Assembly: GCF_900104655.1 (NCBI RefSeq)
Contig: NZ_FNWD01000002.1
Location: 2,588,246-2,652,245 of the forward strand
From: Millionella massiliensis
GTDB lineage: Bacteria > Bacteroidota > Bacteroidia > Bacteroidales > Rikenellaceae
Reading direction: 5' to 3'
Length of the DNA stretch: 64,000 bases
The notes under the pieces were generated by a model, which worked only from the letters and a program-made list of their open reading frames with translations, ran no database searches and had not been told where the DNA came from. Shown in pieces: positions 1-64,000 of this stretch (position 1 is its first letter; each line of letters begins with the position of its first letter). A program made the translations under genes and the position numbers.

Positions 1-559
1 CAATCCACGAAAAGTTTTGCATGCCGGAGCCGAAGCGTAGTGCGAGCCGTTTCCGGGCGAAGACGGCCAGTTTGGGAAAGGCGCCGCCGTCGGGCGACAA
101 CACCACGCCGAAGCGCATGGTGATCCAGCGGATGTCGTCGGGAAGCTGTGCGACTTCGTGTTCCCAGTCGTGGCAGAGCCGGGCCAGAAAACCGTCGCCC
201 TGCCGGGCATCCGATTCGGCGTAACACCCCTCCGAAGGGTAGTAACCGACGGCCGAGGCGGAGAGAAACAGACGCGGGCGGTGTTCCAGCGTGCGGAGCG
301 TTTCGACCAGTGTGCGGGTGGTTTCGATCCGGCTTCGGTAGAGTTCCGCTTTGTAAGCATCGGTCCAGTAGCGGTCGATGGTGGCACCGGCCAGGTTGAT
401 GACCGCGTCGCACCCGGTGAGCGCGGCGGCCAAAACGCTGCGTTTCGCAGGGGTGAAAAATTCTCTGCGCAGAGGGATGATTTCGTCTCCGCGTTGTTTC
501 AAGTGGGTCGATAGGTGGCTTCCGATAAGTCCCGTAGCGCCGCTGATCGCTATTCTCAT
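1..559 (-). CDS. TIGR01777-family NAD(P)-dependent sugar epimerase-like protein (3' end cut off)
   Basis: Reading the minus strand from the ATG at 559 gives an SDR-fold protein beginning MRIAISGATGLIGSHL, with the nucleotide-binding GATGLIGSH loop at residues 7-15, INLAGA near residue 56 and an SASAVGYYP catalytic strand with Ser/Tyr near residue 105. This order is typical of the TIGR01777 (YfcH/SDR39U1) family, which is usually about 300 residues. Only about 186 residues are visible because the gene runs off the left edge of the window. The substrate of the family is unknown, so no specific reaction is assigned. The gene lies downstream of the glycosyltransferase on the same strand, about 160 bp away. 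Confidence 0.88.
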   Translation of the reverse strand, partial: MRIAISGATGLIGSHLSTHLKQRGDEIIPLRREFFTPAKRSVLAAALTGCDAVINLAGATIDRYWTDAYKAELYRSRIETTRTLVETLRTLEHRPRLFLSASAVGYYPSEGCYAESDARQGDGFLARLCHDWEHEVAQLPDDIRWITMRFGVVLSPDGGAFPKLAVFARKRLALRFGSGMQNFSWI

Positions 560-717
560 GATGCTTCTCTCCTCTCGACTCTTTTCCGGATCCCTTGGAC
601 TATTCGATTGAATGTCAGTGTGATCGTTGTGAGTATTCGTCAGTGATCACCGGGAGCCGGGGGCTGGGTGCGAGTCGATGCCGATCATACAGCAGATTTC
701 GTGCCGGAATGTGAAAT
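560..717. other. Spacer between glycosyltransferase and epimerase
   Basis: This is a 158-bp gap between two minus-strand genes. No clear promoter box, hairpin or small ORF stands out. Confidence 0.4.
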
Positions 718-1878
718 TCAATCGGCATTTTCGATCAGGAGGCGACAGTACAGGTCGGGATTATAGAATTTTTGTACCCGTTCTCGCCCCTTTTGTCCCA
801 GAGCGGCGGCCTGATCGGGGTGGTCGACGAGTCGGCGCAGGGTGTCGGCCAAAGCGGTTGCCGAACCGGCCGGGTAGATGGCTCCGCAGGTGCCGTCGGC
901 CACGACCTCGGGCAGACCGGCCAGGGCGGGAACAACCACCGGGGCGCCATAGTACATCGCTTCGATGACCGACAGCGGGAACCCTTCGTACCAGCGGCTG
1001 GCTGTGACCACGGCGCAGGCTCCGGCATAGAGGTCGGCCAGTTGCGGCTTGTCCAACTGCCCCAGCAGGGTCACGTTGGCGGGTGTGGGGGGAAGGATAT
1101 AGTCTTCGGCTGCCTGTCCGGCAATGCGGAATTCGATCCCGGGCAGGAGGCGGGCCGCTTCGAAGAGCAGGTCGATTCCCTTTTCGCGGCTCAGGCGTCC
1201 GGCGTAGGCAATGTAGGGTGTTGCTCCCTGCGGTTGGGATGTGGGAGCGGGCATGGTTCCCGGGTCGATGCAGTTGGGTACGACGGCGAATCGTTCGACG
1301 GGGATACCGGTGTAGTGGCTGAGACGGTCGCGCTGGAAGGCGGTCAGGGCCAGGAACCGATCGACGTTTCGCGAAAAATAGCCCATCCGGCGGCTCCACC
1401 AGCCGCGCAGGGCATAGCCCAGACTGCCGGCGAGGCTCCCCTCGCAGCGGTGGATCAGGCAGTTCCATTCCCGTCCGGCACAGCCTCCGCAGCGTTCGCA
1501 GATTGTGCCCCCGGTGTGGAACAGGCCGGTGGGGCAGACGAGTCGGTAGTTGTGCAGGGTCATCAGTACACGGACGCGGGCTTTCCGCAACTCGGGCAGA
1601 ATGGCGGGCGAGATGACGGGGAAGAGGTTGTGAACGATGGCCGCGTCGGGCTGTTCACGGCGGACGATCTCCCGGATATCGAGCACGGAGCGCCGGTTGT
1701 AGAGGGCCGAAAAGAGTGAGGTGAGGCGTCCGAACCGCCACGTGCGGATCTCATCGTAGCTTCGCTCGTAGAGCAGCACGGTGTGTCCGCGGCTTTCGAG
1801 CAACTGTCGCTGGAGGGCCACGACCCCCTCTTCACCGCCGGGGCGGCTGTACCGGTTATGTATGATCAGGAATTTCAT
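718..1878 (-). CDS. Glycosyltransferase family 4 (GT-B fold)
   Basis: This 386-residue protein has the two Rossmann-like halves of a GT4 retaining glycosyltransferase. The N-terminal acceptor half starts MKFLIIHNRYSRPGGEE, where the glycine-rich GGEE loop is typical of the family. A Cys-rich segment at about residues 126-143 (CERCGGC and further Cys) recurs in one GT4 subgroup. The C-terminal donor half holds AGRLSREKG and the EX7E motif in YEGFPLSVIEA, which binds the nucleotide sugar. There is no signal peptide, so it should be cytosolic. It probably acts on surface glycan or LPS-type polymers, but no polysaccharide cluster is visible to define the acceptor. The start is supported by a TATCTTTA box just upstream on the minus strand. 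Confidence 0.9.
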   Translation of the reverse strand: MKFLIIHNRYSRPGGEEGVVALQRQLLESRGHTVLLYERSYDEIRTWRFGRLTSLFSALYNRRSVLDIREIVRREQPDAAIVHNLFPVISPAILPELRKARVRVLMTLHNYRLVCPTGLFHTGGTICERCGGCAGREWNCLIHRCEGSLAGSLGYALRGWWSRRMGYFSRNVDRFLALTAFQRDRLSHYTGIPVERFAVVPNCIDPGTMPAPTSQPQGATPYIAYAGRLSREKGIDLLFEAARLLPGIEFRIAGQAAEDYILPPTPANVTLLGQLDKPQLADLYAGACAVVTASRWYEGFPLSVIEAMYYGAPVVVPALAGLPEVVADGTCGAIYPAGSATALADTLRRLVDHPDQAAALGQKGRERVQKFYNPDLYCRLLIENAD

Positions 1879-2285
1879 ATCCGCAGGTAAAGATACGGCT
1901 CTTTTTGCGAGTTTTCACCATCGTGCGGGAGAACTTGTGTGGTGTTTGCCGGTGTCGAACGGCATCGTTCGGAACTGTCGCTTTGTCAGGAGATTGGCAG
2001 GGGTGGAGCATGGCGGGACGGGAGGAGCCGATAGTCGTCGGGGTGTCGGGATACGAAAAAAACGATGCCCCGCAGTGTCGGACCTGTGCTGCCAGGCAGC
2101 CGTAGGTCGCACTCGCGGAGCACCGCACCCCATATTGATATGTTCTAAGATAGGTTCAATAATATATTCACTTTTCAACGTCTCAAATTCCGTGCCACGT
2201 TTTTATCCGGGCGAATCTCAATCGTTTGCGGAACACATCTAAACAGAAAACGGTATCTTTGCACACGCTAAACGAAAATAAGAAC
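1879..2285. other. Divergent intergenic region between GT4 and cstA
   Basis: This 407-bp region separates two divergent genes. It carries the minus-strand TATCTTTA-type box near the GT4 start and the cstA promoter at its right end. The middle is AT-richer around 2135-2200. Short overlapping ORFs are present but none looks coding. Confidence 0.5.
2254..2261 (+). promoter_or_regulatory. Bacteroidota -7 box (TATCTTTG) of cstA
   Basis: TATCTTTG matches TAnnTTTG and lies 24 bp before the ATG at 2286. It makes the longer in-frame start at 2226 unlikely, because that start would lie upstream of transcription initiation. Confidence 0.6.
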
Positions 2286-3719
2286 ATGATTACTTTCCTG
2301 ATTTGTCTCGCTTTGCTGATCGGGTCCTACTTTACCTATGCCCGCTATCTGGAACGCCAGTTCGGGATGGATCCTTCGGCCAAAGTCCCCTCCGAAACGA
2401 TGCGCGACGGGGTCGATTACCTGCCGTTGCCGGAGTGGAAAACGTTTCTGATCCAACTGCTTAACATCGCCGGCCTCGGTCCGATTTTTGGTGCCCTGCT
2501 CGGTGCGATGTTCGGCCCGGTGGCTTTCCTGTGGATTACGCTCGGCTCGATCTTTATCGGTGCCCTCCAGGACTACGCCAGCGGGATGATCTCGCTCAAG
2601 GAGGGTGGGCTCAGCTTCCCCGAAATCGTCGGCAAGTATATGGGAACGACCGTGCGGCAGGTGATGCGTGCCTTCACGCTCTTCCTGATGGTGTTGGTCG
2701 GTGCGGTCTTTATGGTCGGCCCGGCCGGTATCCTGGAGGGGTTCACGGGGCTGACCCAGTCGGTCTGGGTGTGGATCATCCTGGTCTATTACATCCTCGC
2801 CACGCTCCTGCCGATCGATAAGATCATCGGACGTTTCTACCCCATCTTCGGTGCGGCGCTGTTCATCATGGCGTTCGGAATTCTGGGCGTATTGATCTTA
2901 GGGCCGTACGAGATTCCGAACTTGTCGCTCGCCGCGCTCGACAACTTTACGGCCAACCCGACCGGTGCGCCGATTATTCCGATGCTGTTTATTACGATCG
3001 CCTGCGGAGCCGTTTCGGGCTTCCATGCCACGCAATCGCCGATGATGGCGCGCTGCGTGACCAACGAACGGCAGGGACGACCCGTATTTTTCGGTGCGAT
3101 GATTTCGGAAGGGATTATTGCCCTGATCTGGGCGGCTATCGGGATGGCCTTCTGGGGCGGTACCGATGGACTGGTCAATACGCTTGCCGAACACGGTAAC
3201 AATGCGGCCTGGGCGGTGGAGACCATTACGAATACCACGCTGGGCAAGGTCGGTGCTTTCCTGGCGCTGCTGGGGGTTGTGGTGGCTCCGATCACGAGCG
3301 GCGATACCGCTTTTCGTTGTGCCCGTCTGATTGCTGCCGACTTCATGCACGTCGAACAGAAACAGCTCCGGAAACGACTGATGATTTCGGTGCCGATTTT
3401 TCTGGTCGGTGTGGCCATCACCTTCATGCCGTTCGACGTGATCTGGAAGTATTTTGCCTGGGCCAATCAGGTGCTTGCCGCCATCTGTCTGTGGACCGTG
3501 ACGGTCTATCTGGCCGTGCGGCGCCGGCGGTGGATCCTCGCATTCCTGCCCGCGGCCTTTATGACTTTCATCGTGTCGTTCTATATCTTTATTGCGCCCG
3601 AGGGGCTGCGTCTGCCCTATTATACCGGGCTGATGATCGGTGCAGCCATCACGTTGGTGATTGTTGTGGTCATGGCCCGTTATCTGCGTCTGGCTTGGCA
3701 GGGGCGCATCGTGGCCTGA
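2286..3719 (+). CDS. cstA: CstA-family carbon starvation / pyruvate transporter
   Basis: This is a 477-residue polytopic inner-membrane protein. Family hallmarks include TYARYLERQFG near the N-terminus, AGLGPIFGALLGAMFGP, the GSIFIGALQDYASGM segment, and the HATQSPMMARC and SGDTAFRCARL loops. CstA proteins import pyruvate and, in some bacteria, peptides during carbon limitation. This version is shorter than the roughly 700-residue enterobacterial CstA, as is usual in Bacteroidota. The start at 2286 is preferred over 2226 because of the promoter box at 2254. It is a single-gene unit closed by the hairpin at 3772-3818. The substrate is inferred from the family. Confidence 0.92.
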   Translation: MITFLICLALLIGSYFTYARYLERQFGMDPSAKVPSETMRDGVDYLPLPEWKTFLIQLLNIAGLGPIFGALLGAMFGPVAFLWITLGSIFIGALQDYASGMISLKEGGLSFPEIVGKYMGTTVRQVMRAFTLFLMVLVGAVFMVGPAGILEGFTGLTQSVWVWIILVYYILATLLPIDKIIGRFYPIFGAALFIMAFGILGVLILGPYEIPNLSLAALDNFTANPTGAPIIPMLFITIACGAVSGFHATQSPMMARCVTNERQGRPVFFGAMISEGIIALIWAAIGMAFWGGTDGLVNTLAEHGNNAAWAVETITNTTLGKVGAFLALLGVVVAPITSGDTAFRCARLIAADFMHVEQKQLRKRLMISVPIFLVGVAITFMPFDVIWKYFAWANQVLAAICLWTVTVYLAVRRRRWILAFLPAAFMTFIVSFYIFIAPEGLRLPYYTGLMIGAAITLVIVVVMARYLRLAWQGRIVA

Positions 3720-3771
3720 ATGGATAGAGAGAGATATCCGTGGCGATCATCGGGTCGCCGAACGGAATAAT

Positions 3772-3818
3772 AAAGCAGGAGGAGCAACGCTTTGACGGGT
3801 TGCTCCTCCTGCTTTTTT
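3772..3818. terminator. Bidirectional intrinsic terminator between cstA and hydF
   Basis: Perfect 17-bp arms (AAAGCAGGAGGAGCAAC at 3772-3788 and its complement at 3799-3815) have an A-run on the left and T6 on the right, so the hairpin can serve the convergent cstA and hydF. Confidence 0.85.
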
Positions 3819-3843
3819 GTGGTGGGCGAAGAGAGGACCGCGG

Positions 3844-4953
3844 TTACCGGATGCGCAGTTTGCGGATCAGCATGCCGTAGTTGGTGATGGGTACGCCATT
3901 CTGCCGGACGGCATGGATGCGGGCCTGGATCATGCGGCGGGTCGAGACGCAACCGCCGCACTGGATGGCCAGTGCGTAGTAGCCCGGAGTGGCGTGAAGT
4001 TCGGCCGGAAGCGGGTCGCGGCCGCTCACGAAGGTGAAGTGCAGGTCGTCGATGCGGGTATATTCGCGGAGCCAACCGGGAATCTTGGTCCGGCCGATGT
4101 CGTCGCAGGTGACCTGGTGCGAGCAGTTTTCGATAATCAGAATGCGGTCGCCGGGTCGCAGGCGGTCTACGGCTGCGAGCCCTTCGGCGTAGGCCGTTTT
4201 GTCGCCTTTCTGTTCGGCGAGCAGCACGCTGAAGGAGGTGACCTCGGTGTCGGGGCAGAGGCGTTGGACAGTGGCCGAGACTTCGCGAAATGCCTGGCTG
4301 TCGGTGACGATCAGTCGGGGAACGGTTGTCTGCAGGGCGTTTTCGAGTTGGTCGGGTTGTACGACGAGGGCCATGGCGCCCTGATCGAGCGCTGCCCGAA
4401 GTGTCTGTACCTGTGGCAGGATAAGGCGTCCGGCCGGAGCAGCGCTGTCGATGGGGCAGACCAGCAGAATCGGGTCGCCGGGGGCGATCGTTCGGTTGCC
4501 GAACAGCGGAGGCGTCGCCTGGCTCTGTTCCGGGATGCCGGTGCGGATGCGGTTCAGAATCTCGTCGGTGGTCAGGCGGCTGGCCCGTTCGGGCAGCACC
4601 ACGACCGGGATGTCGTTGGCCCGGATGGTGTCCAAGATCTTTTGTTCGGCGGGCCCCGGCTCCGAACCGACGAGCAGCAGCAGGGCCAGATCGACTTCCG
4701 TCAGGGTTTGCAGGCTCTTCTGTACGCGCTGTCGTCCCAGGGGGCTTTCGGTGTCGTCCAGACCGGCGGTGTCGATGAAGATGACGGAGCCGTAGCCGAT
4801 GATCTCGAACGATCGGCGCACGGGGTCGGTCGTGGTTCCCGCCTGGGGCGAGACGATGGCGGTCTGCTGGCCGGTGAGGCGGTTCAGCAGGCTGCTTTTG
4901 CCGGCATTGGTCAGACCGTAGATGCCGATATGCGGGGTTTGTTCGCGTCCCAT
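3844..4953 (-). CDS. hydF: [FeFe]-hydrogenase H-cluster maturation GTPase HydF
   Basis: This 369-residue protein has an N-terminal TrmE-like GTPase domain (P-loop GLTNAGKS at residues 13-20, DTAGLDD near 61-67) followed by dimerisation and cluster-binding domains. C277-x-H279 and C332-G-G-C335 are the iron-sulfur ligands of the family, and the PITNYG C-terminus is typical. HydF is the scaffold on which HydE and HydG products are assembled into the 2Fe subcluster before transfer to the hydrogenase. The residue before the last CxxC is Gln331 where many homologs have His. It follows cinA by 40 bp on the same strand. hydE, hydG and a hydrogenase are not in this window, and their presence elsewhere is inferred. 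Confidence 0.93.
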   Translation of the reverse strand: MGREQTPHIGIYGLTNAGKSSLLNRLTGQQTAIVSPQAGTTTDPVRRSFEIIGYGSVIFIDTAGLDDTESPLGRQRVQKSLQTLTEVDLALLLLVGSEPGPAEQKILDTIRANDIPVVVLPERASRLTTDEILNRIRTGIPEQSQATPPLFGNRTIAPGDPILLVCPIDSAAPAGRLILPQVQTLRAALDQGAMALVVQPDQLENALQTTVPRLIVTDSQAFREVSATVQRLCPDTEVTSFSVLLAEQKGDKTAYAEGLAAVDRLRPGDRILIIENCSHQVTCDDIGRTKIPGWLREYTRIDDLHFTFVSGRDPLPAELHATPGYYALAIQCGGCVSTRRMIQARIHAVRQNGVPITNYGMLIRKLRIR

Positions 4954-4993
4954 AGGGTGGATCGTGTGCGGGGTTGTCGGGTCGACAGCCTGG

Positions 4994-6301
4994 CTAAAGC
5001 ATCCCGGTCTGCTGGAAGGCGTCGGAGAGACCCAGCAGGTGGAGCCGGAGCATGTTCAGGGCATGGGTGGCGGCCCGTTCGATATTTTGTTCGCGGAGCT
5101 CGCTGAAGTGCATCAGTCGGGCGGCGGTGCAGACGGTGTTATCGGTATCGCGCCAGGCGATGGCGATCCAAACCGTACCGACCGGTTTTTCGGGAGTTCC
5201 GCCGCCGGGACCGGCAATGCCGGTGGTGGCGACGCCATAGTCGGCGCCGAAACGTTCGAGGGCACCGGCGGCCATCTGTCGGGCTACCGGTTCGCTCACG
5301 GCGCCGTACTGTTCGATGTCAGCGGCTCGGACGCCGAGCAGCTTGGCTTTGGCCGCATTGGAGTAGGAGGTGACGCCGCCGAGGTAGTAGTCCGAGGCAC
5401 CGGCCATGGCGGTGATTCGGGCGGAGATGGAGCCTCCGGTGCACGATTCGGCCACGGCGAGGGTCTGATGGCGTTCCTGCAGGAGGGCGGCCACGGCCGA
5501 TTCGACGCTGGCGGGTTCGTAGCCGAGCATGTATGGGGCGATGTGGTGGCGCAGCAGGTCGAACTGACGGTCGATCTCGCGGTTGGCGGTGGTCACGTCG
5601 ACGTCGTAGGCCGAGAGGCGCAGCCGGATGCCGCGGGCGTTGGGCAGGTAGGCGAGGTGGAGCCAGTCGGGCAGCGCGTCTTCCCACGGGGCGATGGCCA
5701 GCGCCATGGCCGATTCGGCCATGCCGAAGGTAATCATCGTGCGGTGGACGACGGACCGCAGGGCAAAATGTTGCCGCAGCTGGGGAATGACGTGTTCGGT
5801 GACGAGGGTCTTCATCTCGAACGGAACGCCGGGCAGCGAGAAGAGCAGTCGGGGCTGCGTGTCGGTACGGCCCGGACGGACGAACATCATGCCGGGAGCC
5901 GTCCCCACGCGGTTGGGCAGTACCGTGCAGCCGCGCGGCACGAGGGCCTGTGCCTGGTTCAACTCGTTGAAGTCGATGCCGCGCTCGGCGGTCATCCGGC
6001 GGACGTGTTCATAGACTTCGGGGTCGCGTTCGAGGGGGCTGCCGAGATAGTCGGCCAGGGTCTTTTTCGTGATGTCGTCTTTGGTGGGGCCCAGACCGCC
6101 GGTCATGATGACGACGTCGGCGCGTCCGAGGGCGCTGTCCACGGCGCCGCGGATCTCGTCGGCCTGGTCGTGGACCGATACGATCCGGTCGATCTGTGCG
6201 CCGATCCGCCCAAGCTGTTGCCCGATCCAGGCGGAGTTGGTGTCGACGACCTGTCCGATCAGGAGCTCGTCGCCGACGGTGATGATTTCTACGCTTACCA
6301 T
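4994..6301 (-). CDS. cinA: CinA-family protein (MoaB-like domain plus NMN deamidase domain)
   Basis: This 435-residue two-domain protein has the family's full length. Residues 1-170 form the MoaB/CinA-N domain (ITVGDELLIGQVVDTNSAWI; MTGGLGPTKDDITKKTLA). The C-terminal PncC-type amidohydrolase domain shows AESCTGGSISARIT, GGVTSYSN and TTGIAGPGGGTPEKPVGTVW. Characterised CinA and PncC proteins hydrolyse nicotinamide mononucleotide to nicotinate mononucleotide, recycling the by-product of DNA ligase. It is cytosolic and lies 40 bp upstream of hydF and 178 bp downstream of pyrD on the same strand, so partial co-transcription is possible. Confidence 0.93.
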   Translation of the reverse strand: MVSVEIITVGDELLIGQVVDTNSAWIGQQLGRIGAQIDRIVSVHDQADEIRGAVDSALGRADVVIMTGGLGPTKDDITKKTLADYLGSPLERDPEVYEHVRRMTAERGIDFNELNQAQALVPRGCTVLPNRVGTAPGMMFVRPGRTDTQPRLLFSLPGVPFEMKTLVTEHVIPQLRQHFALRSVVHRTMITFGMAESAMALAIAPWEDALPDWLHLAYLPNARGIRLRLSAYDVDVTTANREIDRQFDLLRHHIAPYMLGYEPASVESAVAALLQERHQTLAVAESCTGGSISARITAMAGASDYYLGGVTSYSNAAKAKLLGVRAADIEQYGAVSEPVARQMAAGALERFGADYGVATTGIAGPGGGTPEKPVGTVWIAIAWRDTDNTVCTAARLMHFSELREQNIERAATHALNMLRLHLLGLSDAFQQTGML

Positions 6302-6479
6302 GTGAGTCGTTATTCTGGTTCCGCTGTCGGCCGGGGAGGGCGTGCGGGGGCGAGCGTTGTTCTTTCGGTCGTCACGGGCCGATCCGGTCGTTCCGGAACT
6401 CTCTGCGGGGCGTAGCGGATAAAGTCGTTTCGTTGTGTAGGGGGGATTGACCGAAACGGGAAGTGCAGCGGAGGGGGGA

Positions 6480-7508
6480 TTATTTGCCGGCCAGCCGTTT
6501 GCAGATCCGTTTCATGAAGCCGGGCCCTTCGTAGATCATGCCGGAGTAGACCTGTACCAGCGAGGCGCCGGCGTCGAGCATCGCAACGGCGTCTTCGACG
6601 CTCATGATGCCGCCCACGCCGATGATGGGCAGCCGTCCTTCGGTCTTTTCGTGGATGTACCGCACCATCTCGCGGGAGCGGAGGGTCAGCGGGCCGCCGC
6701 TCAGGCCGCCTTTACCGATCTCGGTGATGCGGTTGGGGGCGCTGACCAGCCCTTCGCGCGAGGTGGTGGTGTTGGTGGCGACGATGCCGTCGATTTTGCA
6801 CGCTTCGACCACTTCGATCATCTGGTCGACCTGTTCGTAGGTCAGGTCGGGTGAGATCTTGAGCAGGATGGGGCGGTAGTCGCTCTGGCCCTGGCGGAAC
6901 TCCTTGAGGGGTTCGAGGATGGCGATGGTCGAGGCTTTGCTTTGCAGGGCGGTGAGGCAGGCCACGTTCGGGCAGCTGACGTTCACCACGAAGTAGTCGA
7001 CGTAGTCGTACAGGGCGCGGAAAGCCTTGAGGTAGTCGCACGGGGCCTGTTCGTTGGGGGTGAGGGTGTTTTTGCCGATGTTGCCGCCCACGATGATGCC
7101 GGGTTTGCGGTGGCGGAGGTTCTTCACGGCGTTCTGCACGCCGTGGTTGTTGAAGCCCATGCGGTTGATGATGGCGTGGTCTTTGGGCAGTCGGAAGCAG
7201 CGCGGTTTGGGATTCCCGTTCTGGGCTTTGGGGGTCACGGTGCCGATTTCGACGAAACCGAAGCCGAGCGCGCCGAGCATGTCATAGACTTCGGCATCCT
7301 TGTCGAAGCCGGCGGCCATGCCGATGGGGTTGGGGAATTTCAGTCCCAGCACTTCACGCTCCAGAGCCGGCGAGCGACGCACGTAGATGGCCCGCATCAC
7401 GGCGCGGGCGAAGGGTACGTAGTGCAGGATGCGCAGCAGGCGGACAATCAGATGGTGGATGGTTTCGGGTTGGAGCTTGAAGAGGAGGGGACGGAAAAGT
7501 TTATACAT
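6480..7508 (-). CDS. pyrD: Dihydroorotate dehydrogenase, class 2-like (quinone)
   Basis: This 342-residue protein has the N-terminal helical membrane-association segment of class 2 enzymes (MYKLFRPLLFKLQPETIHH) followed by the FMN barrel: NPIGMAAGFDKDAEVYDML, EIGTVTPKAQNGNPKPRCFR, INRMGFNNHG and a late LVQVYSGMIYEGPG phosphate site. It oxidises dihydroorotate to orotate in pyrimidine synthesis and passes electrons to menaquinone at the inner membrane. In the active-site motif N176-V-S-C179-P-N, a Cys sits where E. coli PyrD has its Ser175 base. A TACCTTTG promoter lies about 20 bp upstream at 7528-7535 (minus). carAB, in the same pathway, lies at 44822-49164. Confidence 0.94.
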   Translation of the reverse strand: MYKLFRPLLFKLQPETIHHLIVRLLRILHYVPFARAVMRAIYVRRSPALEREVLGLKFPNPIGMAAGFDKDAEVYDMLGALGFGFVEIGTVTPKAQNGNPKPRCFRLPKDHAIINRMGFNNHGVQNAVKNLRHRKPGIIVGGNIGKNTLTPNEQAPCDYLKAFRALYDYVDYFVVNVSCPNVACLTALQSKASTIAILEPLKEFRQGQSDYRPILLKISPDLTYEQVDQMIEVVEACKIDGIVATNTTTSREGLVSAPNRITEIGKGGLSGGPLTLRSREMVRYIHEKTEGRLPIIGVGGIMSVEDAVAMLDAGASLVQVYSGMIYEGPGFMKRICKRLAGK

Positions 7509-7527
7509 CGTGTGGCTGTAATTTTCA

Positions 7528-7535
7528 CAAAGGTA
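7528..7535 (-). promoter_or_regulatory. Bacteroidota -7 box (TACCTTTG) of pyrD
   Basis: TACCTTTG on the minus strand ends 19 bp before the pyrD ATG, giving a very short leader. Confidence 0.6.
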
Positions 7536-7799
7536 CTATAAAATTCAGGTTTTCGATGGGATTGTCCTGTGGGTGCTGTATGTTTTGCTACGGGGTGCCG
7601 GGCGAAGGGGAATGGCCATGCGACCGGAGCGGGAAACGGCAGTGGCCGTGGAGTCGTTGTTGCGGGCAGACTCTTCGGTGGCGCAGGGCATAGCCTCCTT
7701 TGCAGGAGCGCAAACAGCGTTGCAGAGTCCTCGGCGGTCAGTCACGGGACATGGGGGCGGGCTCCGTCGTCCGGCCTACCGGGCGGCGATGCGTGCAGA

Positions 7800-8813
7800 T
7801 CAAAAAAACTCTTCGCGGAAACGGTAGTTGCCGCGGAGCTCTTCGAAACGTTCCGGTTCGTGGCGCAGGGCAGCATCGTCGGTGCGGATGTTGTAGTAGG
7901 CGGGCATGTCGCGAGCCACCTCGTCCCAGGTGAGGACGGAACGGGGATGTTGGCGCGGCGCTCCGTCCGGATACCAGTCGGCGGGGAGAGGCAGGCCGAG
8001 AAAGGCTGCCACTGTGCGGACGGACATGGCGGTTCCCATGGCCTTGCCCTGGAGCGAGTAGCCGGCGATGTGGGGTGTGGCGAGGGCGGTCATGCCCAGC
8101 AACTCGCGGTCGATGTCGGGTTCGTGGCCCCAGACGTCGAGGGCGGCCTGTGCGACCTGCCCGCTGCGCAGTGCCGCTTTGAGGGCGGCTTCATCGACCA
8201 CTTCGCCGCGCGAACTGTTCAGGAAAATCGTGCCGGGACGCATGGCGGCGAAAAACGAGGTGGAGGCCATGCCGCGGGTCGTGTCGTCGAGCAGGACGTG
8301 GGTCGTGACCACGTCGGCCCGGCGCAGCAGCTCCTCCTGCGTGACGAACGCTTCGGTGCCGGCTTCGCCGCGCGAACGGCGCGGCGGGTCGCAGCAGAGA
8401 ACGTCGAATCCGACGGCTTCGGCCGCGTGACGGATGGCGCTGCCCACGTTGCCGACGCCGATGATTCCGAGGGTCGTCCCGGCGGGGCGAACCTCCAGCG
8501 CAAGCAGGACGGCGAAAACCCATTGCAGCACGCCGCGGGCATTGCACCCCGCGGCAGTGGCTACGCGGATTCCCCGCTCGCGGCAGTAACGGGTGTCGAT
8601 GTGGTCATAGCCGATGGTGGCCGTGGCGATCAGCCGCACGCGGCTGCCGTCGAGCAGCGCGGCATTGCAGCGGGTGCGGGTGCGGATTACGAGCACGTCG
8701 GCCGTGCGGACAGCCGCAGCGTCGATCTTGCCTCCGGGCAGGTACGCCACCTCGGCGTATGGCTCGAAGACCCCTTGTATGAAGGGGATTTTGTCGTCGA
8801 TTACGATTTTCAT
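7800..8813 (-). CDS. pdxB: 4-phosphoerythronate dehydrogenase (pyridoxal phosphate synthesis)
   Basis: This 337-residue member of the D-2-hydroxyacid dehydrogenase superfamily has the PdxB pattern: IVIDDKIPFIQG at the N-terminus, RTRTRCNAALL, IGYDHIDT, the NAD-binding GIIGVGNVGSAI, NSSRGEVVDE, DVWGHEPDI and ATPHIAGYSLQGK, followed by the PdxB C-terminal dimerisation tail. It converts 4-phospho-D-erythronate to the 2-oxo acid in the DXP-dependent PLP pathway; pdxA, two steps on, lies at 39290-40483. The ATG at 8813 starts the conserved domain, and the longer frame to 8972 is rejected because a TACCTTTG box lies at 8819-8826. That places the promoter almost on the start codon. Confidence 0.92.
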   Translation of the reverse strand: MKIVIDDKIPFIQGVFEPYAEVAYLPGGKIDAAAVRTADVLVIRTRTRCNAALLDGSRVRLIATATIGYDHIDTRYCRERGIRVATAAGCNARGVLQWVFAVLLALEVRPAGTTLGIIGVGNVGSAIRHAAEAVGFDVLCCDPPRRSRGEAGTEAFVTQEELLRRADVVTTHVLLDDTTRGMASTSFFAAMRPGTIFLNSSRGEVVDEAALKAALRSGQVAQAALDVWGHEPDIDRELLGMTALATPHIAGYSLQGKAMGTAMSVRTVAAFLGLPLPADWYPDGAPRQHPRSVLTWDEVARDMPAYYNIRTDDAALRHEPERFEELRGNYRFREEFF

Positions 8814-8818
8814 ATTCC

Positions 8819-8826
8819 CAAAGGTA
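8819..8826 (-). promoter_or_regulatory. Bacteroidota -7 box (TACCTTTG) abutting the pdxB start
   Basis: Only five bases separate the box from the ATG at 8813. As initiation in this phylum is a few bases past the box, the pdxB mRNA should be leaderless or nearly so. Confidence 0.5.
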
Positions 8827-8945
8827 CACACTTTTTTCGGGTTCGCTTCCTCCGAAGTGGGGGCGGAGCAGCCCGTGTGCCGGGAGGCCCGATGGCCGCG
8901 GAGGATGGGGCAGGGCTTGTTGCAAAAACCGGCTGAAGGGTGTCG

Positions 8946-8990
8946 AAAAACAGACGAATCCGGAGAAATCATTTCTCCGGATTCGTCTGT
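8946..8990 (-). terminator. Intrinsic terminator of the GH2 gene
   Basis: Perfect 20-bp arms at 8950-8969 and 8971-8990 are followed on the minus strand by a T5 run (8945-8949), about 25 bp after the GH2 stop codon. Confidence 0.85.
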
Positions 8991-9015
8991 AAAATGGCGG
9001 GGCCGGTCGATGGCG

Positions 9016-11067
9016 TTACTTCACGACTTCGCAGGTGAAACGGTCGGTCAGCGGGGCTTTGGAGTTGCCCGCGGTGACGTGGATTTCGTTGAGACCGTCG
9101 GCCAGTTCGACGTTTTCCCACCGGATCGTGGCGTAGTCGTCGGGTTTGGCCTTGCCGCAGCTTACGCCGTTGATGAAGAGTTCCGCTTCGGGCTGGTTGG
9201 TAAAGACGGTGATCGTCTGCCGGTTCGCGTGGCGCTGATTGTTGCGTTTCTCGGCGATGTAGAGGACGGGCTCCTGTTTGTTCCAGTTCGCTTTGTAGAA
9301 GTAGAAGGCGTCTTTGCGGATCTTGCGGTCGAAGGTGACCAGCCCTTTGTCGTTGATGCCGGGACGGTCGCCCTCGGTACGGTGGGCTGCTCCGAAATCG
9401 AACATGTTCCAGACGAAACTGCCCCATACGAACGGACGCGACGATATGATCTTCCACGACTCGATGTGGTAGTAGGTCTGCCAGTTTTCGGGGTGCCACC
9501 ATCCGGCCGGTGCGGGTTGCCTGAGCGAATCCTGCTGGTGGTAGATGCTGGCTCCGGCGCCGTATTCGCTGATCCCGATCCGCAGCTCGGGGTTCTGTTT
9601 GTGCTGGTTGTCGAGCCAGGTGCCCAGCGTGGCGGGGTTGCTGCCGTACCAGCCGTCGTATCGGTTCCAGGCAATCAGGTCCGTGATGAAGTTCAGCGCA
9701 CCGCCCTGGTTGCTGGCCGAGGTGGTGGGGCGCGTGGGATCTTCCCGGTGAGCCAGCGCGTTCAGCTCCTTGATGTATTCGACCGGATTGTCGCCCGCTT
9801 CCTTCAGCTCGTTGAACAGACCCCAGCAGCAGATGGAGGGGTGGTTATAGTGCTGCCGGATCATCTCGACCAGTTGCATCCGGCCGTTGGCCTTGAAGGT
9901 TTCGGAGTTGACGAACCCTTTGTTGCCGTATCCGCCGGGACCGACGAACGGAATCTCGGCCCAGACGATCAGTCCGTGGCGGTCCATCAGGTCGTAGAAA
10001 TATTCGGCCTGCGGATAGTGGGCCAGACGCACGGCGTTCACGCCCATCTCCAGCATCAGACGCACATCTTCGTCGTGGTGTTCGCGGCGCAGGGCGTTGC
10101 CCACTTCGGCACGGTCCTGATGCCGGCAGACTCCCTTGAGTTGCAGGTGCTTGCCGTTCAGAAAGAATCCCTTGTCGGGGTCGATGCTGTAGAAGCGCAG
10201 CCCGAGGTGTTCGCTAATCGAGTCGAGGGTCTGGCCATCCTTGGTGATGACGGCTTCCACCTGGTACAGGAACGGGTCTTCCACGCCGTTCCACAGGTGG
10301 GGGTTGCGGATCTCGACGGGGAGGGCGTGCGTGAGGGTGCCGCCGGCGGGCAGCGTGACGGTAGCTGTGGCGGTCTTCACGACTTTCTCCTGATCTTTCA
10401 CGCGGATGGTGATGCCGACCTGTTCGTCGCGGTCGCGGCTGCTGGAGAGCTGAATCTCGTTGATGACGCGGGCGTATCGGGCGCTGACGGAGTCCTGGAT
10501 CAGTTTCAGCCCGGGCGAGGCGTAGTCGAGCGGCGAGATGCAGATGTCGTCGGTCACCAGCAGGTGGACGTCGCGGTAGATGCCGCCGTACATGTTGAAG
10601 TCGCCGGTCAGGGGCATGATGTCGAGCTGCTCGGCGTTATTGACCCGTACCAGCAGGGTATTCTCCTTGCCGGGTTTGACCAGATCGGTGATCTCGATGA
10701 CGAAGGCGCCGTAGCCGCCGCGATGTTCGCCGGCGTACAGGCCGTTCACGAAGACACTCGTGACGGTATTCGCCCCGTCGAACCGGAGGAACAGCCGTTT
10801 ACCGGCGAGGTCGGCGCTGACGAAAAGTTTTTTCTCATAGTTTCCGATGGCACGTGTATAGTCCATGCGGCCGACCAGGGCGTCCTGGGCGTTCCACGTG
10901 TGGGGCAGGTCGACGCGGCGTGCCTGGCTTGCGTTCATCTGGTAGGCAAAGTGAAACGACCAGTCGTTGTTCAGGTCGATCGACTGTCTGCGGGCATGCG
11001 CAGTCGTGAATGCCGTCAGTAGCAGTAGAAACGCCACTGATTTCGTGAGTAAAGGTTTTGTACTCAT
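9016..11067 (-). CDS. Secreted glycoside hydrolase family 2 (beta-galactosidase/beta-glycosidase-like)
   Basis: This 683-residue protein has a Sec signal peptide (about residues 1-25, ending TTAHA). The GH2 order follows: a sugar-binding jelly roll (VDLPHTWNAQDA; GGYGAFVIEITDLV; GGIYRDVHLL), an immunoglobulin-like sandwich, and the TIM barrel with KGVCRHQDRAEVG. The acid/base is N419-E420 in GLFNELKEAG and the nucleophile is probably E501 in ISEYGAG. A C-terminal beta domain (AELFINGVSCG) completes it. No lipobox is seen, so it is probably periplasmic. It is divergent from the GH43 gene across a 516-bp region and belongs to the hemicellulose island. Beta-galactosidase is the commonest activity of this architecture, but a different beta-linked sugar cannot be excluded. 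Confidence 0.9.
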   Translation of the reverse strand: MSTKPLLTKSVAFLLLLTAFTTAHARRQSIDLNNDWSFHFAYQMNASQARRVDLPHTWNAQDALVGRMDYTRAIGNYEKKLFVSADLAGKRLFLRFDGANTVTSVFVNGLYAGEHRGGYGAFVIEITDLVKPGKENTLLVRVNNAEQLDIMPLTGDFNMYGGIYRDVHLLVTDDICISPLDYASPGLKLIQDSVSARYARVINEIQLSSSRDRDEQVGITIRVKDQEKVVKTATATVTLPAGGTLTHALPVEIRNPHLWNGVEDPFLYQVEAVITKDGQTLDSISEHLGLRFYSIDPDKGFFLNGKHLQLKGVCRHQDRAEVGNALRREHHDEDVRLMLEMGVNAVRLAHYPQAEYFYDLMDRHGLIVWAEIPFVGPGGYGNKGFVNSETFKANGRMQLVEMIRQHYNHPSICCWGLFNELKEAGDNPVEYIKELNALAHREDPTRPTTSASNQGGALNFITDLIAWNRYDGWYGSNPATLGTWLDNQHKQNPELRIGISEYGAGASIYHQQDSLRQPAPAGWWHPENWQTYYHIESWKIISSRPFVWGSFVWNMFDFGAAHRTEGDRPGINDKGLVTFDRKIRKDAFYFYKANWNKQEPVLYIAEKRNNQRHANRQTITVFTNQPEAELFINGVSCGKAKPDDYATIRWENVELADGLNEIHVTAGNSKAPLTDRFTCEVVK

Positions 11068-11583
11068 AATGCGTAGAAGTTTGTGGGGTGCGAAAGGTTG
11101 GTTATACGCTGTTTTATGAGGTAGGGGGCAGGTGTTGATGTATGGGGCACAAAAACCGATTTACTGGGAATCGGATTGGGAGGTTATTCGTCTACTGTTG
11201 GGTCGGTATGATTTCGTAAAGTAAATGAATTTATGATGTATGCGCAAGCGGTCGGAGAGATGGAGTGCTATCCTGCTTCAAAAAGTGGATGAGGTGATTA
11301 TTGGCTCGATCCAGTATTTTATTTTATAAATGACGAATTTTCAATGGAATAAAATCGTACTCGATGGGACGGCGGTAATTTTGACAATAAGGTGGCGATC
11401 TATGTTTTTCGGATTCAGATCGAAAGACATGAATATGGGTCGTAACGGTTTGACAAGGCTGACAATGAGGCTGATAAGCTATAGCAATGCGCAGTGGACA
11501 TTGGTGCGTGATTTATGCGCGGGAGATGGTTGCTTGAATGTATGATATGTCCTATATTTGAGATGATTAATGGCTTGTCGAAG
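11068..11583. other. Divergent control region between GH2 and GH43
   Basis: This 516-bp AT-richer non-coding region separates divergent carbohydrate genes. It contains the GH43 promoter at 11530-11560 and a possible minus-strand TACTTTAC box near 11215-11222. No operator palindrome or regulator gene was recognised. Confidence 0.5.
11530..11560 (+). promoter_or_regulatory. Predicted promoter of the GH43 gene
   Basis: TTG at 11530-11532 and TATATTTG at 11553-11560 are separated by 20 bp, close to the Bacteroidota consensus. The box lies 23 bp before the ATG at 11584, excluding the longer in-frame start at 11515. Confidence 0.55.
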
Positions 11584-13161
11584 ATGAAAAAACGTTTGTT
11601 TTTGCTGATATGTCTGATTCTGGGGGGCATAAAGTATGGCCACTCTCAGGTCTGGTCTCCCGATCAGGGCGATGGAACTTATTGCAATCCGATTATCCAT
11701 GCCGATTATTCCGATCCGGATGTCATTCGGGTCGGTGATGATTACTATATGGTGGCGTCGAGCTTCACCTGTTTCCCCGGTATTCCGGTGTTGCATTCCA
11801 AAGACCTTGTGAATTGGCGCATCATCAACCATGTGTACTGCGAACTGCCGTTCGATCGGTATAAATATCCGGCGCATGGGCAGGGCTCCTGGGCGCCTGC
11901 GATCCGGTATCATGACGGGTTGTATTATGTCTATTTCTGTACACCCGAAGAGGGTTTGTTTGTGGCCTATACCAAGGATCCCCGGAAAAAGTGGACGCTT
12001 AAGAACGTGTTGAAAGTCTCGCAATGGGAAGATCCATGTCCGTTTTGGGACGACGACGGCAATGCCTACTTGGTACGAAGTAAATTGTGCGGAGGACCGG
12101 TCTATCTTCACAGAATGTCGCCCGACGGATTGGAAATCCTGGATAACGGGAAAATCGTTTATTGGGACGACTCGCAAAATCCGGTGCTCGAAGGGCTGAA
12201 AATGATCAAGCGTAACGGTTGGTATTATATTGTTGCTCCGGCAGGTGGGGTCACATATGGATGGCAGACGGTGTTGCGCTCGAAAAATATTGAGGGACCG
12301 TATGAAACGAAAAAGGTGTTGGATGCGGGTAATGGGATCAATGGACCTCATCAGGGAGGTCTGGTCGAAACACAAACCGGAGAGTGGTGGTTTATCCACT
12401 TTCAGGATAAAGGTATGTATGGACGAGTGGTTCACTTGCAACCGGCTCAATGGGTTGACGATTGGGTCGTGATGGGCGAAGATCCTCAGCAAAGTGGATG
12501 CGGAAAACCGGTGTTGAGGTACCGGAAACCCAATGTGGGTAGAAATTATGCTCCGGATCAGCCTCAGACATCGGATGAGTTTGATGCCAAAACCCTGGGA
12601 TTGCAATGGCAGTGGCAGGCAATCGAACAGCACAAGTGGTATTCGTTGTCGCAGTCAAAAGGGAGTTTACGGCTGTTTGCGGTCTCGGTTCCGTCCGAAG
12701 AGGGTAACTTGTATTATGCCGGAAATTTGTTGCTGCAAAAATTTCCGGCACCCGAATTTACGGCAAAAGCAAAGGTGGATGTTTCGGCCCTTCGACCTGG
12801 CGAACGAGGTGGTCTGATCGTGATGGGTAATTACCATTCGTATATTTGTGTGGTTAATGAGGCGGGAAATAAGGTTGTTGCAGTGTATGAGGGGAAATAT
12901 GAAAATTGTGGGTATCCACCTCGTCAGGAGGCTAAGGTAAATTGTGCTGCGGATCAGTTATGGCTGAAGGTAGAGGTGTTTGACGATGCAACTTGCCGCT
13001 ATGCTTACAGCTGGGACAATGAGCATTACACCGTCTTTGATCATCGATTCAGAATAGAACGCGGTCAATGGATTGGAGCGAAAGTAGGACTCTTCTGTAT
13101 TAATCCCGATATCCGTGATGGGAAAGGTTACATGGATGTGGATTATTTTCACATTGAGTAA
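11584..13161 (+). CDS. Secreted glycoside hydrolase family 43 (beta-xylosidase/arabinofuranosidase type)
   Basis: This 525-residue protein has a signal peptide (about residues 1-22) and a five-bladed GH43 propeller. The probable base is D44 in HADYSDPDVIR, the pKa modulator D150 in QWEDPCPFWDDDG and the acid E203 in PVLEGLKM. From about residue 330 there is a concanavalin-like beta-sandwich of the GH43 C2 / beta-xylosidase C-terminal type. It should remove xylose or arabinose from xylan-type oligosaccharides in the periplasm. Its codon use is visibly more A/T-rich than that of its neighbours, which suggests a separate origin. A strong terminator follows at 13184. Confidence 0.9.
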   Translation: MKKRLFLLICLILGGIKYGHSQVWSPDQGDGTYCNPIIHADYSDPDVIRVGDDYYMVASSFTCFPGIPVLHSKDLVNWRIINHVYCELPFDRYKYPAHGQGSWAPAIRYHDGLYYVYFCTPEEGLFVAYTKDPRKKWTLKNVLKVSQWEDPCPFWDDDGNAYLVRSKLCGGPVYLHRMSPDGLEILDNGKIVYWDDSQNPVLEGLKMIKRNGWYYIVAPAGGVTYGWQTVLRSKNIEGPYETKKVLDAGNGINGPHQGGLVETQTGEWWFIHFQDKGMYGRVVHLQPAQWVDDWVVMGEDPQQSGCGKPVLRYRKPNVGRNYAPDQPQTSDEFDAKTLGLQWQWQAIEQHKWYSLSQSKGSLRLFAVSVPSEEGNLYYAGNLLLQKFPAPEFTAKAKVDVSALRPGERGGLIVMGNYHSYICVVNEAGNKVVAVYEGKYENCGYPPRQEAKVNCAADQLWLKVEVFDDATCRYAYSWDNEHYTVFDHRFRIERGQWIGAKVGLFCINPDIRDGKGYMDVDYFHIE

Positions 13162-13183
13162 ACACGAGCAGGAAAAGCAAAAT

Positions 13184-13224
13184 GAAAACGAGAGAAAAGC
13201 TTCGTTGCTTTTCTCTCGTTTTTT
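13184..13224 (+). terminator. Intrinsic terminator of the GH43 gene
   Basis: AAACGAGAGAAAAGC ending at 13200 pairs with GCTTTTCTCTCGTTT at 13207-13221, followed by T residues, 22 bp after the stop codon. Confidence 0.85.
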
Positions 13225-13946
13225 GTGCGAGTATGAGTGGGACTATGGGGAATCAACGGTGTGTTATGTTGGGCGTGACATGCAGGGTTAAATGTAGGAA
13301 CACGTCCTGTTACCGGAGCAGCCTTTCTTCTGTTTTTCAGGTATTTCTCGGGTGGATGCAGTTGCTAGTATATGGTATGGAGCGATATCGCATGACTAAG
13401 TCTGCGAAAGGGAGTTTGCGCGGTTGGAATTGGGTGAGGGGTAGCGTGACGGGGGGCGGAAAGTGAAGCTCCTTGTGATGGTTTTGAGGAGGGTGAACCT
13501 TGTTATGGCGTGGCGGAGATTGGGAATGCGGTTGGGAGGGTATTCCGGGGCACTGTCGTTGGTTTAATCGCTTTGTGGTAATATGTAATGGTTTAGACAA
13601 TCGATTGCATGAAGGTGACGAATTAACGGATCGATTCAATATGTCTGCTATGTAAAAGATTATGAATAGAATATGGGACCAAAATAAACCGATGCCGAGA
13701 ACTTTTGATAACGTGAGGTTTATTTTTTGATTTGGATAATCGGGGGATAATATCTACTTTTATGCAAACGATTGCGTAATAGGGGTGAGGCGTTGGGACT
13801 GCGAGTGGGAATGTTGCTGTCATTTCGAGTAGTTTGTCGGTGGTAGGGGAACGAAGCGGTGTCGGGGATTTTGAGCATGATGCGGTACGGGATAACTGGA
13901 GTTCAGGATGTGTTGCATCCGGGTAATCATAAAACACACGAACATC
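13225..13946. other. Long non-coding leader region before the GH30 gene
   Basis: About 720 bp without a credible gene. The 13380-13530 part is G-rich on the plus strand and the 13620-13770 part is AT-rich. The only recognisable element is the promoter at 13731-13762, which would leave a leader of roughly 180 nt before GH30. Confidence 0.5.
13731..13762 (+). promoter_or_regulatory. Predicted promoter upstream of GH30
   Basis: TTTG at 13731-13734, a 20-bp gap, then TACTTTTA at 13755-13762, one mismatch from TAnnTTTG. Confidence 0.45.
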
Positions 13947-16010
13947 ATGAAAAGTCAGATTTCAAAATTGCTCTTTGCGGTGGCATGGTGCCTGTTTTTC
14001 GGCGGGATGGCTCGGGGACAGCATGTCGGGACACGGCCGGCGGACTGCCCGGCATACGCGGCAGAACCTGTTTCGACCGATCGAACTGTTTGTGAAACCG
14101 CTTCGGAACCGGCGCAAGTGGTGGCCGAACCCGGGATGGATCGACCGACACCGGGTGGTGCGACGAGGCCGAATGACGCGAAGGAGGTGTCGACGTTGGC
14201 TGAACCGATGACGGTCGATACGATCTGCTACGTAGTCAACCCCGAGGCCGAACGCCAGCGGTTCCGGGGCTGGGGAGTGTCGTTGTGCTGGTGGGCCAAT
14301 ATGTGCGGCCGGTGGAGCGATGAGAAGATCGACGAGATTGTGGATTGGCTGGTGAGTCCCGACGGATTGAACTTCAGCTATTTTCGTTATAATATCGGCG
14401 GCGGGGACGACCCGCTGAACCGTCACTGCACGCCGCATCACATGGGAATGGGACAGGGCAAGGGGCTGCGTGCCGAGATGGAGGGATTCAAGGATTCGAC
14501 CGGCGGTGCCTATGTCTGGGAGCGTGATGCGGCCCAGCGGAAGATTCTGCTCAAGATCCGGGAAAAGCGACCCGACGCCGTGTTCGAAGCCTTCAGCAAT
14601 TCATGCCCCTATTACATGACTTACAGCGGTTGCTGTTCGGGTAACGCCGATCCCGGGAAGGACAATCTGAAACCGGAGTATTACGAAGAGTTCGCGCATT
14701 ATCTGGTGGATGTCTGCAAACACTATAAGGAGGAGTATGGCATCGAGTTCCGCACGCTGGAACCCTTTAACGAGTCGATGACCAGTTACTGGTGGGCCAA
14801 CGGGATTCAGGAGGGGTGCCACTTCGACTACAGCTCGCAGATTGCGTTTCTCAAGGTTCTTGCCCCAATTCTGAAGAAGTCGGGCCTCCGTACGGTGATT
14901 GCCGCTTCGGACGAGTCGAGCGTGGCTCAGGGTGTCGAAGGGTTCGATGCCTATCGCGAGGCCGGAATCCTGGACCTCATCGGGCAGTGGAACGTACACT
15001 CGTACCAGGCCGATCAACCCAGTCGCAGCCGATTGAATGCACGCTGCCGGGAGGCTGGTATGCCGCTCTGTATGAGCGAGGTGGGTTTCGGCGGGACGGG
15101 GTTGGCCGGCAATCTTGCCCTGGCCCGGAAACTGATGGACGACATCCGGTACATGATGCCCGAGTACTGGGCCGACTGGCAGTATGTCGAGGAGCGTACC
15201 GACCAGTGGTGCCTGGTTCGCGGTGACTTCAAGGCGCAGACCTACGAAAAGGTCAAAAACTATGCGGTTCGTCAGCATTTTACCAAATACATCAAGGCCG
15301 GATATACGTTCCTGACCTCGCTCAACGAGCAGACGCTCGTGGCCCGCAACGCGGCGCGTGATACGCTGGTCATCGTAGCGCTCAATACGGATTCGCTGCC
15401 CGTCTGCCACCGTGCCGATCTGTCGCTCTTTCGGGCGAGCGGCGATGGGGTTACCTGTCGGCTGACCACCCGGGAACAGGATTTGGCCGTTTGTTACAAC
15501 CATTCCTTCCGGGACGGGGTGCTGAGCTACACTCTGCCGGCCAACAGCATCGCCACGCTGATCGTGCCGCTGGCCGACCCGGCACAACGCCCTGCGGAAC
15601 CTCTGAAGGCAGGAACCTCCTACGCGATTGTGCCGCGAGGTGCGGCCGGTCTGGCCCTGCAGGCCGACAGCGGAGCGGTACGGGTCGTTGAAAACCGCTA
15701 CCTGCCGGCTCAGCGATGGGTGTTGAAAGGCAAAGCCGGACGGTATGTCCTGCGTAATGAGCAGCGAGAGGTGCTGATTGTTTCAGAGCAGGGCGATGGG
15801 CTGAGCCACTCGAAACAGGCCGTCGGGAAGCAGCGTTTCCGGATCGAGCCGGTCGACGGGATGTTTTATCAGCTTGTCACTCCGGACGGGACGAAGGCGT
15901 TGGAGTTGCAGGAGGGTAACCTCGCCGCCGGAACACGTGTCGGACTCGGTGCATGTGCCGATATGCCGATGGACTACCACCGTCAGTGGCAGCTGGTTCG
16001 CCTGCCGTAG
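13947..16010 (+). CDS. Secreted glycoside hydrolase family 30 with C-terminal ricin-like domain
   Basis: This 687-residue protein has a signal peptide (about residues 1-24) and a roughly 60-residue low-complexity linker. The GH30 barrel begins at about residue 95 (RFRGWGVSLCWWANMCGRW; FRYNIGGGDDPLNRHC). Acid/base E276 sits in EPFNES and nucleophile E378 in CMSEVGFGG. A small beta domain is followed, from about residue 550, by a ricin-type beta-trefoil-like region (ALELQEGN and a final RQWQLV). The barrel resembles the endo-beta-1,6-galactanase-like branch of GH30, though xylan-active relatives exist and the bond cleaved is uncertain. The ATG at 13947 begins the signal peptide. It opens a co-directional run with the three GH120 genes. 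Confidence 0.88.
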   Translation: MKSQISKLLFAVAWCLFFGGMARGQHVGTRPADCPAYAAEPVSTDRTVCETASEPAQVVAEPGMDRPTPGGATRPNDAKEVSTLAEPMTVDTICYVVNPEAERQRFRGWGVSLCWWANMCGRWSDEKIDEIVDWLVSPDGLNFSYFRYNIGGGDDPLNRHCTPHHMGMGQGKGLRAEMEGFKDSTGGAYVWERDAAQRKILLKIREKRPDAVFEAFSNSCPYYMTYSGCCSGNADPGKDNLKPEYYEEFAHYLVDVCKHYKEEYGIEFRTLEPFNESMTSYWWANGIQEGCHFDYSSQIAFLKVLAPILKKSGLRTVIAASDESSVAQGVEGFDAYREAGILDLIGQWNVHSYQADQPSRSRLNARCREAGMPLCMSEVGFGGTGLAGNLALARKLMDDIRYMMPEYWADWQYVEERTDQWCLVRGDFKAQTYEKVKNYAVRQHFTKYIKAGYTFLTSLNEQTLVARNAARDTLVIVALNTDSLPVCHRADLSLFRASGDGVTCRLTTREQDLAVCYNHSFRDGVLSYTLPANSIATLIVPLADPAQRPAEPLKAGTSYAIVPRGAAGLALQADSGAVRVVENRYLPAQRWVLKGKAGRYVLRNEQREVLIVSEQGDGLSHSKQAVGKQRFRIEPVDGMFYQLVTPDGTKALELQEGNLAAGTRVGLGACADMPMDYHRQWQLVRLP

Positions 16011-16169
16011 CCCGGCTGCGGTATGGGCTGTGATCGACCGCGGCATGTGGAGGACGCAGGTGGCTTCGGTCGGGTGGGCTCGACAAACCGCGCGAGCCGC
16101 GCTGCGCAGATGGTGCCGGTTGCGAACGCTCTTTGGGTGTAGATCCCTCTCCCGGTTTACGTTATCTCT

Positions 16170-16177
16170 TACTTTAC
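16170..16177 (+). promoter_or_regulatory. Possible -7 box upstream of first GH120 gene
   Basis: TACTTTAC lies 16 bp before the ATG at 16194. It deviates from TAnnTTTG at two bases and is only a weak candidate. Confidence 0.3.
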
Positions 16178-16193
16178 ACTAACCCCAAAACTT

Positions 16194-18077
16194 ATGAAAC
16201 GAATTGTTTGTCTGATTTCCGCACTTTGTATGTGCGGAGTGTCGGTGTCGGCACGGGAGTACCACGTCTCTCCCACCGGCAGCGATGCCCATGACGGCAG
16301 TGCAGCTGCCCCGCTGCAAACCATCAACGCTGCGGCTCAGCGCGCTTTGGCGGGCGATACGGTCACGGTGCACGAGGGGACTTACCGCGAATGGGTGAAT
16401 CCCCTGAACGGCGGCGAAAGTGACTCCAGGCGAATCCTCTACCGCGTAGCCGATGGCGAAACGGTCCACCTGAAGGGTTCGGAACTGATCAAGAGTTGGG
16501 TAAGGGAGAAGAAGGCCCCGGGCGTGTGGAAAGTGGTGCTGCCGAACAGCTTTTTCGGAGCCTACAACCCCTATAACGATCCGATTGTGGGCGACTGGTT
16601 TACGCCCTGGGGCAAACCCCACACGGGGAATGTTTTCCTGAATGACGTTTCGATGTACGAAACGCGCAGCGTCGAGAAGGTGCTGGCTCCCGACACGGTC
16701 CGCAGCACGCGCGATCCGCAGGGAACGACGCGGGTATGGCACGCGGTGGTGGATGCCGACAATACCACGATTTATGCCAACTTCGGTGACGTGGATCCCA
16801 ATCGCGAGACGGTCGAGATCGCTGTCCGTCCGACCTGTTTCTATCCGACCCGTCAGGGGTTGAATTACATCACCCTGCGCGGGTTTCACGTCAGCCAGGC
16901 GGCAACCCAGTGGGCGGCCCCGACGGCCGAACAGGTGGGGATGATCGGTACGCACTGGAGCAAAGGGTGGATCATCGAGAACAATGTGGTGCGCAACTCG
17001 CGCTGCAGCGGCATCACGTTGGGCAAGGAGCGTCCCACGGGCCACAACCTCCTGTGCAACGACACGCGACTGGACGGGATGGCCCACTATCTGGAGGTCA
17101 TCTTCCGGGCGCTGCGTGCCGGTTGGAACAAGGAGCAGGTCGGTTCGCACATCGTCCGGAACAACGTGATCTCCGATTGCGGACAGACCGGTATCTGTGG
17201 CAGTCTGGGAGGTGCGTTCAGCGAGATATACGGCAATCATATCTACAACATCTGGGTCACAGGGCAGTTTGCCGGGGCCGAAATGGGCGGAATCAAGCTC
17301 CACGGTGCAATCGATACCTATATCCATCATAACCGCATTCACCGCGTCGGCCACATCGGGATCTGGCTCGACTGGATGAGCCAGGGGGCACGCGTCTCGT
17401 CCAACCTGCTGTACAATAACGGTACGTCGGATCTCTTTTTCGAGGTGGACCACGGGCCCTTCATGGTGGACAACAACATCATGTTGTCGGCCTGTTCCGT
17501 GAACGAGGTCTCCGACGGCGGGGCCTATCTGTACAATCTGTTTGGCGGTACGGTCACCGGGCGCGACGATGCACGTTATATCCCGTACCACTTGAACCAC
17601 TCTACGGAGGTCAAGGGGGTCCGGTCGTTTCTGATCGGCGACCACCGTTTCTATAACAATGTGTTTGTGGGGCGCAAGGGGCAGGAAAAGTGCGGTTTGG
17701 CGCTTTACGATACGGCCCAGCTGCCCATTTATGCCGCCGGGAATCTCTTTTGCAACGGAGCCCGGCCGATGAAGGGTCGCGAGCAGGGCGTCGTGGCGGC
17801 CGATTACAATCCGCAAATCCGGCTGGAGGAGACTTCAGATGGGGTTTACATGACCTTTACGGTCGACGGTGCCGCGACGGCTGGCCTGCAGACCCGTCCG
17901 GTCGATGCCGCACGGCTGGGTACCGTCCAGTTGTCGGGGTACGGGTATGAAAATCCCGACGGAACACCGCTTGACGTACAGGTCGATTTCTTCGGCAAGG
18001 CTCGTTCTGTGGAGACTCCGACTCCGGGGCCGGTCGAAGGGGTGTCGTCCGGCAGTCAGCGGCTGAAGGTCTGGTAA
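16194..18077 (+). CDS. GH120 beta-xylosidase-like protein, first of three tandem copies
   Basis: This 627-residue protein has a signal peptide (cleavage near SVSA-REYHV, residue 20) and a right-handed parallel beta-helix. It follows the characterised GH120 beta-xylosidase XylC of Thermoanaerobacterium, as I recall that sequence, along its whole length: YHVSPTGSD, DTVTVHEGTYREWV, NSFFGAYNPYNDP, TTIYANFGDVDPN, WSKGWIIENN. The XylC nucleophile Asp (in WLDW) corresponds to D393 and the acid/base Glu (in EVxHGP) to E417; both are present. It should release xylose from xylo-oligosaccharides in the periplasm. It shares long near-identical stretches and its 3' flank with the third copy. Activity on a different pentoside or fucoside is possible. 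Confidence 0.87.
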   Translation: MKRIVCLISALCMCGVSVSAREYHVSPTGSDAHDGSAAAPLQTINAAAQRALAGDTVTVHEGTYREWVNPLNGGESDSRRILYRVADGETVHLKGSELIKSWVREKKAPGVWKVVLPNSFFGAYNPYNDPIVGDWFTPWGKPHTGNVFLNDVSMYETRSVEKVLAPDTVRSTRDPQGTTRVWHAVVDADNTTIYANFGDVDPNRETVEIAVRPTCFYPTRQGLNYITLRGFHVSQAATQWAAPTAEQVGMIGTHWSKGWIIENNVVRNSRCSGITLGKERPTGHNLLCNDTRLDGMAHYLEVIFRALRAGWNKEQVGSHIVRNNVISDCGQTGICGSLGGAFSEIYGNHIYNIWVTGQFAGAEMGGIKLHGAIDTYIHHNRIHRVGHIGIWLDWMSQGARVSSNLLYNNGTSDLFFEVDHGPFMVDNNIMLSACSVNEVSDGGAYLYNLFGGTVTGRDDARYIPYHLNHSTEVKGVRSFLIGDHRFYNNVFVGRKGQEKCGLALYDTAQLPIYAAGNLFCNGARPMKGREQGVVAADYNPQIRLEETSDGVYMTFTVDGAATAGLQTRPVDAARLGTVQLSGYGYENPDGTPLDVQVDFFGKARSVETPTPGPVEGVSSGSQRLKVW

Positions 18078-18150
18078 CCTAAGATTTACGGTGCTCCGGG
18101 AGAAATGAGTTTTTTGGGGGGATAGCACCCGTTGGAAAATGCAGTGTATG

Positions 18151-18188
18151 GCCGATTCATCCTTTCCGGGGGTGGATCGGCTTTTTTG
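18151..18188 (+). terminator. Terminator of GH120 copy 1
   Basis: GCCGATTCATCC pairs imperfectly with GGTGGATCGGC (ending 18181), followed by T6. An almost identical hairpin follows copy 3 at 22795. Confidence 0.75.
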
Positions 18189-18338
18189 TGTGAGGATTGA
18201 ACGGGTGGTGTTGAGCACTATCAGCGGAGAGTTTACATTGGGGGGGATGAATGGCAAACGAACTGCAAAGCATACGGACAGAGGTCGGGTATGACGAATT
18301 TAACGGTCAGATTCCGAGCAGGTCTGTATATTTTGTCG

Positions 18339-18346
18339 TATATTTG
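18339..18346 (+). promoter_or_regulatory. Bacteroidota -7 box (TATATTTG) upstream of GH120 copy 2
   Basis: TATATTTG lies 80 bp before the ATG at 18427. No good TTTG element is seen at the usual distance. Confidence 0.45.
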
Positions 18347-18426
18347 ATGAATCGATTGAGTCGTAAACAGTGAATGTTTCGACTTGAAAGTTTATTCGCC
18401 TTATTTAATACTAGCCCAAACCCATT

Positions 18427-20697
18427 ATGAACCGTTTTTTTTGTCTGCTCTCCGCATTGTGTATGTGCGGAGTGTCGGTGTCAGCGCGGGAGTACCACGT
18501 CTCGCTCACCGGCAGTAATGCCAACGACGGCAGCATCGCCGCACCTCTGAAAACCATTAACGAAGCGGCCCGGCGTGCCATGCCGGGTGATACGGTCACG
18601 GTGCACGAAGGAACCTATCGGGAGTGCATCGTTCCATCTCGGGGGGGTACCTCCGATCGGATGCGTATCACGTACCGTGCCGCTCCCGGCGAGCGTGTCG
18701 TAGTGAGCGGTTCTGAGCCCGTTTCCGGTTGGGTGAAAGTGCAGCACGATACCTGGAGAGTGACTTTACCGAACACGTTTTTCGGTACTTTCAATCCGTT
18801 TGACGAGTTGATCTATGGAAGCTGGTACAACAGTGACGGGCGGCCGAACCACACCGGCGAGGTGCTGCTGAATGGACAGCGGTTGCGCGAGATCTTTTCG
18901 CGCGATCAGATTCTGCGTCCGATCGACGGGCAGCCCCGCTGGTATGCCGAAGCTGACGGTAACGGCGGGCCTGTGTTGATGAACATCGAGTGGATCCGCC
19001 CCGCCACGGGAGAAAAAATGACCTCCATGCAGGCTTCCGTCGAAGGCGGTGACCAGGCAATCTGCATTGCAGTGGCCGACCGCTGGCCGTTCGGATATCT
19101 GAAAGACGGGTCGGTGCTCCATTTCGACGGGGTTGATTTCGGCGCCGGAACCGACACGCTGTTTTTTCAGGCCGCTACGTTGGCCAAAGGCGGAATCGTG
19201 GAGGCGCGGTTGAACGATCCGTCCGGTGAGTTGCTCGGGCTGAGCATGGTGACGAACACCGGCGGGTGGGAAGCGTTTGCCGTGTTCCCGATCAAGATGA
19301 ACCGGAAACTGGCCGGTACAAACGACATCTGCTTTGTGTTGAGGGCTCCGGCCGTGAAACAGAATGGCCAAACGACAATCTGGGCGCAATTCCCCAATGG
19401 CATCGACCCGAACAAAGAGGAGGTCGAAATCACGGTGCGTCCGCAGGTCTTTTATCCGGATCGGGCAGGCGTCAACTATATCACGATCAGCGGTTTCATT
19501 CTGGAAAACGCAGCCACGAACTGGGCACCGCCTTCGGCCGAACAACCCGGACTGGTGGGGACCCGTTGGTCGAAAGGGTGGATCATCGAAAACAACACGA
19601 TCCGCAATTCGCGTTGTTCGGGTATTTCGCTCGGTCGTCCGACCTTTGGCCATGCCCACCACTATCAGAAACTCCCTCCGAAGATCTATCCCGAACCGGG
19701 CGGCGGACAGACCCTGCAACAGTTGATCGACTATTTCGATCGTGCGTCCTGGAACAAAGAGGATGTCGGATTCCACATTGTGCGCAATAACCATATCTAC
19801 GAGTGCGGACAGGCCGGTATTGTCGGATGCAGCGGCGGGGCGTTCAGCCTGATCGAGGGTAACGAGATTCACGACATCTGTATGAACGAGAGCTTTACCG
19901 GAGCCGAAATGGCCGGTATCAAGCTGCATTTTGCCTGTGATGCGATTTTGCGGAACAACCACATCTATCGATCGATCCGCGGTTTGTGGCTGGACTGGGG
20001 CGCGCAGGGGGTACAGGTGATCGGTAACCTTTTCCACGACAACGACCAGTGTGAAGACCTCTTTGTCGAGGTGTGCCACGGCCCGACTCTCGTAGCCAAC
20101 AACATTATGCTCTCCCGCAAGGCCATGACCTTGTCATCACAGGGGATAGCCGCGGTACATAACCTGGTTTGCGGCGGCATATCGGGAAATCCCGACATCC
20201 GTGAGACCTTCTTCTATGAACCGCACGGGACGATCTCGGCGGGCAAGACGGTCAATCGGGGCGGGGATTTCAGGTGGTACAACAACCTGCTGCTCGAACG
20301 GGCCTCGCTCGGCGACTGGAGTAACCACGAACTGCCGATCGTGTATGGCGCCAATGTGTTTGCAGCAGGTGCACACGCGGCTGTGGACGACCATACGGCT
20401 TTTGCCGACTCCCTGTCGGACCCGGCCGTGAAGCTGGTGCAGAAGTCGGACGGTTGGTATCTGTCGATGAATGTGCCGGCTGCGTGGAAAGGGAAAATAA
20501 AATGCAAAACAGTCACAACGTCGACCCTGGGTAAAGCGGTCGTTCCGGATCAGGAGTTTACGAATCCGGATGGTAGCCGATTGCGGGTCGACCGGGACTA
20601 TCTGGACCGGAAACGGAGCGGGAATCCCAGCCCCGGGGCGTTTGAGATCGGAACCTTCGGGCCGCAGGAGTGGCGTGTATGGCCCAAACAGGAGTAG
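18427..20697 (+). CDS. GH120 beta-xylosidase-like protein with inserted CBM6-like domain, second copy
   Basis: This 756-residue protein has nearly the same signal peptide as copy 1 and a GH120 beta-helix with D523 (WLDW) and E548 (EVCHGP) as nucleophile and acid/base. Between residues about 178 and 315 it carries some 138 extra residues absent from copies 1 and 3. The insert falls where the family runs directly from WYAEVD to TTIYANF. It reads like a CBM6 beta-sandwich (LHFDGVDFGAGTDTLFFQA; GIVEARLNDPSGELLGLSMV; NTGGWEAF). The remaining catalytic part is the most divergent of the trio and has its own C-terminus (EWRVWPKQE). It is probably periplasmic. Xylan or a substituted oligosaccharide is the expected target. 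Confidence 0.87.
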   Translation: MNRFFCLLSALCMCGVSVSAREYHVSLTGSNANDGSIAAPLKTINEAARRAMPGDTVTVHEGTYRECIVPSRGGTSDRMRITYRAAPGERVVVSGSEPVSGWVKVQHDTWRVTLPNTFFGTFNPFDELIYGSWYNSDGRPNHTGEVLLNGQRLREIFSRDQILRPIDGQPRWYAEADGNGGPVLMNIEWIRPATGEKMTSMQASVEGGDQAICIAVADRWPFGYLKDGSVLHFDGVDFGAGTDTLFFQAATLAKGGIVEARLNDPSGELLGLSMVTNTGGWEAFAVFPIKMNRKLAGTNDICFVLRAPAVKQNGQTTIWAQFPNGIDPNKEEVEITVRPQVFYPDRAGVNYITISGFILENAATNWAPPSAEQPGLVGTRWSKGWIIENNTIRNSRCSGISLGRPTFGHAHHYQKLPPKIYPEPGGGQTLQQLIDYFDRASWNKEDVGFHIVRNNHIYECGQAGIVGCSGGAFSLIEGNEIHDICMNESFTGAEMAGIKLHFACDAILRNNHIYRSIRGLWLDWGAQGVQVIGNLFHDNDQCEDLFVEVCHGPTLVANNIMLSRKAMTLSSQGIAAVHNLVCGGISGNPDIRETFFYEPHGTISAGKTVNRGGDFRWYNNLLLERASLGDWSNHELPIVYGANVFAAGAHAAVDDHTAFADSLSDPAVKLVQKSDGWYLSMNVPAAWKGKIKCKTVTTSTLGKAVVPDQEFTNPDGSRLRVDRDYLDRKRSGNPSPGAFEIGTFGPQEWRVWPKQE

Positions 20698-20831
20698 CCG
20701 GATTGAAGGTTTCCCGTTCCCGTCGGACGCGATGAGGGTCTGAACGGACCGTCCGGTCCCCGGTCAGATTCGTCGTTCGGCCGCATTTCAAAGAAAACAT
20801 ATAACCTCATAAAAATCAATTACGTAGAACG

Positions 20832-22721
20832 ATGAAAAAGTTTTTTTGTCTGCTTGCAGCCTCGTGCCTCTGTACTACGGCGCTGTATGCCAAGGAGTAT
20901 CATGTAGCTCCGGGAGGGAGTAATGCGAATGATGGCAGTATCTCCGCACCCCTGAAAACCATTAACGAAGCGGCTCAGCGTGCCCTGCCCGGCGATACGG
21001 TCACGGTGCACGAAGGGACCTACCGCGAATGGGTCAACCCGCTGAACGGCGGTGAAAGTGACTCTAAACGAATCCTCTACCGCGTGGCCGATGGCGAAAC
21101 GGCCCATCTGAAAGGGTCGGAGCTGATCAAAAACTGGGTCAAAGAGAAGAAGGCCCGGGGAGTGTGGAAAGTGGTGCTGCCAAACACCTTCTTCGGAGCA
21201 TACAATCCGTACAATGACCGCATCTTCGGCGACTGGTTTGCCAACTACGGTCATGTGCACCATACGGGTGACGTCTATCTGAACGACGTGTCACTCTATG
21301 AGACCGACAGCCTGGGTAAGGTGATGACACCCGATACGATTCGCACCCTGCGCGATCCCGAGGGTACCACGCGGGTATGGCACGCGGTGGTGGATGCCGA
21401 CAATACCACGATCTATGCTAACTTCGGTGACGTAGATCCCAATCGCGAGACGGTCGAAATTGCCGTCCGTCCAACCTGCTTCTATCCGACCCGTCAGGGG
21501 CTCGACTACATCACCATCCGAGGATTCCATGTCAGTCAGGCGGCAACCCAGTGGGCTGCTCCGACGGCCGAACAGGTGGGGATGATCGGTACGCACTGGT
21601 GCAAAGGGTGGATTATCGAAAACAATGTGATTCGCAACTCCCGTTGTAATGGGATTACGCTGGGCAAGGAGCGGAGCAGCGGACACAATCTGGAGTGCAA
21701 CGACCGCCGTCTGGACGGTACGGCTCACTACATTGAGGTTATTTTCAATGTATTGAGAGCCGGATGGTGTAAAGACGAAGTCGGTTCGCACATCGTCCGG
21801 AACAACGTGATCTCAGACTGTGAGCAGACCGGTATTTGCGGCAGCATGGGTGCCGCCTTCAGCGAAATCTACGGAAACCATATCTACAATATCCTGGTCA
21901 AACAGCAGTTTGGCGGGGCCGAGATGGCCGGTATCAAACTCCACGGTGCGATCGACACCTACATTCATAACAACCGTATCCACAAGACCGGGAATTTCGG
22001 AATATGGCTCGATTGGATGGCCCAGGGGGCGCGTGTCTCTTCCAATCTGCTGTACGACAACCTGGCCCAGGACCTCTTCCTGGAGGTGGACCACGGGCCG
22101 TATGTGGTGGACAACAACATTATGCTCTCGCCTCACTCCGTGTATGAAAGTTCCGATGGCGGGGCCTATCTGTACAACCTCTTTGCCGGGGACTTTAACG
22201 GGCAGGACGACATGCGTTATACGCCCTATCACCTGAACCATTCGACCGAGGTGAAAGGGATCCGTACCATCACGCACGGTGACCACCGCTTTTATAACAA
22301 TATTTTTGTTGGACGGGCCAATGCGAAGGGGAATTTCGGGCTGGTTGTCTTTGAGTCGGCGCAATATCCCATCTATGCTGCCGGTAATTTGTTCTGTGGA
22401 GGCGCCCGGCCGATGAAGGAGCGCGACCAAGGCGTTGTGGCGGCCGATTACGATCCGCAGGTCACGCTGGAGGAGACGCCCGGTGAAGTGTATCTGAAAT
22501 TTACGGTCGACCCGGCCGCCGTGGCTGGCCTTCAGACCCGTCCGGTCGATGCGTCTCTGCTGGGCATCACCAAATTGGCGGGTTACGCATATGAGAATCC
22601 CGACGGAACGCCGCTTGAAGTTCCGGTCGATTTCTTCGGTAAGGCTCGTTCTGCAGACACTCCGACTCCGGGGCCGGTTGAAGGGCTGTCGTCCGGCAGT
22701 CAGCGGCTGAAGGTCTGGTAA
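20832..22721 (+). CDS. GH120 beta-xylosidase-like protein, third copy
   Basis: This 629-residue protein has a different signal peptide (MKKFFCLLAASCLCTTALYA). Its mature sequence is closest to copy 1, sharing IEVIF, GSHIVRNNVISDC and an identical C-terminal SSGSQRLKVW. Catalytic D394 (WLDW) and E418 (EVDHGP) are present. Residues 30-55 match copy 2 better than copy 1, so the gene is mosaic. The role is the same as for copy 1: exo-acting xylosidase on oligosaccharides in the periplasm. It lies 134 bp after copy 2 without an obvious terminator in between. Confidence 0.87.
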   Translation: MKKFFCLLAASCLCTTALYAKEYHVAPGGSNANDGSISAPLKTINEAAQRALPGDTVTVHEGTYREWVNPLNGGESDSKRILYRVADGETAHLKGSELIKNWVKEKKARGVWKVVLPNTFFGAYNPYNDRIFGDWFANYGHVHHTGDVYLNDVSLYETDSLGKVMTPDTIRTLRDPEGTTRVWHAVVDADNTTIYANFGDVDPNRETVEIAVRPTCFYPTRQGLDYITIRGFHVSQAATQWAAPTAEQVGMIGTHWCKGWIIENNVIRNSRCNGITLGKERSSGHNLECNDRRLDGTAHYIEVIFNVLRAGWCKDEVGSHIVRNNVISDCEQTGICGSMGAAFSEIYGNHIYNILVKQQFGGAEMAGIKLHGAIDTYIHNNRIHKTGNFGIWLDWMAQGARVSSNLLYDNLAQDLFLEVDHGPYVVDNNIMLSPHSVYESSDGGAYLYNLFAGDFNGQDDMRYTPYHLNHSTEVKGIRTITHGDHRFYNNIFVGRANAKGNFGLVVFESAQYPIYAAGNLFCGGARPMKERDQGVVAADYDPQVTLEETPGEVYLKFTVDPAAVAGLQTRPVDASLLGITKLAGYAYENPDGTPLEVPVDFFGKARSADTPTPGPVEGLSSGSQRLKVW

Positions 22722-22794
22722 TGTGAGATTCGCGGTGCTCCGGGAGAAAAGAGTCCTCCCTTGGGAACTAGCCCGTTGGAAAATGCAGTGTATG

Positions 22795-22829
22795 GCCGAT
22801 TCATCCTTTCGGGATGGATCGGCTTTTTT
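22795..22829 (+). terminator. Terminator of GH120 copy 3
   Basis: GCCGATTCATCC pairs with GGATGGATCGGC with one mismatch, followed by T6. It is a duplicate of the hairpin at 18151. Confidence 0.8.
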
Positions 22830-23085
22830 GTGCAGGGAGTGAGCGAGGAAACACGCGGACTGAGTAGATAGGTGTATAGGGGGAGAGCAGAAACCGGAGA
22901 AACGGAAAGAATGACGCGGATGTCGTGGAATGGATGAAAATGGTGTCGTTTGCGGTCTTCGATAGTTCGAAAACAATGCCGAACCTTAAAATTGCGTACC
23001 TTAGCGGTCGTTGTTGCCTGCCGGGATGTGTACAAGTCGCACGACTGAGCGACTTGAACCGGTCGGGCTGTTTACATCGTTTTTT
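22830..23085. promoter_or_regulatory. Purine-rich spacer and leader of the M20 gene
   Basis: The left part (22830-22950) is purine-rich on the plus strand. A promoter-like GTACCTTA lies near 22995-23003. A small hairpin, AAGTCGC at 23034-23040 with GCGACTT at 23049-23055, sits in the predicted leader. Confidence 0.4.
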
Positions 23086-24258
23086 ATGAGCAATTCTGTT
23101 TTCGAGGCCGCCCAACAGTTGGCGGCGCAGGTGGTGGAGTGGAGACGCGAAATCCACCGTCATGCCGAACTCTCGTTCGAGGAGCATCGGACTTCGGCGC
23201 TGATCTGTCAGGTGCTGGACCAGCATGGTATCTCGTATAAAAAGGTGGCCGGGACGGGTGTTCTGGCCCGGATCGACGGACGTACGGCCGACCCGATCCA
23301 TCCGGTGGTGTTGCGCGCCGACATGGATGCGCTGCCCATTACCGAAGCCTCCGGGCTTCCGTTTGCCTGTGCGGATGGAGCCATGCACGCCTGCGGTCAC
23401 GATCTCCATACGTCGGCCCTGCTGGGGGCGCTGGTGCTGTTGCAGGCGCGGCGCGAGACGTTCGACGGTACGATTCTGGGGCTTTTCCAGCCGGGCGAAG
23501 AGTTGTGGCCCGGTGGCGCTTCGATTGTGCTGAAAGAGGGGGTCTTCGACGGGATGGAACCGCGGGCCTTTGTCGGCGGACATGTCTCGCCCGAACTGAA
23601 GGTCGGTCAGATCGGTCTGCGCAGCGGCACCTTCATGGCTTCGACCGACGAAATCCACATCACGGTTCACGGTAAGGGCGGACATGGTGGTCTGCCGCAC
23701 CTGCTGAAAGACCCGGTGCTGGCCACTTCGGCCATGATCGTGGCGATGCAGCAGATCGTGAGCCGCAACAACTACGCCTTCACGCCGTCGGTGCTGTCGT
23801 TCGGGCGGGTGATTGCCGACGGGGCCACCAACATTATTCCGGATCAGGTGGAGGTCGAAGGGACTTTCCGCACAATGGACGAGGAGTGGCGTAAGGAGGC
23901 GCACCGCCGTATCCGCGAGGTGGCCGAACAGACAACGGCTGCCTACGGTTGTACGGCCGAGGTCGATCTGATGGTGGGTTATCCCTGTGTGCTGAACGAT
24001 GAGCGGCTGACGGCCACGGCTCGTGAGGTGGCTGCCGAAACTTTTGGAGCGCAGGCTGCAGTCGATATCCCGCGACGCATGACGGCCGAGGATTTTGGCT
24101 CCTATTCGGTGCGTTATCCGTCGGTCTTTTTCCGTTGGGGCGTCGAGTGCGACATTCCGTTGCACAATGCCGCTTTCGTGGCCGACGAGCGGGCGATCCC
24201 TTATGGGGTTGCGATGCTGGCGGCGATGGCGTTGAGGTTGTCGGGCTGCGCTGAGTAG
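23086..24258 (+). CDS. M20-family metallo-amidohydrolase/peptidase
   Basis: This 390-residue cytosolic M20D-type enzyme has the di-metal ligand motifs VVLRADMDALPITE, MHACGHDLHTSALLGA (with the Cys ligand typical of this branch), PGEELWPGG and HVSPELKVGQIG, then the dimerisation lid (HGKGGHGGLPHLLKDPV). Relatives remove acyl groups from N-acylated amino acids (hippurate or IAA-amino-acid hydrolase, N-acetyl-diaminopimelate deacetylase), and the sequence does not decide which. The ATG at 23086 is chosen because the conserved domain begins about 15 residues later and an upstream start at 23011 would sit at the promoter. It is monocistronic, closed by the palindrome at 24299. Confidence 0.9.
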   Translation: MSNSVFEAAQQLAAQVVEWRREIHRHAELSFEEHRTSALICQVLDQHGISYKKVAGTGVLARIDGRTADPIHPVVLRADMDALPITEASGLPFACADGAMHACGHDLHTSALLGALVLLQARRETFDGTILGLFQPGEELWPGGASIVLKEGVFDGMEPRAFVGGHVSPELKVGQIGLRSGTFMASTDEIHITVHGKGGHGGLPHLLKDPVLATSAMIVAMQQIVSRNNYAFTPSVLSFGRVIADGATNIIPDQVEVEGTFRTMDEEWRKEAHRRIREVAEQTTAAYGCTAEVDLMVGYPCVLNDERLTATAREVAAETFGAQAAVDIPRRMTAEDFGSYSVRYPSVFFRWGVECDIPLHNAAFVADERAIPYGVAMLAAMALRLSGCAE

Positions 24259-24298
24259 CGGCCGTGCGCGGGGGAGATGCTTTCCCCTATATATACAA

Positions 24299-24344
24299 AA
24301 AGCGATCGGCGGATTTTCCTGCAGGAAAATCCGCCGATCGCTTT
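24299..24344. terminator. Perfect 46-bp palindromic terminator
   Basis: Two 22-bp arms (24299-24320 and 24323-24344) are fully complementary around a GC centre, with A-rich and T-rich ends on the two sides. It ends the M20 gene and may also stop readthrough from the convergent gene at 24632. Confidence 0.8.
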
Positions 24345-24631
24345 ATCGTTTTTCGTATTTGGGAGAACTTGTCGGAGGTGCCCCGAGCTGGTGGCATGTG
24401 GCTTTTCGGGATCGTGGCTTTGAAACCTTGAAAAGGGTTGTCGGTTTAGGATCGTTCCGAGCCTTTCTCGCGTCAGATTTTTCTAACTGGTGGTGCTGTA
24501 TGTGCAGTCTGACTTTATGCCTCTGCCTTTAATTCCCGGTTTCAAAGTTCAACTTTAGGCCCCGAGCCAGTTTCTGTTTCTGCAGCCTGTCTTGCCGGCC
24601 CCCCGCTGTCTCTCGTCTTCCTCGCCGGGGG
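24345..24631. other. Spacer between convergent M20 and cysteate synthase genes
   Basis: This is a 287-bp stretch, pyrimidine-rich on the plus strand from about 24480 to 24625. No gene or further hairpin is evident. Confidence 0.4.
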
Positions 24632-25924
24632 TTAGGCGAAGAGCTTTTCGACCGTGCGCACCACGTAGTCGGGCTTGGGATCGAGCGGGAAGACGTGGTG
24701 GGGTTTGAGGTACCAGAGTTCCTTGTTGCGCTGGAAGTGGCGTTCGCCGCCGCCGGTGATGTTCAGCATGACGATCTTTTCGGGATCGACCTGTCCGTTT
24801 CTGACGGCCTGGATCAGGGTGGCCAGGGCGACGCCGGCTGCGGAGTAGATGTCTACACCTTCGAGCTCTTCGAAGAGTTTGCGGGCTGCGCGGGCCTCTT
24901 CGTTGGTGGCCACGAGGATGTCGCCGCCGGTGGCTACCAGGGCATCGTACAGGCCGCCATGGAGGCTGTACGGCGGTTTGCGGTTCGAGAGTACTTTGGC
25001 GTCGATGGCTTCGGCGTCGGCACGTGCCTGGTCGGGATCGTAGGGGAGCATGTCGCGGCTGCCGGCGCGCCAGGCATCGTACATCGGCACGAAGGGTACG
25101 TTCTGCGATACCATCAGTTTCATCACCGTATTGCCGAAGCGGCCGTCTTCGATGAGTCGCTGGTTGGCTTCCCAGGCGGCGATGGCACCGGTGCCGCTGC
25201 CCACGGCCTGGAAGTAGTAGTCGGGGATCCGGCCGATGGTGGTGGCTGCCGAGAGGACGGTGGTCCCCATGCCGTCGCGTCGGGCGATGTTCTTGGCGCC
25301 CCCTTCGGCGTAGAACATGGGCGACTGGAGGGCGAGGTTGCTCAGGTGGATGGCGTCGAAGTAGTCACCGCCGACCTGCGGAGCGATCAGTTTGACGCAG
25401 GGGTCGAGCGGAGCGTCGAACCACAGGGCGTTGATGTTCTCTTCGGGAACGGAGAGCAGCAGCGGAATCTTGTTGTCGGAGCATACTTTGGCGAAAGCGC
25501 GGGCGGTATTGCCGGCCGAGGCGACCACCAGCACCCGCTTCTCGTTTTCGGCGCGTCGGGCGCAGACGTTGTAGGCTTCGGTCTCCTTGAACGAGCAGGT
25601 GGTCATCCGTGCGCCTACTTGCGGGAAATAACCGCTGAAGGTGATGTAGAGGTTTTTCAGTCCCAGGTGGTTGGCCAGTTTGACGCTTTTGTAGGTGACT
25701 GGGGCGTGGCTGCCCTTGAGCATCCGGCGGATCGGCAGCCAGTCGCAGTAGCGGTAGATGCCGTACTCTTCGCCGCGGACGTTGAGCTGGCGGTTTTCAT
25801 ACTGGGCGCGGATGAGCGCCGGTTCGTGGGCTTGCGGGTCGTCGAGCATCCAGCCTTCGTCTTCGAATTCGCGACCGGTTTCTACGTTGATAAGGGTATA
25901 GCGGGTGGGTTTGAAATTCTCCAT
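24632..25924 (-). CDS. Cysteate synthase (threonine synthase-like PLP enzyme), probable sulfonolipid precursor enzyme
   Basis: This 430-residue fold-type II PLP enzyme is related to threonine synthase. The probable Schiff-base lysine is K113 in TCSFKETEAYNV, VASAGNTARAFAKV carries the substrate Asn loop, and VGSGTGAIAAWEAN is the phosphate-binding glycine loop. The sequence departs from true threonine synthase and follows the cysteate synthase family (TIGR03844), known from Methanosarcina, where phosphoserine plus sulfite gives L-cysteate. In Bacteroidota cysteate is the head-group precursor of sulfonolipids, abundant in Alistipes. The assignment is from memory of family signatures, and threonine synthase-like remains the fallback. 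A TACCTTTG promoter lies at 25999-26006 (minus). Confidence 0.78.
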   Translation of the reverse strand: MENFKPTRYTLINVETGREFEDEGWMLDDPQAHEPALIRAQYENRQLNVRGEEYGIYRYCDWLPIRRMLKGSHAPVTYKSVKLANHLGLKNLYITFSGYFPQVGARMTTCSFKETEAYNVCARRAENEKRVLVVASAGNTARAFAKVCSDNKIPLLLSVPEENINALWFDAPLDPCVKLIAPQVGGDYFDAIHLSNLALQSPMFYAEGGAKNIARRDGMGTTVLSAATTIGRIPDYYFQAVGSGTGAIAAWEANQRLIEDGRFGNTVMKLMVSQNVPFVPMYDAWRAGSRDMLPYDPDQARADAEAIDAKVLSNRKPPYSLHGGLYDALVATGGDILVATNEEARAARKLFEELEGVDIYSAAGVALATLIQAVRNGQVDPEKIVMLNITGGGERHFQRNKELWYLKPHHVFPLDPKPDYVVRTVEKLFA

Positions 25925-25998
25925 TCCGTAGATGGTTTATGTCTGTGGCGGGCGGTTGAACGCCGCCGATCGGTTGTTTCAGAGCTATTTTCTCGCTG

Positions 25999-26006
25999 CA
26001 AAGGTA
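25999..26006 (-). promoter_or_regulatory. Bacteroidota -7 box (TACCTTTG) of the cysteate synthase gene
   Basis: The minus-strand TACCTTTG lies 74 bp before the ATG at 25924. The leader contains a GC-rich stretch (25945-25975) but no recognised riboswitch. Confidence 0.5.
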
Positions 26007-26116
26007 CAAAAAACAGTTTGCTGCCGGAATGGGTATAAATACCCATATCGGGGGGCGGAAGGGTGTCTGGAGTATTTCTGGGCGGGGACGGACGGTCGTT
26101 GCTTCGGAAAATTGCG

Positions 26117-26124
26117 TACCTTTA
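26117..26124 (+). promoter_or_regulatory. -7 box (TACCTTTA) upstream of mnmH
   Basis: TACCTTTA, preceded by AAAATTGCG, is nearly the same promoter core as at 22988-23003 upstream of the M20 gene. It lies about 105 bp before the mnmH ATG. Confidence 0.45.
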
Positions 26125-26228
26125 CTTGTTGTTTGCCCCCGGGGGATGGTGTCCGGCGAGCGGCCTGCGAGCAGGAGGGAATGGACGAAAGGTGAAGTGT
26201 GCGTCGCGGGGGTGATTCGAATAAGATT

Positions 26229-27275
26229 ATGAAACAGGTACTTACTGCTGATGAATTTCTGGCGGCGGGAAGCAGCGGCGTGATTTTCGACGTGCGCAGC
26301 CCCGGCGAATACCGCGCGGGGCATATCCCCGGCGCGTTGAGTCTGCCGCTCTTCTCGGATGCCGAACGGGCCGAGGTGGGGACGATTTATACGCAGGTGG
26401 GACGCAACGAAGCCGTCGAACGTGGTCTGGAGATTGTGGGGCCGAAACTGGCCGGCTTTGTCCGCACGGCGCGTGCGGCGGCCGACGGCCGGACGCTTTT
26501 CCTCTACTGTTGGCGCGGCGGCATGCGCAGCGGTAGCATGGCATGGTTGATGCGTACGGCCGGCATGCAGGCGGTGGTGCTCGAAGGGGGCTACCGGGCT
26601 TACCGGCGCTCGTTCGTCGAACTGCTGGCCACACGGCCGTGGCGACTGATCGAGGTGGGCGGCTTTACGGGTTGCGGCAAGAGCGATATTTTGCGGGCCA
26701 TGGCCCGTCGGGGCGAGCAGGTGCTCGATCTCGAAGCGCTGGCCTGCCACAAAGGCTCTGTATTTGGGGCGCTGGGCGAAGGCGAGCAGCCTACTACCGA
26801 AGAGTTCATCAACCGGATTCACCATGCCATGCGGGGGATGGACCCGGCACGGCCGGTGTGGGTCGAGGGCGAAAGCCAGGCGATCGGTCATGTGAGCGTA
26901 CCGCCCGAACTGTTCCGCATGATGCAGGCGGCGCCGCTGGTGCTCTTTTCGTTGCCGACGGAGCCTCGTTTGCGGCGGCTGGTGGCCGAATACGGTCGCT
27001 TCTCGACGGAGGAACTCGCGGCGGCTTTCGGCAAGATTGCCAAGCGACTCGGCGATGGCTATCCGCGGGCGCTGAGGGCGTTGGAGGAGGGGCGGATCGA
27101 CGAGGCGGCCGAGATCGCCATGCGCTATTACGACAAGTGCTACACGAGGTCGTTGCACAAAGAGGGGCGACCGTTCGTCGAATGTGCCGTGTCGGAGGAC
27201 GATCCCGAGGCGACGGCGGCGTTGCTGGTCGAGCGGTTCGGATCGCTGGCCGACCCCTCTGGCGGGGAACGTTGA
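26229..27275 (+). CDS. mnmH: tRNA 2-selenouridine synthase
   Basis: This 348-residue protein has an N-terminal rhodanese domain (FDVRSPGEYRAGHIPGA) with the catalytic C94 in LYCWRGGMRS, and a C-terminal P-loop domain (GGFTGCGKS, residues 144-152). The length and this fusion are diagnostic of MnmH/SelU. It replaces sulfur by selenium in 2-thiouridine at wobble position 34 of tRNA-Glu, -Gln and -Lys, by way of a geranylated intermediate, using selenophosphate from SelD. ATG 26229 is preferred to an upstream in-frame start. It leads the selenium cluster, though a 274-bp gap separates it from yedF. Confidence 0.95.
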   Translation: MKQVLTADEFLAAGSSGVIFDVRSPGEYRAGHIPGALSLPLFSDAERAEVGTIYTQVGRNEAVERGLEIVGPKLAGFVRTARAAADGRTLFLYCWRGGMRSGSMAWLMRTAGMQAVVLEGGYRAYRRSFVELLATRPWRLIEVGGFTGCGKSDILRAMARRGEQVLDLEALACHKGSVFGALGEGEQPTTEEFINRIHHAMRGMDPARPVWVEGESQAIGHVSVPPELFRMMQAAPLVLFSLPTEPRLRRLVAEYGRFSTEELAAAFGKIAKRLGDGYPRALRALEEGRIDEAAEIAMRYYDKCYTRSLHKEGRPFVECAVSEDDPEATAALLVERFGSLADPSGGER

Positions 27276-27549
27276 GTTTGGGGGTTTTGTATAATGCTAC
27301 GGTAGTTGAAGGTGAGGAGGAGTTTTGTAAGTGTGATGTTTAGCTGTTTTGAGATGAAGTGTTGAATAAATTGATGGATACGGCCTGATGCTCTTTTTCG
27401 CGGGCGGTGCGTGTGTCGGAGGTGTTACTGGGGGGCTGTCTTGCTTGAAAGCGGGGCGTGGGGTTGGAAGTGAGAATGGGAATCCGCTCGAGGCGAACAG
27501 GAAAGTGATGAGCTGACAAGTCGATGATCGATCGAAAATTATACAGTTT
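27276..27549. other. Spacer between mnmH and yedF
   Basis: This 274-bp gap is G-rich on the plus strand in its middle. No terminator or clear -7 box was found, so it is undecided whether yedF onward is a separate unit. Confidence 0.4.
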
Positions 27550-28170
27550 ATGAAAACAATCGATACACGGGGTAAATTGTGTCCCCAACCGCTGATTATG
27601 ACCAAGCGGGCCATTGCGGCCGCAGCGCCGGGCGACGAATTCGAGGTGCTGACTGACAATCCGACCGCCTTTTCCAACCTGAAAAGCTATCTGACTGAGC
27701 TGGGAATCGCGTTCCGGGCCGAAGAGGACCGGTTGCGGTTCACGTTGAGTTCGGTTCCGGCCGGGGCGGCGCCGTCGTCGCCCGATCCGGTGTGCGGAGT
27801 GCCCGCCCGTCCTTTGGCGGCAGTCCCGGCAGCGAAGGGTTATTGTGTGGCCGTGCGCAGCGACCGCATGGGCGAGGGAAATGACGATCTGGGGCGGATT
27901 CTGCTGCGGGCGTTCATCAACGCGCTGGGCGATGCGGACCGTCTGCCCGACCACATGCTGTTCTACAACGGCGGCGTGCACCTGGCGCTGGAGGGCAGCG
28001 ATACGGTGCCGGCGTTGCAGGAACTGGAGAGACGCGGAGTGAAGATTCTGGTGTGCGGCACCTGTCTCGACTTCTACGGCGTTAAGGAACGGCTGGCGGT
28101 AGGCACGGTCAGCAACATGTTCAAGATCACCGAAGTGCTGTCGCAGACCGGCCATGTGGTCTATCCCTAA
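27550..28170 (+). CDS. yedF: Selenium metabolism protein YedF (TusA-like plus DsrE-like)
   Basis: This 206-residue protein has an N-terminal TusA/SirA-type domain with the persulfide/selenide-carrier Cys11 in GKLCPQPLIMTK. A linker is followed by a DsrE/F-like domain (VRSDRMGEGNDDLGRILLRAF; VKILVCGTCLDFYGV). This two-domain form (TIGR03527) occurs almost only beside selD and is thought to carry selenium or sulfur to it, though the biochemistry of the family is thin. It is followed after 80 bp by the desulfurase-like gene. Confidence 0.92.
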   Translation: MKTIDTRGKLCPQPLIMTKRAIAAAAPGDEFEVLTDNPTAFSNLKSYLTELGIAFRAEEDRLRFTLSSVPAGAAPSSPDPVCGVPARPLAAVPAAKGYCVAVRSDRMGEGNDDLGRILLRAFINALGDADRLPDHMLFYNGGVHLALEGSDTVPALQELERRGVKILVCGTCLDFYGVKERLAVGTVSNMFKITEVLSQTGHVVYP

Positions 28171-28250
28171 TGCGGGGGGTGTCGAACTACCGTGGATGAC
28201 AGAATCATGTGTGCCGATCCTGTTGCGTCGAATCCATCATTTAAAGAAAT

Positions 28251-29414
28251 TTGACCGTGAATCTCTATTTCGATAACGCGAGCACCAGTTTTCCGAAGCC
28301 GCCGGAGGTGGCCGAGGCGATGTGCCGTTTTCTGACGCAGGAGGGCGGAACGTATGGACGCGCCGCCTATGACCGGGTGTTGCGTGCTACCCGCATCGTG
28401 GAGGGGTGTCGCGACGCGATGGCCGCACTGCTGGGGGTGGACGATGCCTCGAAAATCGCCTTTACGGCCGGGGCCACTTCGGCCGTGAATGTGGTGTTGA
28501 ACGGGCTGTTTCCCGAGGGGTGTTCCCGGGAGGGGCAACAGCCGAAGAAGCGCGTATGGGTGTCGCCGCTTGAACACAACGCCGTGATGCGCCCGCTGGC
28601 CCGCTTGGAGCGTCTCGGACGGATCACGGTGGAGGTGCTGCCGGGACGGGAGGACGGAACGGTCGATCTCGACCGACTTGCGGCACTGGATACGGAGCGG
28701 GGCGCACTGGTGGTCGTCAATCACCAGAGCAACGTGAACGGCGTGATCCAACCGCTGAAGGAGATTTGCGCATGGGCCCGGTCGCGGGGATTGTGCGTGA
28801 TGACCGACTGCTCGCAGTCCCTGCCCGGTGCGTCGATCGAGGTCGATGCCTGGGGAGTTGATTTTGCGATCTTTACCGGCCACAAAGGACTATTGGGACC
28901 GACCGGAACGGGCGGGTTTTTCGCTCGGGATCCGCAGCGGCTCGAACCGCTGATTTACGGCGGTACGGGCAGTCGTTCCGACAGTTTTGAGATGCCCGAC
29001 GAGTGGCCCGACCGTTTCGAAGCCGGAACGCCCAACTTGGTCGGACTGGCCGGTCTGGGCGCGGCGCTCGAACACCGGCCCCGGGCGGCTCACGAACGGC
29101 AGGACTTTCTGGATATGGTCTCCGCGGTGGCCGCGCTGCCCGGATTTCGGGTCTATCGGGCCGCGGATCCGGGTTGTCAGGGTGAACTGGTCTCGATTAC
29201 CCACGAACGGCTCACCCCGTCGCGCCTGTCGGCGCTGTTGTGGGAGGAGTACGAAGTTGAGACGCGTGCCGGCCTGCATTGTGCTCCGGCGGCCCACCGT
29301 ACGATCGGAACCTTCCCGCAGGGAACGGTGCGCCTGGCGGCCTCACCTTACCATACGCCGGCCGATCTGGAAACGCTGCTGGGGGTGTTGAACGAAATTG
29401 CCCGAAAACGATGA
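28251..29414 (+). CDS. Cysteine desulfurase-like aminotransferase class V protein of the selenium cluster
   Basis: This protein of about 387 residues belongs to the TIGR01977-type cysteine desulfurase family. It starts YFDNASTSFPKPPEV, has NHQSNVNGVIQP, the PLP lysine in FTGHKGLLGPTGTG and a C-terminal active-site Cys in AGLHCAPAAHRTIG. In selenium clusters this protein probably delivers selenium or sulfur from (seleno)cysteine to YedF, DUF3343 or SelD. There is no ATG: translation starts at TTG 28251 or GTG 28257. Its stop overlaps the next gene by 4 bp (ATGA), indicating translational coupling. Confidence 0.9.
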   Translation: MTVNLYFDNASTSFPKPPEVAEAMCRFLTQEGGTYGRAAYDRVLRATRIVEGCRDAMAALLGVDDASKIAFTAGATSAVNVVLNGLFPEGCSREGQQPKKRVWVSPLEHNAVMRPLARLERLGRITVEVLPGREDGTVDLDRLAALDTERGALVVVNHQSNVNGVIQPLKEICAWARSRGLCVMTDCSQSLPGASIEVDAWGVDFAIFTGHKGLLGPTGTGGFFARDPQRLEPLIYGGTGSRSDSFEMPDEWPDRFEAGTPNLVGLAGLGAALEHRPRAAHERQDFLDMVSAVAALPGFRVYRAADPGCQGELVSITHERLTPSRLSALLWEEYEVETRAGLHCAPAAHRTIGTFPQGTVRLAASPYHTPADLETLLGVLNEIARKR

Positions 29415-29620
29415 TAGCTCTGTTCCGAAATGCCCGGGAGGTGATCCGGGCCGATGCTGCGGCCCGCAAGGCGGGGGTGGAGTGCCGCGTAAGACCCGTA
29501 CCGGAGGAGTATTCGACCGAGTGCGGCATGTGTATCTATGTCTCCGACGACCGGATCGATGAGTTCCGGGAGTTGATGTTGCAAAACCGAATCGATGCGA
29601 CTTACCATGAAGAAAAATGA
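29411..29620 (+). CDS. DUF3343 putative Se/S carrier protein
   Basis: This 69-residue protein (MIALFRNAREVIRADAA; PEEYSTECGMCIYV) has a CGMC pair near residue 40 that could bind selenium or sulfur. DUF3343 (Se/S carrier-like) genes recur in selenium clusters. It overlaps the desulfurase-like gene by 4 bp and selD by 14 bp, so the three are one translationally coupled unit. The longer in-frame start at 29279 is rejected because it lies within the upstream coding region. Confidence 0.88.
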   Translation: MIALFRNAREVIRADAAARKAGVECRVRPVPEEYSTECGMCIYVSDDRIDEFRELMLQNRIDATYHEEK

Positions 29621-30683
29621 TGCGACGGCTCCGGTCGAGGAGCGTGAACCGTTCGACCTGCTGACCACGGTCGAATACGGGGGGTGTTCGGCCAAGCTCC
29701 CTGCTTCGAAACTGACCGAGCTGTTGAGCGGGATCCCGATGTTGAAAGACAACCGGGTGATGGTCGATGTCTCGACCCACGACGATGCGGGGGTCTATCG
29801 GCTGAATGACGATACGGCGCTGATCGTGACGACCGATTTCTTCCCGCCCGTATGTTCCGACCCGTTCGAGTTCGGACAGATCGCCGCGGCCAATTCGCTG
29901 AGCGACGTCTATGCGATGGGCGGACGGCCGCTGCTGGTGCTGAACCTCAATATGTTCCCGGCGGAGAAGATTCCGCTGTGGGTGCTGCGCGAGATTCTGC
30001 TCGGCGGACAGAGCAAGGTGAACGAGGCGGGGGCCCTGACCATGGGGGGGCATACGATCGATGACTGGCCGCCGAAATACGGACTGGCGGTGGTGGGGAC
30101 GGTCGAGCCGGATCGGCTGGTCACCAACAGCGGTGCGCGGGTCGGGCAGCGGCTGATCCTGACCAAACCGCTCGGAACGGGGATCATCATTGCGGGGCGT
30201 CGGCTGGAGATGGCCTCGGACGAGGTCTATCGCGGGGCACTGGAGCAGATGAAGCTGCTGAATCGTACCGGAGCCGAGGTGATGCGCCGCTTCGGGGTGA
30301 CGGGGGCGACGGATGTGACGGGTTTCGGCCTGTTGGGGCACGCCGCGTCGATGGCCGATGCCAGCGGGGTGTCGTTCCGGATTCGTGCCGGTGCGCTGCC
30401 GGTGTTGGCCGGTGCGATGGAACTGGTGGCCGAGGGGTGTATCCCGGGTGCGGTGTTCCGCAACCTGGACCATGTGCGGGAGCGCGTGTCGTTGGAGTGC
30501 GACGCCGACCACCGGATGTTGGCGCTCGATGCGCAGACGTCGGGAGGCCTGCTGATGGCGGTGGATGCGGAGCGGGCCGACGAAGCGGTGGCTGAATTGC
30601 GGGCCTCGGGACTTCATCCGCAGGCTGCCGTGGTGGGCGAGGTGGTCGAACGTGCCGATCGATCGGTCTATTTGCTGCCTTAA
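29607..30683 (+). CDS. selD: Selenide, water dikinase (selenophosphate synthetase)
   Basis: This 358-residue PurM-like ATP-binding enzyme makes selenophosphate from selenide and ATP. The mobile loop reads EYGGCSAKL: C27 and K30 correspond to the essential Cys17 and Lys20 of E. coli, while the dispensable Cys19 position is Ala. Other signatures are VSTHDDAGVYRL, TTDFFPPVCSDPFEFGQIAA, SLSDVYAMGG, GGQSKVNEAGA and GATDVTGFGLLGHA. The ATG at 29607 lies within the end of DUF3343, and 29595 is an alternative. Of SelD's users only MnmH is present, since no selA, selB or tRNA-Sec is in the window. Confidence 0.95.
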   Translation: MKKNDATAPVEEREPFDLLTTVEYGGCSAKLPASKLTELLSGIPMLKDNRVMVDVSTHDDAGVYRLNDDTALIVTTDFFPPVCSDPFEFGQIAAANSLSDVYAMGGRPLLVLNLNMFPAEKIPLWVLREILLGGQSKVNEAGALTMGGHTIDDWPPKYGLAVVGTVEPDRLVTNSGARVGQRLILTKPLGTGIIIAGRRLEMASDEVYRGALEQMKLLNRTGAEVMRRFGVTGATDVTGFGLLGHAASMADASGVSFRIRAGALPVLAGAMELVAEGCIPGAVFRNLDHVRERVSLECDADHRMLALDAQTSGGLLMAVDAERADEAVAELRASGLHPQAAVVGEVVERADRSVYLLP

Positions 30684-30855
30684 GGTCTGTTGTTGTGGTT
30701 TGTTTATAATACTCTGATTATTAGTGTTTTAATTAATTAAAGGTCGATTGTCAACACGCGACGGCAAAAATTTTTCGACATTTTTTGCAAAAAAGTGCGT
30801 CGAAAATTTGGAAGTTCGGAATTTTGCCTTACCTTTGCACTGCAATTGAAACGAT
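30684..30855 (+). promoter_or_regulatory. Promoter region of tRNA-Glu
   Basis: TTTG at 30807-30810, exactly 19 bp, then TACCTTTG at 30830-30837 is a perfect Bacteroidota promoter 18 bp before the tRNA. The rest of the spacer is AT-rich (30700-30800). Confidence 0.8.
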
Positions 30856-30927
30856 GGCCCTTTCGTCTATCGGTTAGGACACAAGATTTTCATTCTTGGA
30901 AGAGGGGTTCGATTCCCCTAGGGGCTA
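30856..30927 (+). tRNA. tRNA-Glu (anticodon UUC)
   Basis: The 72-nt cloverleaf has acceptor arms GGCCCTT and AGGGGCT (with G1-U72), the anticodon loop around TTTTCATT with UUC, and T-arm AGGGG-TTCGATT-CCCCT. The discriminator is A and CCA is not encoded. Its wobble U34 is one of the substrates of MnmH, encoded 3.6 kb upstream. Confidence 0.95.
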
Positions 30928-30932
30928 CGCCG

Positions 30933-30975
30933 AAAAGGACTGCTTTTGAAAGAAAGCAGTCCTTTTTCTTTTTTT
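30933..30975 (+). terminator. Terminator of tRNA-Glu
   Basis: AAAAGGACTGCTTT (30933-30946) pairs with AAAGCAGTCCTTTTT (30953-30967), followed by a T-rich run. Confidence 0.85.
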
Positions 30976-31321
30976 GTTTGAGGCAATATGTATGGGGGAA
31001 GCGAGAAGGGTGGAGAAAACGGCTGTGAATTTTCCGGGGAAGTCTTTTGGGGGGTATACAGGTGGTGTACCCGACGGACGGAAACGATGGAGGGGAATCT
31101 GGAAAATGAAACCGCGATGGTGGCGGGAATGGGGAAAGGAATGCGGGAGGGGAATTGTGAAAATGATCTGTGGAAGAAATGAAGGTGCTGGTGGTGAGGT
31201 GGAGAAGCGGGGTCGGCAAACAATGGAAGGGGGCAGTAGGTCGTGCCGGAGATGGGTCGGCGAATTTCAGAGGTGAATTTCTGCGATAGTGGCGGGTCGT
31301 TCTCCGGTCTGAAAAATACAT
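30976..31321. other. Purine-rich non-coding spacer
   Basis: About 300 bp dominated by G and A on the plus strand (30985-31270), with no credible ORF, between the tRNA-Glu terminator and another plus-directed terminator. Confidence 0.5.
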
Positions 31322-31376
31322 CGGGAACCAGTGGAAAACATTCGAATGGGGGATGAACCGCTGGTTCCCGTTTTTT
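31322..31376 (+). terminator. Orphan plus-strand terminator
   Basis: CGGGAACCAG (31322-31331) pairs with CTGGTTCCCG (31361-31370), followed by T6. It is oriented for plus transcription, but no plus-strand gene ends here after the tRNA. Confidence 0.65.
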
Positions 31377-31394
31377 GTATTGTTTCGCATTCCG

Positions 31395-32261
31395 CTATCG
31401 GGCGGAGCGGGAGGCTGCCCGGTAGGCCTGAAACAGCCGGATGGTTTCGGAGGCTTCGCGTACGTCGTGCACGCGCAGAATCGTTGCTCCCCGTTGCAGG
31501 GCTTCCCAGTTCAACATCGAAGTGCCGTTCAGCGCTTCGGCCGGGGTGCACTCCAGGGTTCGCCAGATCATGCTCTTGCGCGAGAGGCCGGCCAGTATCG
31601 GAAACCCGAACACCGAGAGTCGGTCGAGTGCTGCGAGCAGTTCGAAGTTCTGATCCACGCTCTTGGCGAAACCGAACCCGGGGTCGAGTATCAGATCGCG
31701 GATTCCGGCTTCGCGGGCTTCGGCCGTCGTGCGGACAAAGTAGCGCAAGACCTCGCCCACGACGCCTCCCTCCCGGGCGGGATAGTCGGTCAGTGAGGTC
31801 ATGGTCTGCGGCGTGCCGCGCATGTGCATGGCGATGTAGGGCAGCTTCAACCGGCCGACCAGCGAAATCATCGCGGGATCGAGCGTGCCGGCTGAAATGT
31901 CGTTGACGATGAATGCGCCGAAACGGTCGTAAAGGGCTTCGACCACCGAGGCCCGAAAGGTGTCGACCGACAGCGGGAAGTCGTCGCCTGCGACGGTGCG
32001 GGCCGTGGCGACTCCCTGTTCGAGCCGTCGCAGCTCCTCCTCGGCCGGAATGTCGGTGGCGCCGGGACGCGACGAGTAGCCGCCGAGGTCGAGGATCGAG
32101 GCGCCGTCGCGCAGTGCCTGTTCCACGGCGTGGGCAATTTCCCGGTCGCTCTGCCGGCGGCTCCCGGCGAAAAACGAATCGGGCGTGATGTTGATGATGG
32201 CCATCACCTGTTCATGACCGGGGCCTGCCGTGTGCAGATGCCCTCCGATATTGATTTCCAT
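31395..32261 (-). CDS. folP: Dihydropteroate synthase
   Basis: This 288-residue TIM barrel has all DHPS signatures: MAIINITPDSFFAGSR (pterin/metal Asn), GASILDLGGYSSRPGA, VDTFRASV, VNDISAG, MHMRGTPQTM, LDPGFGFAKSVDQNFELL and the final GLSRKSMI and RVHDV. It condenses p-aminobenzoate with the pterin pyrophosphate in folate synthesis and is the sulfonamide target. It is downstream of metF, 349 bp away on the same strand. Confidence 0.95.
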   Translation of the reverse strand: MEINIGGHLHTAGPGHEQVMAIINITPDSFFAGSRRQSDREIAHAVEQALRDGASILDLGGYSSRPGATDIPAEEELRRLEQGVATARTVAGDDFPLSVDTFRASVVEALYDRFGAFIVNDISAGTLDPAMISLVGRLKLPYIAMHMRGTPQTMTSLTDYPAREGGVVGEVLRYFVRTTAEAREAGIRDLILDPGFGFAKSVDQNFELLAALDRLSVFGFPILAGLSRKSMIWRTLECTPAEALNGTSMLNWEALQRGATILRVHDVREASETIRLFQAYRAASRSAR

Positions 32262-32610
32262 GGGTGTGGAATTTTATGAATGGGGCGGAGGCTTCGTGTG
32301 AGCTCTCCGCCCGGGTAAGTAAAGTTGTGGGGCAAATGTGCCGCAATATAGTTTCTTATGGAGCTGCGAACGTCGGTTTGCAGGTGAGATTGCCGGAGAG
32401 TGTACAGGTGAGGTCAGAATGCCCCGGATATACGTTCGGTTTTTCGAAAACTGTTCCGTATGACCTGATGGAGGTGGGGGTATCTGACTCTCGGTTAGCG
32501 CCTGGTGTGGGGGGTAAATCTCACCCATGCCATTCATCGCCATTGGCCGGTACGGGGCGCGTGCCTGGAGGTGAAGTGTGGCACCCTGCGGCTCCCTGCG
32601 GTGGGGCGGG
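32262..32610. other. Spacer between metF and folP
   Basis: This 349-bp stretch is G-rich on the plus strand from about 32470 to 32610. No convincing promoter, hairpin or ORF was seen. Confidence 0.4.
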
Positions 32611-33564
32611 CTATCCGAAGAGGGTGCGGGCGATTTGTTCCACGTTGTCGGCCTTGCCCATGGTGTAGAAGTGGAGGGCGGGGACTCCGGCGGCAATCAG
32701 TTCGCGTCCCTGCTGTACGGCCCATTCGATGCCGACCTCCCGGACAGCCGCATTGTCTTTGCAGCTTTCGACGGCACGAACCAGGTCGTCGGGCAGGTCG
32801 ACCCCGAAGGTTTGGGGCAGTAGCGACAACTGGGTTTTGGTGGTGAAGGGTTTGAGCCCGGCCACGATGGGGACCGTGATACCGGCGGCGCGGCAGGCAT
32901 CGACGTAGGCGAAGAATTTGGCGTTGTCGAAGAACATCTGAGTCACGACGTACGAGGCGCCGGCGTCGATCTTCTCTTTGAGGTGGGCGATGTCGCTGGC
33001 CAGGTTGGGAGCTTCGGCGTGTTTTTCGGGGTAGCCGGCCACGCCGACGCAGAAAGAGGTGGGTTTGGCGTGTTCCAGCTCGGAGTCGAGGTACTCGCCG
33101 CGGTTCATCGAGATGATCTGGCGCACGAGGTCGACGGCGTGCAGGTGGCCGTTCGGAGCAGGGCGGAAGGTGCGTTCGCCGCGGATGTTGTCGCCGCGCA
33201 GGGCCAGCACGTTGTCGATGCCGAGGAAACTGAGGTCGATCAGCGCATCCTCGACGTCGAACTTCGAGTAGCCGCCGCAGATCAGGTGCGGAACGACGTC
33301 GATGCCGTAGCGGGCCGTGATGGCGGCCGAGATGCCCACCGTGCCGGGGCGTTTGCGGACGACGCGACGTTCGAGCAGTCCGTCGGGCCGTTCGATGAGT
33401 TTGACTTCTTCGCGGTGGTAGGTGACGTTGATGTACGAGGGATCGTACGGGGCCAGGCGGTTGATGGTGTCAAATATGGTGTCGATGTTGTCGCCCTTGA
33501 GCGGCGGAAGCAGTTCGAAGGCGAACAGGGTCTTCCCGGGGATGAATTTTTCAGTGATTTTCAT
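32611..33564 (-). CDS. metF: 5,10-methylenetetrahydrofolate reductase
   Basis: This 317-residue FAD barrel shows FAFELLPPLKGDN with the catalytic Glu, INVTYHREE, ICGGYSKFDVEDALIDL, NVLALRGDN, AGYPEKH, LKEKIDAGASYVVTQMFFDN and PIVAGLKPFTTK. It makes 5-methyl-THF for methionine synthesis. The ATG at 33564 matches the usual family start, and the 16-residue upstream extension is not conserved-looking. It lies upstream of folP on the same strand. Confidence 0.95.
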   Translation of the reverse strand: MKITEKFIPGKTLFAFELLPPLKGDNIDTIFDTINRLAPYDPSYINVTYHREEVKLIERPDGLLERRVVRKRPGTVGISAAITARYGIDVVPHLICGGYSKFDVEDALIDLSFLGIDNVLALRGDNIRGERTFRPAPNGHLHAVDLVRQIISMNRGEYLDSELEHAKPTSFCVGVAGYPEKHAEAPNLASDIAHLKEKIDAGASYVVTQMFFDNAKFFAYVDACRAAGITVPIVAGLKPFTTKTQLSLLPQTFGVDLPDDLVRAVESCKDNAAVREVGIEWAVQQGRELIAAGVPALHFYTMGKADNVEQIARTLFG

Positions 33565-33721
33565 GGTGCGGTCTGTATTTCGGTTTACAGGCTTTTCGTT
33601 GAGGGGGCGCATGTCCGGTTGCTGCCGGGCTTGCTGTACGGTCCGACGGCGGTGGTCGGGTGGAGGGTGCCGCAGGTCTGTCGTCTGTCGCCGGTGCGCA
33701 GGGAGAAAGGATGCGGCTAAA

Positions 33722-33753
33722 GAAAAAAAGAGCCGGAATGGTAGGTTCCGGCT
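33722..33753 (-). terminator. Terminator of the DUF4831 gene
   Basis: AGCCGGAA (33731-33738) pairs with TTCCGGCT (33746-33753). On the minus strand the hairpin is followed by a T7 run. Confidence 0.75.
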
Positions 33754-33772
33754 GTGTGAGGTGCGATGTGGG

Positions 33773-34837
33773 TTAGAATATTACCGGAACGCTGGTAACA
33801 TTGCCCATCTGGAATACGGGGATTCGTTCGCGAGCCAGTTCGTCGTTGCCGTCGATCAGTTTGACGATGCGCACCGAGGGAACGCGGTAACGTACGCTGA
33901 CAACTCCCTTTTTCGTGGGGGCGGCTGATGCACTGCCGGCACTTTCTTCAGCATTTTCGGCGGCGGTTTCAATGACGATCGGACGACCCGAGAGGTCGCT
34001 TTCGGGTACTACGCCTTTGGTCGGCGAGAAGCGGCATACGATGGTGGCACCTTCGGCGGCGGGCAGTACGGAGTAGGTCTTCACGATCCGCTGGGTGTAG
34101 CGTTTGCCGATGAAGAGCGAGAGGTATTCGGCTTCGATGCGGTCCATCTCCTTGAGGGCGGCTTCGAGTCCGGCACCAAAGACGTTTTCACCCATCTCGC
34201 CGGTCACCAGGTCGAAACGGCGTTTGCGAAGGGTGAAGATGGCGTTGGCGGCATCGGCGGCCATCTGTTCGGTGCTCTTTTCGATCGACGAGGTCTGGTT
34301 GAAGGGCAGCGCTCCGAAACTGTCGTCGCTGGCGAGTCCGTTCTGTTCCGTCGTGGCTCCGTACAGCGGGTTGAGGCTGATGTCGGTGAAGGGGTTGTTG
34401 TTGCCGATGTTGGCACCTTCGTATTCAGCGTCGGCCTGCAGGGGCTTGGGTTGCGGAGCGACGCTCAGCCAGTGGAATACTTTGCTCTGGGCATCGACCG
34501 GCTGGTCGAGCTGATAGGTCTGTGCGGGATCGGGCTCTTCGTAGTAGCCGAGCGAGGCGTCGATGATGCGATAGTTCTCCTTATCGCTCATGGCAGCGCC
34601 CGAGATGCCGAGGTATTGCGAGGCGAATTTGGCATAGGGACCGCGCAGAATCACTTCGCGTTCTACAACCACGGTGACGGTGACTACGGTGCGGGGCAGG
34701 GTATAGCCTTCGATGGTTTTGGAGCCGATGCCTTGCGGAAAGGCGTTGATCTGTGCGGCGGCCGGAGTGAGGGCTGCTCCGCTGAGGCAGAGAACTGCTG
34801 CAGCGATGGCGCTCTTATGGATCGAATTCTTTTTCAT
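33773..34837 (-). CDS. DUF4831 family secreted protein
   Basis: This 354-residue protein has a signal peptide (residues 1-29, ending TPAAA-Q). The body matches my memory of DUF4831, a Bacteroidota-restricted family: YTLPRTVVTVTVVVERE, GISGAAMSDKENYRI, IFTLRKRRFDLVTGEMGENVFGAGLEAAL and LFIGKRYTQRIVKTYSV. It is periplasmic or outer-membrane associated, and the function is unknown. The ATG at 34837 starts the signal peptide, and a TACATTTG box lies at 34863-34870 (minus). Confidence 0.85.
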   Translation of the reverse strand: MKKNSIHKSAIAAAVLCLSGAALTPAAAQINAFPQGIGSKTIEGYTLPRTVVTVTVVVEREVILRGPYAKFASQYLGISGAAMSDKENYRIIDASLGYYEEPDPAQTYQLDQPVDAQSKVFHWLSVAPQPKPLQADAEYEGANIGNNNPFTDISLNPLYGATTEQNGLASDDSFGALPFNQTSSIEKSTEQMAADAANAIFTLRKRRFDLVTGEMGENVFGAGLEAALKEMDRIEAEYLSLFIGKRYTQRIVKTYSVLPAAEGATIVCRFSPTKGVVPESDLSGRPIVIETAAENAEESAGSASAAPTKKGVVSVRYRVPSVRIVKLIDGNDELARERIPVFQMGNVTSVPVIF

Positions 34838-34862
34838 ATCGTTTTGTGTATTTATAATTGGC

Positions 34863-34870
34863 CAAATGTA
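34863..34870 (-). promoter_or_regulatory. Bacteroidota -7 box (TACATTTG) of the DUF4831 gene
   Basis: It is an exact TAnnTTTG match, 25 bp before the ATG at 34837. Confidence 0.6.
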
Positions 34871-35069
34871 CGGTTTTTTCTCGAAACGTCGCACGTGGGG
34901 CGTGATGTAGCGGGATATTTGAGGTTCGGAGGGCTTGTAAAGCGTGGTTTGGCTGTGTTCTGTAAGGCCTGTGAAGCGTAGGTCGAGAAGACAGGTATAA
35001 ACATAGCCCGTCCGAGAGGTATCGGGCGGGAAGGTATCTGGAGGGGGCTTGGTTGGCGGCTGCCGCTTT

Positions 35070-36143
35070 TTAGAATTTCAGGTAGAAATCGCGGGTCAGT
35101 TCCCGATAGGCGGCGGTGAAATGACCGTGGCCGTCTTCGATGCTGAGGCTTTCGCGAATCACGGTTTCACGGCCGGCTCGGTGGCGGCTCATCTCTACGG
35201 CTACGCGTTTGACGGGTTTGTGCGGGGCGCCGTGTACCTCCAGCATGCGTTGTACGTAGAGTCCGCGGGAGGCGGCCTTGGCGATGAAGATGCCGGATTC
35301 GCGGTAGGGGAAGATGGCGGCAAAGCGGCCTTCGGGGGCGAGCAGGCGCAGTGTGGATTCGATCAGATCGTCGTACGGGAGCATTTCGGCATGGCGTGCG
35401 GCGATGCGTGCGGCTGTGGGTTGGGTTGCTGCCGACGAGGTGTCGAATCCGCGGCGGAAGTCGGTGCCGGCCATAAAGTAGGGCGGGTTGGAGACAATCA
35501 GGTCGTAGCGGGTCGGGCTGGTGTATTGCTGGATGGGGGTGAGGTGGGCTTGCAACCGGTCGGACCAGGGTGACGAGGCGAAGTTCAGGGTAGCTTCACC
35601 GGTGGCGTCGGGGTCGGCCTCCACGCCGTCAATGGTCGCAGTGACGCCCATCGCGGCGGTACGCTGGGCGAGCATCAGGGCGATTACACCGGTGCCGGTG
35701 CCGATGTCGAGTATGCGGTTCAGCGGGGTGGCCCCGGGTAGTCCGAGGTCGACCCATGCGCCGAGCAGCACGCCGTCGGTGCCGACTTTCATAGCGGAGC
35801 GGCTTTGTTCGACGGCAAACTGTTTGAACCGGAAGGCGGAACCGCCTTTGGCGTCGCGGAATTTGCCCGTTGCGGCAGGGACGGCCTGAGAAACAGACGC
35901 AGAACGGGCAGGTTGTCTGGCAGTTGCTTGCGAGGCGTCAGATTCCTGTGTCGGGCATGATAATTCGTCCGCGGCGGCTGGCGTGGGCTGCTCGGTGGAG
36001 GTGTTTTCGGATGTATGCAAGGTTTTCGGTGTGTCGGGTGGTTCGTTGTTTTCGGTTCTGTCGGGCGGTTCGTTGTTACCGCTGTCGGAGAAGGTGCTGA
36101 TGGGAATGTAAAGATAGATTGTCGGTCTTTGGCTTTCCGACAA
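35070..36143 (-). CDS. tRNA1(Val) adenine-37 N6-methyltransferase-like protein
   Basis: The conserved part (from about residue 100) is a TrmN6/YfiC methyltransferase: FRFKQFAVEQSRSAMKVGTDGVLLGAW, SAM site ILDIGTGTGVIALMLAQR, and the catalytic NPPY in DLIVSNPPYFMAGT. It should methylate A37 of tRNA-Val. The open frame adds roughly 97 residues of low-complexity sequence with a repeated NNEPPD unit. No ATG exists in that part: 36143 is TTG, and another in-frame TTG lies at 36020, better placed behind a TATCTTTA box at about 36110-36117. The 5' end is therefore uncertain while the catalytic domain is secure. It is downstream of murA on the same strand. Confidence 0.85.
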   Translation of the reverse strand: MSESQRPTIYLYIPISTFSDSGNNEPPDRTENNEPPDTPKTLHTSENTSTEQPTPAAADELSCPTQESDASQATARQPARSASVSQAVPAATGKFRDAKGGSAFRFKQFAVEQSRSAMKVGTDGVLLGAWVDLGLPGATPLNRILDIGTGTGVIALMLAQRTAAMGVTATIDGVEADPDATGEATLNFASSPWSDRLQAHLTPIQQYTSPTRYDLIVSNPPYFMAGTDFRRGFDTSSAATQPTAARIAARHAEMLPYDDLIESTLRLLAPEGRFAAIFPYRESGIFIAKAASRGLYVQRMLEVHGAPHKPVKRVAVEMSRHRAGRETVIRESLSIEDGHGHFTAAYRELTRDFYLKF

Positions 36144-36427
36144 TCAACTCTTTTTATTGCAGGGCGTTGAGTTGTGCAGACTGGGGGTGGTGGACTATCC
36201 TTTCTGCCCGTTTTTTGTATTGCCCCCTCGGCTGCTTTCAGCATCCGGTTCTTTCCTCTGTTCTCTTACTATCTATTTTCGTTCCTCTCCGGGCTGTTTC
36301 ACGTTCGCTCCTTGTTTTTACTCTCGCTCGTTCCTCCCCCCTGCTTTTTGTTGACGCTCGCTTCCTGTTTTTTCGCTCTCGCTTGCTCCCTTACTGTTTT
36401 GCCCCTTCGCTCAATTTTGGCCTCTAC
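36144..36427. other. Polypyrimidine spacer downstream of murA
   Basis: This 284-bp stretch is strongly C/T-rich on the plus strand, hence purine-rich on the murA sense strand. TTGTCGG and CCGACAA form an inverted repeat at 36119-36143. No gene was seen. Confidence 0.5.
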
Positions 36428-37747
36428 CTACTCGATACGGCGGATCTGGGCACCGAGGGCGTTCAGACGACCGTCGATGTTCTGGTACCCACGGTCGATC
36501 TGGTCGATGTTCTGGATGATGCTTTTGCCGTGGGCGCTCATGGCGGCGATCAGCAGGGCCACACCAGCTCGGATGTCGGGCGAGGTCATGGTGGTGCCGC
36601 GCAGCCGGATGGCGTGGTCGTGGCCGATGACGGTGGCGCGGTGCGGGTCGCAGAGGATGATCTGGGCTCCCATGTCGATCAGTTTGTCGACGAAGAAGAG
36701 GCGGCTTTCGAACATCTTCTGGTGGATCAGTACGGAGCCTTTGGCCTGGGTGGCGACTACCAGAAAGACGGAGAGCAGGTCGGGGGTCAGCCCGGGCCAC
36801 GGGGCGTCGGCAATGGTCATGATCGACCCGTCGATGAAACTTTCGATTTCGTAGTGGTCCTGACGCGGGATGTAGATGTCGTCGCCGCGCTGTTCGAAGC
36901 GGATCCCCATTCGGGCGAACTGTTGCGGGATGATGCCGAGGTCATCGTACGAGACGTCCTTGATGGTGATTTCGGAGTGGGTCATGGCGGCCATGCCGAT
37001 GAAGCTGCCCACTTCGATCATGTCGGGCAGCATGGTGTGTTCGGTGCCGCCGAGCGAATCGACGCCTTCGATGGTCAGCCGGTTGGAGGCGATGCCGCTG
37101 ATGTGGGCCCCCATGCGCACGAGCATGCGACACAACTGTTGCAGGTAGGGTTCGCAGGCGGCATTGTAGATGGTGGTCTCGCCCTGGGCCAGCACGGCGG
37201 CCATCACGATGTTGGCGGTGCCGGTGACGGAGGCTTCGTCGAGCAGCATGTAGGAGCCGTGGAGCCGGTGGTCGGGGCCGGGAGCGGTGACGGTGTAGAA
37301 TTTATGGTCGGTGTCGAAGTCGAATTCGGCGCCGAGTTTCTGGAATCCGATGAAGTGGGTGTCGAGACGCCGGCGACCGATCTTGTCGCCGCCGGGTTTG
37401 GGCATATAGGCGCGTCCGTAGCGGGCCAGCAGCGGGCCGGTAATCATCACCGAGCCGCGCAACCGCGAGGCGGCGCGACGGAATTCGTCGGTCTGGAGGT
37501 AGTTGAGGTTGATCTCGCGGGCCTGGAACGAGTAGCTTCCGGTGCCGAGTCGTTCGACTTCGACGCCCATGGCTTCGAGCAACCGGATGAGTTGCATGAC
37601 GTCGATGATCTCGGGAATATTGTGGATCGTGACCTTTTCGGGGGTCAGCAGCACGGCGCAGATCACTTCGAGCGCTTCGTTCTTGGCCCCTTGCGGGACG
37701 ATCTCGCCGGTCAGGGGACAGCCCCCGGTTACTTCGAATGTAGCCAT
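36428..37747 (-). CDS. murA: UDP-N-acetylglucosamine 1-carboxyvinyltransferase
   Basis: This 439-residue EPSP-synthase-like enzyme catalyses the first committed step of peptidoglycan synthesis. Signatures are GEIVPQGAKNEALEVI (catalytic K22/N23), RRAASRLRGSVMITGPLLAR and PLIADAPWPG-like IADAPWPGLTPDLL. The active-site loop reads PKPGGD121KIGRRRLD, with Asp in place of the usual Cys115, the form that is insensitive to fosfomycin in mycobacteria and chlamydiae. A TACCTTTA box lies at 37772-37779 (minus). It is cytosolic and full length. Confidence 0.95.
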   Translation of the reverse strand: MATFEVTGGCPLTGEIVPQGAKNEALEVICAVLLTPEKVTIHNIPEIIDVMQLIRLLEAMGVEVERLGTGSYSFQAREINLNYLQTDEFRRAASRLRGSVMITGPLLARYGRAYMPKPGGDKIGRRRLDTHFIGFQKLGAEFDFDTDHKFYTVTAPGPDHRLHGSYMLLDEASVTGTANIVMAAVLAQGETTIYNAACEPYLQQLCRMLVRMGAHISGIASNRLTIEGVDSLGGTEHTMLPDMIEVGSFIGMAAMTHSEITIKDVSYDDLGIIPQQFARMGIRFEQRGDDIYIPRQDHYEIESFIDGSIMTIADAPWPGLTPDLLSVFLVVATQAKGSVLIHQKMFESRLFFVDKLIDMGAQIILCDPHRATVIGHDHAIRLRGTTMTSPDIRAGVALLIAAMSAHGKSIIQNIDQIDRGYQNIDGRLNALGAQIRRIE

Positions 37748-37771
37748 AAGGAATGGAGGGTTTTATTTGCC

Positions 37772-37779
37772 TAAAGGTA
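37772..37779 (-). promoter_or_regulatory. -7 box (TACCTTTA) of murA
   Basis: It lies 24 bp before the murA ATG on the minus strand and is one base from TAnnTTTG. Confidence 0.5.
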
Positions 37780-38204
37780 TAAAATCGGTGACGATCTCGC
37801 AAGAGGAGGGGTGCGTTTTTGCGGTTTCGACCCGATATTCTGTCGGCCGGGCGTGCGCGATCGGCCTGTCATCGGTTGGGGTGAAGATGACCGTTGCCGA
37901 GGAGACGACGAAGGGTAAATCGTGTGTGCGGGATATAAGGGTCGGTGTCGGGTAGCGGCCGTTCTATACAAACAAGGAAGGTTGATAAGAGGAATTTTCA
38001 GCCCGAAAAGGTAATTCTAAGAATACGAGTGGATGGAGTCCGTAAAAAGTAGGGTTGGTCTTTGTCTAAGTCGGAGAAGATGGCGGGTCTTGAACAACAG
38101 GGGAAAATCTGTGGCGGTGAAGTTGTGTTAACAAAGAGTCGATGTCGATTCTCGGGAATAGAGTGGATCGGGTCGAAAGTGGAATGCCATGAAATGTATT
38201 CCGC
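37780..38204. other. Non-coding spacer between murA and DUF2807 genes
   Basis: About 425 bp between two minus-strand genes. Mixed composition, purine-leaning on the plus strand around 38040-38140. Overlapping short ORFs look non-coding. Confidence 0.4.
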
Positions 38205-38210
38205 TCTCGC

Positions 38211-38274
38211 AAAAAGAGGGGAGGCTGCCGTTCGCTGTCAGTCCTGTACGGCTGATCGGCGAGGGTAGCCTCCC
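38211..38274 (-). terminator. Terminator of the DUF2807 gene
   Basis: GGGAGGCT (38219-38226) pairs with AGCCTCCC (38267-38274) around a long loop. On the minus strand the stem is followed by CTCTTTTT. Confidence 0.55.
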
Positions 38275-38303
38275 GGGTTGGATTGATGGGCAATGGTGGT
38301 GGG

Positions 38304-39137
38304 TTATTCGAGACGTTTTACGCCTTTGCCGGTTACCAGGCCGTCGCCTTTGTAGCGGAACGAACCCATGGTGCTCACTTCGGCGGTACCGCCCCCCATG
38401 ACGTTGGCTTTGACTTTGCTCATGCCGCTGACTTTGGCGTTCACGGTACCGATGGTGAAGTTTTCCAGATCGGCCGATGAGGTGCCGCTCACGTCCAGAA
38501 CGGCCTCTTCGGCGCCACCGTCAAGGGTCAGACCGGCTACACCCGAGAGGGTCAGCACGGCGGTGCCGGTTTTCAGCGTACCGGTCATCTTGGTGGTGCC
38601 GCTTTGGATCAGTTCCGTTTTGCCGGTGGCGGTGAGTTTGGTGTCGCTCAGGTCCGAGGTGCCGCCGATTTCGATGTTGATGGTTTCGGCCGAGCTCTCC
38701 AGCAGGTTCACGGATGCGTTACCCGAGGTGAGGAGGCGCAGCGGACCTTCCGTGGAGCAGACGCCCGTGCAGACAACGTTGCTGGCGCCGGTCACGTTCA
38801 GGTACTGCAGTTCGCTGACGGTGATCCACGCCTGGGGTTTCTTCTTGCTGCCGGTGAAGTATTTGGTCATGTCGTTTTTGAAGGCCACCCGTACGTAGCC
38901 CTCTTCGGTGAGTTCGAAGACGAGTTTGTCTTCCACCTCCTTGAGGATTTCGACCTTGGCGCCTACCTTGCGCGAGGAGCCGTCGGCCTGGGACAACTGT
39001 ACGTCGAAAGCGCCGGCGATAATGACCCCTTTGATGGTCTTGTCACCGAATTTTTCGATCACGGTGGTAGCCTCCTGGGCGGCGGCGAAGAGCGGTGCGA
39101 CGAGGGCGCACACGGCGAGCAAAAACAACTTTTTCAT
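38304..39137 (-). CDS. Secreted GIN-domain (DUF2807) protein
   Basis: This 277-residue protein has a signal peptide (MKKLFLLAVCALVAPLFAAAQ). It has the repetitive beta-strand pattern of the GIN/DUF2807 fold: GAFDVQLSQADG, LQYLNVTGASNVV, INIEIGGTSDLSDTKLTATGKTELIQSG and VSGMSKVKANVMGGG. GIN domains form a right-handed beta-helix in exported Bacteroidota proteins, and their role is not established. The ATG at 39137 starts the signal peptide. A minus-strand TACCTTTA at 39255-39262 is the likely promoter, in the gap shared with the divergent pdxA. Confidence 0.87.
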   Translation of the reverse strand: MKKLFLLAVCALVAPLFAAAQEATTVIEKFGDKTIKGVIIAGAFDVQLSQADGSSRKVGAKVEILKEVEDKLVFELTEEGYVRVAFKNDMTKYFTGSKKKPQAWITVSELQYLNVTGASNVVCTGVCSTEGPLRLLTSGNASVNLLESSAETINIEIGGTSDLSDTKLTATGKTELIQSGTTKMTGTLKTGTAVLTLSGVAGLTLDGGAEEAVLDVSGTSSADLENFTIGTVNAKVSGMSKVKANVMGGGTAEVSTMGSFRYKGDGLVTGKGVKRLE

Positions 39138-39254
39138 CTGTGATTCTCTGTTTTTGATTAACTTTGTCTGCATAAGGCCGGTTCAATCTCCCGTCACGCG
39201 ACGTTCGGACTCTTCCGCAGGCGTCGAGCGTTCGGGGTCTGCCGGTTGGAACGG

Positions 39255-39262
39255 TAAAGGTA
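39255..39262 (-). promoter_or_regulatory. -7 box (TACCTTTA) upstream of the DUF2807 gene
   Basis: It lies 117 bp before the ATG at 39137 and only 27 bp from the divergent pdxA start. Confidence 0.4.
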
Positions 39263-39289
39263 CACATTTTTTAAGCATATTCTTCAAGG

Positions 39290-40483
39290 ATGGATAAGAT
39301 AAAAGTGGGCATCACCCATGGCGATTTCAACGGAATCAGTTACGAGATCATCATCAAATCGCTGCTCGATCCGCGCATTTACGACCTCTGCACCCCGGTG
39401 GTGTACGGTTCGGCCAAAGTGGCGGGATACTACAAGGGAATGATGCCGAATGCCGAAAACTTCAGTTTCAATATCATCACCGACCCGGCCCAGGCCAATC
39501 CCAAACGGGCCAATATGATCGTCTGCGTCGATGAAAACGTGAAGATCGACGTCGGACAGCCGACCGTCATCAGCGGCCAGTATGCCATCGCTTCGCTCAA
39601 CGCTGCGGTGCGCGACCTCAAGGCCGGGAAGATCGACGTGCTGGTCACCTGCCCGATTAACAAGAAAAATACTACGGGTGACGGTTTCGGTTTCATCGGT
39701 CACACCGAATACCTCGCGGCCGAATTCGGCGATGCCGAACCGCTGATGTTCATGGTCAGCGATGTGCTGAAGGTCGGACTTGTCACGATGCACGTCCCGC
39801 TGACCCGTGTTGCAGGGGCCATCACGACCGAGGCCGTGCTGAACCATATCCGGGCGATCAAACGCTCGCTCGAACGCGACTTCAATATCGTCGGCCCGAA
39901 AATCGCTGTGCTGGGGCTCAATCCTCATGCCGGTGACGACGGACTGTTGGGGCCCGAAGAGCAGGAGATCATTATTCCGGCTCTGCAGTCGGCCCGTTAC
40001 GAAAATATTCTGGCCTTCGGGCCTTTTGCCGCCGACGGTTTCTTCGGCAGTGGTGCCTACAAGAAGTTCGACGCCGTGCTGGCCATGTACCACGACCAGG
40101 GGCTGGCTCCGTTCAAGGCGCTGACCTTTGCCGACGGGGTCAACTTTACGGCCGGTCTTTCGGTGGTGCGCACCTCGCCGGCCCACGGCGTGGGATTCGA
40201 CATTGCCGGCAAGATGGTGGCCGATCCGTCGCCCATGCGGGCGGCCATCTACCAGGCGATCGATATCTACCGCAACCGTCAGGTGTTCGACGAGGCCTCG
40301 GCCAACCCGCTGCAGCACTTCTCGAAGGGTGAACGCAACGACCGTGGCGACGGTGCCGGTCGTGGTGCCGGGCGTCGTGGAGCCGATCGTGATGCCGATG
40401 TGGCCGATCTGCTTAAGGACACACCCGACGCAGCTCCCGCGACCGATTCCGCTCCGGCCGAAGCTCCCGCAGCTGCCGAATAA
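39290..40483 (+). CDS. pdxA: 4-hydroxythreonine-4-phosphate dehydrogenase
   Basis: This 397-residue PdxA acts in PLP synthesis. The three metal-binding histidines lie in FIGHTEYLAAE, GLVTMHVPLTRV and AMYHDQGLAPFK, and GITHGDFNGISYEII opens the fold. After the conserved domain (ending about residue 348) there is a tail of about 49 residues rich in Gly, Arg, Asp and then Ala/Pro. The family is usually 320-365 residues, so the tail is an addition. The product feeds PdxJ, and pdxB lies at 7800-8813. Confidence 0.93.
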   Translation: MDKIKVGITHGDFNGISYEIIIKSLLDPRIYDLCTPVVYGSAKVAGYYKGMMPNAENFSFNIITDPAQANPKRANMIVCVDENVKIDVGQPTVISGQYAIASLNAAVRDLKAGKIDVLVTCPINKKNTTGDGFGFIGHTEYLAAEFGDAEPLMFMVSDVLKVGLVTMHVPLTRVAGAITTEAVLNHIRAIKRSLERDFNIVGPKIAVLGLNPHAGDDGLLGPEEQEIIIPALQSARYENILAFGPFAADGFFGSGAYKKFDAVLAMYHDQGLAPFKALTFADGVNFTAGLSVVRTSPAHGVGFDIAGKMVADPSPMRAAIYQAIDIYRNRQVFDEASANPLQHFSKGERNDRGDGAGRGAGRRGADRDADVADLLKDTPDAAPATDSAPAEAPAAAE

Positions 40484-40715
40484 CCCGAGGCCAAGCGGGG
40501 GGCGAGAAGGTAAGAGGGGGAGAAGAGGGGAAAACCGGAGGGGAAAGATTGTGTGGAGAGGAGTTGCGGGGGGGGAGATCATGCGTAGATGTGAGGATGT
40601 GGAAGAGTGTGGAACGTGTGTACAGGGGTGGGGAGCGAGGAAGAGCGGGTGAACGAGAGGGGCGCGGAGTCCTCTGCCGGAGTGAAAATGAAGAACCGAT
40701 AGTCTGTCTGAAAAC
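40484..40715. other. Purine-rich spacer between pdxA and mqnD
   Basis: This 232-bp stretch is strongly G/A-rich on the sense strand (40490-40680). There is no terminator hairpin, so mqnD may be read through from pdxA. Confidence 0.45.
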
Positions 40716-41513
40716 ATGAAACTACATATATCGCCCTGTCCGAACGACACCTTTACGTTCCACGCCATGATTCACGGACTGGTGGATACGGAGGGGCTGA
40801 CCTTCGATCCGGTGTTCGACGATATCGACGCGTTGAACGCAGCGGCGGTCGATCGTCCGGACGAAGAGGAGATTATCAAAATCAGCTATGCGGCTCTGCC
40901 CGAAGCGGTCGGAGCCTTCCGCCTGCTCGAAAGTGGCAGCGCCCTGGGGCATGGGAATGGCCCGCTGCTGGTGAGCCGCCACAAGATCTATCCCGATGAA
41001 CTGCACGATGCCCGAATCGGGATTCCCGGCGAACGGACCACGGCCAATCGGCTGCTTTCGATCGTCTTTCCAGCGGCTCGACAGAAAAAGGTCTATCTGT
41101 TTTCCGAGATTGCACCGGCCGTAGCCGATGGCGAGATCGATGCCGGGGTGCTGATTCACGAAGGACGATTCACATACGCATCGCAGGGGTTGCGACTGAT
41201 TGCCGACCTGGGTCAGGAGTGGGAACGGTTGACCGCACTGCCGATCCCGTTGGGAGGGATACTGCTGAAGCGGAGTTATTCGGCTGAGGTCGCAGCACAG
41301 GTCGGACGGATCATCCGTCGCAGTATCGAGTATGCGCAGGCTCATCCCGAAGCGTCGGCCGCTTATGTCAAGGCCCATGCGCAGGAACTCGATCCGGAGG
41401 TGCGCCACAAGCATATCACCTATTTCGTCAACGACTATTCGCTGGCATTGGGCGACGAAGGACGGCGGGCCGTGGAGCGGCTGACCGGACTGACCGCCGA
41501 GCAGATGTTTTAG
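40716..41513 (+). CDS. mqnD: 1,4-dihydroxy-6-naphthoate synthase (futalosine menaquinone pathway)
   Basis: This 265-residue periplasmic-binding-protein-like enzyme has the MqnD hallmark SPCPNDTFTFHAMIHG at the N-terminus, ISYAALPEAVGAFRLLESGSALGHGNGPLLV, IGIPGERTTANRLLSI, DAGVLIHEGRFTY and PLGGILLKRS. It converts cyclic dehypoxanthinyl futalosine to 1,4-dihydroxy-6-naphthoate. Its presence shows that menaquinone is made by the futalosine route rather than the MenA-F route. There is no signal peptide. mqnA, mqnB and mqnC are not in the window. Confidence 0.94.
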   Translation: MKLHISPCPNDTFTFHAMIHGLVDTEGLTFDPVFDDIDALNAAAVDRPDEEEIIKISYAALPEAVGAFRLLESGSALGHGNGPLLVSRHKIYPDELHDARIGIPGERTTANRLLSIVFPAARQKKVYLFSEIAPAVADGEIDAGVLIHEGRFTYASQGLRLIADLGQEWERLTALPIPLGGILLKRSYSAEVAAQVGRIIRRSIEYAQAHPEASAAYVKAHAQELDPEVRHKHITYFVNDYSLALGDEGRRAVERLTGLTAEQMF

Positions 41514-41558
41514 CTGGAGACGCAGCGCACGTTTTGCCAGCCGTTAATCTAAAGGCAT

Positions 41559-41594
41559 GGGGCCGGATGAACAGACTATAGTTCATCCGGCCCC
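41559..41594 (+). terminator. Hairpin downstream of mqnD
   Basis: A perfect 14-bp stem, GGGGCCGGATGAAC with its complement, around an 8-base loop. There is no T-run after it, so its strength as a terminator is uncertain. Confidence 0.5.
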
Positions 41595-41794
41595 ACGTCT
41601 ATGTTGTGCGGGTGGAATCTTAGAGGAAAAGTGTGAATGGATCGGGGAGATGGCTGTTGATTCGGCTGCTCCGGAACCTTTCCAATATGTATGCCTGCAA
41701 ACTGTCTCTTGAGGGGTGATGGGGGGCGGGGCGGAATGGTGCGAGCCGGAAATAACCCCTTCCTGATGGCATGCCTTAATGTGGAACCGTTAAT

Positions 41795-41833
41795 GAGAGA
41801 AGGGATCGCACGCGAAGCGCGATCCCTTCTCTC
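41795..41833 (-). terminator. Hairpin downstream of the DUF4290 gene
   Basis: A perfect 15-bp stem, GAGAGAAGGGATCGC with its complement at 41819-41833. On the minus strand it lies about 30 bp after the stop codon, without a strong T-run. Confidence 0.55.
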
Positions 41834-41866
41834 GTATGCGTGGGACAGGCCCGTGGGCCAGACCGG

Positions 41867-42514
41867 CTATTTGTTGCCGTTGTTGTGCTTGACGTATTTC
41901 TTCTGGACATAACCGTTGTTGCCGTTCGCGTTGCGGTTGGCCTTGTTGTAACGGTTGTTTCGGTTGACGTAAGGGGTGTCGATGCGGGTGTTGTCCAGTG
42001 AGTCGGGTTCCAGGGAGATGGCACCGTGCGACATCTCGCGAATGTCGGCGATCACCACTTCGTTCGAGGGAAACTCCTTGTTGTACTCGAACGATTTTTG
42101 TTTCATGTATTTGGCCACGTTGGTGGCGGCGGCGTCACGCTCCTCGCTGGCCGGTTCGGCTGCCAGCGCCTCGATCATCCGTTTGACGTTCACGCCGTAC
42201 TGTTTCTGGGCGATGTAACTTTGCGGATAGGGTACCGGATGGGGATTCGGGGCGAACATGTCGGGAGTGGGCTTGGGGTAGGGCGAGTCCACGTCGAGGT
42301 CGAAGTCGGCGATCATGAACAGGTGGTCCCACAGCATGTGCTGGAAACCTTCGCTGTCTTTCTGTGCGGGGTTGACGTTGCCCATCACGGCCACGACCAC
42401 TTCGGCCTGACGATTCCGCAGTTCGCGGTCTTCGATGGTTTTCAGATAGGCGACCATGGTCTGCACGTTGCGACCGTATTCGGAGAGCAGGAGCCTCGAT
42501 TTTTCTCGGTTCAT
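41867..42514 (-). CDS. DUF4290 family protein
   Basis: This 215-residue cytosolic protein has conserved features recognised for DUF4290: LLSEYGRNVQTMVAYLKTIEDRE, VMGNVNP, GFQHMLWDHLFMIADFDLDVDSPYP and YGVNVKRMIE. It ends with a roughly 40-residue Asn/Arg/Lys-rich tail (NRNNRYNKANRNANGNNG). The family is found in Bacteroidota and its function is unknown; the basic, Asn-rich tail suggests RNA binding, but this is speculation. It is divergent from the sigma-54 activator gene. Confidence 0.88.
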   Translation of the reverse strand: MNREKSRLLLSEYGRNVQTMVAYLKTIEDRELRNRQAEVVVAVMGNVNPAQKDSEGFQHMLWDHLFMIADFDLDVDSPYPKPTPDMFAPNPHPVPYPQSYIAQKQYGVNVKRMIEALAAEPASEERDAAATNVAKYMKQKSFEYNKEFPSNEVVIADIREMSHGAISLEPDSLDNTRIDTPYVNRNNRYNKANRNANGNNGYVQKKYVKHNNGNK

Positions 42515-42602
42515 AGTCGGGATTTTGGTTTGGCACCGGATTTGCGGAGACTGCGCGATATAAAAAGTGTCCGCAAATATGGAAAGTGAGCAAATATAAT
42601 GC

Positions 42603-42610
42603 TAACTTTG
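42603..42610 (+). promoter_or_regulatory. Bacteroidota -7 box (TAACTTTG) of the NtrC-like gene
   Basis: It is an exact TAnnTTTG match 26 bp before the ATG at 42637 and rules out the longer start at 42586. Confidence 0.55.
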
Positions 42611-42636
42611 GGTTTTCAGAAAATTTATTCGAAAAT

Positions 42637-43803
42637 ATGGCCAAAATACTTGTGATCGACGACGAACGCAGCATTCGTAATGTGATCGGTGAGCTGTTGG
42701 AGATGGAGGGGTACACGGTGAAAACCGCCGAAAACGGGGTGCAGGGCTACGAAATGATCGGTGCCGAGTCGTTCGACCTGGTGATCTCGGATATCAAGAT
42801 GCCCGAAATGGACGGCATCGAACTGCTCGACAAGCTGGTCGAAACCCATCCCGATACCACGGTGGTGATGATCTCGGGGCACGGCAGCATCGATACGGCG
42901 GTCGAATGCATCAAGAAAGGGGCGTTCGACTATATCGAAAAGCCGATCGATATGAATCGCATTCTGGTGACGGTCAAAAATGCGCTCGAACGCGGTTCGC
43001 TGGTTCGCGAAACGAAAACCCTCAGGCGCAAAGTGCACCATGTGGCTGAAATCGTGGGAGAGTCACCGGCCATCGGACGTGTCAAGATGTTGATCGACAA
43101 GGTGGCTTCGTCCGACGCGCGGGTGCTGATCACCGGGGCCAACGGGACCGGCAAGGAGCTGGTTGCGCGTTGGTTGCACGAAAAAAGTGACCGGGCCAAC
43201 ATGCCTTTCGTAGAGGTCAACTGTGCGGCGATCCCCTCGGAACTGATCGAGAGTGAACTCTTCGGACACGAAAAGGGGGCCTTTACCTCGGCCATCAAAC
43301 AGCGGAAAGGAAAATTCGAACAGGCCGACGGCGGGACGATCTTCCTGGACGAGATCGGCGACATGAGTCTGGCCGCGCAGGCCAAGGTGCTCCGTGCGTT
43401 GCAGGAACGGAAGATCACGCGCGTGGGGAGCGACAAGGACATCAACGTCGATGCGCGGGTGCTGGCCGCTACGAACAAAAACCTGCTGGAGGAGATCGCC
43501 AAAGGCAACTTCCGTGAGGACTTGTATCATCGTCTGAGCGTCATTATTATCCACGTGCCGACGCTGGCCGACCGCCGGGAGGATATTCCGTTGCTGGTGG
43601 ATCACTTCATCCGGGATATCTGTACCGAGAAGGGCAAGCCGGTGAGCACCATTACGCCCGAAGCGGTCGAGGCGTTGTGCGGCATGCCGTGGACGGGCAA
43701 TATCCGTGAATTGCACAATGCCGTGGAGCGGTTGTTGATCCTGTGCGGCCGCGAGATCACGCTGGACGACGTCAAACTCTATGTGATGCAGGCGAACGAC
43801 TGA
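42637..43803 (+). CDS. NtrC-like response regulator with AAA+ domain but no C-terminal DNA-binding domain
   Basis: This 388-residue protein has a receiver domain (residues 1-120; acidic pocket D8-D9, phosphoacceptor D52, K102) joined to a sigma-54-activator-type AAA+ domain (about 140-370). Walker A is GANGTGKE (167-174) and Walker B is FLDE (236-239). The sigma-54 contact loop reads GAFTSA (214-219) instead of GAFTGA. The protein stops about 15 residues after the AAA+ lid (REITLDDVKLYV), with no Fis-type helix-turn-helix, so it is 60-80 residues shorter than NtrC. No histidine kinase is adjacent. It may activate sigma-54 without specific DNA binding, or act with a partner. Confidence 0.9.
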   Translation: MAKILVIDDERSIRNVIGELLEMEGYTVKTAENGVQGYEMIGAESFDLVISDIKMPEMDGIELLDKLVETHPDTTVVMISGHGSIDTAVECIKKGAFDYIEKPIDMNRILVTVKNALERGSLVRETKTLRRKVHHVAEIVGESPAIGRVKMLIDKVASSDARVLITGANGTGKELVARWLHEKSDRANMPFVEVNCAAIPSELIESELFGHEKGAFTSAIKQRKGKFEQADGGTIFLDEIGDMSLAAQAKVLRALQERKITRVGSDKDINVDARVLAATNKNLLEEIAKGNFREDLYHRLSVIIIHVPTLADRREDIPLLVDHFIRDICTEKGKPVSTITPEAVEALCGMPWTGNIRELHNAVERLLILCGREITLDDVKLYVMQAND

Positions 43804-43825
43804 TCGGCGCAAACGGAATAAGCGA

Positions 43826-43861
43826 AAAAGGGAAGATTTCATGTGCGAAGTCTTCCCTTTT
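43826..43861. terminator. Bidirectional terminator between the NtrC-like and rRNA methyltransferase genes
   Basis: AAAAGGGAAGA (43826-43836) pairs with TCTTCCCTTTT (43851-43861), with A/T runs on both sides, between convergent genes. Confidence 0.75.
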
Positions 43862-43989
43862 CTTGTGGGATCCGTTTTGAGACGCTGGGATTTTTTAAGG
43901 TGTTGCAGGAAGGTTGAAGACGCAACTGAATGTGGCGGAATGAATCGATACCTGCATGCCCCCGCCGAAAAACCAACGGCGCAGAACCT

Positions 43990-44706
43990 TTAGCGGCGGC
44001 GGAACTCCGACAGGGTGATGGCCGTGGCCATGGCCACGTTCAGCGACTCCGAGGTCGGGGCGGACGTGGAGGGGTAGGGCGGAATGTAGAGTTTGCGGGT
44101 CACGTACCGGGCCGTTTCGGCCGAGATGCCTTTCCCTTCGTTGCCCATCACAATGATGCCCCGGTCGGGCTCGAGATGGCACGAATAGATGTTCTCGCCC
44201 TCCAGAAAGGTGCCGAATACGGGGATGCCTTTTGCGGCGACGCGGGGCAGCCACTTGTCCAGCGGAACGTAATGGACGCGCACGCGGAAAATGGCGCCCA
44301 TCGTGGCCTGAACCACCTTCGGGCTCCAGCAGTCGGCCGTGGCCGGCGAGCAGTAGAGGTCGTGGATGCCGAACCAGTCGGCCAGCCGGATGATCGTTCC
44401 CACGTTGCCCGGGTCCTGTACGTCGTCCAGCGCCAGGGCGAGCCGCTCGGGGAGCATTTCGGCCGGGTGTGAGGTGGGGATTTCGGCCACCGCCAGCACC
44501 GGGGTAGGGGTGCGCAGAAACGAGATGCGAGCCATTTCGGCCGGGGAGATGTTCTCGCCGGTGCGATAGACCTCCCGTATCGTGAAGCCCGATTGCAGCA
44601 GTTCGCCGACCATCTTTTCGCCCTCAACGGCGAACACACCTTCAGCCAGTCGTCCGGCCTTATCGCCCAGCGATCGTATGCGTTTGATTTCCGCTTTGGT
44701 AAGCAT
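43990..44706 (-). CDS. SpoU/TrmH-family RNA 2'-O-methyltransferase
   Basis: This 238-residue SPOUT methyltransferase has an N-terminal L30e-like substrate-binding domain (FAVEGEKMVGELLQSGF) and the trefoil-knot SAM domain with the three SpoU motifs: LALDDVQDPGNVGTIIRLADW, IIVMGNEGKGIS and PSTSAPTSESLNVAMATAI. It probably methylates 23S rRNA like RlmB, or a tRNA; the exact nucleotide cannot be read from the sequence. A TATTTTTG box lies at 44734-44741 (minus), and carA is divergent from it. Confidence 0.9.
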   Translation of the reverse strand: MLTKAEIKRIRSLGDKAGRLAEGVFAVEGEKMVGELLQSGFTIREVYRTGENISPAEMARISFLRTPTPVLAVAEIPTSHPAEMLPERLALALDDVQDPGNVGTIIRLADWFGIHDLYCSPATADCWSPKVVQATMGAIFRVRVHYVPLDKWLPRVAAKGIPVFGTFLEGENIYSCHLEPDRGIIVMGNEGKGISAETARYVTRKLYIPPYPSTSAPTSESLNVAMATAITLSEFRRR

Positions 44707-44733
44707 AATTCAGTAAGGTTCTGATCCGGATAA

Positions 44734-44741
44734 CAAAAATA
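44734..44741 (-). promoter_or_regulatory. Bacteroidota -7 box (TATTTTTG) of the SpoU methyltransferase gene
   Basis: It is an exact TAnnTTTG match 27 bp before the ATG at 44706. Confidence 0.5.
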
Positions 44742-44784
44742 CACAAATTCATACGAAAAGGCCGTGCGATTCCGGAAAAAGCGT

Positions 44785-44816
44785 TACCTTTGTATTTCAG
44801 AAAACTAATTCTGAAA
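44785..44816 (+). promoter_or_regulatory. carAB promoter with a palindrome at the transcript start
   Basis: TACCTTTG (44785-44792) is followed two bases later by TTTCAGAA (44795-44802), a 6-base loop and TTCTGAAA (44809-44816), then five bases to the carA ATG. The palindrome could be an operator or a 5' stem-loop that controls initiation or mRNA stability. Confidence 0.6.
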
Positions 44817-44821
44817 TTGAC

Positions 44822-45931
44822 ATGCTGAACAGTAAGACCGCCCGCCTGATTCTGGAGGATGGCACGCAGTTCGACGGCTTCTCGTTCGGTGCAGAGCAGT
44901 CTGTATCGGGGGAAGTCGTTTTTTCTACGGCCATGACAGGTTATCCGGAGAGCCTGACCGACCCTTCCTACTCCGGACAAATCCTCGTGATAACCTATCC
45001 GCTCATCGGGAACTACGGCGTACCCGACGACACCGCTACCGATCCGGCGACCGGACTCCCCAAATTCTTCGAGTCCGATCGCGTGCACATCAAAGGGCTG
45101 GTCATCAGCGACTACTCGTTCCAGTACAGCCACTGGAACGCAGTTAAAAGCCTCTCCGACTGGCTCAAGGAAAACGGTGTCCCCGGTATCTTCGGCGTCG
45201 ACACCCGCCAGATTACCAAAATCATCCGCGAACGAGGCGTGATGCTCGGCAAACTCAACGTCGAAGGACAACCCGAAGCCACCGAGTTCCACAACCCCAA
45301 CAAGGAAAACCTCGTGGAGAAAGTCTCCTGCCGGGAAATCATCACCTACGCCAACCCCGAAGCAAAACGGACCATCGTGCTGGTGGACTGCGGCTGCAAG
45401 TACAACATCATCCGCTGCCTCTACAACCGTCAGGCTACCGTCGTGCGTGTGCCGTGGGACTACGACTTCAGTACCCTCGACTACGACGGCGTGATGCTCA
45501 GCAACGGTCCCGGTGACCCCGCCCTCTGCGGCAAGACCATCGAAAATATCAAAAAAGCGATGGCCTCGAAGCCCGACAAACCCATCTTCGGGATCTGTCT
45601 CGGCAACCAGCTGCTGAGTTGGGCGGCCGGTGCGACGACCTATAAACTCAAATACGGTCACCGCAGCCACAATCAACCCGCACTGGAAGTCGGCACCAAC
45701 CGCGCCGTCATCACCTCCCAGAACCACGGCTATGCCGTCGATCCCAAAGGGCTCGGCCAGGGCTGGGAACCCTACTTCATCAACCTGAACGACAACACCA
45801 TCGAAGGGATCAAACACAACTCCCTGCCATTCTTCAGCGTACAGTTCCACCCCGAAGCCACCAGCGGCCCGGTGGATACCGAGTACCTCTTCGACCAGTT
45901 TATTGACCTAATCGACCAATACAAGAAGTAA
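44822..45931 (+). CDS. carA: Carbamoyl-phosphate synthase small (glutaminase) subunit
   Basis: This 369-residue protein has an N-terminal CarA domain (ARLILEDGTQFDGFSFGA; VFSTAMTGYPESLTDPSYSGQ) and a class I glutamine amidotransferase domain. The nucleophilic Cys is in FGICLGNQLLSWA and the His-Glu pair in QFHPEAT. It delivers ammonia to CarB for carbamoyl phosphate used in pyrimidines and arginine. Its stop codon shares one base with the carB start, so translation is coupled. Confidence 0.96.
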   Translation: MLNSKTARLILEDGTQFDGFSFGAEQSVSGEVVFSTAMTGYPESLTDPSYSGQILVITYPLIGNYGVPDDTATDPATGLPKFFESDRVHIKGLVISDYSFQYSHWNAVKSLSDWLKENGVPGIFGVDTRQITKIIRERGVMLGKLNVEGQPEATEFHNPNKENLVEKVSCREIITYANPEAKRTIVLVDCGCKYNIIRCLYNRQATVVRVPWDYDFSTLDYDGVMLSNGPGDPALCGKTIENIKKAMASKPDKPIFGICLGNQLLSWAAGATTYKLKYGHRSHNQPALEVGTNRAVITSQNHGYAVDPKGLGQGWEPYFINLNDNTIEGIKHNSLPFFSVQFHPEATSGPVDTEYLFDQFIDLIDQYKK

Positions 45932-48900
45932 TGTCAGACAACACCATAAAGAAAGTCGTGCTGCTCGGTTCGGGCGCACTCAAAATCGGAGAAGCAGGCG
46001 AGTTCGACTATTCCGGTTCACAGGCCCTCAAAGCCCTCAAGGAAGAAGGAATATACACCGTCCTGATTAACCCCAATATCGCCACGGTGCAAACCAGCGA
46101 AGGTATCGCCGACAAGGTGTATTTCCTGCCGGTTACGCCCGACTTCGTTGAAGACGTCATCGCCAAGGAGCGTCCCGAAGGGATCCTGCTCGCCTTCGGC
46201 GGTCAGACCGCTCTGAACTGCGGTGTGCAGCTCTACAAACGTGGCGTGCTCGAAAAATACAACGTGCGCGTGCTCGGTACCCCCGTGCAGGCCATCATGG
46301 ATACCGAAGACCGAGACCTCTTCGTGCATAAGCTCGACGAGATCAACGTCAAAACCATCAAAAGCGAAGCCGTCACCACCGTTGCCGACGCCAAACGCGT
46401 AGCCAACGAACTCGGTTATCCGGTCATCATCCGTGCCGCCTACACCCTTGGCGGTCTCGGCTCCGGTTTCTGCGACAACGATACCGAACTCGACGCCCTC
46501 GCCTCCAAAGCCTTCACCTACTCGCCCCAGATTCTGGTCGAAAAATCGCTCAAGGGGTGGAAAGAGGTCGAATACGAAGTGGTGCGCGACAAATACGACA
46601 ACTGTATCACCGTATGTAACATGGAAAACTTCGACCCGCTGGGAATCCACACCGGTGAGTCGATTGTCGTAGCCCCCTCGCAGACCCTTACCAACGCCGA
46701 ATACCATAAACTGCGCCAGATCGCCATCAAGATCATCCGCCACGTCGGTATCGTCGGCGAATGTAACGTGCAGTACGCCCTCGACCCCAATTCTGAGGAC
46801 TACCGCGTGATCGAAGTCAACGCCCGTCTGTCGCGTTCGTCGGCCCTCGCCTCGAAAGCCACCGGTTATCCGCTGGCCTTCGTAGCCGCCAAACTCGGTC
46901 TCGGCTACGGCCTCCACGAACTGAAAAACTCCGTGACCAAATCGACCACCGCCTGCTTTGAACCCGCCCTCGACTATATCGTCTGCAAGATCCCCCGCTG
47001 GGACCTCAGCAAATTCAAGGGCGTCAGCCGCGAACTCGGCTCCTCGATGAAGTCCGTCGGCGAAGTGATGGCCATCGGTCGCAACTTCGAAGAGGCCATC
47101 CAGAAAGGTCTCCGTATGATCGGTCAGGGAATGCACGGCTTCGTCGCCAACAAGGAGATGGCCGTCGAAGACATCGACCACGAACTGCAGAAACCGACCG
47201 ACAAACGTATCTTCATCATCGCCCAGGCCTTCAAACACGGTTACAGCGTTGAACGCATCCACGAGTTGACCAAGATCGACAACTGGTTCCTGCGCAAACT
47301 CGAAGGCATCATCGCGCTGGAAGACAAAATGGGCGCCTACCACAAGATCGAAGATATGCCCGATGTGATGCTCCGCGAAGCCAAACAGAAAGGTTTCTCC
47401 GACTTCCAGATCGCCCGCACCGTGCTCCACAGCGAAGACCTCAAGATGGAAGAGGGGCTGCTTCACGTGCGTGCCTACCGTAAACAGCGCGGTATCGTGC
47501 CTGTAGTCAAACAGATCGATACCCTTGCCGCCGAATATCCCGCTCAGACCAACTACCTCTACCTTACCTATAACGGAACCAGTCACGACATCGACTTTGC
47601 CCGTGACAACCGTTCCGTCATCGTGCTGGGTTCGGGTGCCTACCGCATCGGTTCGTCCGTCGAATTCGACTGGTGTTCGGTGAGCGCTATCAACACCATC
47701 CGTGCCAACGGTCTGCGCTCGGTGATGATCAACTACAACCCCGAGACCGTGTCGACCGACTACGACATGTGCGACCGCCTCTATTTCGACGAACTCACCC
47801 TTGAACGCGTCCTCGACGTGACCGACCTCGAAGCGCCGCGTGGTGTGATCGTCTCCGTAGGGGGCCAGATTCCGAACAACCTGGCCATGCGTCTCTATCA
47901 GGAGAACGTACCGATTCTCGGTACCTCGGCCGTGAACATCGACCGTGCCGAAGACCGCCACAAGTTCAGCGAAATGTGCGACGAACTCGGTATCGACCAG
48001 CCCCGCTGGAAAGAGCTGACCTCGATGGACGAAATCTATCACTTTGCCGACGAAGTGGGCTTCCCGCTGCTGATCCGTCCCTCGTACGTCCTCTCCGGTG
48101 CCGCCATGAACGTCGTCTCCAACAAGGAAGAACTCGAACACTACCTCACCCTCGCCACCAACGTGTCGAAGCAGTATCCGGTAGTGGTGACCGAGTTCGT
48201 CAACAACGCCAAGGAGATCGAAATCGACGCCGTGGCCAAAGACGGCGAAGTGCTGATCTATGCCATCTCGGAACACGTCGAGTTCGCCGGTGTCCACTCC
48301 GGTGACGCCACCATCGTCTTCCCGGCCCAGAAACTCTATATCGAAACCGTGCGCCGCATCAAGAAGATCGCCCGTCAGATCGCCAAGGCACTCCAGATCT
48401 CCGGTCCGTTCAACATGCAGCTGCTGGCCAAGAACAACGACATTAAAGTGATCGAATGTAACCTGCGTGCGTCGCGTTCGTTCCCCTTCGTGTCGAAAGT
48501 GCTCAAGGTCAACTTTATTGATATCGCAACCCGCGTGATGCTCGGTCTCGATCCCAATGTGCCGCACAAGTCGGCCTTCGAACTCGACTACGTGGGTATC
48601 AAGGCTCCGCAGTTCTCGTTCAGCCGTCTGCAAAAGGCCGACCCCGTTCTCGGTGTCGAAATGGCATCGACCGGCGAAGTGGGCTGCATCGGCGAAGACT
48701 ACTATGAAGCGATCCTCAAATCGATGCTCTCGGTGGGCTACACCATCCCGAAAAACAGCGTGCTGCTCTCCACCGGCGACACCAAATCCAAAACGCTCAC
48801 CCTCGATGCTGCCAAGGCCCTTCAGGCTCGCGGCTACGAGATCTATGCCACCAAGGGAACGGCTCGCTTCCTGGCAGAGAACGGCGTAGAGGCCAAGATC

Positions 48901-49164
48901 GTCGGATGGCCCGACCAGGATCCGAAAGAGAGCGGTCTGCCCAACGTCATTGACTTCATCAAGGAACGCAAAGTCGACTTCGTGGTGAATATCCCCAAAA
49001 ACTTCACCAAGGACGAACTCAACAACGACTATTCGATTCGTCGTTCGGCCATCGACTTCAATATTCCGCTGATCACCAATGCGCGTCTGGCCAACGACTT
49101 TATCGTTGCCTTCTGCCGCATCGGTCGCGAAGACCTGAAGATCAAAGCCTGGAACGAATATTAG
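45931..49164 (+). CDS. carB: Carbamoyl-phosphate synthase large subunit
   Basis: This 1077-residue protein, normal for the family, has two homologous ATP-grasp halves: KKVVLLGSGALKIGEAGEFDYSG at the N-terminus, and SVIVLGSGAYRIGSSVEFDWCSV from about residue 565. The C-terminal MGS-like allosteric domain starts at about 940 (VLLSTGDTKSKTLTLDAAKAL; YEIYATKGTARFLAENG). It makes carbamoyl phosphate from bicarbonate, two ATP and CarA-derived ammonia. The coding strand is unusually C-rich with few of the G-ending codons common in neighbours, and a long antisense open frame inside it is a by-product of this bias. Confidence 0.97.
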   Translation: MSDNTIKKVVLLGSGALKIGEAGEFDYSGSQALKALKEEGIYTVLINPNIATVQTSEGIADKVYFLPVTPDFVEDVIAKERPEGILLAFGGQTALNCGVQLYKRGVLEKYNVRVLGTPVQAIMDTEDRDLFVHKLDEINVKTIKSEAVTTVADAKRVANELGYPVIIRAAYTLGGLGSGFCDNDTELDALASKAFTYSPQILVEKSLKGWKEVEYEVVRDKYDNCITVCNMENFDPLGIHTGESIVVAPSQTLTNAEYHKLRQIAIKIIRHVGIVGECNVQYALDPNSEDYRVIEVNARLSRSSALASKATGYPLAFVAAKLGLGYGLHELKNSVTKSTTACFEPALDYIVCKIPRWDLSKFKGVSRELGSSMKSVGEVMAIGRNFEEAIQKGLRMIGQGMHGFVANKEMAVEDIDHELQKPTDKRIFIIAQAFKHGYSVERIHELTKIDNWFLRKLEGIIALEDKMGAYHKIEDMPDVMLREAKQKGFSDFQIARTVLHSEDLKMEEGLLHVRAYRKQRGIVPVVKQIDTLAAEYPAQTNYLYLTYNGTSHDIDFARDNRSVIVLGSGAYRIGSSVEFDWCSVSAINTIRANGLRSVMINYNPETVSTDYDMCDRLYFDELTLERVLDVTDLEAPRGVIVSVGGQIPNNLAMRLYQENVPILGTSAVNIDRAEDRHKFSEMCDELGIDQPRWKELTSMDEIYHFADEVGFPLLIRPSYVLSGAAMNVVSNKEELEHYLTLATNVSKQYPVVVTEFVNNAKEIEIDAVAKDGEVLIYAISEHVEFAGVHSGDATIVFPAQKLYIETVRRIKKIARQIAKALQISGPFNMQLLAKNNDIKVIECNLRASRSFPFVSKVLKVNFIDIATRVMLGLDPNVPHKSAFELDYVGIKAPQFSFSRLQKADPVLGVEMASTGEVGCIGEDYYEAILKSMLSVGYTIPKNSVLLSTGDTKSKTLTLDAAKALQARGYEIYATKGTARFLAENGVEAKIVGWPDQDPKESGLPNVIDFIKERKVDFVVNIPKNFTKDELNNDYSIRRSAIDFNIPLITNARLANDFIVAFCRIGREDLKIKAWNEY

Positions 49165-49475
49165 TAGTCCCGGTCGCGACGCGGGGGGGAATGTGAGAGA
49201 GTGCAGGGAGAAGAGGAAGGCCGCAGAGAGAGGGTGAGGAGAGAATGAGGGGGGTGAAGGAGAAGGAGATGAAGAAGGTGGAACGGAGAGAAGAGGAGAA
49301 GGTGAGGAGGGTGAAGAACGAAGAGGAACGGAAATGAGAGAAGGCTGAGAGGAAGAAAAGCAGAGCCCCGCACGACGCGCCGCACAGACCAGTTCGTTTC
49401 ACGGATATGGACAATGCCCTCTTTTCGTAGCCTTTACGGGAAGAGGGCTTTTTTGAAACCATTGCTCCCAAACTT
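49165..49475. other. Purine-rich carB 3' region
   Basis: From about 49190 to 49365 the sense strand is almost only G and A with scattered T. It lies between the carB stop and the carB terminator, so it would be part of the carAB transcript. No credible gene was seen. Confidence 0.55.
49416..49454 (+). terminator. Terminator of carAB
   Basis: GCCCTCTT (49416-49423) pairs with AAGAGGGC (49441-49448), followed by T6, 250 bp after the carB stop. Confidence 0.75.
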
Positions 49476-49934
49476 ATGTTCAGAGAACCCGAAGATCCGG
49501 AAGAAAACCCCTTCCGCAGTTACCGGCACACCGCATCAGTCATCAGCCTGCCGGTTTTCGTCAGCGCGCTGCTGTTGATGCTGTCGTTTGCACAACCCGT
49601 TATGCCCGGCCAGACGCCCGTTTGGGTGTGGTGCGCTGCGGGTATCGTGGTGCTGTTCGGCCTGTTGTGGGCGGTCGGCCGGTCGGTCGTGCGCTACCAG
49701 GTGAAAAAGGAAAATCCCCATTTCGCGACGCCCATCGGCCGAAAATACATGTTGTTGCTCTTTATCAGTGCTCTTGGCGGTGTGCTTGCGATGATTGGCC
49801 TAGCCGCCTGCGTGCTGACCGGTGCCGTTCGGCTCACAATGGGTATCCTCCTGCCTGGAATGTTGGCCGCGCTGACCGTGGTGCTGGCTTTGGCCGGTAT
49901 TTTGTGGCATACGCTTGGGAAGCCGAAAGAGTAA
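49476..49934 (+). CDS. Small four-helix membrane protein of unknown function
   Basis: This 152-residue protein starts with an acidic cytosolic stretch (MFREPEDPEENPF) and has four predicted membrane helices at about 22-40, 50-68, 92-114 and 122-143. The loop VVRYQVKKENPHFATPIGRKY is positively charged. No family was recognised. The ATG directly follows the carAB terminator. It ends with the hairpin at 50159-50208 after a G-rich 3' region. Confidence 0.7.
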   Translation: MFREPEDPEENPFRSYRHTASVISLPVFVSALLLMLSFAQPVMPGQTPVWVWCAAGIVVLFGLLWAVGRSVVRYQVKKENPHFATPIGRKYMLLLFISALGGVLAMIGLAACVLTGAVRLTMGILLPGMLAALTVVLALAGILWHTLGKPKE

Positions 49935-50589
49935 CGGAGCCCCAGTTGGGTGCCTTTGCCTCTTGCACAAAGCCTTCCGATTACATGAATTCTTGGTGGA
50001 ACATTGTAAGGGAGGTGAAATGTAGAGAGGGGGCGGGAAGTGCGGTCGGGTAAAAGTCGGCAGCGGAGAGCGTACGGGCACGGCCGTGTGTACGGAATGT
50101 CCGCGATGAACCTTGAGGGGGCGGCTTGCTTTTCGGCGAAACACGGCTTTGTAATTATTCCGCAGAGTTTTCGAGAAATGCGATTCTCGGAAGCTCTGCG
50201 GATTTTTTGCAGCATGGCACTCGGTTGTTCAAAAGCCGCGTAAAGGGAGTGAGTGCGGAATCGAGGGAATGGTTTTTGGAAAAGGATAATGGACGAGAAA
50301 AGATTGTGTGTATATCGTAAGCCCGGTGTATTGAGGTCCCGAACCTTCATGATTGCCGGTCGATCTCGGCGGGGGATTATGTTGCGTTTTAATGTAAGAA
50401 GCTGTTACCAGTATGCACGAGGCGTGTGCTTGTGATTGGCCGTGAATAGGAGTGGCTAACCCGATTGATATACTGAAAATTTCATCGCTCGGTCTTAAGA
50501 AATCGGGATAAAAGTGGACGATTTTGTTGCGCCGGAGATTCTGTGGTACGATTTTGGCTTGGATAGTAGTTGTAATGAGAATATCCACA
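49935..50589. other. Non-coding region between the small membrane protein and the AsmA-like gene
   Basis: About 650 bp. It contains a purine-rich part (50005-50075), the strong terminator at 50159-50208, and an AT-richer part with no recognised promoter box. Short ORFs here look non-coding. Confidence 0.5.
50159..50208 (+). terminator. Strong intrinsic terminator
   Basis: TCCGCAGAG (50159-50167) pairs with CTCTGCGGA (50194-50202), with an inner TCGAGAA/TTCTCG stem and a T6 tail. It lies 225 bp after the stop at 49934. Confidence 0.8.
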
Positions 50590-52473
50590 ATGGCTATCGT
50601 ATTGTATATTATTCTGGGAACGGCTCTGCTGCTGATTTTCCTGGTCCTCGGCATCGAATGGCGACTGGCCGTCAAAATTCGACGGATGGCGCGGAAAGAA
50701 TTGGTCGAGTTGGTCGGGGACTCCGTACAGCTTGAAATTGCGCGGGTGCGCGTGAGTCTGCTGAAACGCAGCGTGACGCTGCGCGAGATCACCATCACGG
50801 CCGGGCCGGTTGCCGATGGTGTAGCGCGTCTGCCGGTCGATTCGCTCAGTGCGGCGATCGATAAGATTACCGTTCGCGGATTCTGTTCGCGTGGCGATCA
50901 AGGGACTGCCGGACGCAGCCTTTCCCTGCAGTTGCTGGAGATCGAGAATCCCAACGTGAAACTGGTGCTGAAAGATTGTCCGAGCCGTGCAGAGGATGAG
51001 CATGCGGATTCGGAGGAGAAGTCGGAGAACCGTACCCTGCAGGCGTTGGGCGAAGCGCTGGCAGCGCGGATCGGGACAGTGACCGCCGGGCAGATTCGGG
51101 TGCGAGGGGCCAACCTGCGTGTGACGAACGGCAGCCGTAACTGTTATGCCGTCAAAGGCGCGACGTTCGAGGTGGATCGGTTCAGCACTGCAAAGGATGC
51201 TACGCAGCGGCCTTTCATGTGCGGTGACATCCGGTTTTCTGCCGCGAAGGCGTCTGTGCGGTTTATGCAGACCGCCCAACTGCTGGAGGCTGAGAAAATC
51301 CGTCTCGGGATGACCCAGCGATCGGTATCGTTACGCAACGTGCGGCTGATCCCGCAGCACGGCAAAGCGGAGTATGCCTGGAAAGTGGCACGCCATACGG
51401 ACTGGACGCAGGTAATCGTCGGGAGTGTCGATGTGCAGGGAGTCGATTTCGACCGATTGTGGCGTGAGACGCTTCTGCAGGTCGACTCGATCCGGGTCGA
51501 GAAACTCGATGTCGCCAGCTATAAGAACCGTCGCATCGTGCGTCAGGAGCGTTTCAAACCGATGGTGCACGAAATGATTCAGGATGTACCCTTCGGGCTG
51601 CTGATCCGGAAACTGGAGGTGGTGCAGGCGCACGCCGTGTATGAGGAGCTCTCGGCATCGGGTGCCGAACCCGGCCGAATTTCGTTCGACCACGTGAACG
51701 GCGTGTTCCGCGATGTGACCAACTGCCCCGGTGACGAAGGGGACTATTTTACGCTGATTGCCTCTGGAAAGGTGATGGACCTGGCCCAGTTGCGGGTGGT
51801 GTTGCGGTTCCCGGCTCACGCCTCGAACGATCGGTTTGAGGTCGAAGGTACATTGGGTCCGCTCGACCTGAGGCTGCTTAACGGTGTGCTCGAACCGCTC
51901 TCCGAGGCCGCGATCCGTTCTGGTCAGCTGGATGGGCTGGCATTCGATATTACCGGTACGCGGAGTCGTGCGCAGGTCGACATGAAGATGCGTTACCGCG
52001 ATCTCTCTCTCACGATGCTCCGTGAGGATGCGGCCGGACGCAAATGCGAGCGACGATTGATGTCGAGCTTCGTCAACCTGATGCTGATCAAGGGGGCGAA
52101 TCCCGATCGCAAAGGGCTGCGCGTGGTGCGTCACGTGGTGGTGCGCGATACGACCCGTTCGCAATTCAACTACCTCTGGAAAACGTTGCTGGCTGGTATC
52201 CGAGGTTCGGTCGGTTTTCCGGGTTCTGCGGCGACGCTTGAGCCCGAGGGTGATGCCGGGAGTCATCCTGCGGCCGGCGGAGCACAAGGGGTGCCGGCGG
52301 GTGCGCAGCGGCAGCAGGAAGAGCCGGTTCACACGGCGGTTTCGAATGAAATAGAAGCGTCTCGGCCGTCTGCTGATGTAGCATCGGCGGCAGTCGAAGG
52401 ATCGGATGGTGAGGCAGGCGCTGGTGTGCTCCTCGAAGCAGGAGACGACGGCGAGCGGCTTGATGCAAAATAA
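50590..52473 (+). CDS. AsmA/DUF748-like membrane-anchored protein
   Basis: A protein of about 627 residues with one N-terminal membrane helix ([21 protein letters not shown]) followed by a long, probably periplasmic, beta-rich region. [37 protein letters not shown] and [15 protein letters not shown] resemble the C-terminal repeats of AsmA/DUF748 proteins, which are linked to outer-membrane lipid transport and biogenesis. The last 90 residues are low-complexity, rich in Ala, Gly, Glu and Pro. In-frame starts exist at 50524 (TTG), 50575 and 50590, and I prefer 50590 as it begins at the helix. The assignment is by fold pattern only. Confidence 0.7.
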
Positions 52474-52556
52474 ATCCGGCGCGGATTTTGCGGTTCCGGA
52501 ATTTAAACCTATCTTTGCAGTCGCTAACGAAAATAACGTCTAACAACAACGCACAA

Positions 52557-52826
52557 ATGAAAGCAGGAATTCATCCCGAAGGATATCGTGTCGTGGCATT
52601 CAAAGACATGTCCAACGATCAGGTATTTTTGTGCCGGTCCGCCGTCAATACGAAAGAAACGATTGAAATCGATGGCGAAACCTATCCCGTCTACAAAATG
52701 GAAATCTCGAGCGCCTCGCACCCGTTCTACACCGGGAAACAGACGCTGGTGGATACCGCTGGACGTGTAGATAAGTTCATGAGCCGGTATCAGAAACACT
52801 ACGATAAACGCAAACAAAACAAATAA
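52557..52826 (+). CDS. rpmE2: 50S ribosomal protein L31 type B
   Basis: This 89-residue protein starts [28 protein letters not shown] and continues [48 protein letters not shown]. It has the longer loop and lacks the CxxC zinc ligands, which defines type B, usual in Bacteroidota. The start at 52557 gives the normal family length. A terminator follows at once. Confidence 0.96.
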
Positions 52827-52847
52827 GTTTTGCTATTCGCGGAATTT

Positions 52848-52882
52848 GCCGGACTTCGTAATGCGAAGTCCGGCTTTTTTTT
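52848..52882 (+). terminator. Terminator of rpmE2
   Basis: GCCGGACTTCG (52848-52858) pairs with CGAAGTCCGGC (52864-52874), followed by T8. Confidence 0.9.
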
Positions 52883-53157
52883 GTATATTGCAAATGATAA
52901 ACCGCATGCATCAGAAGAGGGTGGGCTTGGTGGCAGGATCGTATGGTAGTGGAGAACGTGACGGGGCGGAAGGGAAAGTAATCCCGGGAGCTCACGCTCG
53001 AAACTCCCAACAAGCGAAGCGGTACAAGGAGGGGGCGGGAGGAGCCTACGCGTGGGGTGGAGGTGGCAAGAGTAGGGGAAACGGCTGCTGAAATTCAGGT
53101 ATGCAGATCAAACAAATGAATCGTATATATCGTTTAACCCATTTAAATTCCGGAACT

Positions 53158-53652
53158 ATGAGAACCCTGTCTAAATTGTTGCTTCTCCTGGTTTTTGTCG
53201 GTGTTCCGGCCAGCGTGTCGGCACAGAATGACCGGGATGTCGATCAGCGCAGCATTGTCTATTATACGCCGAAACAAAATCCGGGCCGATCGCCCATTTG
53301 GATCGACGATATTCAGTTTACGCGTAACCAGACTATCGTGAACATGCACTATGTCAAGGCCGAGGGTGGTGCAAATCTGGTTCCGAGCACCAAACTGGTC
53401 TGCCATTTGCGAGGCGGCAAAACGAAAGTGTTGGTACTGGAGCGGACGCAGGGGATCAGCATGAAGAAAAATCGCTATACGCGTTTGGGGCGTGGCGAGG
53501 TGTTCCGTGCCTATTTTTCGCCCCTGCCTATGGCGGATATTCAGAAGATAAAATCGATTGATTTCCTGGAGGATGACAGTGGAAGACCCAGCGCCAGCGT
53601 TTTCAATATTACGGATATCAAGATCAGCAAAAAGCACCAGGTGATGCGTTGA
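53158..53652 (+). CDS. Small secreted protein of unknown function
   Basis: This 164-residue protein has a signal peptide (about residues 1-22, ending SVSAQ). The mature part looks beta-rich (IWIDDIQFTRNQTIVNMHYV; STKLVCHLRGGKTKVLVLER; VFRAYFSPLPMADIQKIKSIDFLED), suggesting a single beta-sandwich domain. No family was recognised. The ATG at 53158 starts the signal peptide, while an upstream in-frame ATG at 53101 would add a non-signal extension. It is preceded by a 275-bp G-rich spacer after rpmE2. Confidence 0.72.
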   Translation: MRTLSKLLLLLVFVGVPASVSAQNDRDVDQRSIVYYTPKQNPGRSPIWIDDIQFTRNQTIVNMHYVKAEGGANLVPSTKLVCHLRGGKTKVLVLERTQGISMKKNRYTRLGRGEVFRAYFSPLPMADIQKIKSIDFLEDDSGRPSASVFNITDIKISKKHQVMR

Positions 53653-54112
53653 TGATTTGCCCGCGTCCCGTTGATGGGCGGTTGAAGATTTGCATCTTGC
53701 GGGTGGCATTGGCCCTGCAGGGATGCCAAAACAGCACGCCCCGGCACATTCTGTGAGGTGTCGGGGCGTGCTGTTTTGATGGCCTGAAATCGAGGGGAAA
53801 AGAAGTGGCTCCGACGGGGCGAAATGCGCAGGCGCAGGGCTCGAAGGGGCGGAGCGGGGGTGGGGACTGTTTCCAGCTTCCTTGCCGAATGGGGAGTGCG
53901 ATGCCTTTTATTCACGCCGCACGGTGTGGGAACGGAAAAATGGGCCGGCAGGCACGTGTTACGTCCGTGTATCGGGGTTTGTGCGGGGCGGTCGGGAAAA
54001 TCCTCCGGGCGGCAAGTCGGGAAATACACCTTCTATTTAATAGTTTCTTCGGGTTTATGCTACCGGCGATGCCGCGGCCCCGTTCCGTGCATGTCGTCCC
54101 TCTCCTGCCGTC
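53653..54112. other. Intergenic region between convergent small secreted gene and bioB
   Basis: This 460-bp region contains the terminator at 53727-53778 and a purine-rich stretch at 53785-53865. No credible gene was seen. Confidence 0.45.
53727..53778. terminator. Long-stem hairpin terminator
   Basis: CAAAACAGCACGCCCCG (53727-53743) pairs perfectly with its complement at 53762-53778, around an 18-base loop, with A/T runs at both ends. Confidence 0.8.
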
Positions 54113-55090
54113 TTACAGGGTGAAGCCGCAGCGGGCAAACATTGCCTTGTCGTCGGCAATGCCCGAACCGATGGTGGTCAGCAGATCGCCCACGATGGCG
54201 GCATTCACGCCGCTGCGCAGGGCACGTTCCTGCGTCTCGGGTTTCATCAGGGTGCGTCCTCCGGCGAATCGGATGTACACCCGCGGATTGATGAGGCGGA
54301 AGAGCGCGAATGTTCGCAGCAGCTCGTCGTCCGAGAGGGGGGCCATCTCTTCGAGCGGCGTTCCCGGAATCGGGTTCAGTACGTTGATCGGGATCGAGTC
54401 GACACCCATTTCGCGCAGCGTGAAGGCCATCTCGATGCGTTGTTCGGCCGACTCGCCCATGCCGATGATGCCGCCGCTGCAGATCTTCAGCCCCACTTCG
54501 CGGGCCCAGCCGATGGTGCGTTGTTTTTCGGCCAGGGTGTGGGTGGTGCAGAGCTTCGGGAAGTAGGAGGGGGCCGTCTCGATGTTGCAGTGGTAGTTGC
54601 CCACACCGGCCTCTTTCAGTTTTCGGAGTTGCTCTTTGTTCAGCAGTCCCATCGAGGCGCAGAGCCGACCGTTGCGGAATCCGGGGCATTCGTCGGCGAT
54701 GGTGCGGTAGATGGCGGCGCAACGGTCGATTTGGGCGTCGTTCAGCGTCCGGCCACTGGTGACGAGCGAGAAGCGACCGACCCCTTTGTCGTGGTTGTCG
54801 CGGGCGTGGCGAAGCGCTTCGGCCGTGTCGGTCAGCGGGTAGACTTCGATGTGGGTATGGTGGTGGATCGACTGGGCACACCATTTGCAATCTTCGGGGC
54901 AGCGGCCGCTGCGGGCGTTCATGATCGAGCAGGTGTCGGCACGGTCGCCCATGAAGTGGCGACGAACCCGGTCGGCTGTCTGGCACAGTGCGTCGAGGTC
55001 GGCTTCGTGGAGCAGGCCGAGGGCCTCGTCCGGGGTGATTGCGTAACCGTCGCAAATGGCGGTTTCGAGTTCGGTGAGTGACTTTACCAT
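54113..55090 (-). CDS. bioB: Biotin synthase
   Basis: This 326-residue radical-SAM enzyme has the [4Fe-4S] motif CPEDCKWC within CSIMNARSGRCPEDCKWCAQ, then LVTSGRTLND, CASMGLLN, AGVGNYHCNIETAPSYF, ICSGGIIGMGES, PINVLNPIPGTPLE and IRFAGGRTLMKP. It inserts sulfur into dethiobiotin and normally also binds a [2Fe-2S] cluster. The ATG at 55090 is chosen: the longer frame to 55204 would run into the tRNA-Arg gene, and a TATATTTG box lies at 55111-55118. No other bio genes are nearby. Confidence 0.95.
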   Translation of the reverse strand: MVKSLTELETAICDGYAITPDEALGLLHEADLDALCQTADRVRRHFMGDRADTCSIMNARSGRCPEDCKWCAQSIHHHTHIEVYPLTDTAEALRHARDNHDKGVGRFSLVTSGRTLNDAQIDRCAAIYRTIADECPGFRNGRLCASMGLLNKEQLRKLKEAGVGNYHCNIETAPSYFPKLCTTHTLAEKQRTIGWAREVGLKICSGGIIGMGESAEQRIEMAFTLREMGVDSIPINVLNPIPGTPLEEMAPLSDDELLRTFALFRLINPRVYIRFAGGRTLMKPETQERALRSGVNAAIVGDLLTTIGSGIADDKAMFARCGFTL

Positions 55091-55110
55091 GTTTTTTCGA
55101 TAGATTTGCG

Positions 55111-55118
55111 CAAATATA
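55111..55118 (-). promoter_or_regulatory. Bacteroidota -7 box (TATATTTG) of bioB
   Basis: It is an exact TAnnTTTG match on the minus strand, 20 bp before the ATG at 55090. Confidence 0.6.
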
Positions 55119-55130
55119 ACGAATATAAAT

Positions 55131-55161
55131 TTTGGAAATATCTGCGGAATGTGTACTTTTG
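55131..55161 (+). promoter_or_regulatory. Promoter of tRNA-Arg
   Basis: TTTG (55131-55134), exactly 19 bp, then TACTTTTG (55154-55161), 15 bp before the tRNA. Confidence 0.75.
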
Positions 55162-55176
55162 TGGTGCAAAACAAAT

Positions 55177-55250
55177 GGCGCCGTAGCTTAATTGAATAGA
55201 GCATCTGACTACGGATCAGAAGGTTACAGGTTTGAGTCCTGTCGGCGTCA
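55177..55250 (+). tRNA. tRNA-Arg (anticodon ACG)
   Basis: This 74-nt cloverleaf has acceptor arms GGCGCCG and CGGCGTC, an anticodon stem around CTACGGA with ACG, T-arm ACAGG-TTTGAGT-CCTGT and discriminator A. A34 is expected to be edited to inosine. Confidence 0.95.
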
Positions 55251-55259
55251 CTCCTGCTG

Positions 55260-55297
55260 AATCTCTCCCGCCCTTGAGGGGCGGGAGAGATTTTTTT
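55260..55297 (+). terminator. Terminator of tRNA-Arg
   Basis: AATCTCTCCCGCCC (55260-55273) pairs with GGGCGGGAGAGATT (55279-55292), followed by T residues. Confidence 0.85.
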
Positions 55298-55467
55298 ATG
55301 CGGTGGGCTGATGGAGAAGCGTTCCGGGTGGGGGAATGGGGCTCACTCGAAAGAGAAGTGGGGTGCCCGGGAGGGTATGCACCGGCCGGCGGACGCACGG
55401 CGCAGGGTGGCGGGCTTGTTTGTGTGGCAGGAATGTTGTATTTTAGGGCATCTAAATCCCTGTGGAT

Positions 55468-56172
55468 ATGAAATCGAAGAAAAAAGTGGTGGTTTTCACC
55501 GGTGCCGGGATGAGTGCCGACAGCGGCGTTTCGACCTTCCGCGATGCGGACGGACTGTGGGAAAACCATCGAATCGAAGATGTCTGCACGCCCGAGGCCT
55601 GGGTGCGCAATCCGCAAATGGTGCTCGATTTTTACAACGCGCGGCGTGCGCAACTGGATCAGGTGCAGCCTAATGCCGGTCACCGGGCCGTTGCCGAACT
55701 CGAAAAGCATTTCGAACGGGTGGTGGTCGTGACCCAGAATGTGGACGACCTCCACGAACGGGCCGGGAGTACGAACATTATCCACCTGCACGGGGAGTTG
55801 CGCAAGGCTCGCAGCGAACGGAACCCGTCGCTGATCGTGCCGGCACCGGGGCCGACCCGTCTCGGGGACAAGGGACCCGACGGAGCTCAGTTGCGACCCC
55901 ATATCGTCTTTTTCGGCGAAGCGGTGCCTGAGTACGAGCGGGCGTTGGAGGTGGTGCGCGATGCCGATCTCTTTCTGGTGATCGGGACTTCGCTGGCGGT
56001 CTACCCCGCTGCGGGGCTGATCTACCAACTCCGACCCGATGTTCCGGTCTGGCTGGTCGATCCGCGTCCGGCGCGTGTCGTGATTCCCAATCCGTTGACC
56101 GTCATTGCCCAGGGGGCTGCGGCAGGCGTGCCTCCGCTGGTGGAGGAGATCGTGCGCTGCGAGCAGTGCTGA
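55468..56172 (+). CDS. Sir2-family NAD-dependent protein deacylase without zinc cysteines
   Basis: This 234-residue sirtuin has GAGMSADSGVSTFRDADGLWE, VTQNVDDLHERAG (Q90/N91) and the catalytic His108 in HLHGE, FFGEAVPE and IGTSLAVYPAAGL. Y57-N-A-R60 matches the Y-x-x-R pocket of SIRT5/CobB-type desuccinylases. After HLHGE the usual two CxxC zinc pairs are missing. It should remove acetyl or acidic acyl groups from lysines in the cytosol. ATG 55468 is preferred to GTG 55462. The 3' end is followed by an imperfect copy of itself (56183-56225). Confidence 0.9.
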   Translation: MKSKKKVVVFTGAGMSADSGVSTFRDADGLWENHRIEDVCTPEAWVRNPQMVLDFYNARRAQLDQVQPNAGHRAVAELEKHFERVVVVTQNVDDLHERAGSTNIIHLHGELRKARSERNPSLIVPAPGPTRLGDKGPDGAQLRPHIVFFGEAVPEYERALEVVRDADLFLVIGTSLAVYPAAGLIYQLRPDVPVWLVDPRPARVVIPNPLTVIAQGAAAGVPPLVEEIVRCEQC

Positions 56173-56225
56173 AACGAACCCGCCTCCGTGTGGAAGAGAT
56201 CGTGCGTTGCGGGCAGTGCTGAAAC
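56131..56225 (+). repeat. Imperfect direct duplication of the sirtuin gene 3' end
   Basis: The stretch at 56131-56175, including the stop codon, recurs at 56183-56225 with a few substitutions and a 2-bp deletion. The second copy lies outside the reading frame. Confidence 0.7.
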
Positions 56226-56285
56226 AGGCGTGCTGCGGGGCTTGGAGGAATGAAATCGGATGCTTACCAAATCACTCTTTTCGAT

Positions 56286-56846
56286 ATGAAAAAAATCTTC
56301 ACCAAAGCGAGCCTTCTGGCTCTGTTGGCCTCAGCCGTAGTGTCATGCGGCGGAAGTGCGACTCCCGAAACGGTAACCCTCTCGGCCGAAGGGCTCTCCT
56401 GCCTGACGCAAGGTGCTCCGCTCTCGTCGATTCCCGACCAGTGCGAAGGGCTGTACGACCGGGTCGAACAGACCACGCAGGAGGATATGGGCGATACCTA
56501 TACGCTCTACACCTTCTATGCCGGCGATCAGAAGGTGGCCGAAATTCCGGCCTACGGCGAGACGATCGACCTGCTGATGGTCTATGCTCCGAACGTGGTG
56601 ACTCCGGACGGGGTCTATCCGGGCATGAAAGTCTCCGAACTGTTGACCAAACCGGGGTTGGTGGCGCTCACGATGGACGGGTTCGAGTATGAACTGAACG
56701 GCTATCGTTTCCGTGTGAATGGTATGAACGACAGCGGTGCTCAGAAACTGAGCGATTCGTTTGCGCAGGGAACCGAACCGGTACTCGGAGCGGAAGATTT
56801 CGAGCCGGATGCAACGGTTGAAAGCATCTATTACGTAGGCAATTAG
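56286..56846 (+). CDS. Predicted lipoprotein of unknown function
   Basis: This 186-residue protein has a lipoprotein signal peptide (MKKIFTKASLLALLASAVVSC, Cys21 as the lipidation site) followed by GGSATPETVTLSAEG. The mature part includes GAPLSSIPDQCEGLYDRVE, TYTLYTFYAGDQKVAEIPAYG and VYPGMKVSELLTKPG. No family was recognised. It is probably a membrane-anchored periplasmic protein. The terminator at 56871 follows. Confidence 0.75.
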   Translation: MKKIFTKASLLALLASAVVSCGGSATPETVTLSAEGLSCLTQGAPLSSIPDQCEGLYDRVEQTTQEDMGDTYTLYTFYAGDQKVAEIPAYGETIDLLMVYAPNVVTPDGVYPGMKVSELLTKPGLVALTMDGFEYELNGYRFRVNGMNDSGAQKLSDSFAQGTEPVLGAEDFEPDATVESIYYVGN

Positions 56847-56870
56847 TCGCCTTCCTCAAAAGGATTTATG

Positions 56871-56917
56871 GGGGTTCCCGAATCGGCTTAACGGTCGATC
56901 CGGGAACCCCGTTTTTT
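56871..56917 (+). terminator. Terminator of the lipoprotein gene
   Basis: GGGGTTCCCG (56871-56880) pairs with CGGGAACCCC (56901-56910), followed by T6. Confidence 0.85.
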
Positions 56918-57315
56918 GTGCGCATTGGGTGACGTTGCTGCGGGGGAATGTAACTCTGTGATTGCGGTGGCGAGTGATCCGGATGAGGGTTGGTCAGGGA
57001 AAGACGGACAGGACTGGGAAAGATGTGGATCGGGAAGAATAAACGAAAAAGACGGAAAGAAAGAGGGGGATTTTTTATATAACTGTGTCGAACGGGGTGG
57101 TGTGCGCGAGGTTTTATGGATTTATTAAACCGGTGGTGATTGGCATAGGGCTGGCAGTGTTTGCTCTCTTTGAGAATGAATTTTCGGCCAACCGTGTTGG
57201 TACGATGTCGGTGGAAACGCGAGTGGGTAATCCCCTTTGTCGTTAGGAGTTACCACAGGGCAGAGTGGAACGGCGATCGGCAGAAGGGGAAAATCGTGGG
57301 GCCGAATGTATGGAG
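56918..57315. other. Intergenic region before tamL, with purine-rich part and a doubtful small ORF
   Basis: About 400 bp. 56935-57075 is purine-rich on the plus strand. A GTG-started 53-codon frame at 57085-57246 encodes one hydrophobic segment but lacks other support. Confidence 0.4.
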
Positions 57316-59766
57316 TTAGAACGGATAGCCGATGGCCAGGTGGATGCCCAGACCGTCTTTGAAGCTCGAAATATTGTAATAGCCGGGTTTGTCGGGATTG
57401 GCATAGGGGGTGTGGATACCGATCCCCATGTCGAGGCGCAGCACCAGCACGCTGATGTCGTACCGCAGTCCGACACCGGTGCCGAGGGCGATCTCGTTCC
57501 AGAAGTTTTTGGCTCGCAGTACGCCACCAGGACGCTGCGGGTCGTTTTTCAGCAGCCAGATGTTACCGGCGTCGACAAATACGGCGCCACCCAGATCGCC
57601 CACCATCTTGAACCGGAATTCGACGTTGGCCTCGAGTTTGAAACTCCCGGTCTGGTCCCAGTAGCCGTTGACCTGGTCTTCGGCCGGGCGGTAGCTCCCC
57701 GGTCCCAGCGAGCGGACCGTAAAGGCCCGGATGCTGTTGGCACCGCCGATGTAGAACTGTTCGCTGTAGGGCATGACCTGCGAGTTGCCGTAGGCGTATC
57801 CGGCTCCGACCATCAGACGGGAGGCCAGCATGTTGTTGCGGCCGATCTTGTGGTACCATTTGGCTTCGAGGGTCCCTTTGATGAATTGCGAGAAGGGGCT
57901 GCCGAAGAGTTGTTTGGTGCCGTGCGAACCGAAAATCTCGTACATTCCGGCCAGGATGTTCCCGGCGTCGGTGAGCGTTGCCTGGAAGATCAGCCGGTTT
58001 TTCTGGAAACGGCCGTAACTTCTGTCGAAGGTGTAGGTATAGCTCAGCGAGGGGATAAACTGGTCGCTGAAACTGAGGGCTACGGCGGGGTTCTGCTGCA
58101 TGGTGGAGTCGAACTCGTGGGAGGTGTGCAGCAGTTTGTTGTAGGTCAGTTTGAACAGGGTCAGGTTGTGCGAACTGTACGGCGAGGTGCGGAAGTCATA
58201 GCCGGCCGAGAGGTTCAGCGATAGCATCCGGAAGTATTTGGGCCGGTTCATCAGGTCGGCTCCGATTTTATAGGTAGTCTGAGCGGGGTAGGTGAGCCCT
58301 TTGTACCGGAATCCGGGTGCGACGATCCGCGGAATCTGAAGCGAGGCGTTCAGACCGAATTCGTAGGAGTTGACGGCGGTGGGTTTGGTTTCGTACTGGT
58401 TTTTGTTCCCGGTCTGCCATTCATAGGAACCGGTCAGATTCAGGGCCAGCACTTCGCCCCCCCGGAAGATATTGTTGTGGCGGAGTCCGAAGGTGAGCCC
58501 GGGACCGAGGTAACTGTTCGATTTGGAGGTGAGGTCGGCTTCGAAGTTGGCCTGGATGGGTTTGTCAAACGTGGCGGCGATCTGTACGTCGAGCGAGTCG
58601 CCCTCCTCCTTGAGCGAGTCGAGGGGCGGTACGGAGAGGCTCACCGAACTGAAAATCCCCAATTTGTTGAGGTCGGTCTGGGTGCTGTTCTGGGCTTCGA
58701 CGTTGAAAATCTGGCCCGGTGTCAGGTTGAGCACACCTTTCAGAATGCGGGGGCGGATCTTCAGCGGTTTCTGGTACCGGACGTTGATCTTGCCCAACTG
58801 CATGGTGTCGAAGGGGCCGGGCGAGGGGTTGCGCAGGGTGAGGTTGACACTGCCGACCCGGTAGGAGCGCAGCGCGGCGGGAGGTGTACCGTCGGCTATG
58901 CGCATGCGCAGGGCGACCTTGTAGGGTGCCTGGGTCGTATCGGCTTCGTAGGCGATGTATTCCGGACGGAAGTAGTAGTAGCCGCGGGCACGCAGTGCAT
59001 TGGTGATGCGGTTGCGTTCGGCCGTCAGCGTGTCGATGTTGTAGACGGCACCGGTGTGGAGCAGGCTCCGGTGGCGCAGACGGGCGATCTGTTCGCCGAT
59101 CTCGCCCGGGGCGCTCAGGTATTCGATCGTGTCGTAGGTGTGGGGTGCCGGTACGACGAACCGGTAGCTGACTTTGGCTTTTTGGTCGGGTTTGTGTTTG
59201 TTGGGCAGCAACTCGTAGCTGCTTTGGACGTTGAAGTAGCCGTAGTTCTCGAAGATCTGGTCGGCAACCTTCAACCGCAGGTCGGGGCGGACTTTGGAAA
59301 TCAGAATGGGTTGCTTGGCCAGTTTCTTGTAGAACCAGTATTTGAAGCCTTTCTCTTTCGGCGAGTAGAGGTAGTTCCAGGCCCAGAGGCCGATCGGAAC
59401 GCCGGTGCGCCAATAGGGTGCCCACAGGGGGTTGTTAGGGGCCACGCTGAGGGGTTCCTGAACGGCGGAGACCACTTCGTCGGGGATGGAAAGGGTGTCG
59501 TTGGCGGGGGTAAAGGTCATCTTTTTGACCCCGGTGTAGAGTACATCGCCATCGGTCAGTCGGCGGGTCGTCGAGCAGGAGGTGGCCAGCAGTGCGAGGC
59601 AGAGAATGGTGCCGACGACCGGAAGAAAACGGCGGTACCGTGCGGAGCCCGGTCGATTCAGAGCCATGTGGCGGAGCAGACGGGCCAAAACCCGTGCGGG
59701 TACCAGGTGCGTGGTACTGTTCGGGGTGCCTGTGGCGAAATGTGTATGTCGAACGTGGCGTGTCAT
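57316..59766 (-). CDS. tamL: TamL-type Omp85 outer-membrane lipoprotein (TamA homolog)
   Basis: This protein of about 816 residues has a lipoprotein signal (LPVVGTILCLALLATSC) and POTRA-like repeats. The C-terminal Omp85 barrel includes GSNSIRAFTVRSLGPGSY, the loop-6 motif region, and ends in a short beta strand IAIGYPF. In Bacteroidota the TamA counterpart is a lipoprotein (TamL) encoded with TamB, and the pair helps insert outer-membrane proteins. The ATG at 59766 lies 2 bp after the tamB stop, supporting coupling. The ATG at 59667 gives a more normal signal-peptide length, so the start is uncertain. The longer frame to 60291 is rejected as overlapping tamB. Confidence 0.88.
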   Translation of the reverse strand: MTRHVRHTHFATGTPNSTTHLVPARVLARLLRHMALNRPGSARYRRFLPVVGTILCLALLATSCSTTRRLTDGDVLYTGVKKMTFTPANDTLSIPDEVVSAVQEPLSVAPNNPLWAPYWRTGVPIGLWAWNYLYSPKEKGFKYWFYKKLAKQPILISKVRPDLRLKVADQIFENYGYFNVQSSYELLPNKHKPDQKAKVSYRFVVPAPHTYDTIEYLSAPGEIGEQIARLRHRSLLHTGAVYNIDTLTAERNRITNALRARGYYYFRPEYIAYEADTTQAPYKVALRMRIADGTPPAALRSYRVGSVNLTLRNPSPGPFDTMQLGKINVRYQKPLKIRPRILKGVLNLTPGQIFNVEAQNSTQTDLNKLGIFSSVSLSVPPLDSLKEEGDSLDVQIAATFDKPIQANFEADLTSKSNSYLGPGLTFGLRHNNIFRGGEVLALNLTGSYEWQTGNKNQYETKPTAVNSYEFGLNASLQIPRIVAPGFRYKGLTYPAQTTYKIGADLMNRPKYFRMLSLNLSAGYDFRTSPYSSHNLTLFKLTYNKLLHTSHEFDSTMQQNPAVALSFSDQFIPSLSYTYTFDRSYGRFQKNRLIFQATLTDAGNILAGMYEIFGSHGTKQLFGSPFSQFIKGTLEAKWYHKIGRNNMLASRLMVGAGYAYGNSQVMPYSEQFYIGGANSIRAFTVRSLGPGSYRPAEDQVNGYWDQTGSFKLEANVEFRFKMVGDLGGAVFVDAGNIWLLKNDPQRPGGVLRAKNFWNEIALGTGVGLRYDISVLVLRLDMGIGIHTPYANPDKPGYYNISSFKDGLGIHLAIGYPF

Positions 59767-59768
59767 GT

Positions 59769-62700
59769 CTAATTTTCGGGGGCCGCTGTTTGCTCTTCGG
59801 CGTCGGTTTGGGCTGGAACGGTAGTTTCCTGCTCCGGGGTGTTGTCCGATTGGCGTTTCTGTTGGCGTTTGGCTTTGCGGTCTGCCTTGCGGGCCGCTTT
59901 GATCTCCTGTTTCGTCTTGGTGATCTTGAACAGGTCGCCCAGCTTCAGAATCTTTTTCCGGACGCCGAAACCGATGCCGGTCTCGGTCACTTCGCCTTCG
60001 AGGATGCTTTCGAAGTTGGTCTCGCGGAACAGTTTCAGGTACATGTTGTCGCGGCGGGTGAGTTGGTATTCGAGCGAGATGTCGTCCACGAGGTTTTCGG
60101 CAGTGTTTTGTACATCTTCGCCGCCGGTGCTCACTTTGCCGCCGATGGTGATCTGGACGCGGTTGTCGAAGAACTTCTTGGAGAGTTTGTAGGAGTAGTC
60201 GGTGCGGGTTCCTTCGGCTCCGGCCGTGGGATCGTCGTAGGAGTCGATCCCGAAGGTGAGGTCGACGCCCCGCAGACTGTTCTGTGCCCACTGGTTCAGC
60301 TCCTTGGCGATAAACGAGTTGAGCGGGTTACCGGTGTTGACTTTGGCCGAGGTTCCCGGGCCGGAATAGGTGTTGTAGATCAACAGGCTCATGGCCTGGT
60401 TTTGACGCTGTTCGGCGGTGAGGGAGGCCAGTTGGTTTTGCAGGGTGAGGTCTTCGGGGGCTGCTAGGTCGAGGCTGAGGTCGAGCGTTTCGAGGCTGCC
60501 GCGGATGTTGACGATGATCTGGAAGTTGACCTGACGGCTGGTCTGGTCTTCGAGGGTTACGGTGGTGCGGACGGTCTCGATGGCCCGGATGGCAAAGGTC
60601 GGGTCGAGCATGTCGCCGGTCCAGCTGACGTAGCCGCCGGGGGTGATGCTGAAATCTTTGGTCGAAATTACGGGCGGAGTATAGCGGACGCGGCCACCGG
60701 TCAGTTCGTATTTGCCGGCAAAACGGGTGTCGCCCAGTCGGTTCATGGAGTAGGTGAGGTTCCCGCCTCCCTGGAGGTTGATGCGGTTTTGACCGTCTTC
60801 CGAGAGGTAGACCGAGACCTGAACGTCGGGGTCGATCGCTACGTTCATCAGCATGTCGATGCCGCCGAGGCGGAGCATGGCCGGCGGACGGTTTGCCTGG
60901 ACGGTGGTGGTGTCGTTGAAGGCGACGAAGGTGACGACGTTCTGCGACCGGTCTTCGATTCCCACGGGCGAATCCTGCATGACGTAGGTCACTTCGGTAC
61001 CGGTCAGCAGGTTGACGTTCCCACGGATGTTCAGGGCGTCGAGCGGCCCCTGTACCCAGGCCGCGAGATCGGCGCTGGCTTTGCCGAAGACCATCGATCC
61101 TCTGTTGCGGGGTACGTTGATGAGTTGGAAATCGTTGGCCCGGACGCGCAGGTCGGCGCTCATCTGCGAAAGGTCGCCGAGGTCGATGCTGCCGTTCAGC
61201 GTGAGACGGTGCTTGTTGGGGGCGATCAGGCCGAAGTCGTTGAACAGGATGCGATCTTCGCGGAGTTCGATCGGGGTGTCGGTGATGCCGAAGCGGGTGC
61301 CGATGGCGGCCACGTCGACGGTTGTGCTGTCGAACTTCATCGAACCTCCGAGTCGCAGCGTGCCGAGGCTGTCGTCGGCCTGAAGGTGGCCGCGGAGCAT
61401 GCCGGCCAGACTGCCCGATCCCTCAGGCAGGAAGGGGTTTGCGGCACGAAGCGGGATGCCGGGCAGATCGGCCGTCAGTCGCAGTGCCGAGGTGGTGTCG
61501 GCCGGGTTGTAGCGCCCTTCGGCCGTAAGGGCGGTCTGGCGGTCGATGGTCAGCGCTAGCGATCCCTCCTGCCCGCTGAGGGTGTCGGTCCGGTAGGCGA
61601 GTTTCAATCCGATGTCCCCTACGCGGCGGTTGTCGTACAGCAGGGTATCGACCGTCACGCGTCCGTGGGCGGCAAGGGTGCTGTCGGCCATGCCGAAGGT
61701 CAGGTCAGCTCCGAGGCGTCCGCCGAGCGGCGGGGCGGTGGGCAGCAGTTTCAGTGTGTTGGCAATGTCGATGCCGTTCAGTCCGAGCCGGATGCTGCCG
61801 CGCGGCATGCTGTCGACGACGACCGATTCCAGCGTGAATGCCTGATTGGCGCGGGTGACGCGCAGGTCGGCTTCCAGTGCGCGGTCGAAGTGATAGCGGA
61901 CGAAGTTGCCGTCGTTGACGTTCCATTCCGAGAACCCGAAGATGGGGCGCTGCGGGATGAGGTTGACGGTCACGGCGCTGTCGCCGAGGGTGGCGCGCAG
62001 ACCGAAATTCAGCCCCGTGTGGCCGTGTCGGTCGCGTTGGGTGAGGCTCAACTGGCCGGTGCTGCCGGCGGCGTGGCCGTACAGGGCGATCAGCCCCATG
62101 CGGTTCAGGTTGCCGGGACGGTTGGCCAGACGTACGAAGTATTGCAGTTGGCCGTTTCGGCCGCCGACGCCGGCGGTCAGCGTGTCGAGTACGATACCTT
62201 GGCTCGAGAGTTGGTTGATCTCGGTTTTGAAACCGAACGGGTTGCCGTCGGCTGCGGCCGCGGTGAGGTTCATCCGGCCGAATCCGGCTCCCTGGGCACG
62301 CAGGTAGTCGTTCAGCACGTTGTTGCGTGCGGCCTGGAAGTCGAGCTTGAAGGGCGGAAGAAGGTGTTCGAGGGTGTCGGTGTTGACCCGGCCTGCCCAG
62401 ATTTGGTTCTGGATCTCGGTGGCGACCCGACCGAACGCGGCGGCAAGGGTGTCGAGGCTTGAACGGGAGTGGAAGGCCAGTTGCATGTCGCCGCTGGCGA
62501 ACTCCAGTTGCACGTGCGAGGTGTCGGCCTCGGCGGCGAGGGTCGTGCGGGCCACGAAGTCGGTGAAGGTGCCGTAGCGGACGCTCAGCGAGTCGAGTGC
62601 GATTTGGGCCGAGTAGGCATTGCCCGAGGCCGCGGAGGCCCGAATGGTCAGACGGGTCGAGAGCGAGGAGGAATCGGCCACAAACCCCATGCGCTCCGGG

Positions 62701-64000
62701 TCGAAGTGGGTGATGGCCCCCGTCAGTGTGGCCTCCTGTCGCTCGGCGGTGAGGTTGCCGCCGAGGTGCAGATCGGCATCGATGCCTTCGTTGCGGCTGG
62801 TCAGGCGTCCGGTGATCTGCTGGTCGGTGAGACGGGCGGTCAGGTCGATGTTGCGGTAGTCGAAACCGTTGTATTCCGCCTGTTTGATGCGAAGCCGGGC
62901 ATCGGCGGTGGTCGTGGCTGTAAAGGGGTCGAATCCGCAGCCTTCGGCCCGGAGGGCGAGGGTCACACAGCCGAGCGAGTCGGCGGGCAGGAAGCGGTCG
63001 AGCGGCAGACTGTCGATGGTTAGGTCAGCTGCGTACTCTTCGCTCTGCGGGCGAAAGGAACCGTCGAGCGAAACGCGGCCTCCGGCTGCCTGTACGGCCA
63101 GTCGGGCCTGATAGACACCTGTCTCGGCCGTGGCTTCGCCGCGGAAACGGGTGGGGGGCAGGGCTATGCCGTCGGGCAGCAGGTGGGCGATGAGCCGCGG
63201 GTTGCGCAGGTCGCCGCCGAAGGTGATGTGTCCGGTCGTATGTTTCGGAGTGGTAATGGCGTGTGCCCGTCCTTCAGCGATAAAGTCGATCGCGTGGGGA
63301 AGCGAAGCGACCAACCGGTGGAGGCGCAGTTCGCCCAGTGTACCGCTCAGCCGGGTGTCGAGGGTGAGGGAGCGGCCGGCGAGCTGGCGATGCAGCGGGC
63401 GGTCGATTTCGGTTAGTCGGAACAGGTCGGTCGACCCCACCTGCAGGGTCAGCTGGACGTTGAGCGGCGTTGCGGGTGAGAGGGTGGCGATGTCAGCCCC
63501 GACCGACAGATCGGCGCGCAGGGATGAAGTGGTGGTGAGCAGTTCGAAGTCATGCAGGGCGTAACCGCTGCTGTCCATCGACATGCTGCCGGTGGTCTGG
63601 GTGACGGCCAGCCCGGAGCGTTCCGTGAAACTCAGACCGGTGAGCCGGGCGCGAATTTCGGTGCCGCGGTTGTAGATGGAGTCGAGGCTGAGGTTCAGGC
63701 CGCTCAGCACGATATGATTGGGGTCGAGGGTCGGGAGCGGCTCTCCGTAGGCGAGGCCGTAACGGGCGGCATTGTCGGTAAGGCGCAGCTCATCGAGCCG
63801 GATGGTCCAGGGCAGACTTTCGGTGGTGTCGGCCGTTTCCGTTGCTGTGGGGGCTGTATTTTCGGCCGGTGTGGGCGATGCTGAAACTGCTGGAGTTGCA
63901 GGTGTGGGGATGCTGTCGGTCAGATAGGCGTAGTCGCCGCGCTCGATCAGTAGCCGATGGGCCGTGATCTCCTGTGTGCCGAGGTCGACCGCGCAACTGT
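59769..64000 (-). CDS. tamB: TamB-family translocation/assembly protein (5' end beyond window)
   Basis: About 1409 residues are visible, with the frame open to the right edge, so the N-terminal anchor is missing. The region is a long series of amphipathic beta-strand repeats, as in the AsmA/TamB/VPS13-like lipid-conducting groove. The C-terminal DUF490 domain includes DTRFAGKYELTGGRVRYTPP, SITPGGYVSWTGDMLDPTFAIRA and LNQWAQNSLRGVDLTFGID. A charged tail (EIKAARKADRKAKRQQKRQ) follows. It spans the periplasm and works with TamL. A Pro/Thr/Ala-rich linker near the visible N-terminus (63800-63910) is notable. Confidence 0.92.
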   Translation of the reverse strand, partial: SCAVDLGTQEITAHRLLIERGDYAYLTDSIPTPATPAVSASPTPAENTAPTATETADTTESLPWTIRLDELRLTDNAARYGLAYGEPLPTLDPNHIVLSGLNLSLDSIYNRGTEIRARLTGLSFTERSGLAVTQTTGSMSMDSSGYALHDFELLTTTSSLRADLSVGADIATLSPATPLNVQLTLQVGSTDLFRLTEIDRPLHRQLAGRSLTLDTRLSGTLGELRLHRLVASLPHAIDFIAEGRAHAITTPKHTTGHITFGGDLRNPRLIAHLLPDGIALPPTRFRGEATAETGVYQARLAVQAAGGRVSLDGSFRPQSEEYAADLTIDSLPLDRFLPADSLGCVTLALRAEGCGFDPFTATTTADARLRIKQAEYNGFDYRNIDLTARLTDQQITGRLTSRNEGIDADLHLGGNLTAERQEATLTGAITHFDPERMGFVADSSSLSTRLTIRASAASGNAYSAQIALDSLSVRYGTFTDFVARTTLAAEADTSHVQLEFASGDMQLAFHSRSSLDTLAAAFGRVATEIQNQIWAGRVNTDTLEHLLPPFKLDFQAARNNVLNDYLRAQGAGFGRMNLTAAAADGNPFGFKTEINQLSSQGIVLDTLTAGVGGRNGQLQYFVRLANRPGNLNRMGLIALYGHAAGSTGQLSLTQRDRHGHTGLNFGLRATLGDSAVTVNLIPQRPIFGFSEWNVNDGNFVRYHFDRALEADLRVTRANQAFTLESVVVDSMPRGSIRLGLNGIDIANTLKLLPTAPPLGGRLGADLTFGMADSTLAAHGRVTVDTLLYDNRRVGDIGLKLAYRTDTLSGQEGSLALTIDRQTALTAEGRYNPADTTSALRLTADLPGIPLRAANPFLPEGSGSLAGMLRGHLQADDSLGTLRLGGSMKFDSTTVDVAAIGTRFGITDTPIELREDRILFNDFGLIAPNKHRLTLNGSIDLGDLSQMSADLRVRANDFQLINVPRNRGSMVFGKASADLAAWVQGPLDALNIRGNVNLLTGTEVTYVMQDSPVGIEDRSQNVVTFVAFNDTTTVQANRPPAMLRLGGIDMLMNVAIDPDVQVSVYLSEDGQNRINLQGGGNLTYSMNRLGDTRFAGKYELTGGRVRYTPPVISTKDFSITPGGYVSWTGDMLDPTFAIRAIETVRTTVTLEDQTSRQVNFQIIVNIRGSLETLDLSLDLAAPEDLTLQNQLASLTAEQRQNQAMSLLIYNTYSGPGTSAKVNTGNPLNSFIAKELNQWAQNSLRGVDLTFGIDSYDDPTAGAEGTRTDYSYKLSKKFFDNRVQITIGGKVSTGGEDVQNTAENLVDDISLEYQLTRRDNMYLKLFRETNFESILEGEVTETGIGFGVRKKILKLGDLFKITKTKQEIKAARKADRKAKRQQKRQSDNTPEQETTVPAQTDAEEQTAAPEN

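Follow-up and report, generated by a model that had tools for sequence, protein, structure and literature searches.

A GH120 protein of Millionella massiliensis with a CBM6, very probably circularly permuted, nested in its Ig-like domain

CBMs are mostly found as appended modules, in beads-on-a-string fashion. The locus described here raises the question of what a CBM is doing inside an enzyme: which domain holds it, whether it is an ordinary member of its family, and what it could contribute to the reaction. In the window, the whole 64,000-nt stretch of M. massiliensis DNA that we analyzed, three GH120 genes follow one another (P0003, P0001 and P0004), and a fourth copy (L003) lies elsewhere in the genome. 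The middle gene, P0001, carries an internal CBM6. The locus comprises the following features.

11515..13161, + strand: GH43 enzyme with a GH43_C2 domain (beta-xylosidase type), upstream of P0001 (Pfam)
13908..16010, + strand: GH30 enzyme with a C-terminal ricin-B-like lectin domain, upstream of P0001 (Pfam)
16194..18077, + strand: P0003, GH120 paralogue without the insert
18427..20697, + strand: P0001, GH120 protein with internal CBM6, 756 aa (XylC match, Pfam)
18427..18489, + strand: likely signal peptide, P0001 residues 1-21 (read directly from the sequence)
19993..19995, + strand: D523 of P0001, aligned with Asp382 of XylC 3vst (phmmer alignment)
20068..20070, + strand: E548 of P0001, aligned with Glu405 of XylC 3vst (phmmer alignment)
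20832..22721, + strand: P0004, GH120 paralogue without the insert

P0001 is encoded by one unbroken open frame and, judging from its sequence, is likely an exported beta-xylosidase. Its nearest solved structure was XylC 3vst (phmmer, E 2.2e-136), and the AlphaFold model of P0001 matched this structure over 582 aligned residues (VIA-align, Z 44.8, rmsd 2.2), the sequence and fold matches together identifying the beta-helix core of P0001 as homologous to that of XylC. D523 and E548 correspond to the residues that we take to be the nucleophile (Asp382) and the acid/base (Glu405) in XylC numbering. At A493 of P0001 (19903-19905), the site of His-352 in XylC and Trp-362 in BaXylB, an alanine was found that is shared with P0003 and P0004 and may change the pocket. 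GH120 catalysis has been described to involve an Asp nucleophile and a Glu acid/base (PMC6887791). XylC (Thermoanaerobacterium saccharolyticum, GH120, PDB 3VST/3VSU) resembles P0001 in its beta-helix, its Ig-like insertion domain and its catalytic Asp and Glu, but its Ig-like domain contains no CBM6.

The extent of the insert and its host domain were delimited by alignment and Pfam searches.

18721..18927, + strand: N-terminal half of the Ig-like GH120 insertion domain PF21258, residues 99-167 (Pfam, profile positions 1-69 of 121)
18940..18957, + strand: WYAEAD strand, residues 172-177, GH120's own, immediately upstream of the insert (alignments)
18958..19371, + strand: insert proper, residues 178-315, a CBM6 that is very probably circularly permuted (Pfam, PDB match, HMM and profile tests)
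19372..19392, + strand: TTIWAQF, residues 316-322, resumption of the Ig-like domain (alignments)

Alignment of P0001 to P0003 and P0004 revealed a single large extra block between WYAEAD and TTIWAQF, two points that both paralogues connect as RVWHAVVDADNTTIYANF, and the phmmer alignment to XylC 3vst was interrupted at P0001 residues 165/314. Residues 178-315 have no counterpart in P0003, P0004, L003 or XylC, which bears out the initial annotation in assigning the extra block to P0001 only. Of the interval 18955-19371 given there, the end stands and the start moves to 18958, as 18955 belongs to the D of WYAEAD and the insert proper is therefore residues 178-315. The annotation was also right that the module is internal, but it named the catalytic fold as the host, and the host is instead the Ig-like domain: PF21258 was detected in P0001 (Pfam, E 8.5e-22) but was split by the CBM6, its best match being cut to positions 1-69 of 121, whereas the match was complete in P0003 and P0004. 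Since the Ig-like domain of XylC itself interrupts the beta-helix and helps organize the active site (PMC6887791), the Pfam split indicates a nested arrangement, with the CBM6 inside the Ig-like domain and the latter inside the helix. The beta-helix as the direct host was ruled out by the position of the block within PF21258. Separately, two Treponema GH120s (L012 and L013) contain another, short insert in the same loop, between their W-x-C-x-x-E and TVFYCNF strands, suggesting that this site is generally tolerant of insertions.

When run alone, the insert matched Pfam CBM_6 with E 1.1e-11 (45.5 bits, cut-off 28.9) and the solved xylanase CBM6 1uy1 with E 4.3e-9 in a PDB search, confirming the similarity to CBM6 proposed initially. 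The layout is not a one-off: it was found in 13 further genes, making 14 with P0001, in two phyla. Conservation at the ligand site was compared across these 14 inserts.

18973..19002, + strand: VLMNIEWIRP, residues 183-192, corresponding to the strand that closes an ordinary CBM6 but opens this one; includes N186 (last-strand profile, HHalign)
18982..18984, + strand: N186, counterpart of the Asn conserved in the last CBM6 strand (retained by 12 of the 14 inserts)
19093..19347, + strand: CBM6 body, residues 223-307, Pfam positions 26-110 of 125 (Pfam)
19096..19098, + strand: Y224, aligned to Tyr34 of CtCBM6, 1gmm (9 of the 14 inserts have Tyr or Trp here)
19267..19269, + strand: W281, aligned to Trp92 of CtCBM6 (all 14 inserts have Trp here)

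Y224, W281 and N186 match Tyr34, Trp92 and the last-strand Asn of CBM6, which belong to a known ligand site of the family. The aromatic residue at 224 was replaced in five of the inserts, and the insert of L151 was among those without the last-strand Asn. Between P0001 and its relative L060, identity amounted to 73% in the insert and 70% in the core, indicating that constraint on the insert is as strong as on the enzyme.

The order of strands in the insert differed from that of the family. Ordinary CBM6 domains end in the Asn-bearing strand (DLMNVNWF in 1w9s, LFNLNWF in 2v4v), whereas in the insert this strand comes first. The insert is thus very probably a circularly permuted CBM6 with the last strand moved to the front, a relative of the family and not a standard member, so that the CBM6 assignment in the initial annotation holds for the family but not for an ordinary form of the domain. 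The Pfam CBM_6 match ended at position 110-113 of 125 in every full insert scanned; for comparison, 32 of 35 other CBM6 matches above the Pfam cut-off in related genomes reached positions 119-125. A permuted order would explain why domain searches show only a truncated CBM6 in P0001. With a local CBM6 HMM built from 33 ordinary domains and 4 seed rows, moving the front block of P0001 to the end increased the score from 46.9 to 56.6 bits, a value equaled by none of 200 block shuffles, and extended the coverage of the HMM from position 113 to position 125 of 128. The same rearrangement increased the score of L060 from 44.6 to 54.6 bits, again with none of 200 shuffles as good. Across the 14 inserts, which are related to one another and do not amount to 14 independent proofs, at most 2 of 100 shuffles matched the observed score in 12, and the test was failed by L086 (11 of 100) and L173 (7 of 100).

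Profile searches pointed the same way. The VLMNIEWIRP block ranked first among 751 positions of P0001 against a CBM6 last-strand profile, and HHalign placed the front block alone at columns 126-135 of 139 of the CBM6 profile, which correspond to the last strand (E 0.0037). In profile-profile comparison of the whole insert, de-permutation lowered the E value from 2.5e-24 to 1.9e-25 and extended the alignment through the last strand. With the stock Pfam model, de-permutation added only 1 bit (45.8 versus 44.8 for shuffles), and this model alone was dropped as a permutation test, being too insensitive over the long join. AlphaFold modeled the insert with pLDDT of only ~31-45, which we attribute to the use of alignments without close relatives of the insert; as this part of the model is unusable, the strand order and the placement of the module rest on sequence comparison. 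To arrive at the permuted form, the chain would have been opened in the loop ahead of the conserved last-strand Asn, and the natural ends linked by the short loop ATGEKM, leaving the last strand (LMNIEWI) in first place.

Literature searches, mostly of open-access papers, returned neither a GH120 with a CBM6 nor a permuted CBM6, in agreement with the expectation that no such GH120 had been described. The CBM6s of xylanases and related enzymes (1gmm, 1uy1, 1w9s, 3c7e) share with the insert the family, the aligned Tyr and Trp and the last-strand Asn motif, but their LMNxxWF-type strand comes last, whereas in P0001 it comes first and the module lies inside another domain. The only other CBM6 found in the same genome belongs to a GH43 enzyme (L094), where, in contrast to P0001, it is C-terminal, unpermuted and ends in DLMNLEWFTF. 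CBMs within the catalytic domains of Bacteroidota sugar-degrading enzymes are known from the GH10|CBM4 xylanase Pm25 / Xyn10C and from SusG|CBM58, where they are described as threaded into the catalytic domain and largely independent of catalysis (PMC7848910). These systems differ from P0001 in the enzyme and CBM families and in the host, a TIM barrel or B domain instead of an Ig-like subdomain, and circular permutation is not mentioned in this description of them (PMC7848910). Inserted CBMs also occur in phage Dit proteins (PMC9692632).

The genomic setting was informative about the substrate. The closest relative of P0001, from another genome (G456), is 69% identical over the full length, insert included, and belongs to an operon with XylE, xylose isomerase, a xylulokinase-type kinase and an NrtR/AraR-type regulator, in the order xylE-xylA-[GH120]-xylB-like, making beta-xylosidase activity likely. 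This operon and the GH43 and GH30 enzymes upstream of P0001 together point to xylo-oligosaccharides. Our main reading, to which we assign a probability of about 0.62, takes P0001 for a GH120 exo-beta-xylosidase in which the Ig-like accessory domain received a circularly permuted CBM6. The CBM6 identity, the nesting, the strand order, the retention of three residues matching the ligand site and the recurrence in 14 genes are read from sequence. In this reading, the module would bind xylan or long xylo-oligosaccharides and retain them on the enzyme.

How closely the module is coupled to catalysis is a separate matter. Both connections to the host are predicted to exit the module beside the ligand site, which should place this site close to the Ig-like domain. 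Both domains of XylC shape the active site (PMC6887791), and its Ig-like domain helps form the pocket, so that a module close by may retain whatever portion of the chain extends past subsite +1. In known beta-xylosidases, the sugars past +1 are in solvent (PMC6887791); a binding site adjoining the pocket could make use of them. It is conceivable, though we consider it doubtful, that the permutation was a route for grafting a CBM6 with its ligand site facing the catalytic pocket, giving an exo-xylosidase extra plus-subsites that are built in rather than tethered. A permuted CBM, nested in an accessory domain and recurring in two phyla, resembles a natural device for setting how a binding site is oriented toward the catalytic pocket. 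GH120s with and without the insert occur side by side in one genome, which makes a clean test possible of whether orientation, beyond tethering, alters the range of substrates digested by an exo-enzyme.

The strongest competitor of such coupling shares its view of what the insert is: the permuted CBM6 could be a functional but independent tether for xylan or another sugar, with no coupling to the active site, as is the case for the CBM4 pair of GH10 Pm25 or CBM58 of SusG. We give this alternative somewhat less than an even chance; the retained ligand residues are what a tether would need, but the predicted exit of both connections beside these residues argues for a binding site near the host. 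A purely neutral or stabilizing expansion at a site tolerant of extra sequence is in our view unlikely. The site is variable, as the different short insert of the two Treponema proteins illustrates, and the CBM6 was gained or lost in the ~8 changes counted on the GH120 tree (see below), but the conservation of the ligand residues and of the overall sequence speaks against this reading.

It is still less probable that the insert is an ordinary CBM6 minus its last strand, in which VLMNIEWIRP resembles that strand by chance and the whole serves as a degenerate spacer without ligand binding. The end of the Pfam match at 110 of 125 and the nearly unchanged Pfam score on de-permutation would be expected from such a spacer, yet the block exceeded the shuffles in 12 of 14 inserts, the Asn was retained in equally many, and the insert is as conserved as the core. 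An assembly or frame artefact can practically be discarded in view of the single open frame of 756 aa and of the homologues, including the 69% identical full-length gene with the insert in another genome.

Insert-bearing genes were found in three Bacteroidota genomes and in nine genomes from the phylum to which a Kiritimatiellota MAG belongs. Among ~1,500 Bacteroidota genomes searched, GH120 was present in ~38 and the insert in three (G000, G456 and G669); among 185 genomes of the other phylum, GH120 was present in 21 and insert-bearing genes in nine. In a GH120 tree computed without the insert region, P0001 and L060 clustered with sequences of the Kiritimatiellota-MAG phylum (SH-aLRT 98), apart from P0003 and P0004, and the presence or absence of the insert required ~8 changes. 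Transfer from that phylum combined with repeated loss of the insert is a plausible history. The GH120 strand flanking the insert was found before it in four relatives (WYAEAD) and after it in eight (LWFAxVD). The insertion site may have shifted past a single strand; alternatively, duplication of that strand may have been followed by its loss from one flank. Viral contigs contained no relatives of the insert or of GH120, only two ordinary CBM6 copies, which were misaligned when added to the full alignment; GH120 relatives were present in plasmid records.

Three further GH120s of other genomes deserve mention. L005 (Kiritimatiellota, match 10001-11872) lacks the insert within the insert-bearing clade and contains an alanine-rich stretch, LSAAAAAAVARRP, near the insertion site, possibly a scar of insert loss. 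The insert-bearing GH120 at L181:4957-7731 (G1639) carries in addition a malectin-like domain (residues 618-713) elsewhere in the helix region, and with this second place the GH120 core takes binding-type modules at two sites. Finally, direct reading of the insert-less GH120 at L142:1486-4344 (G1513) revealed an in-frame N-terminal sulfatase-like stretch.
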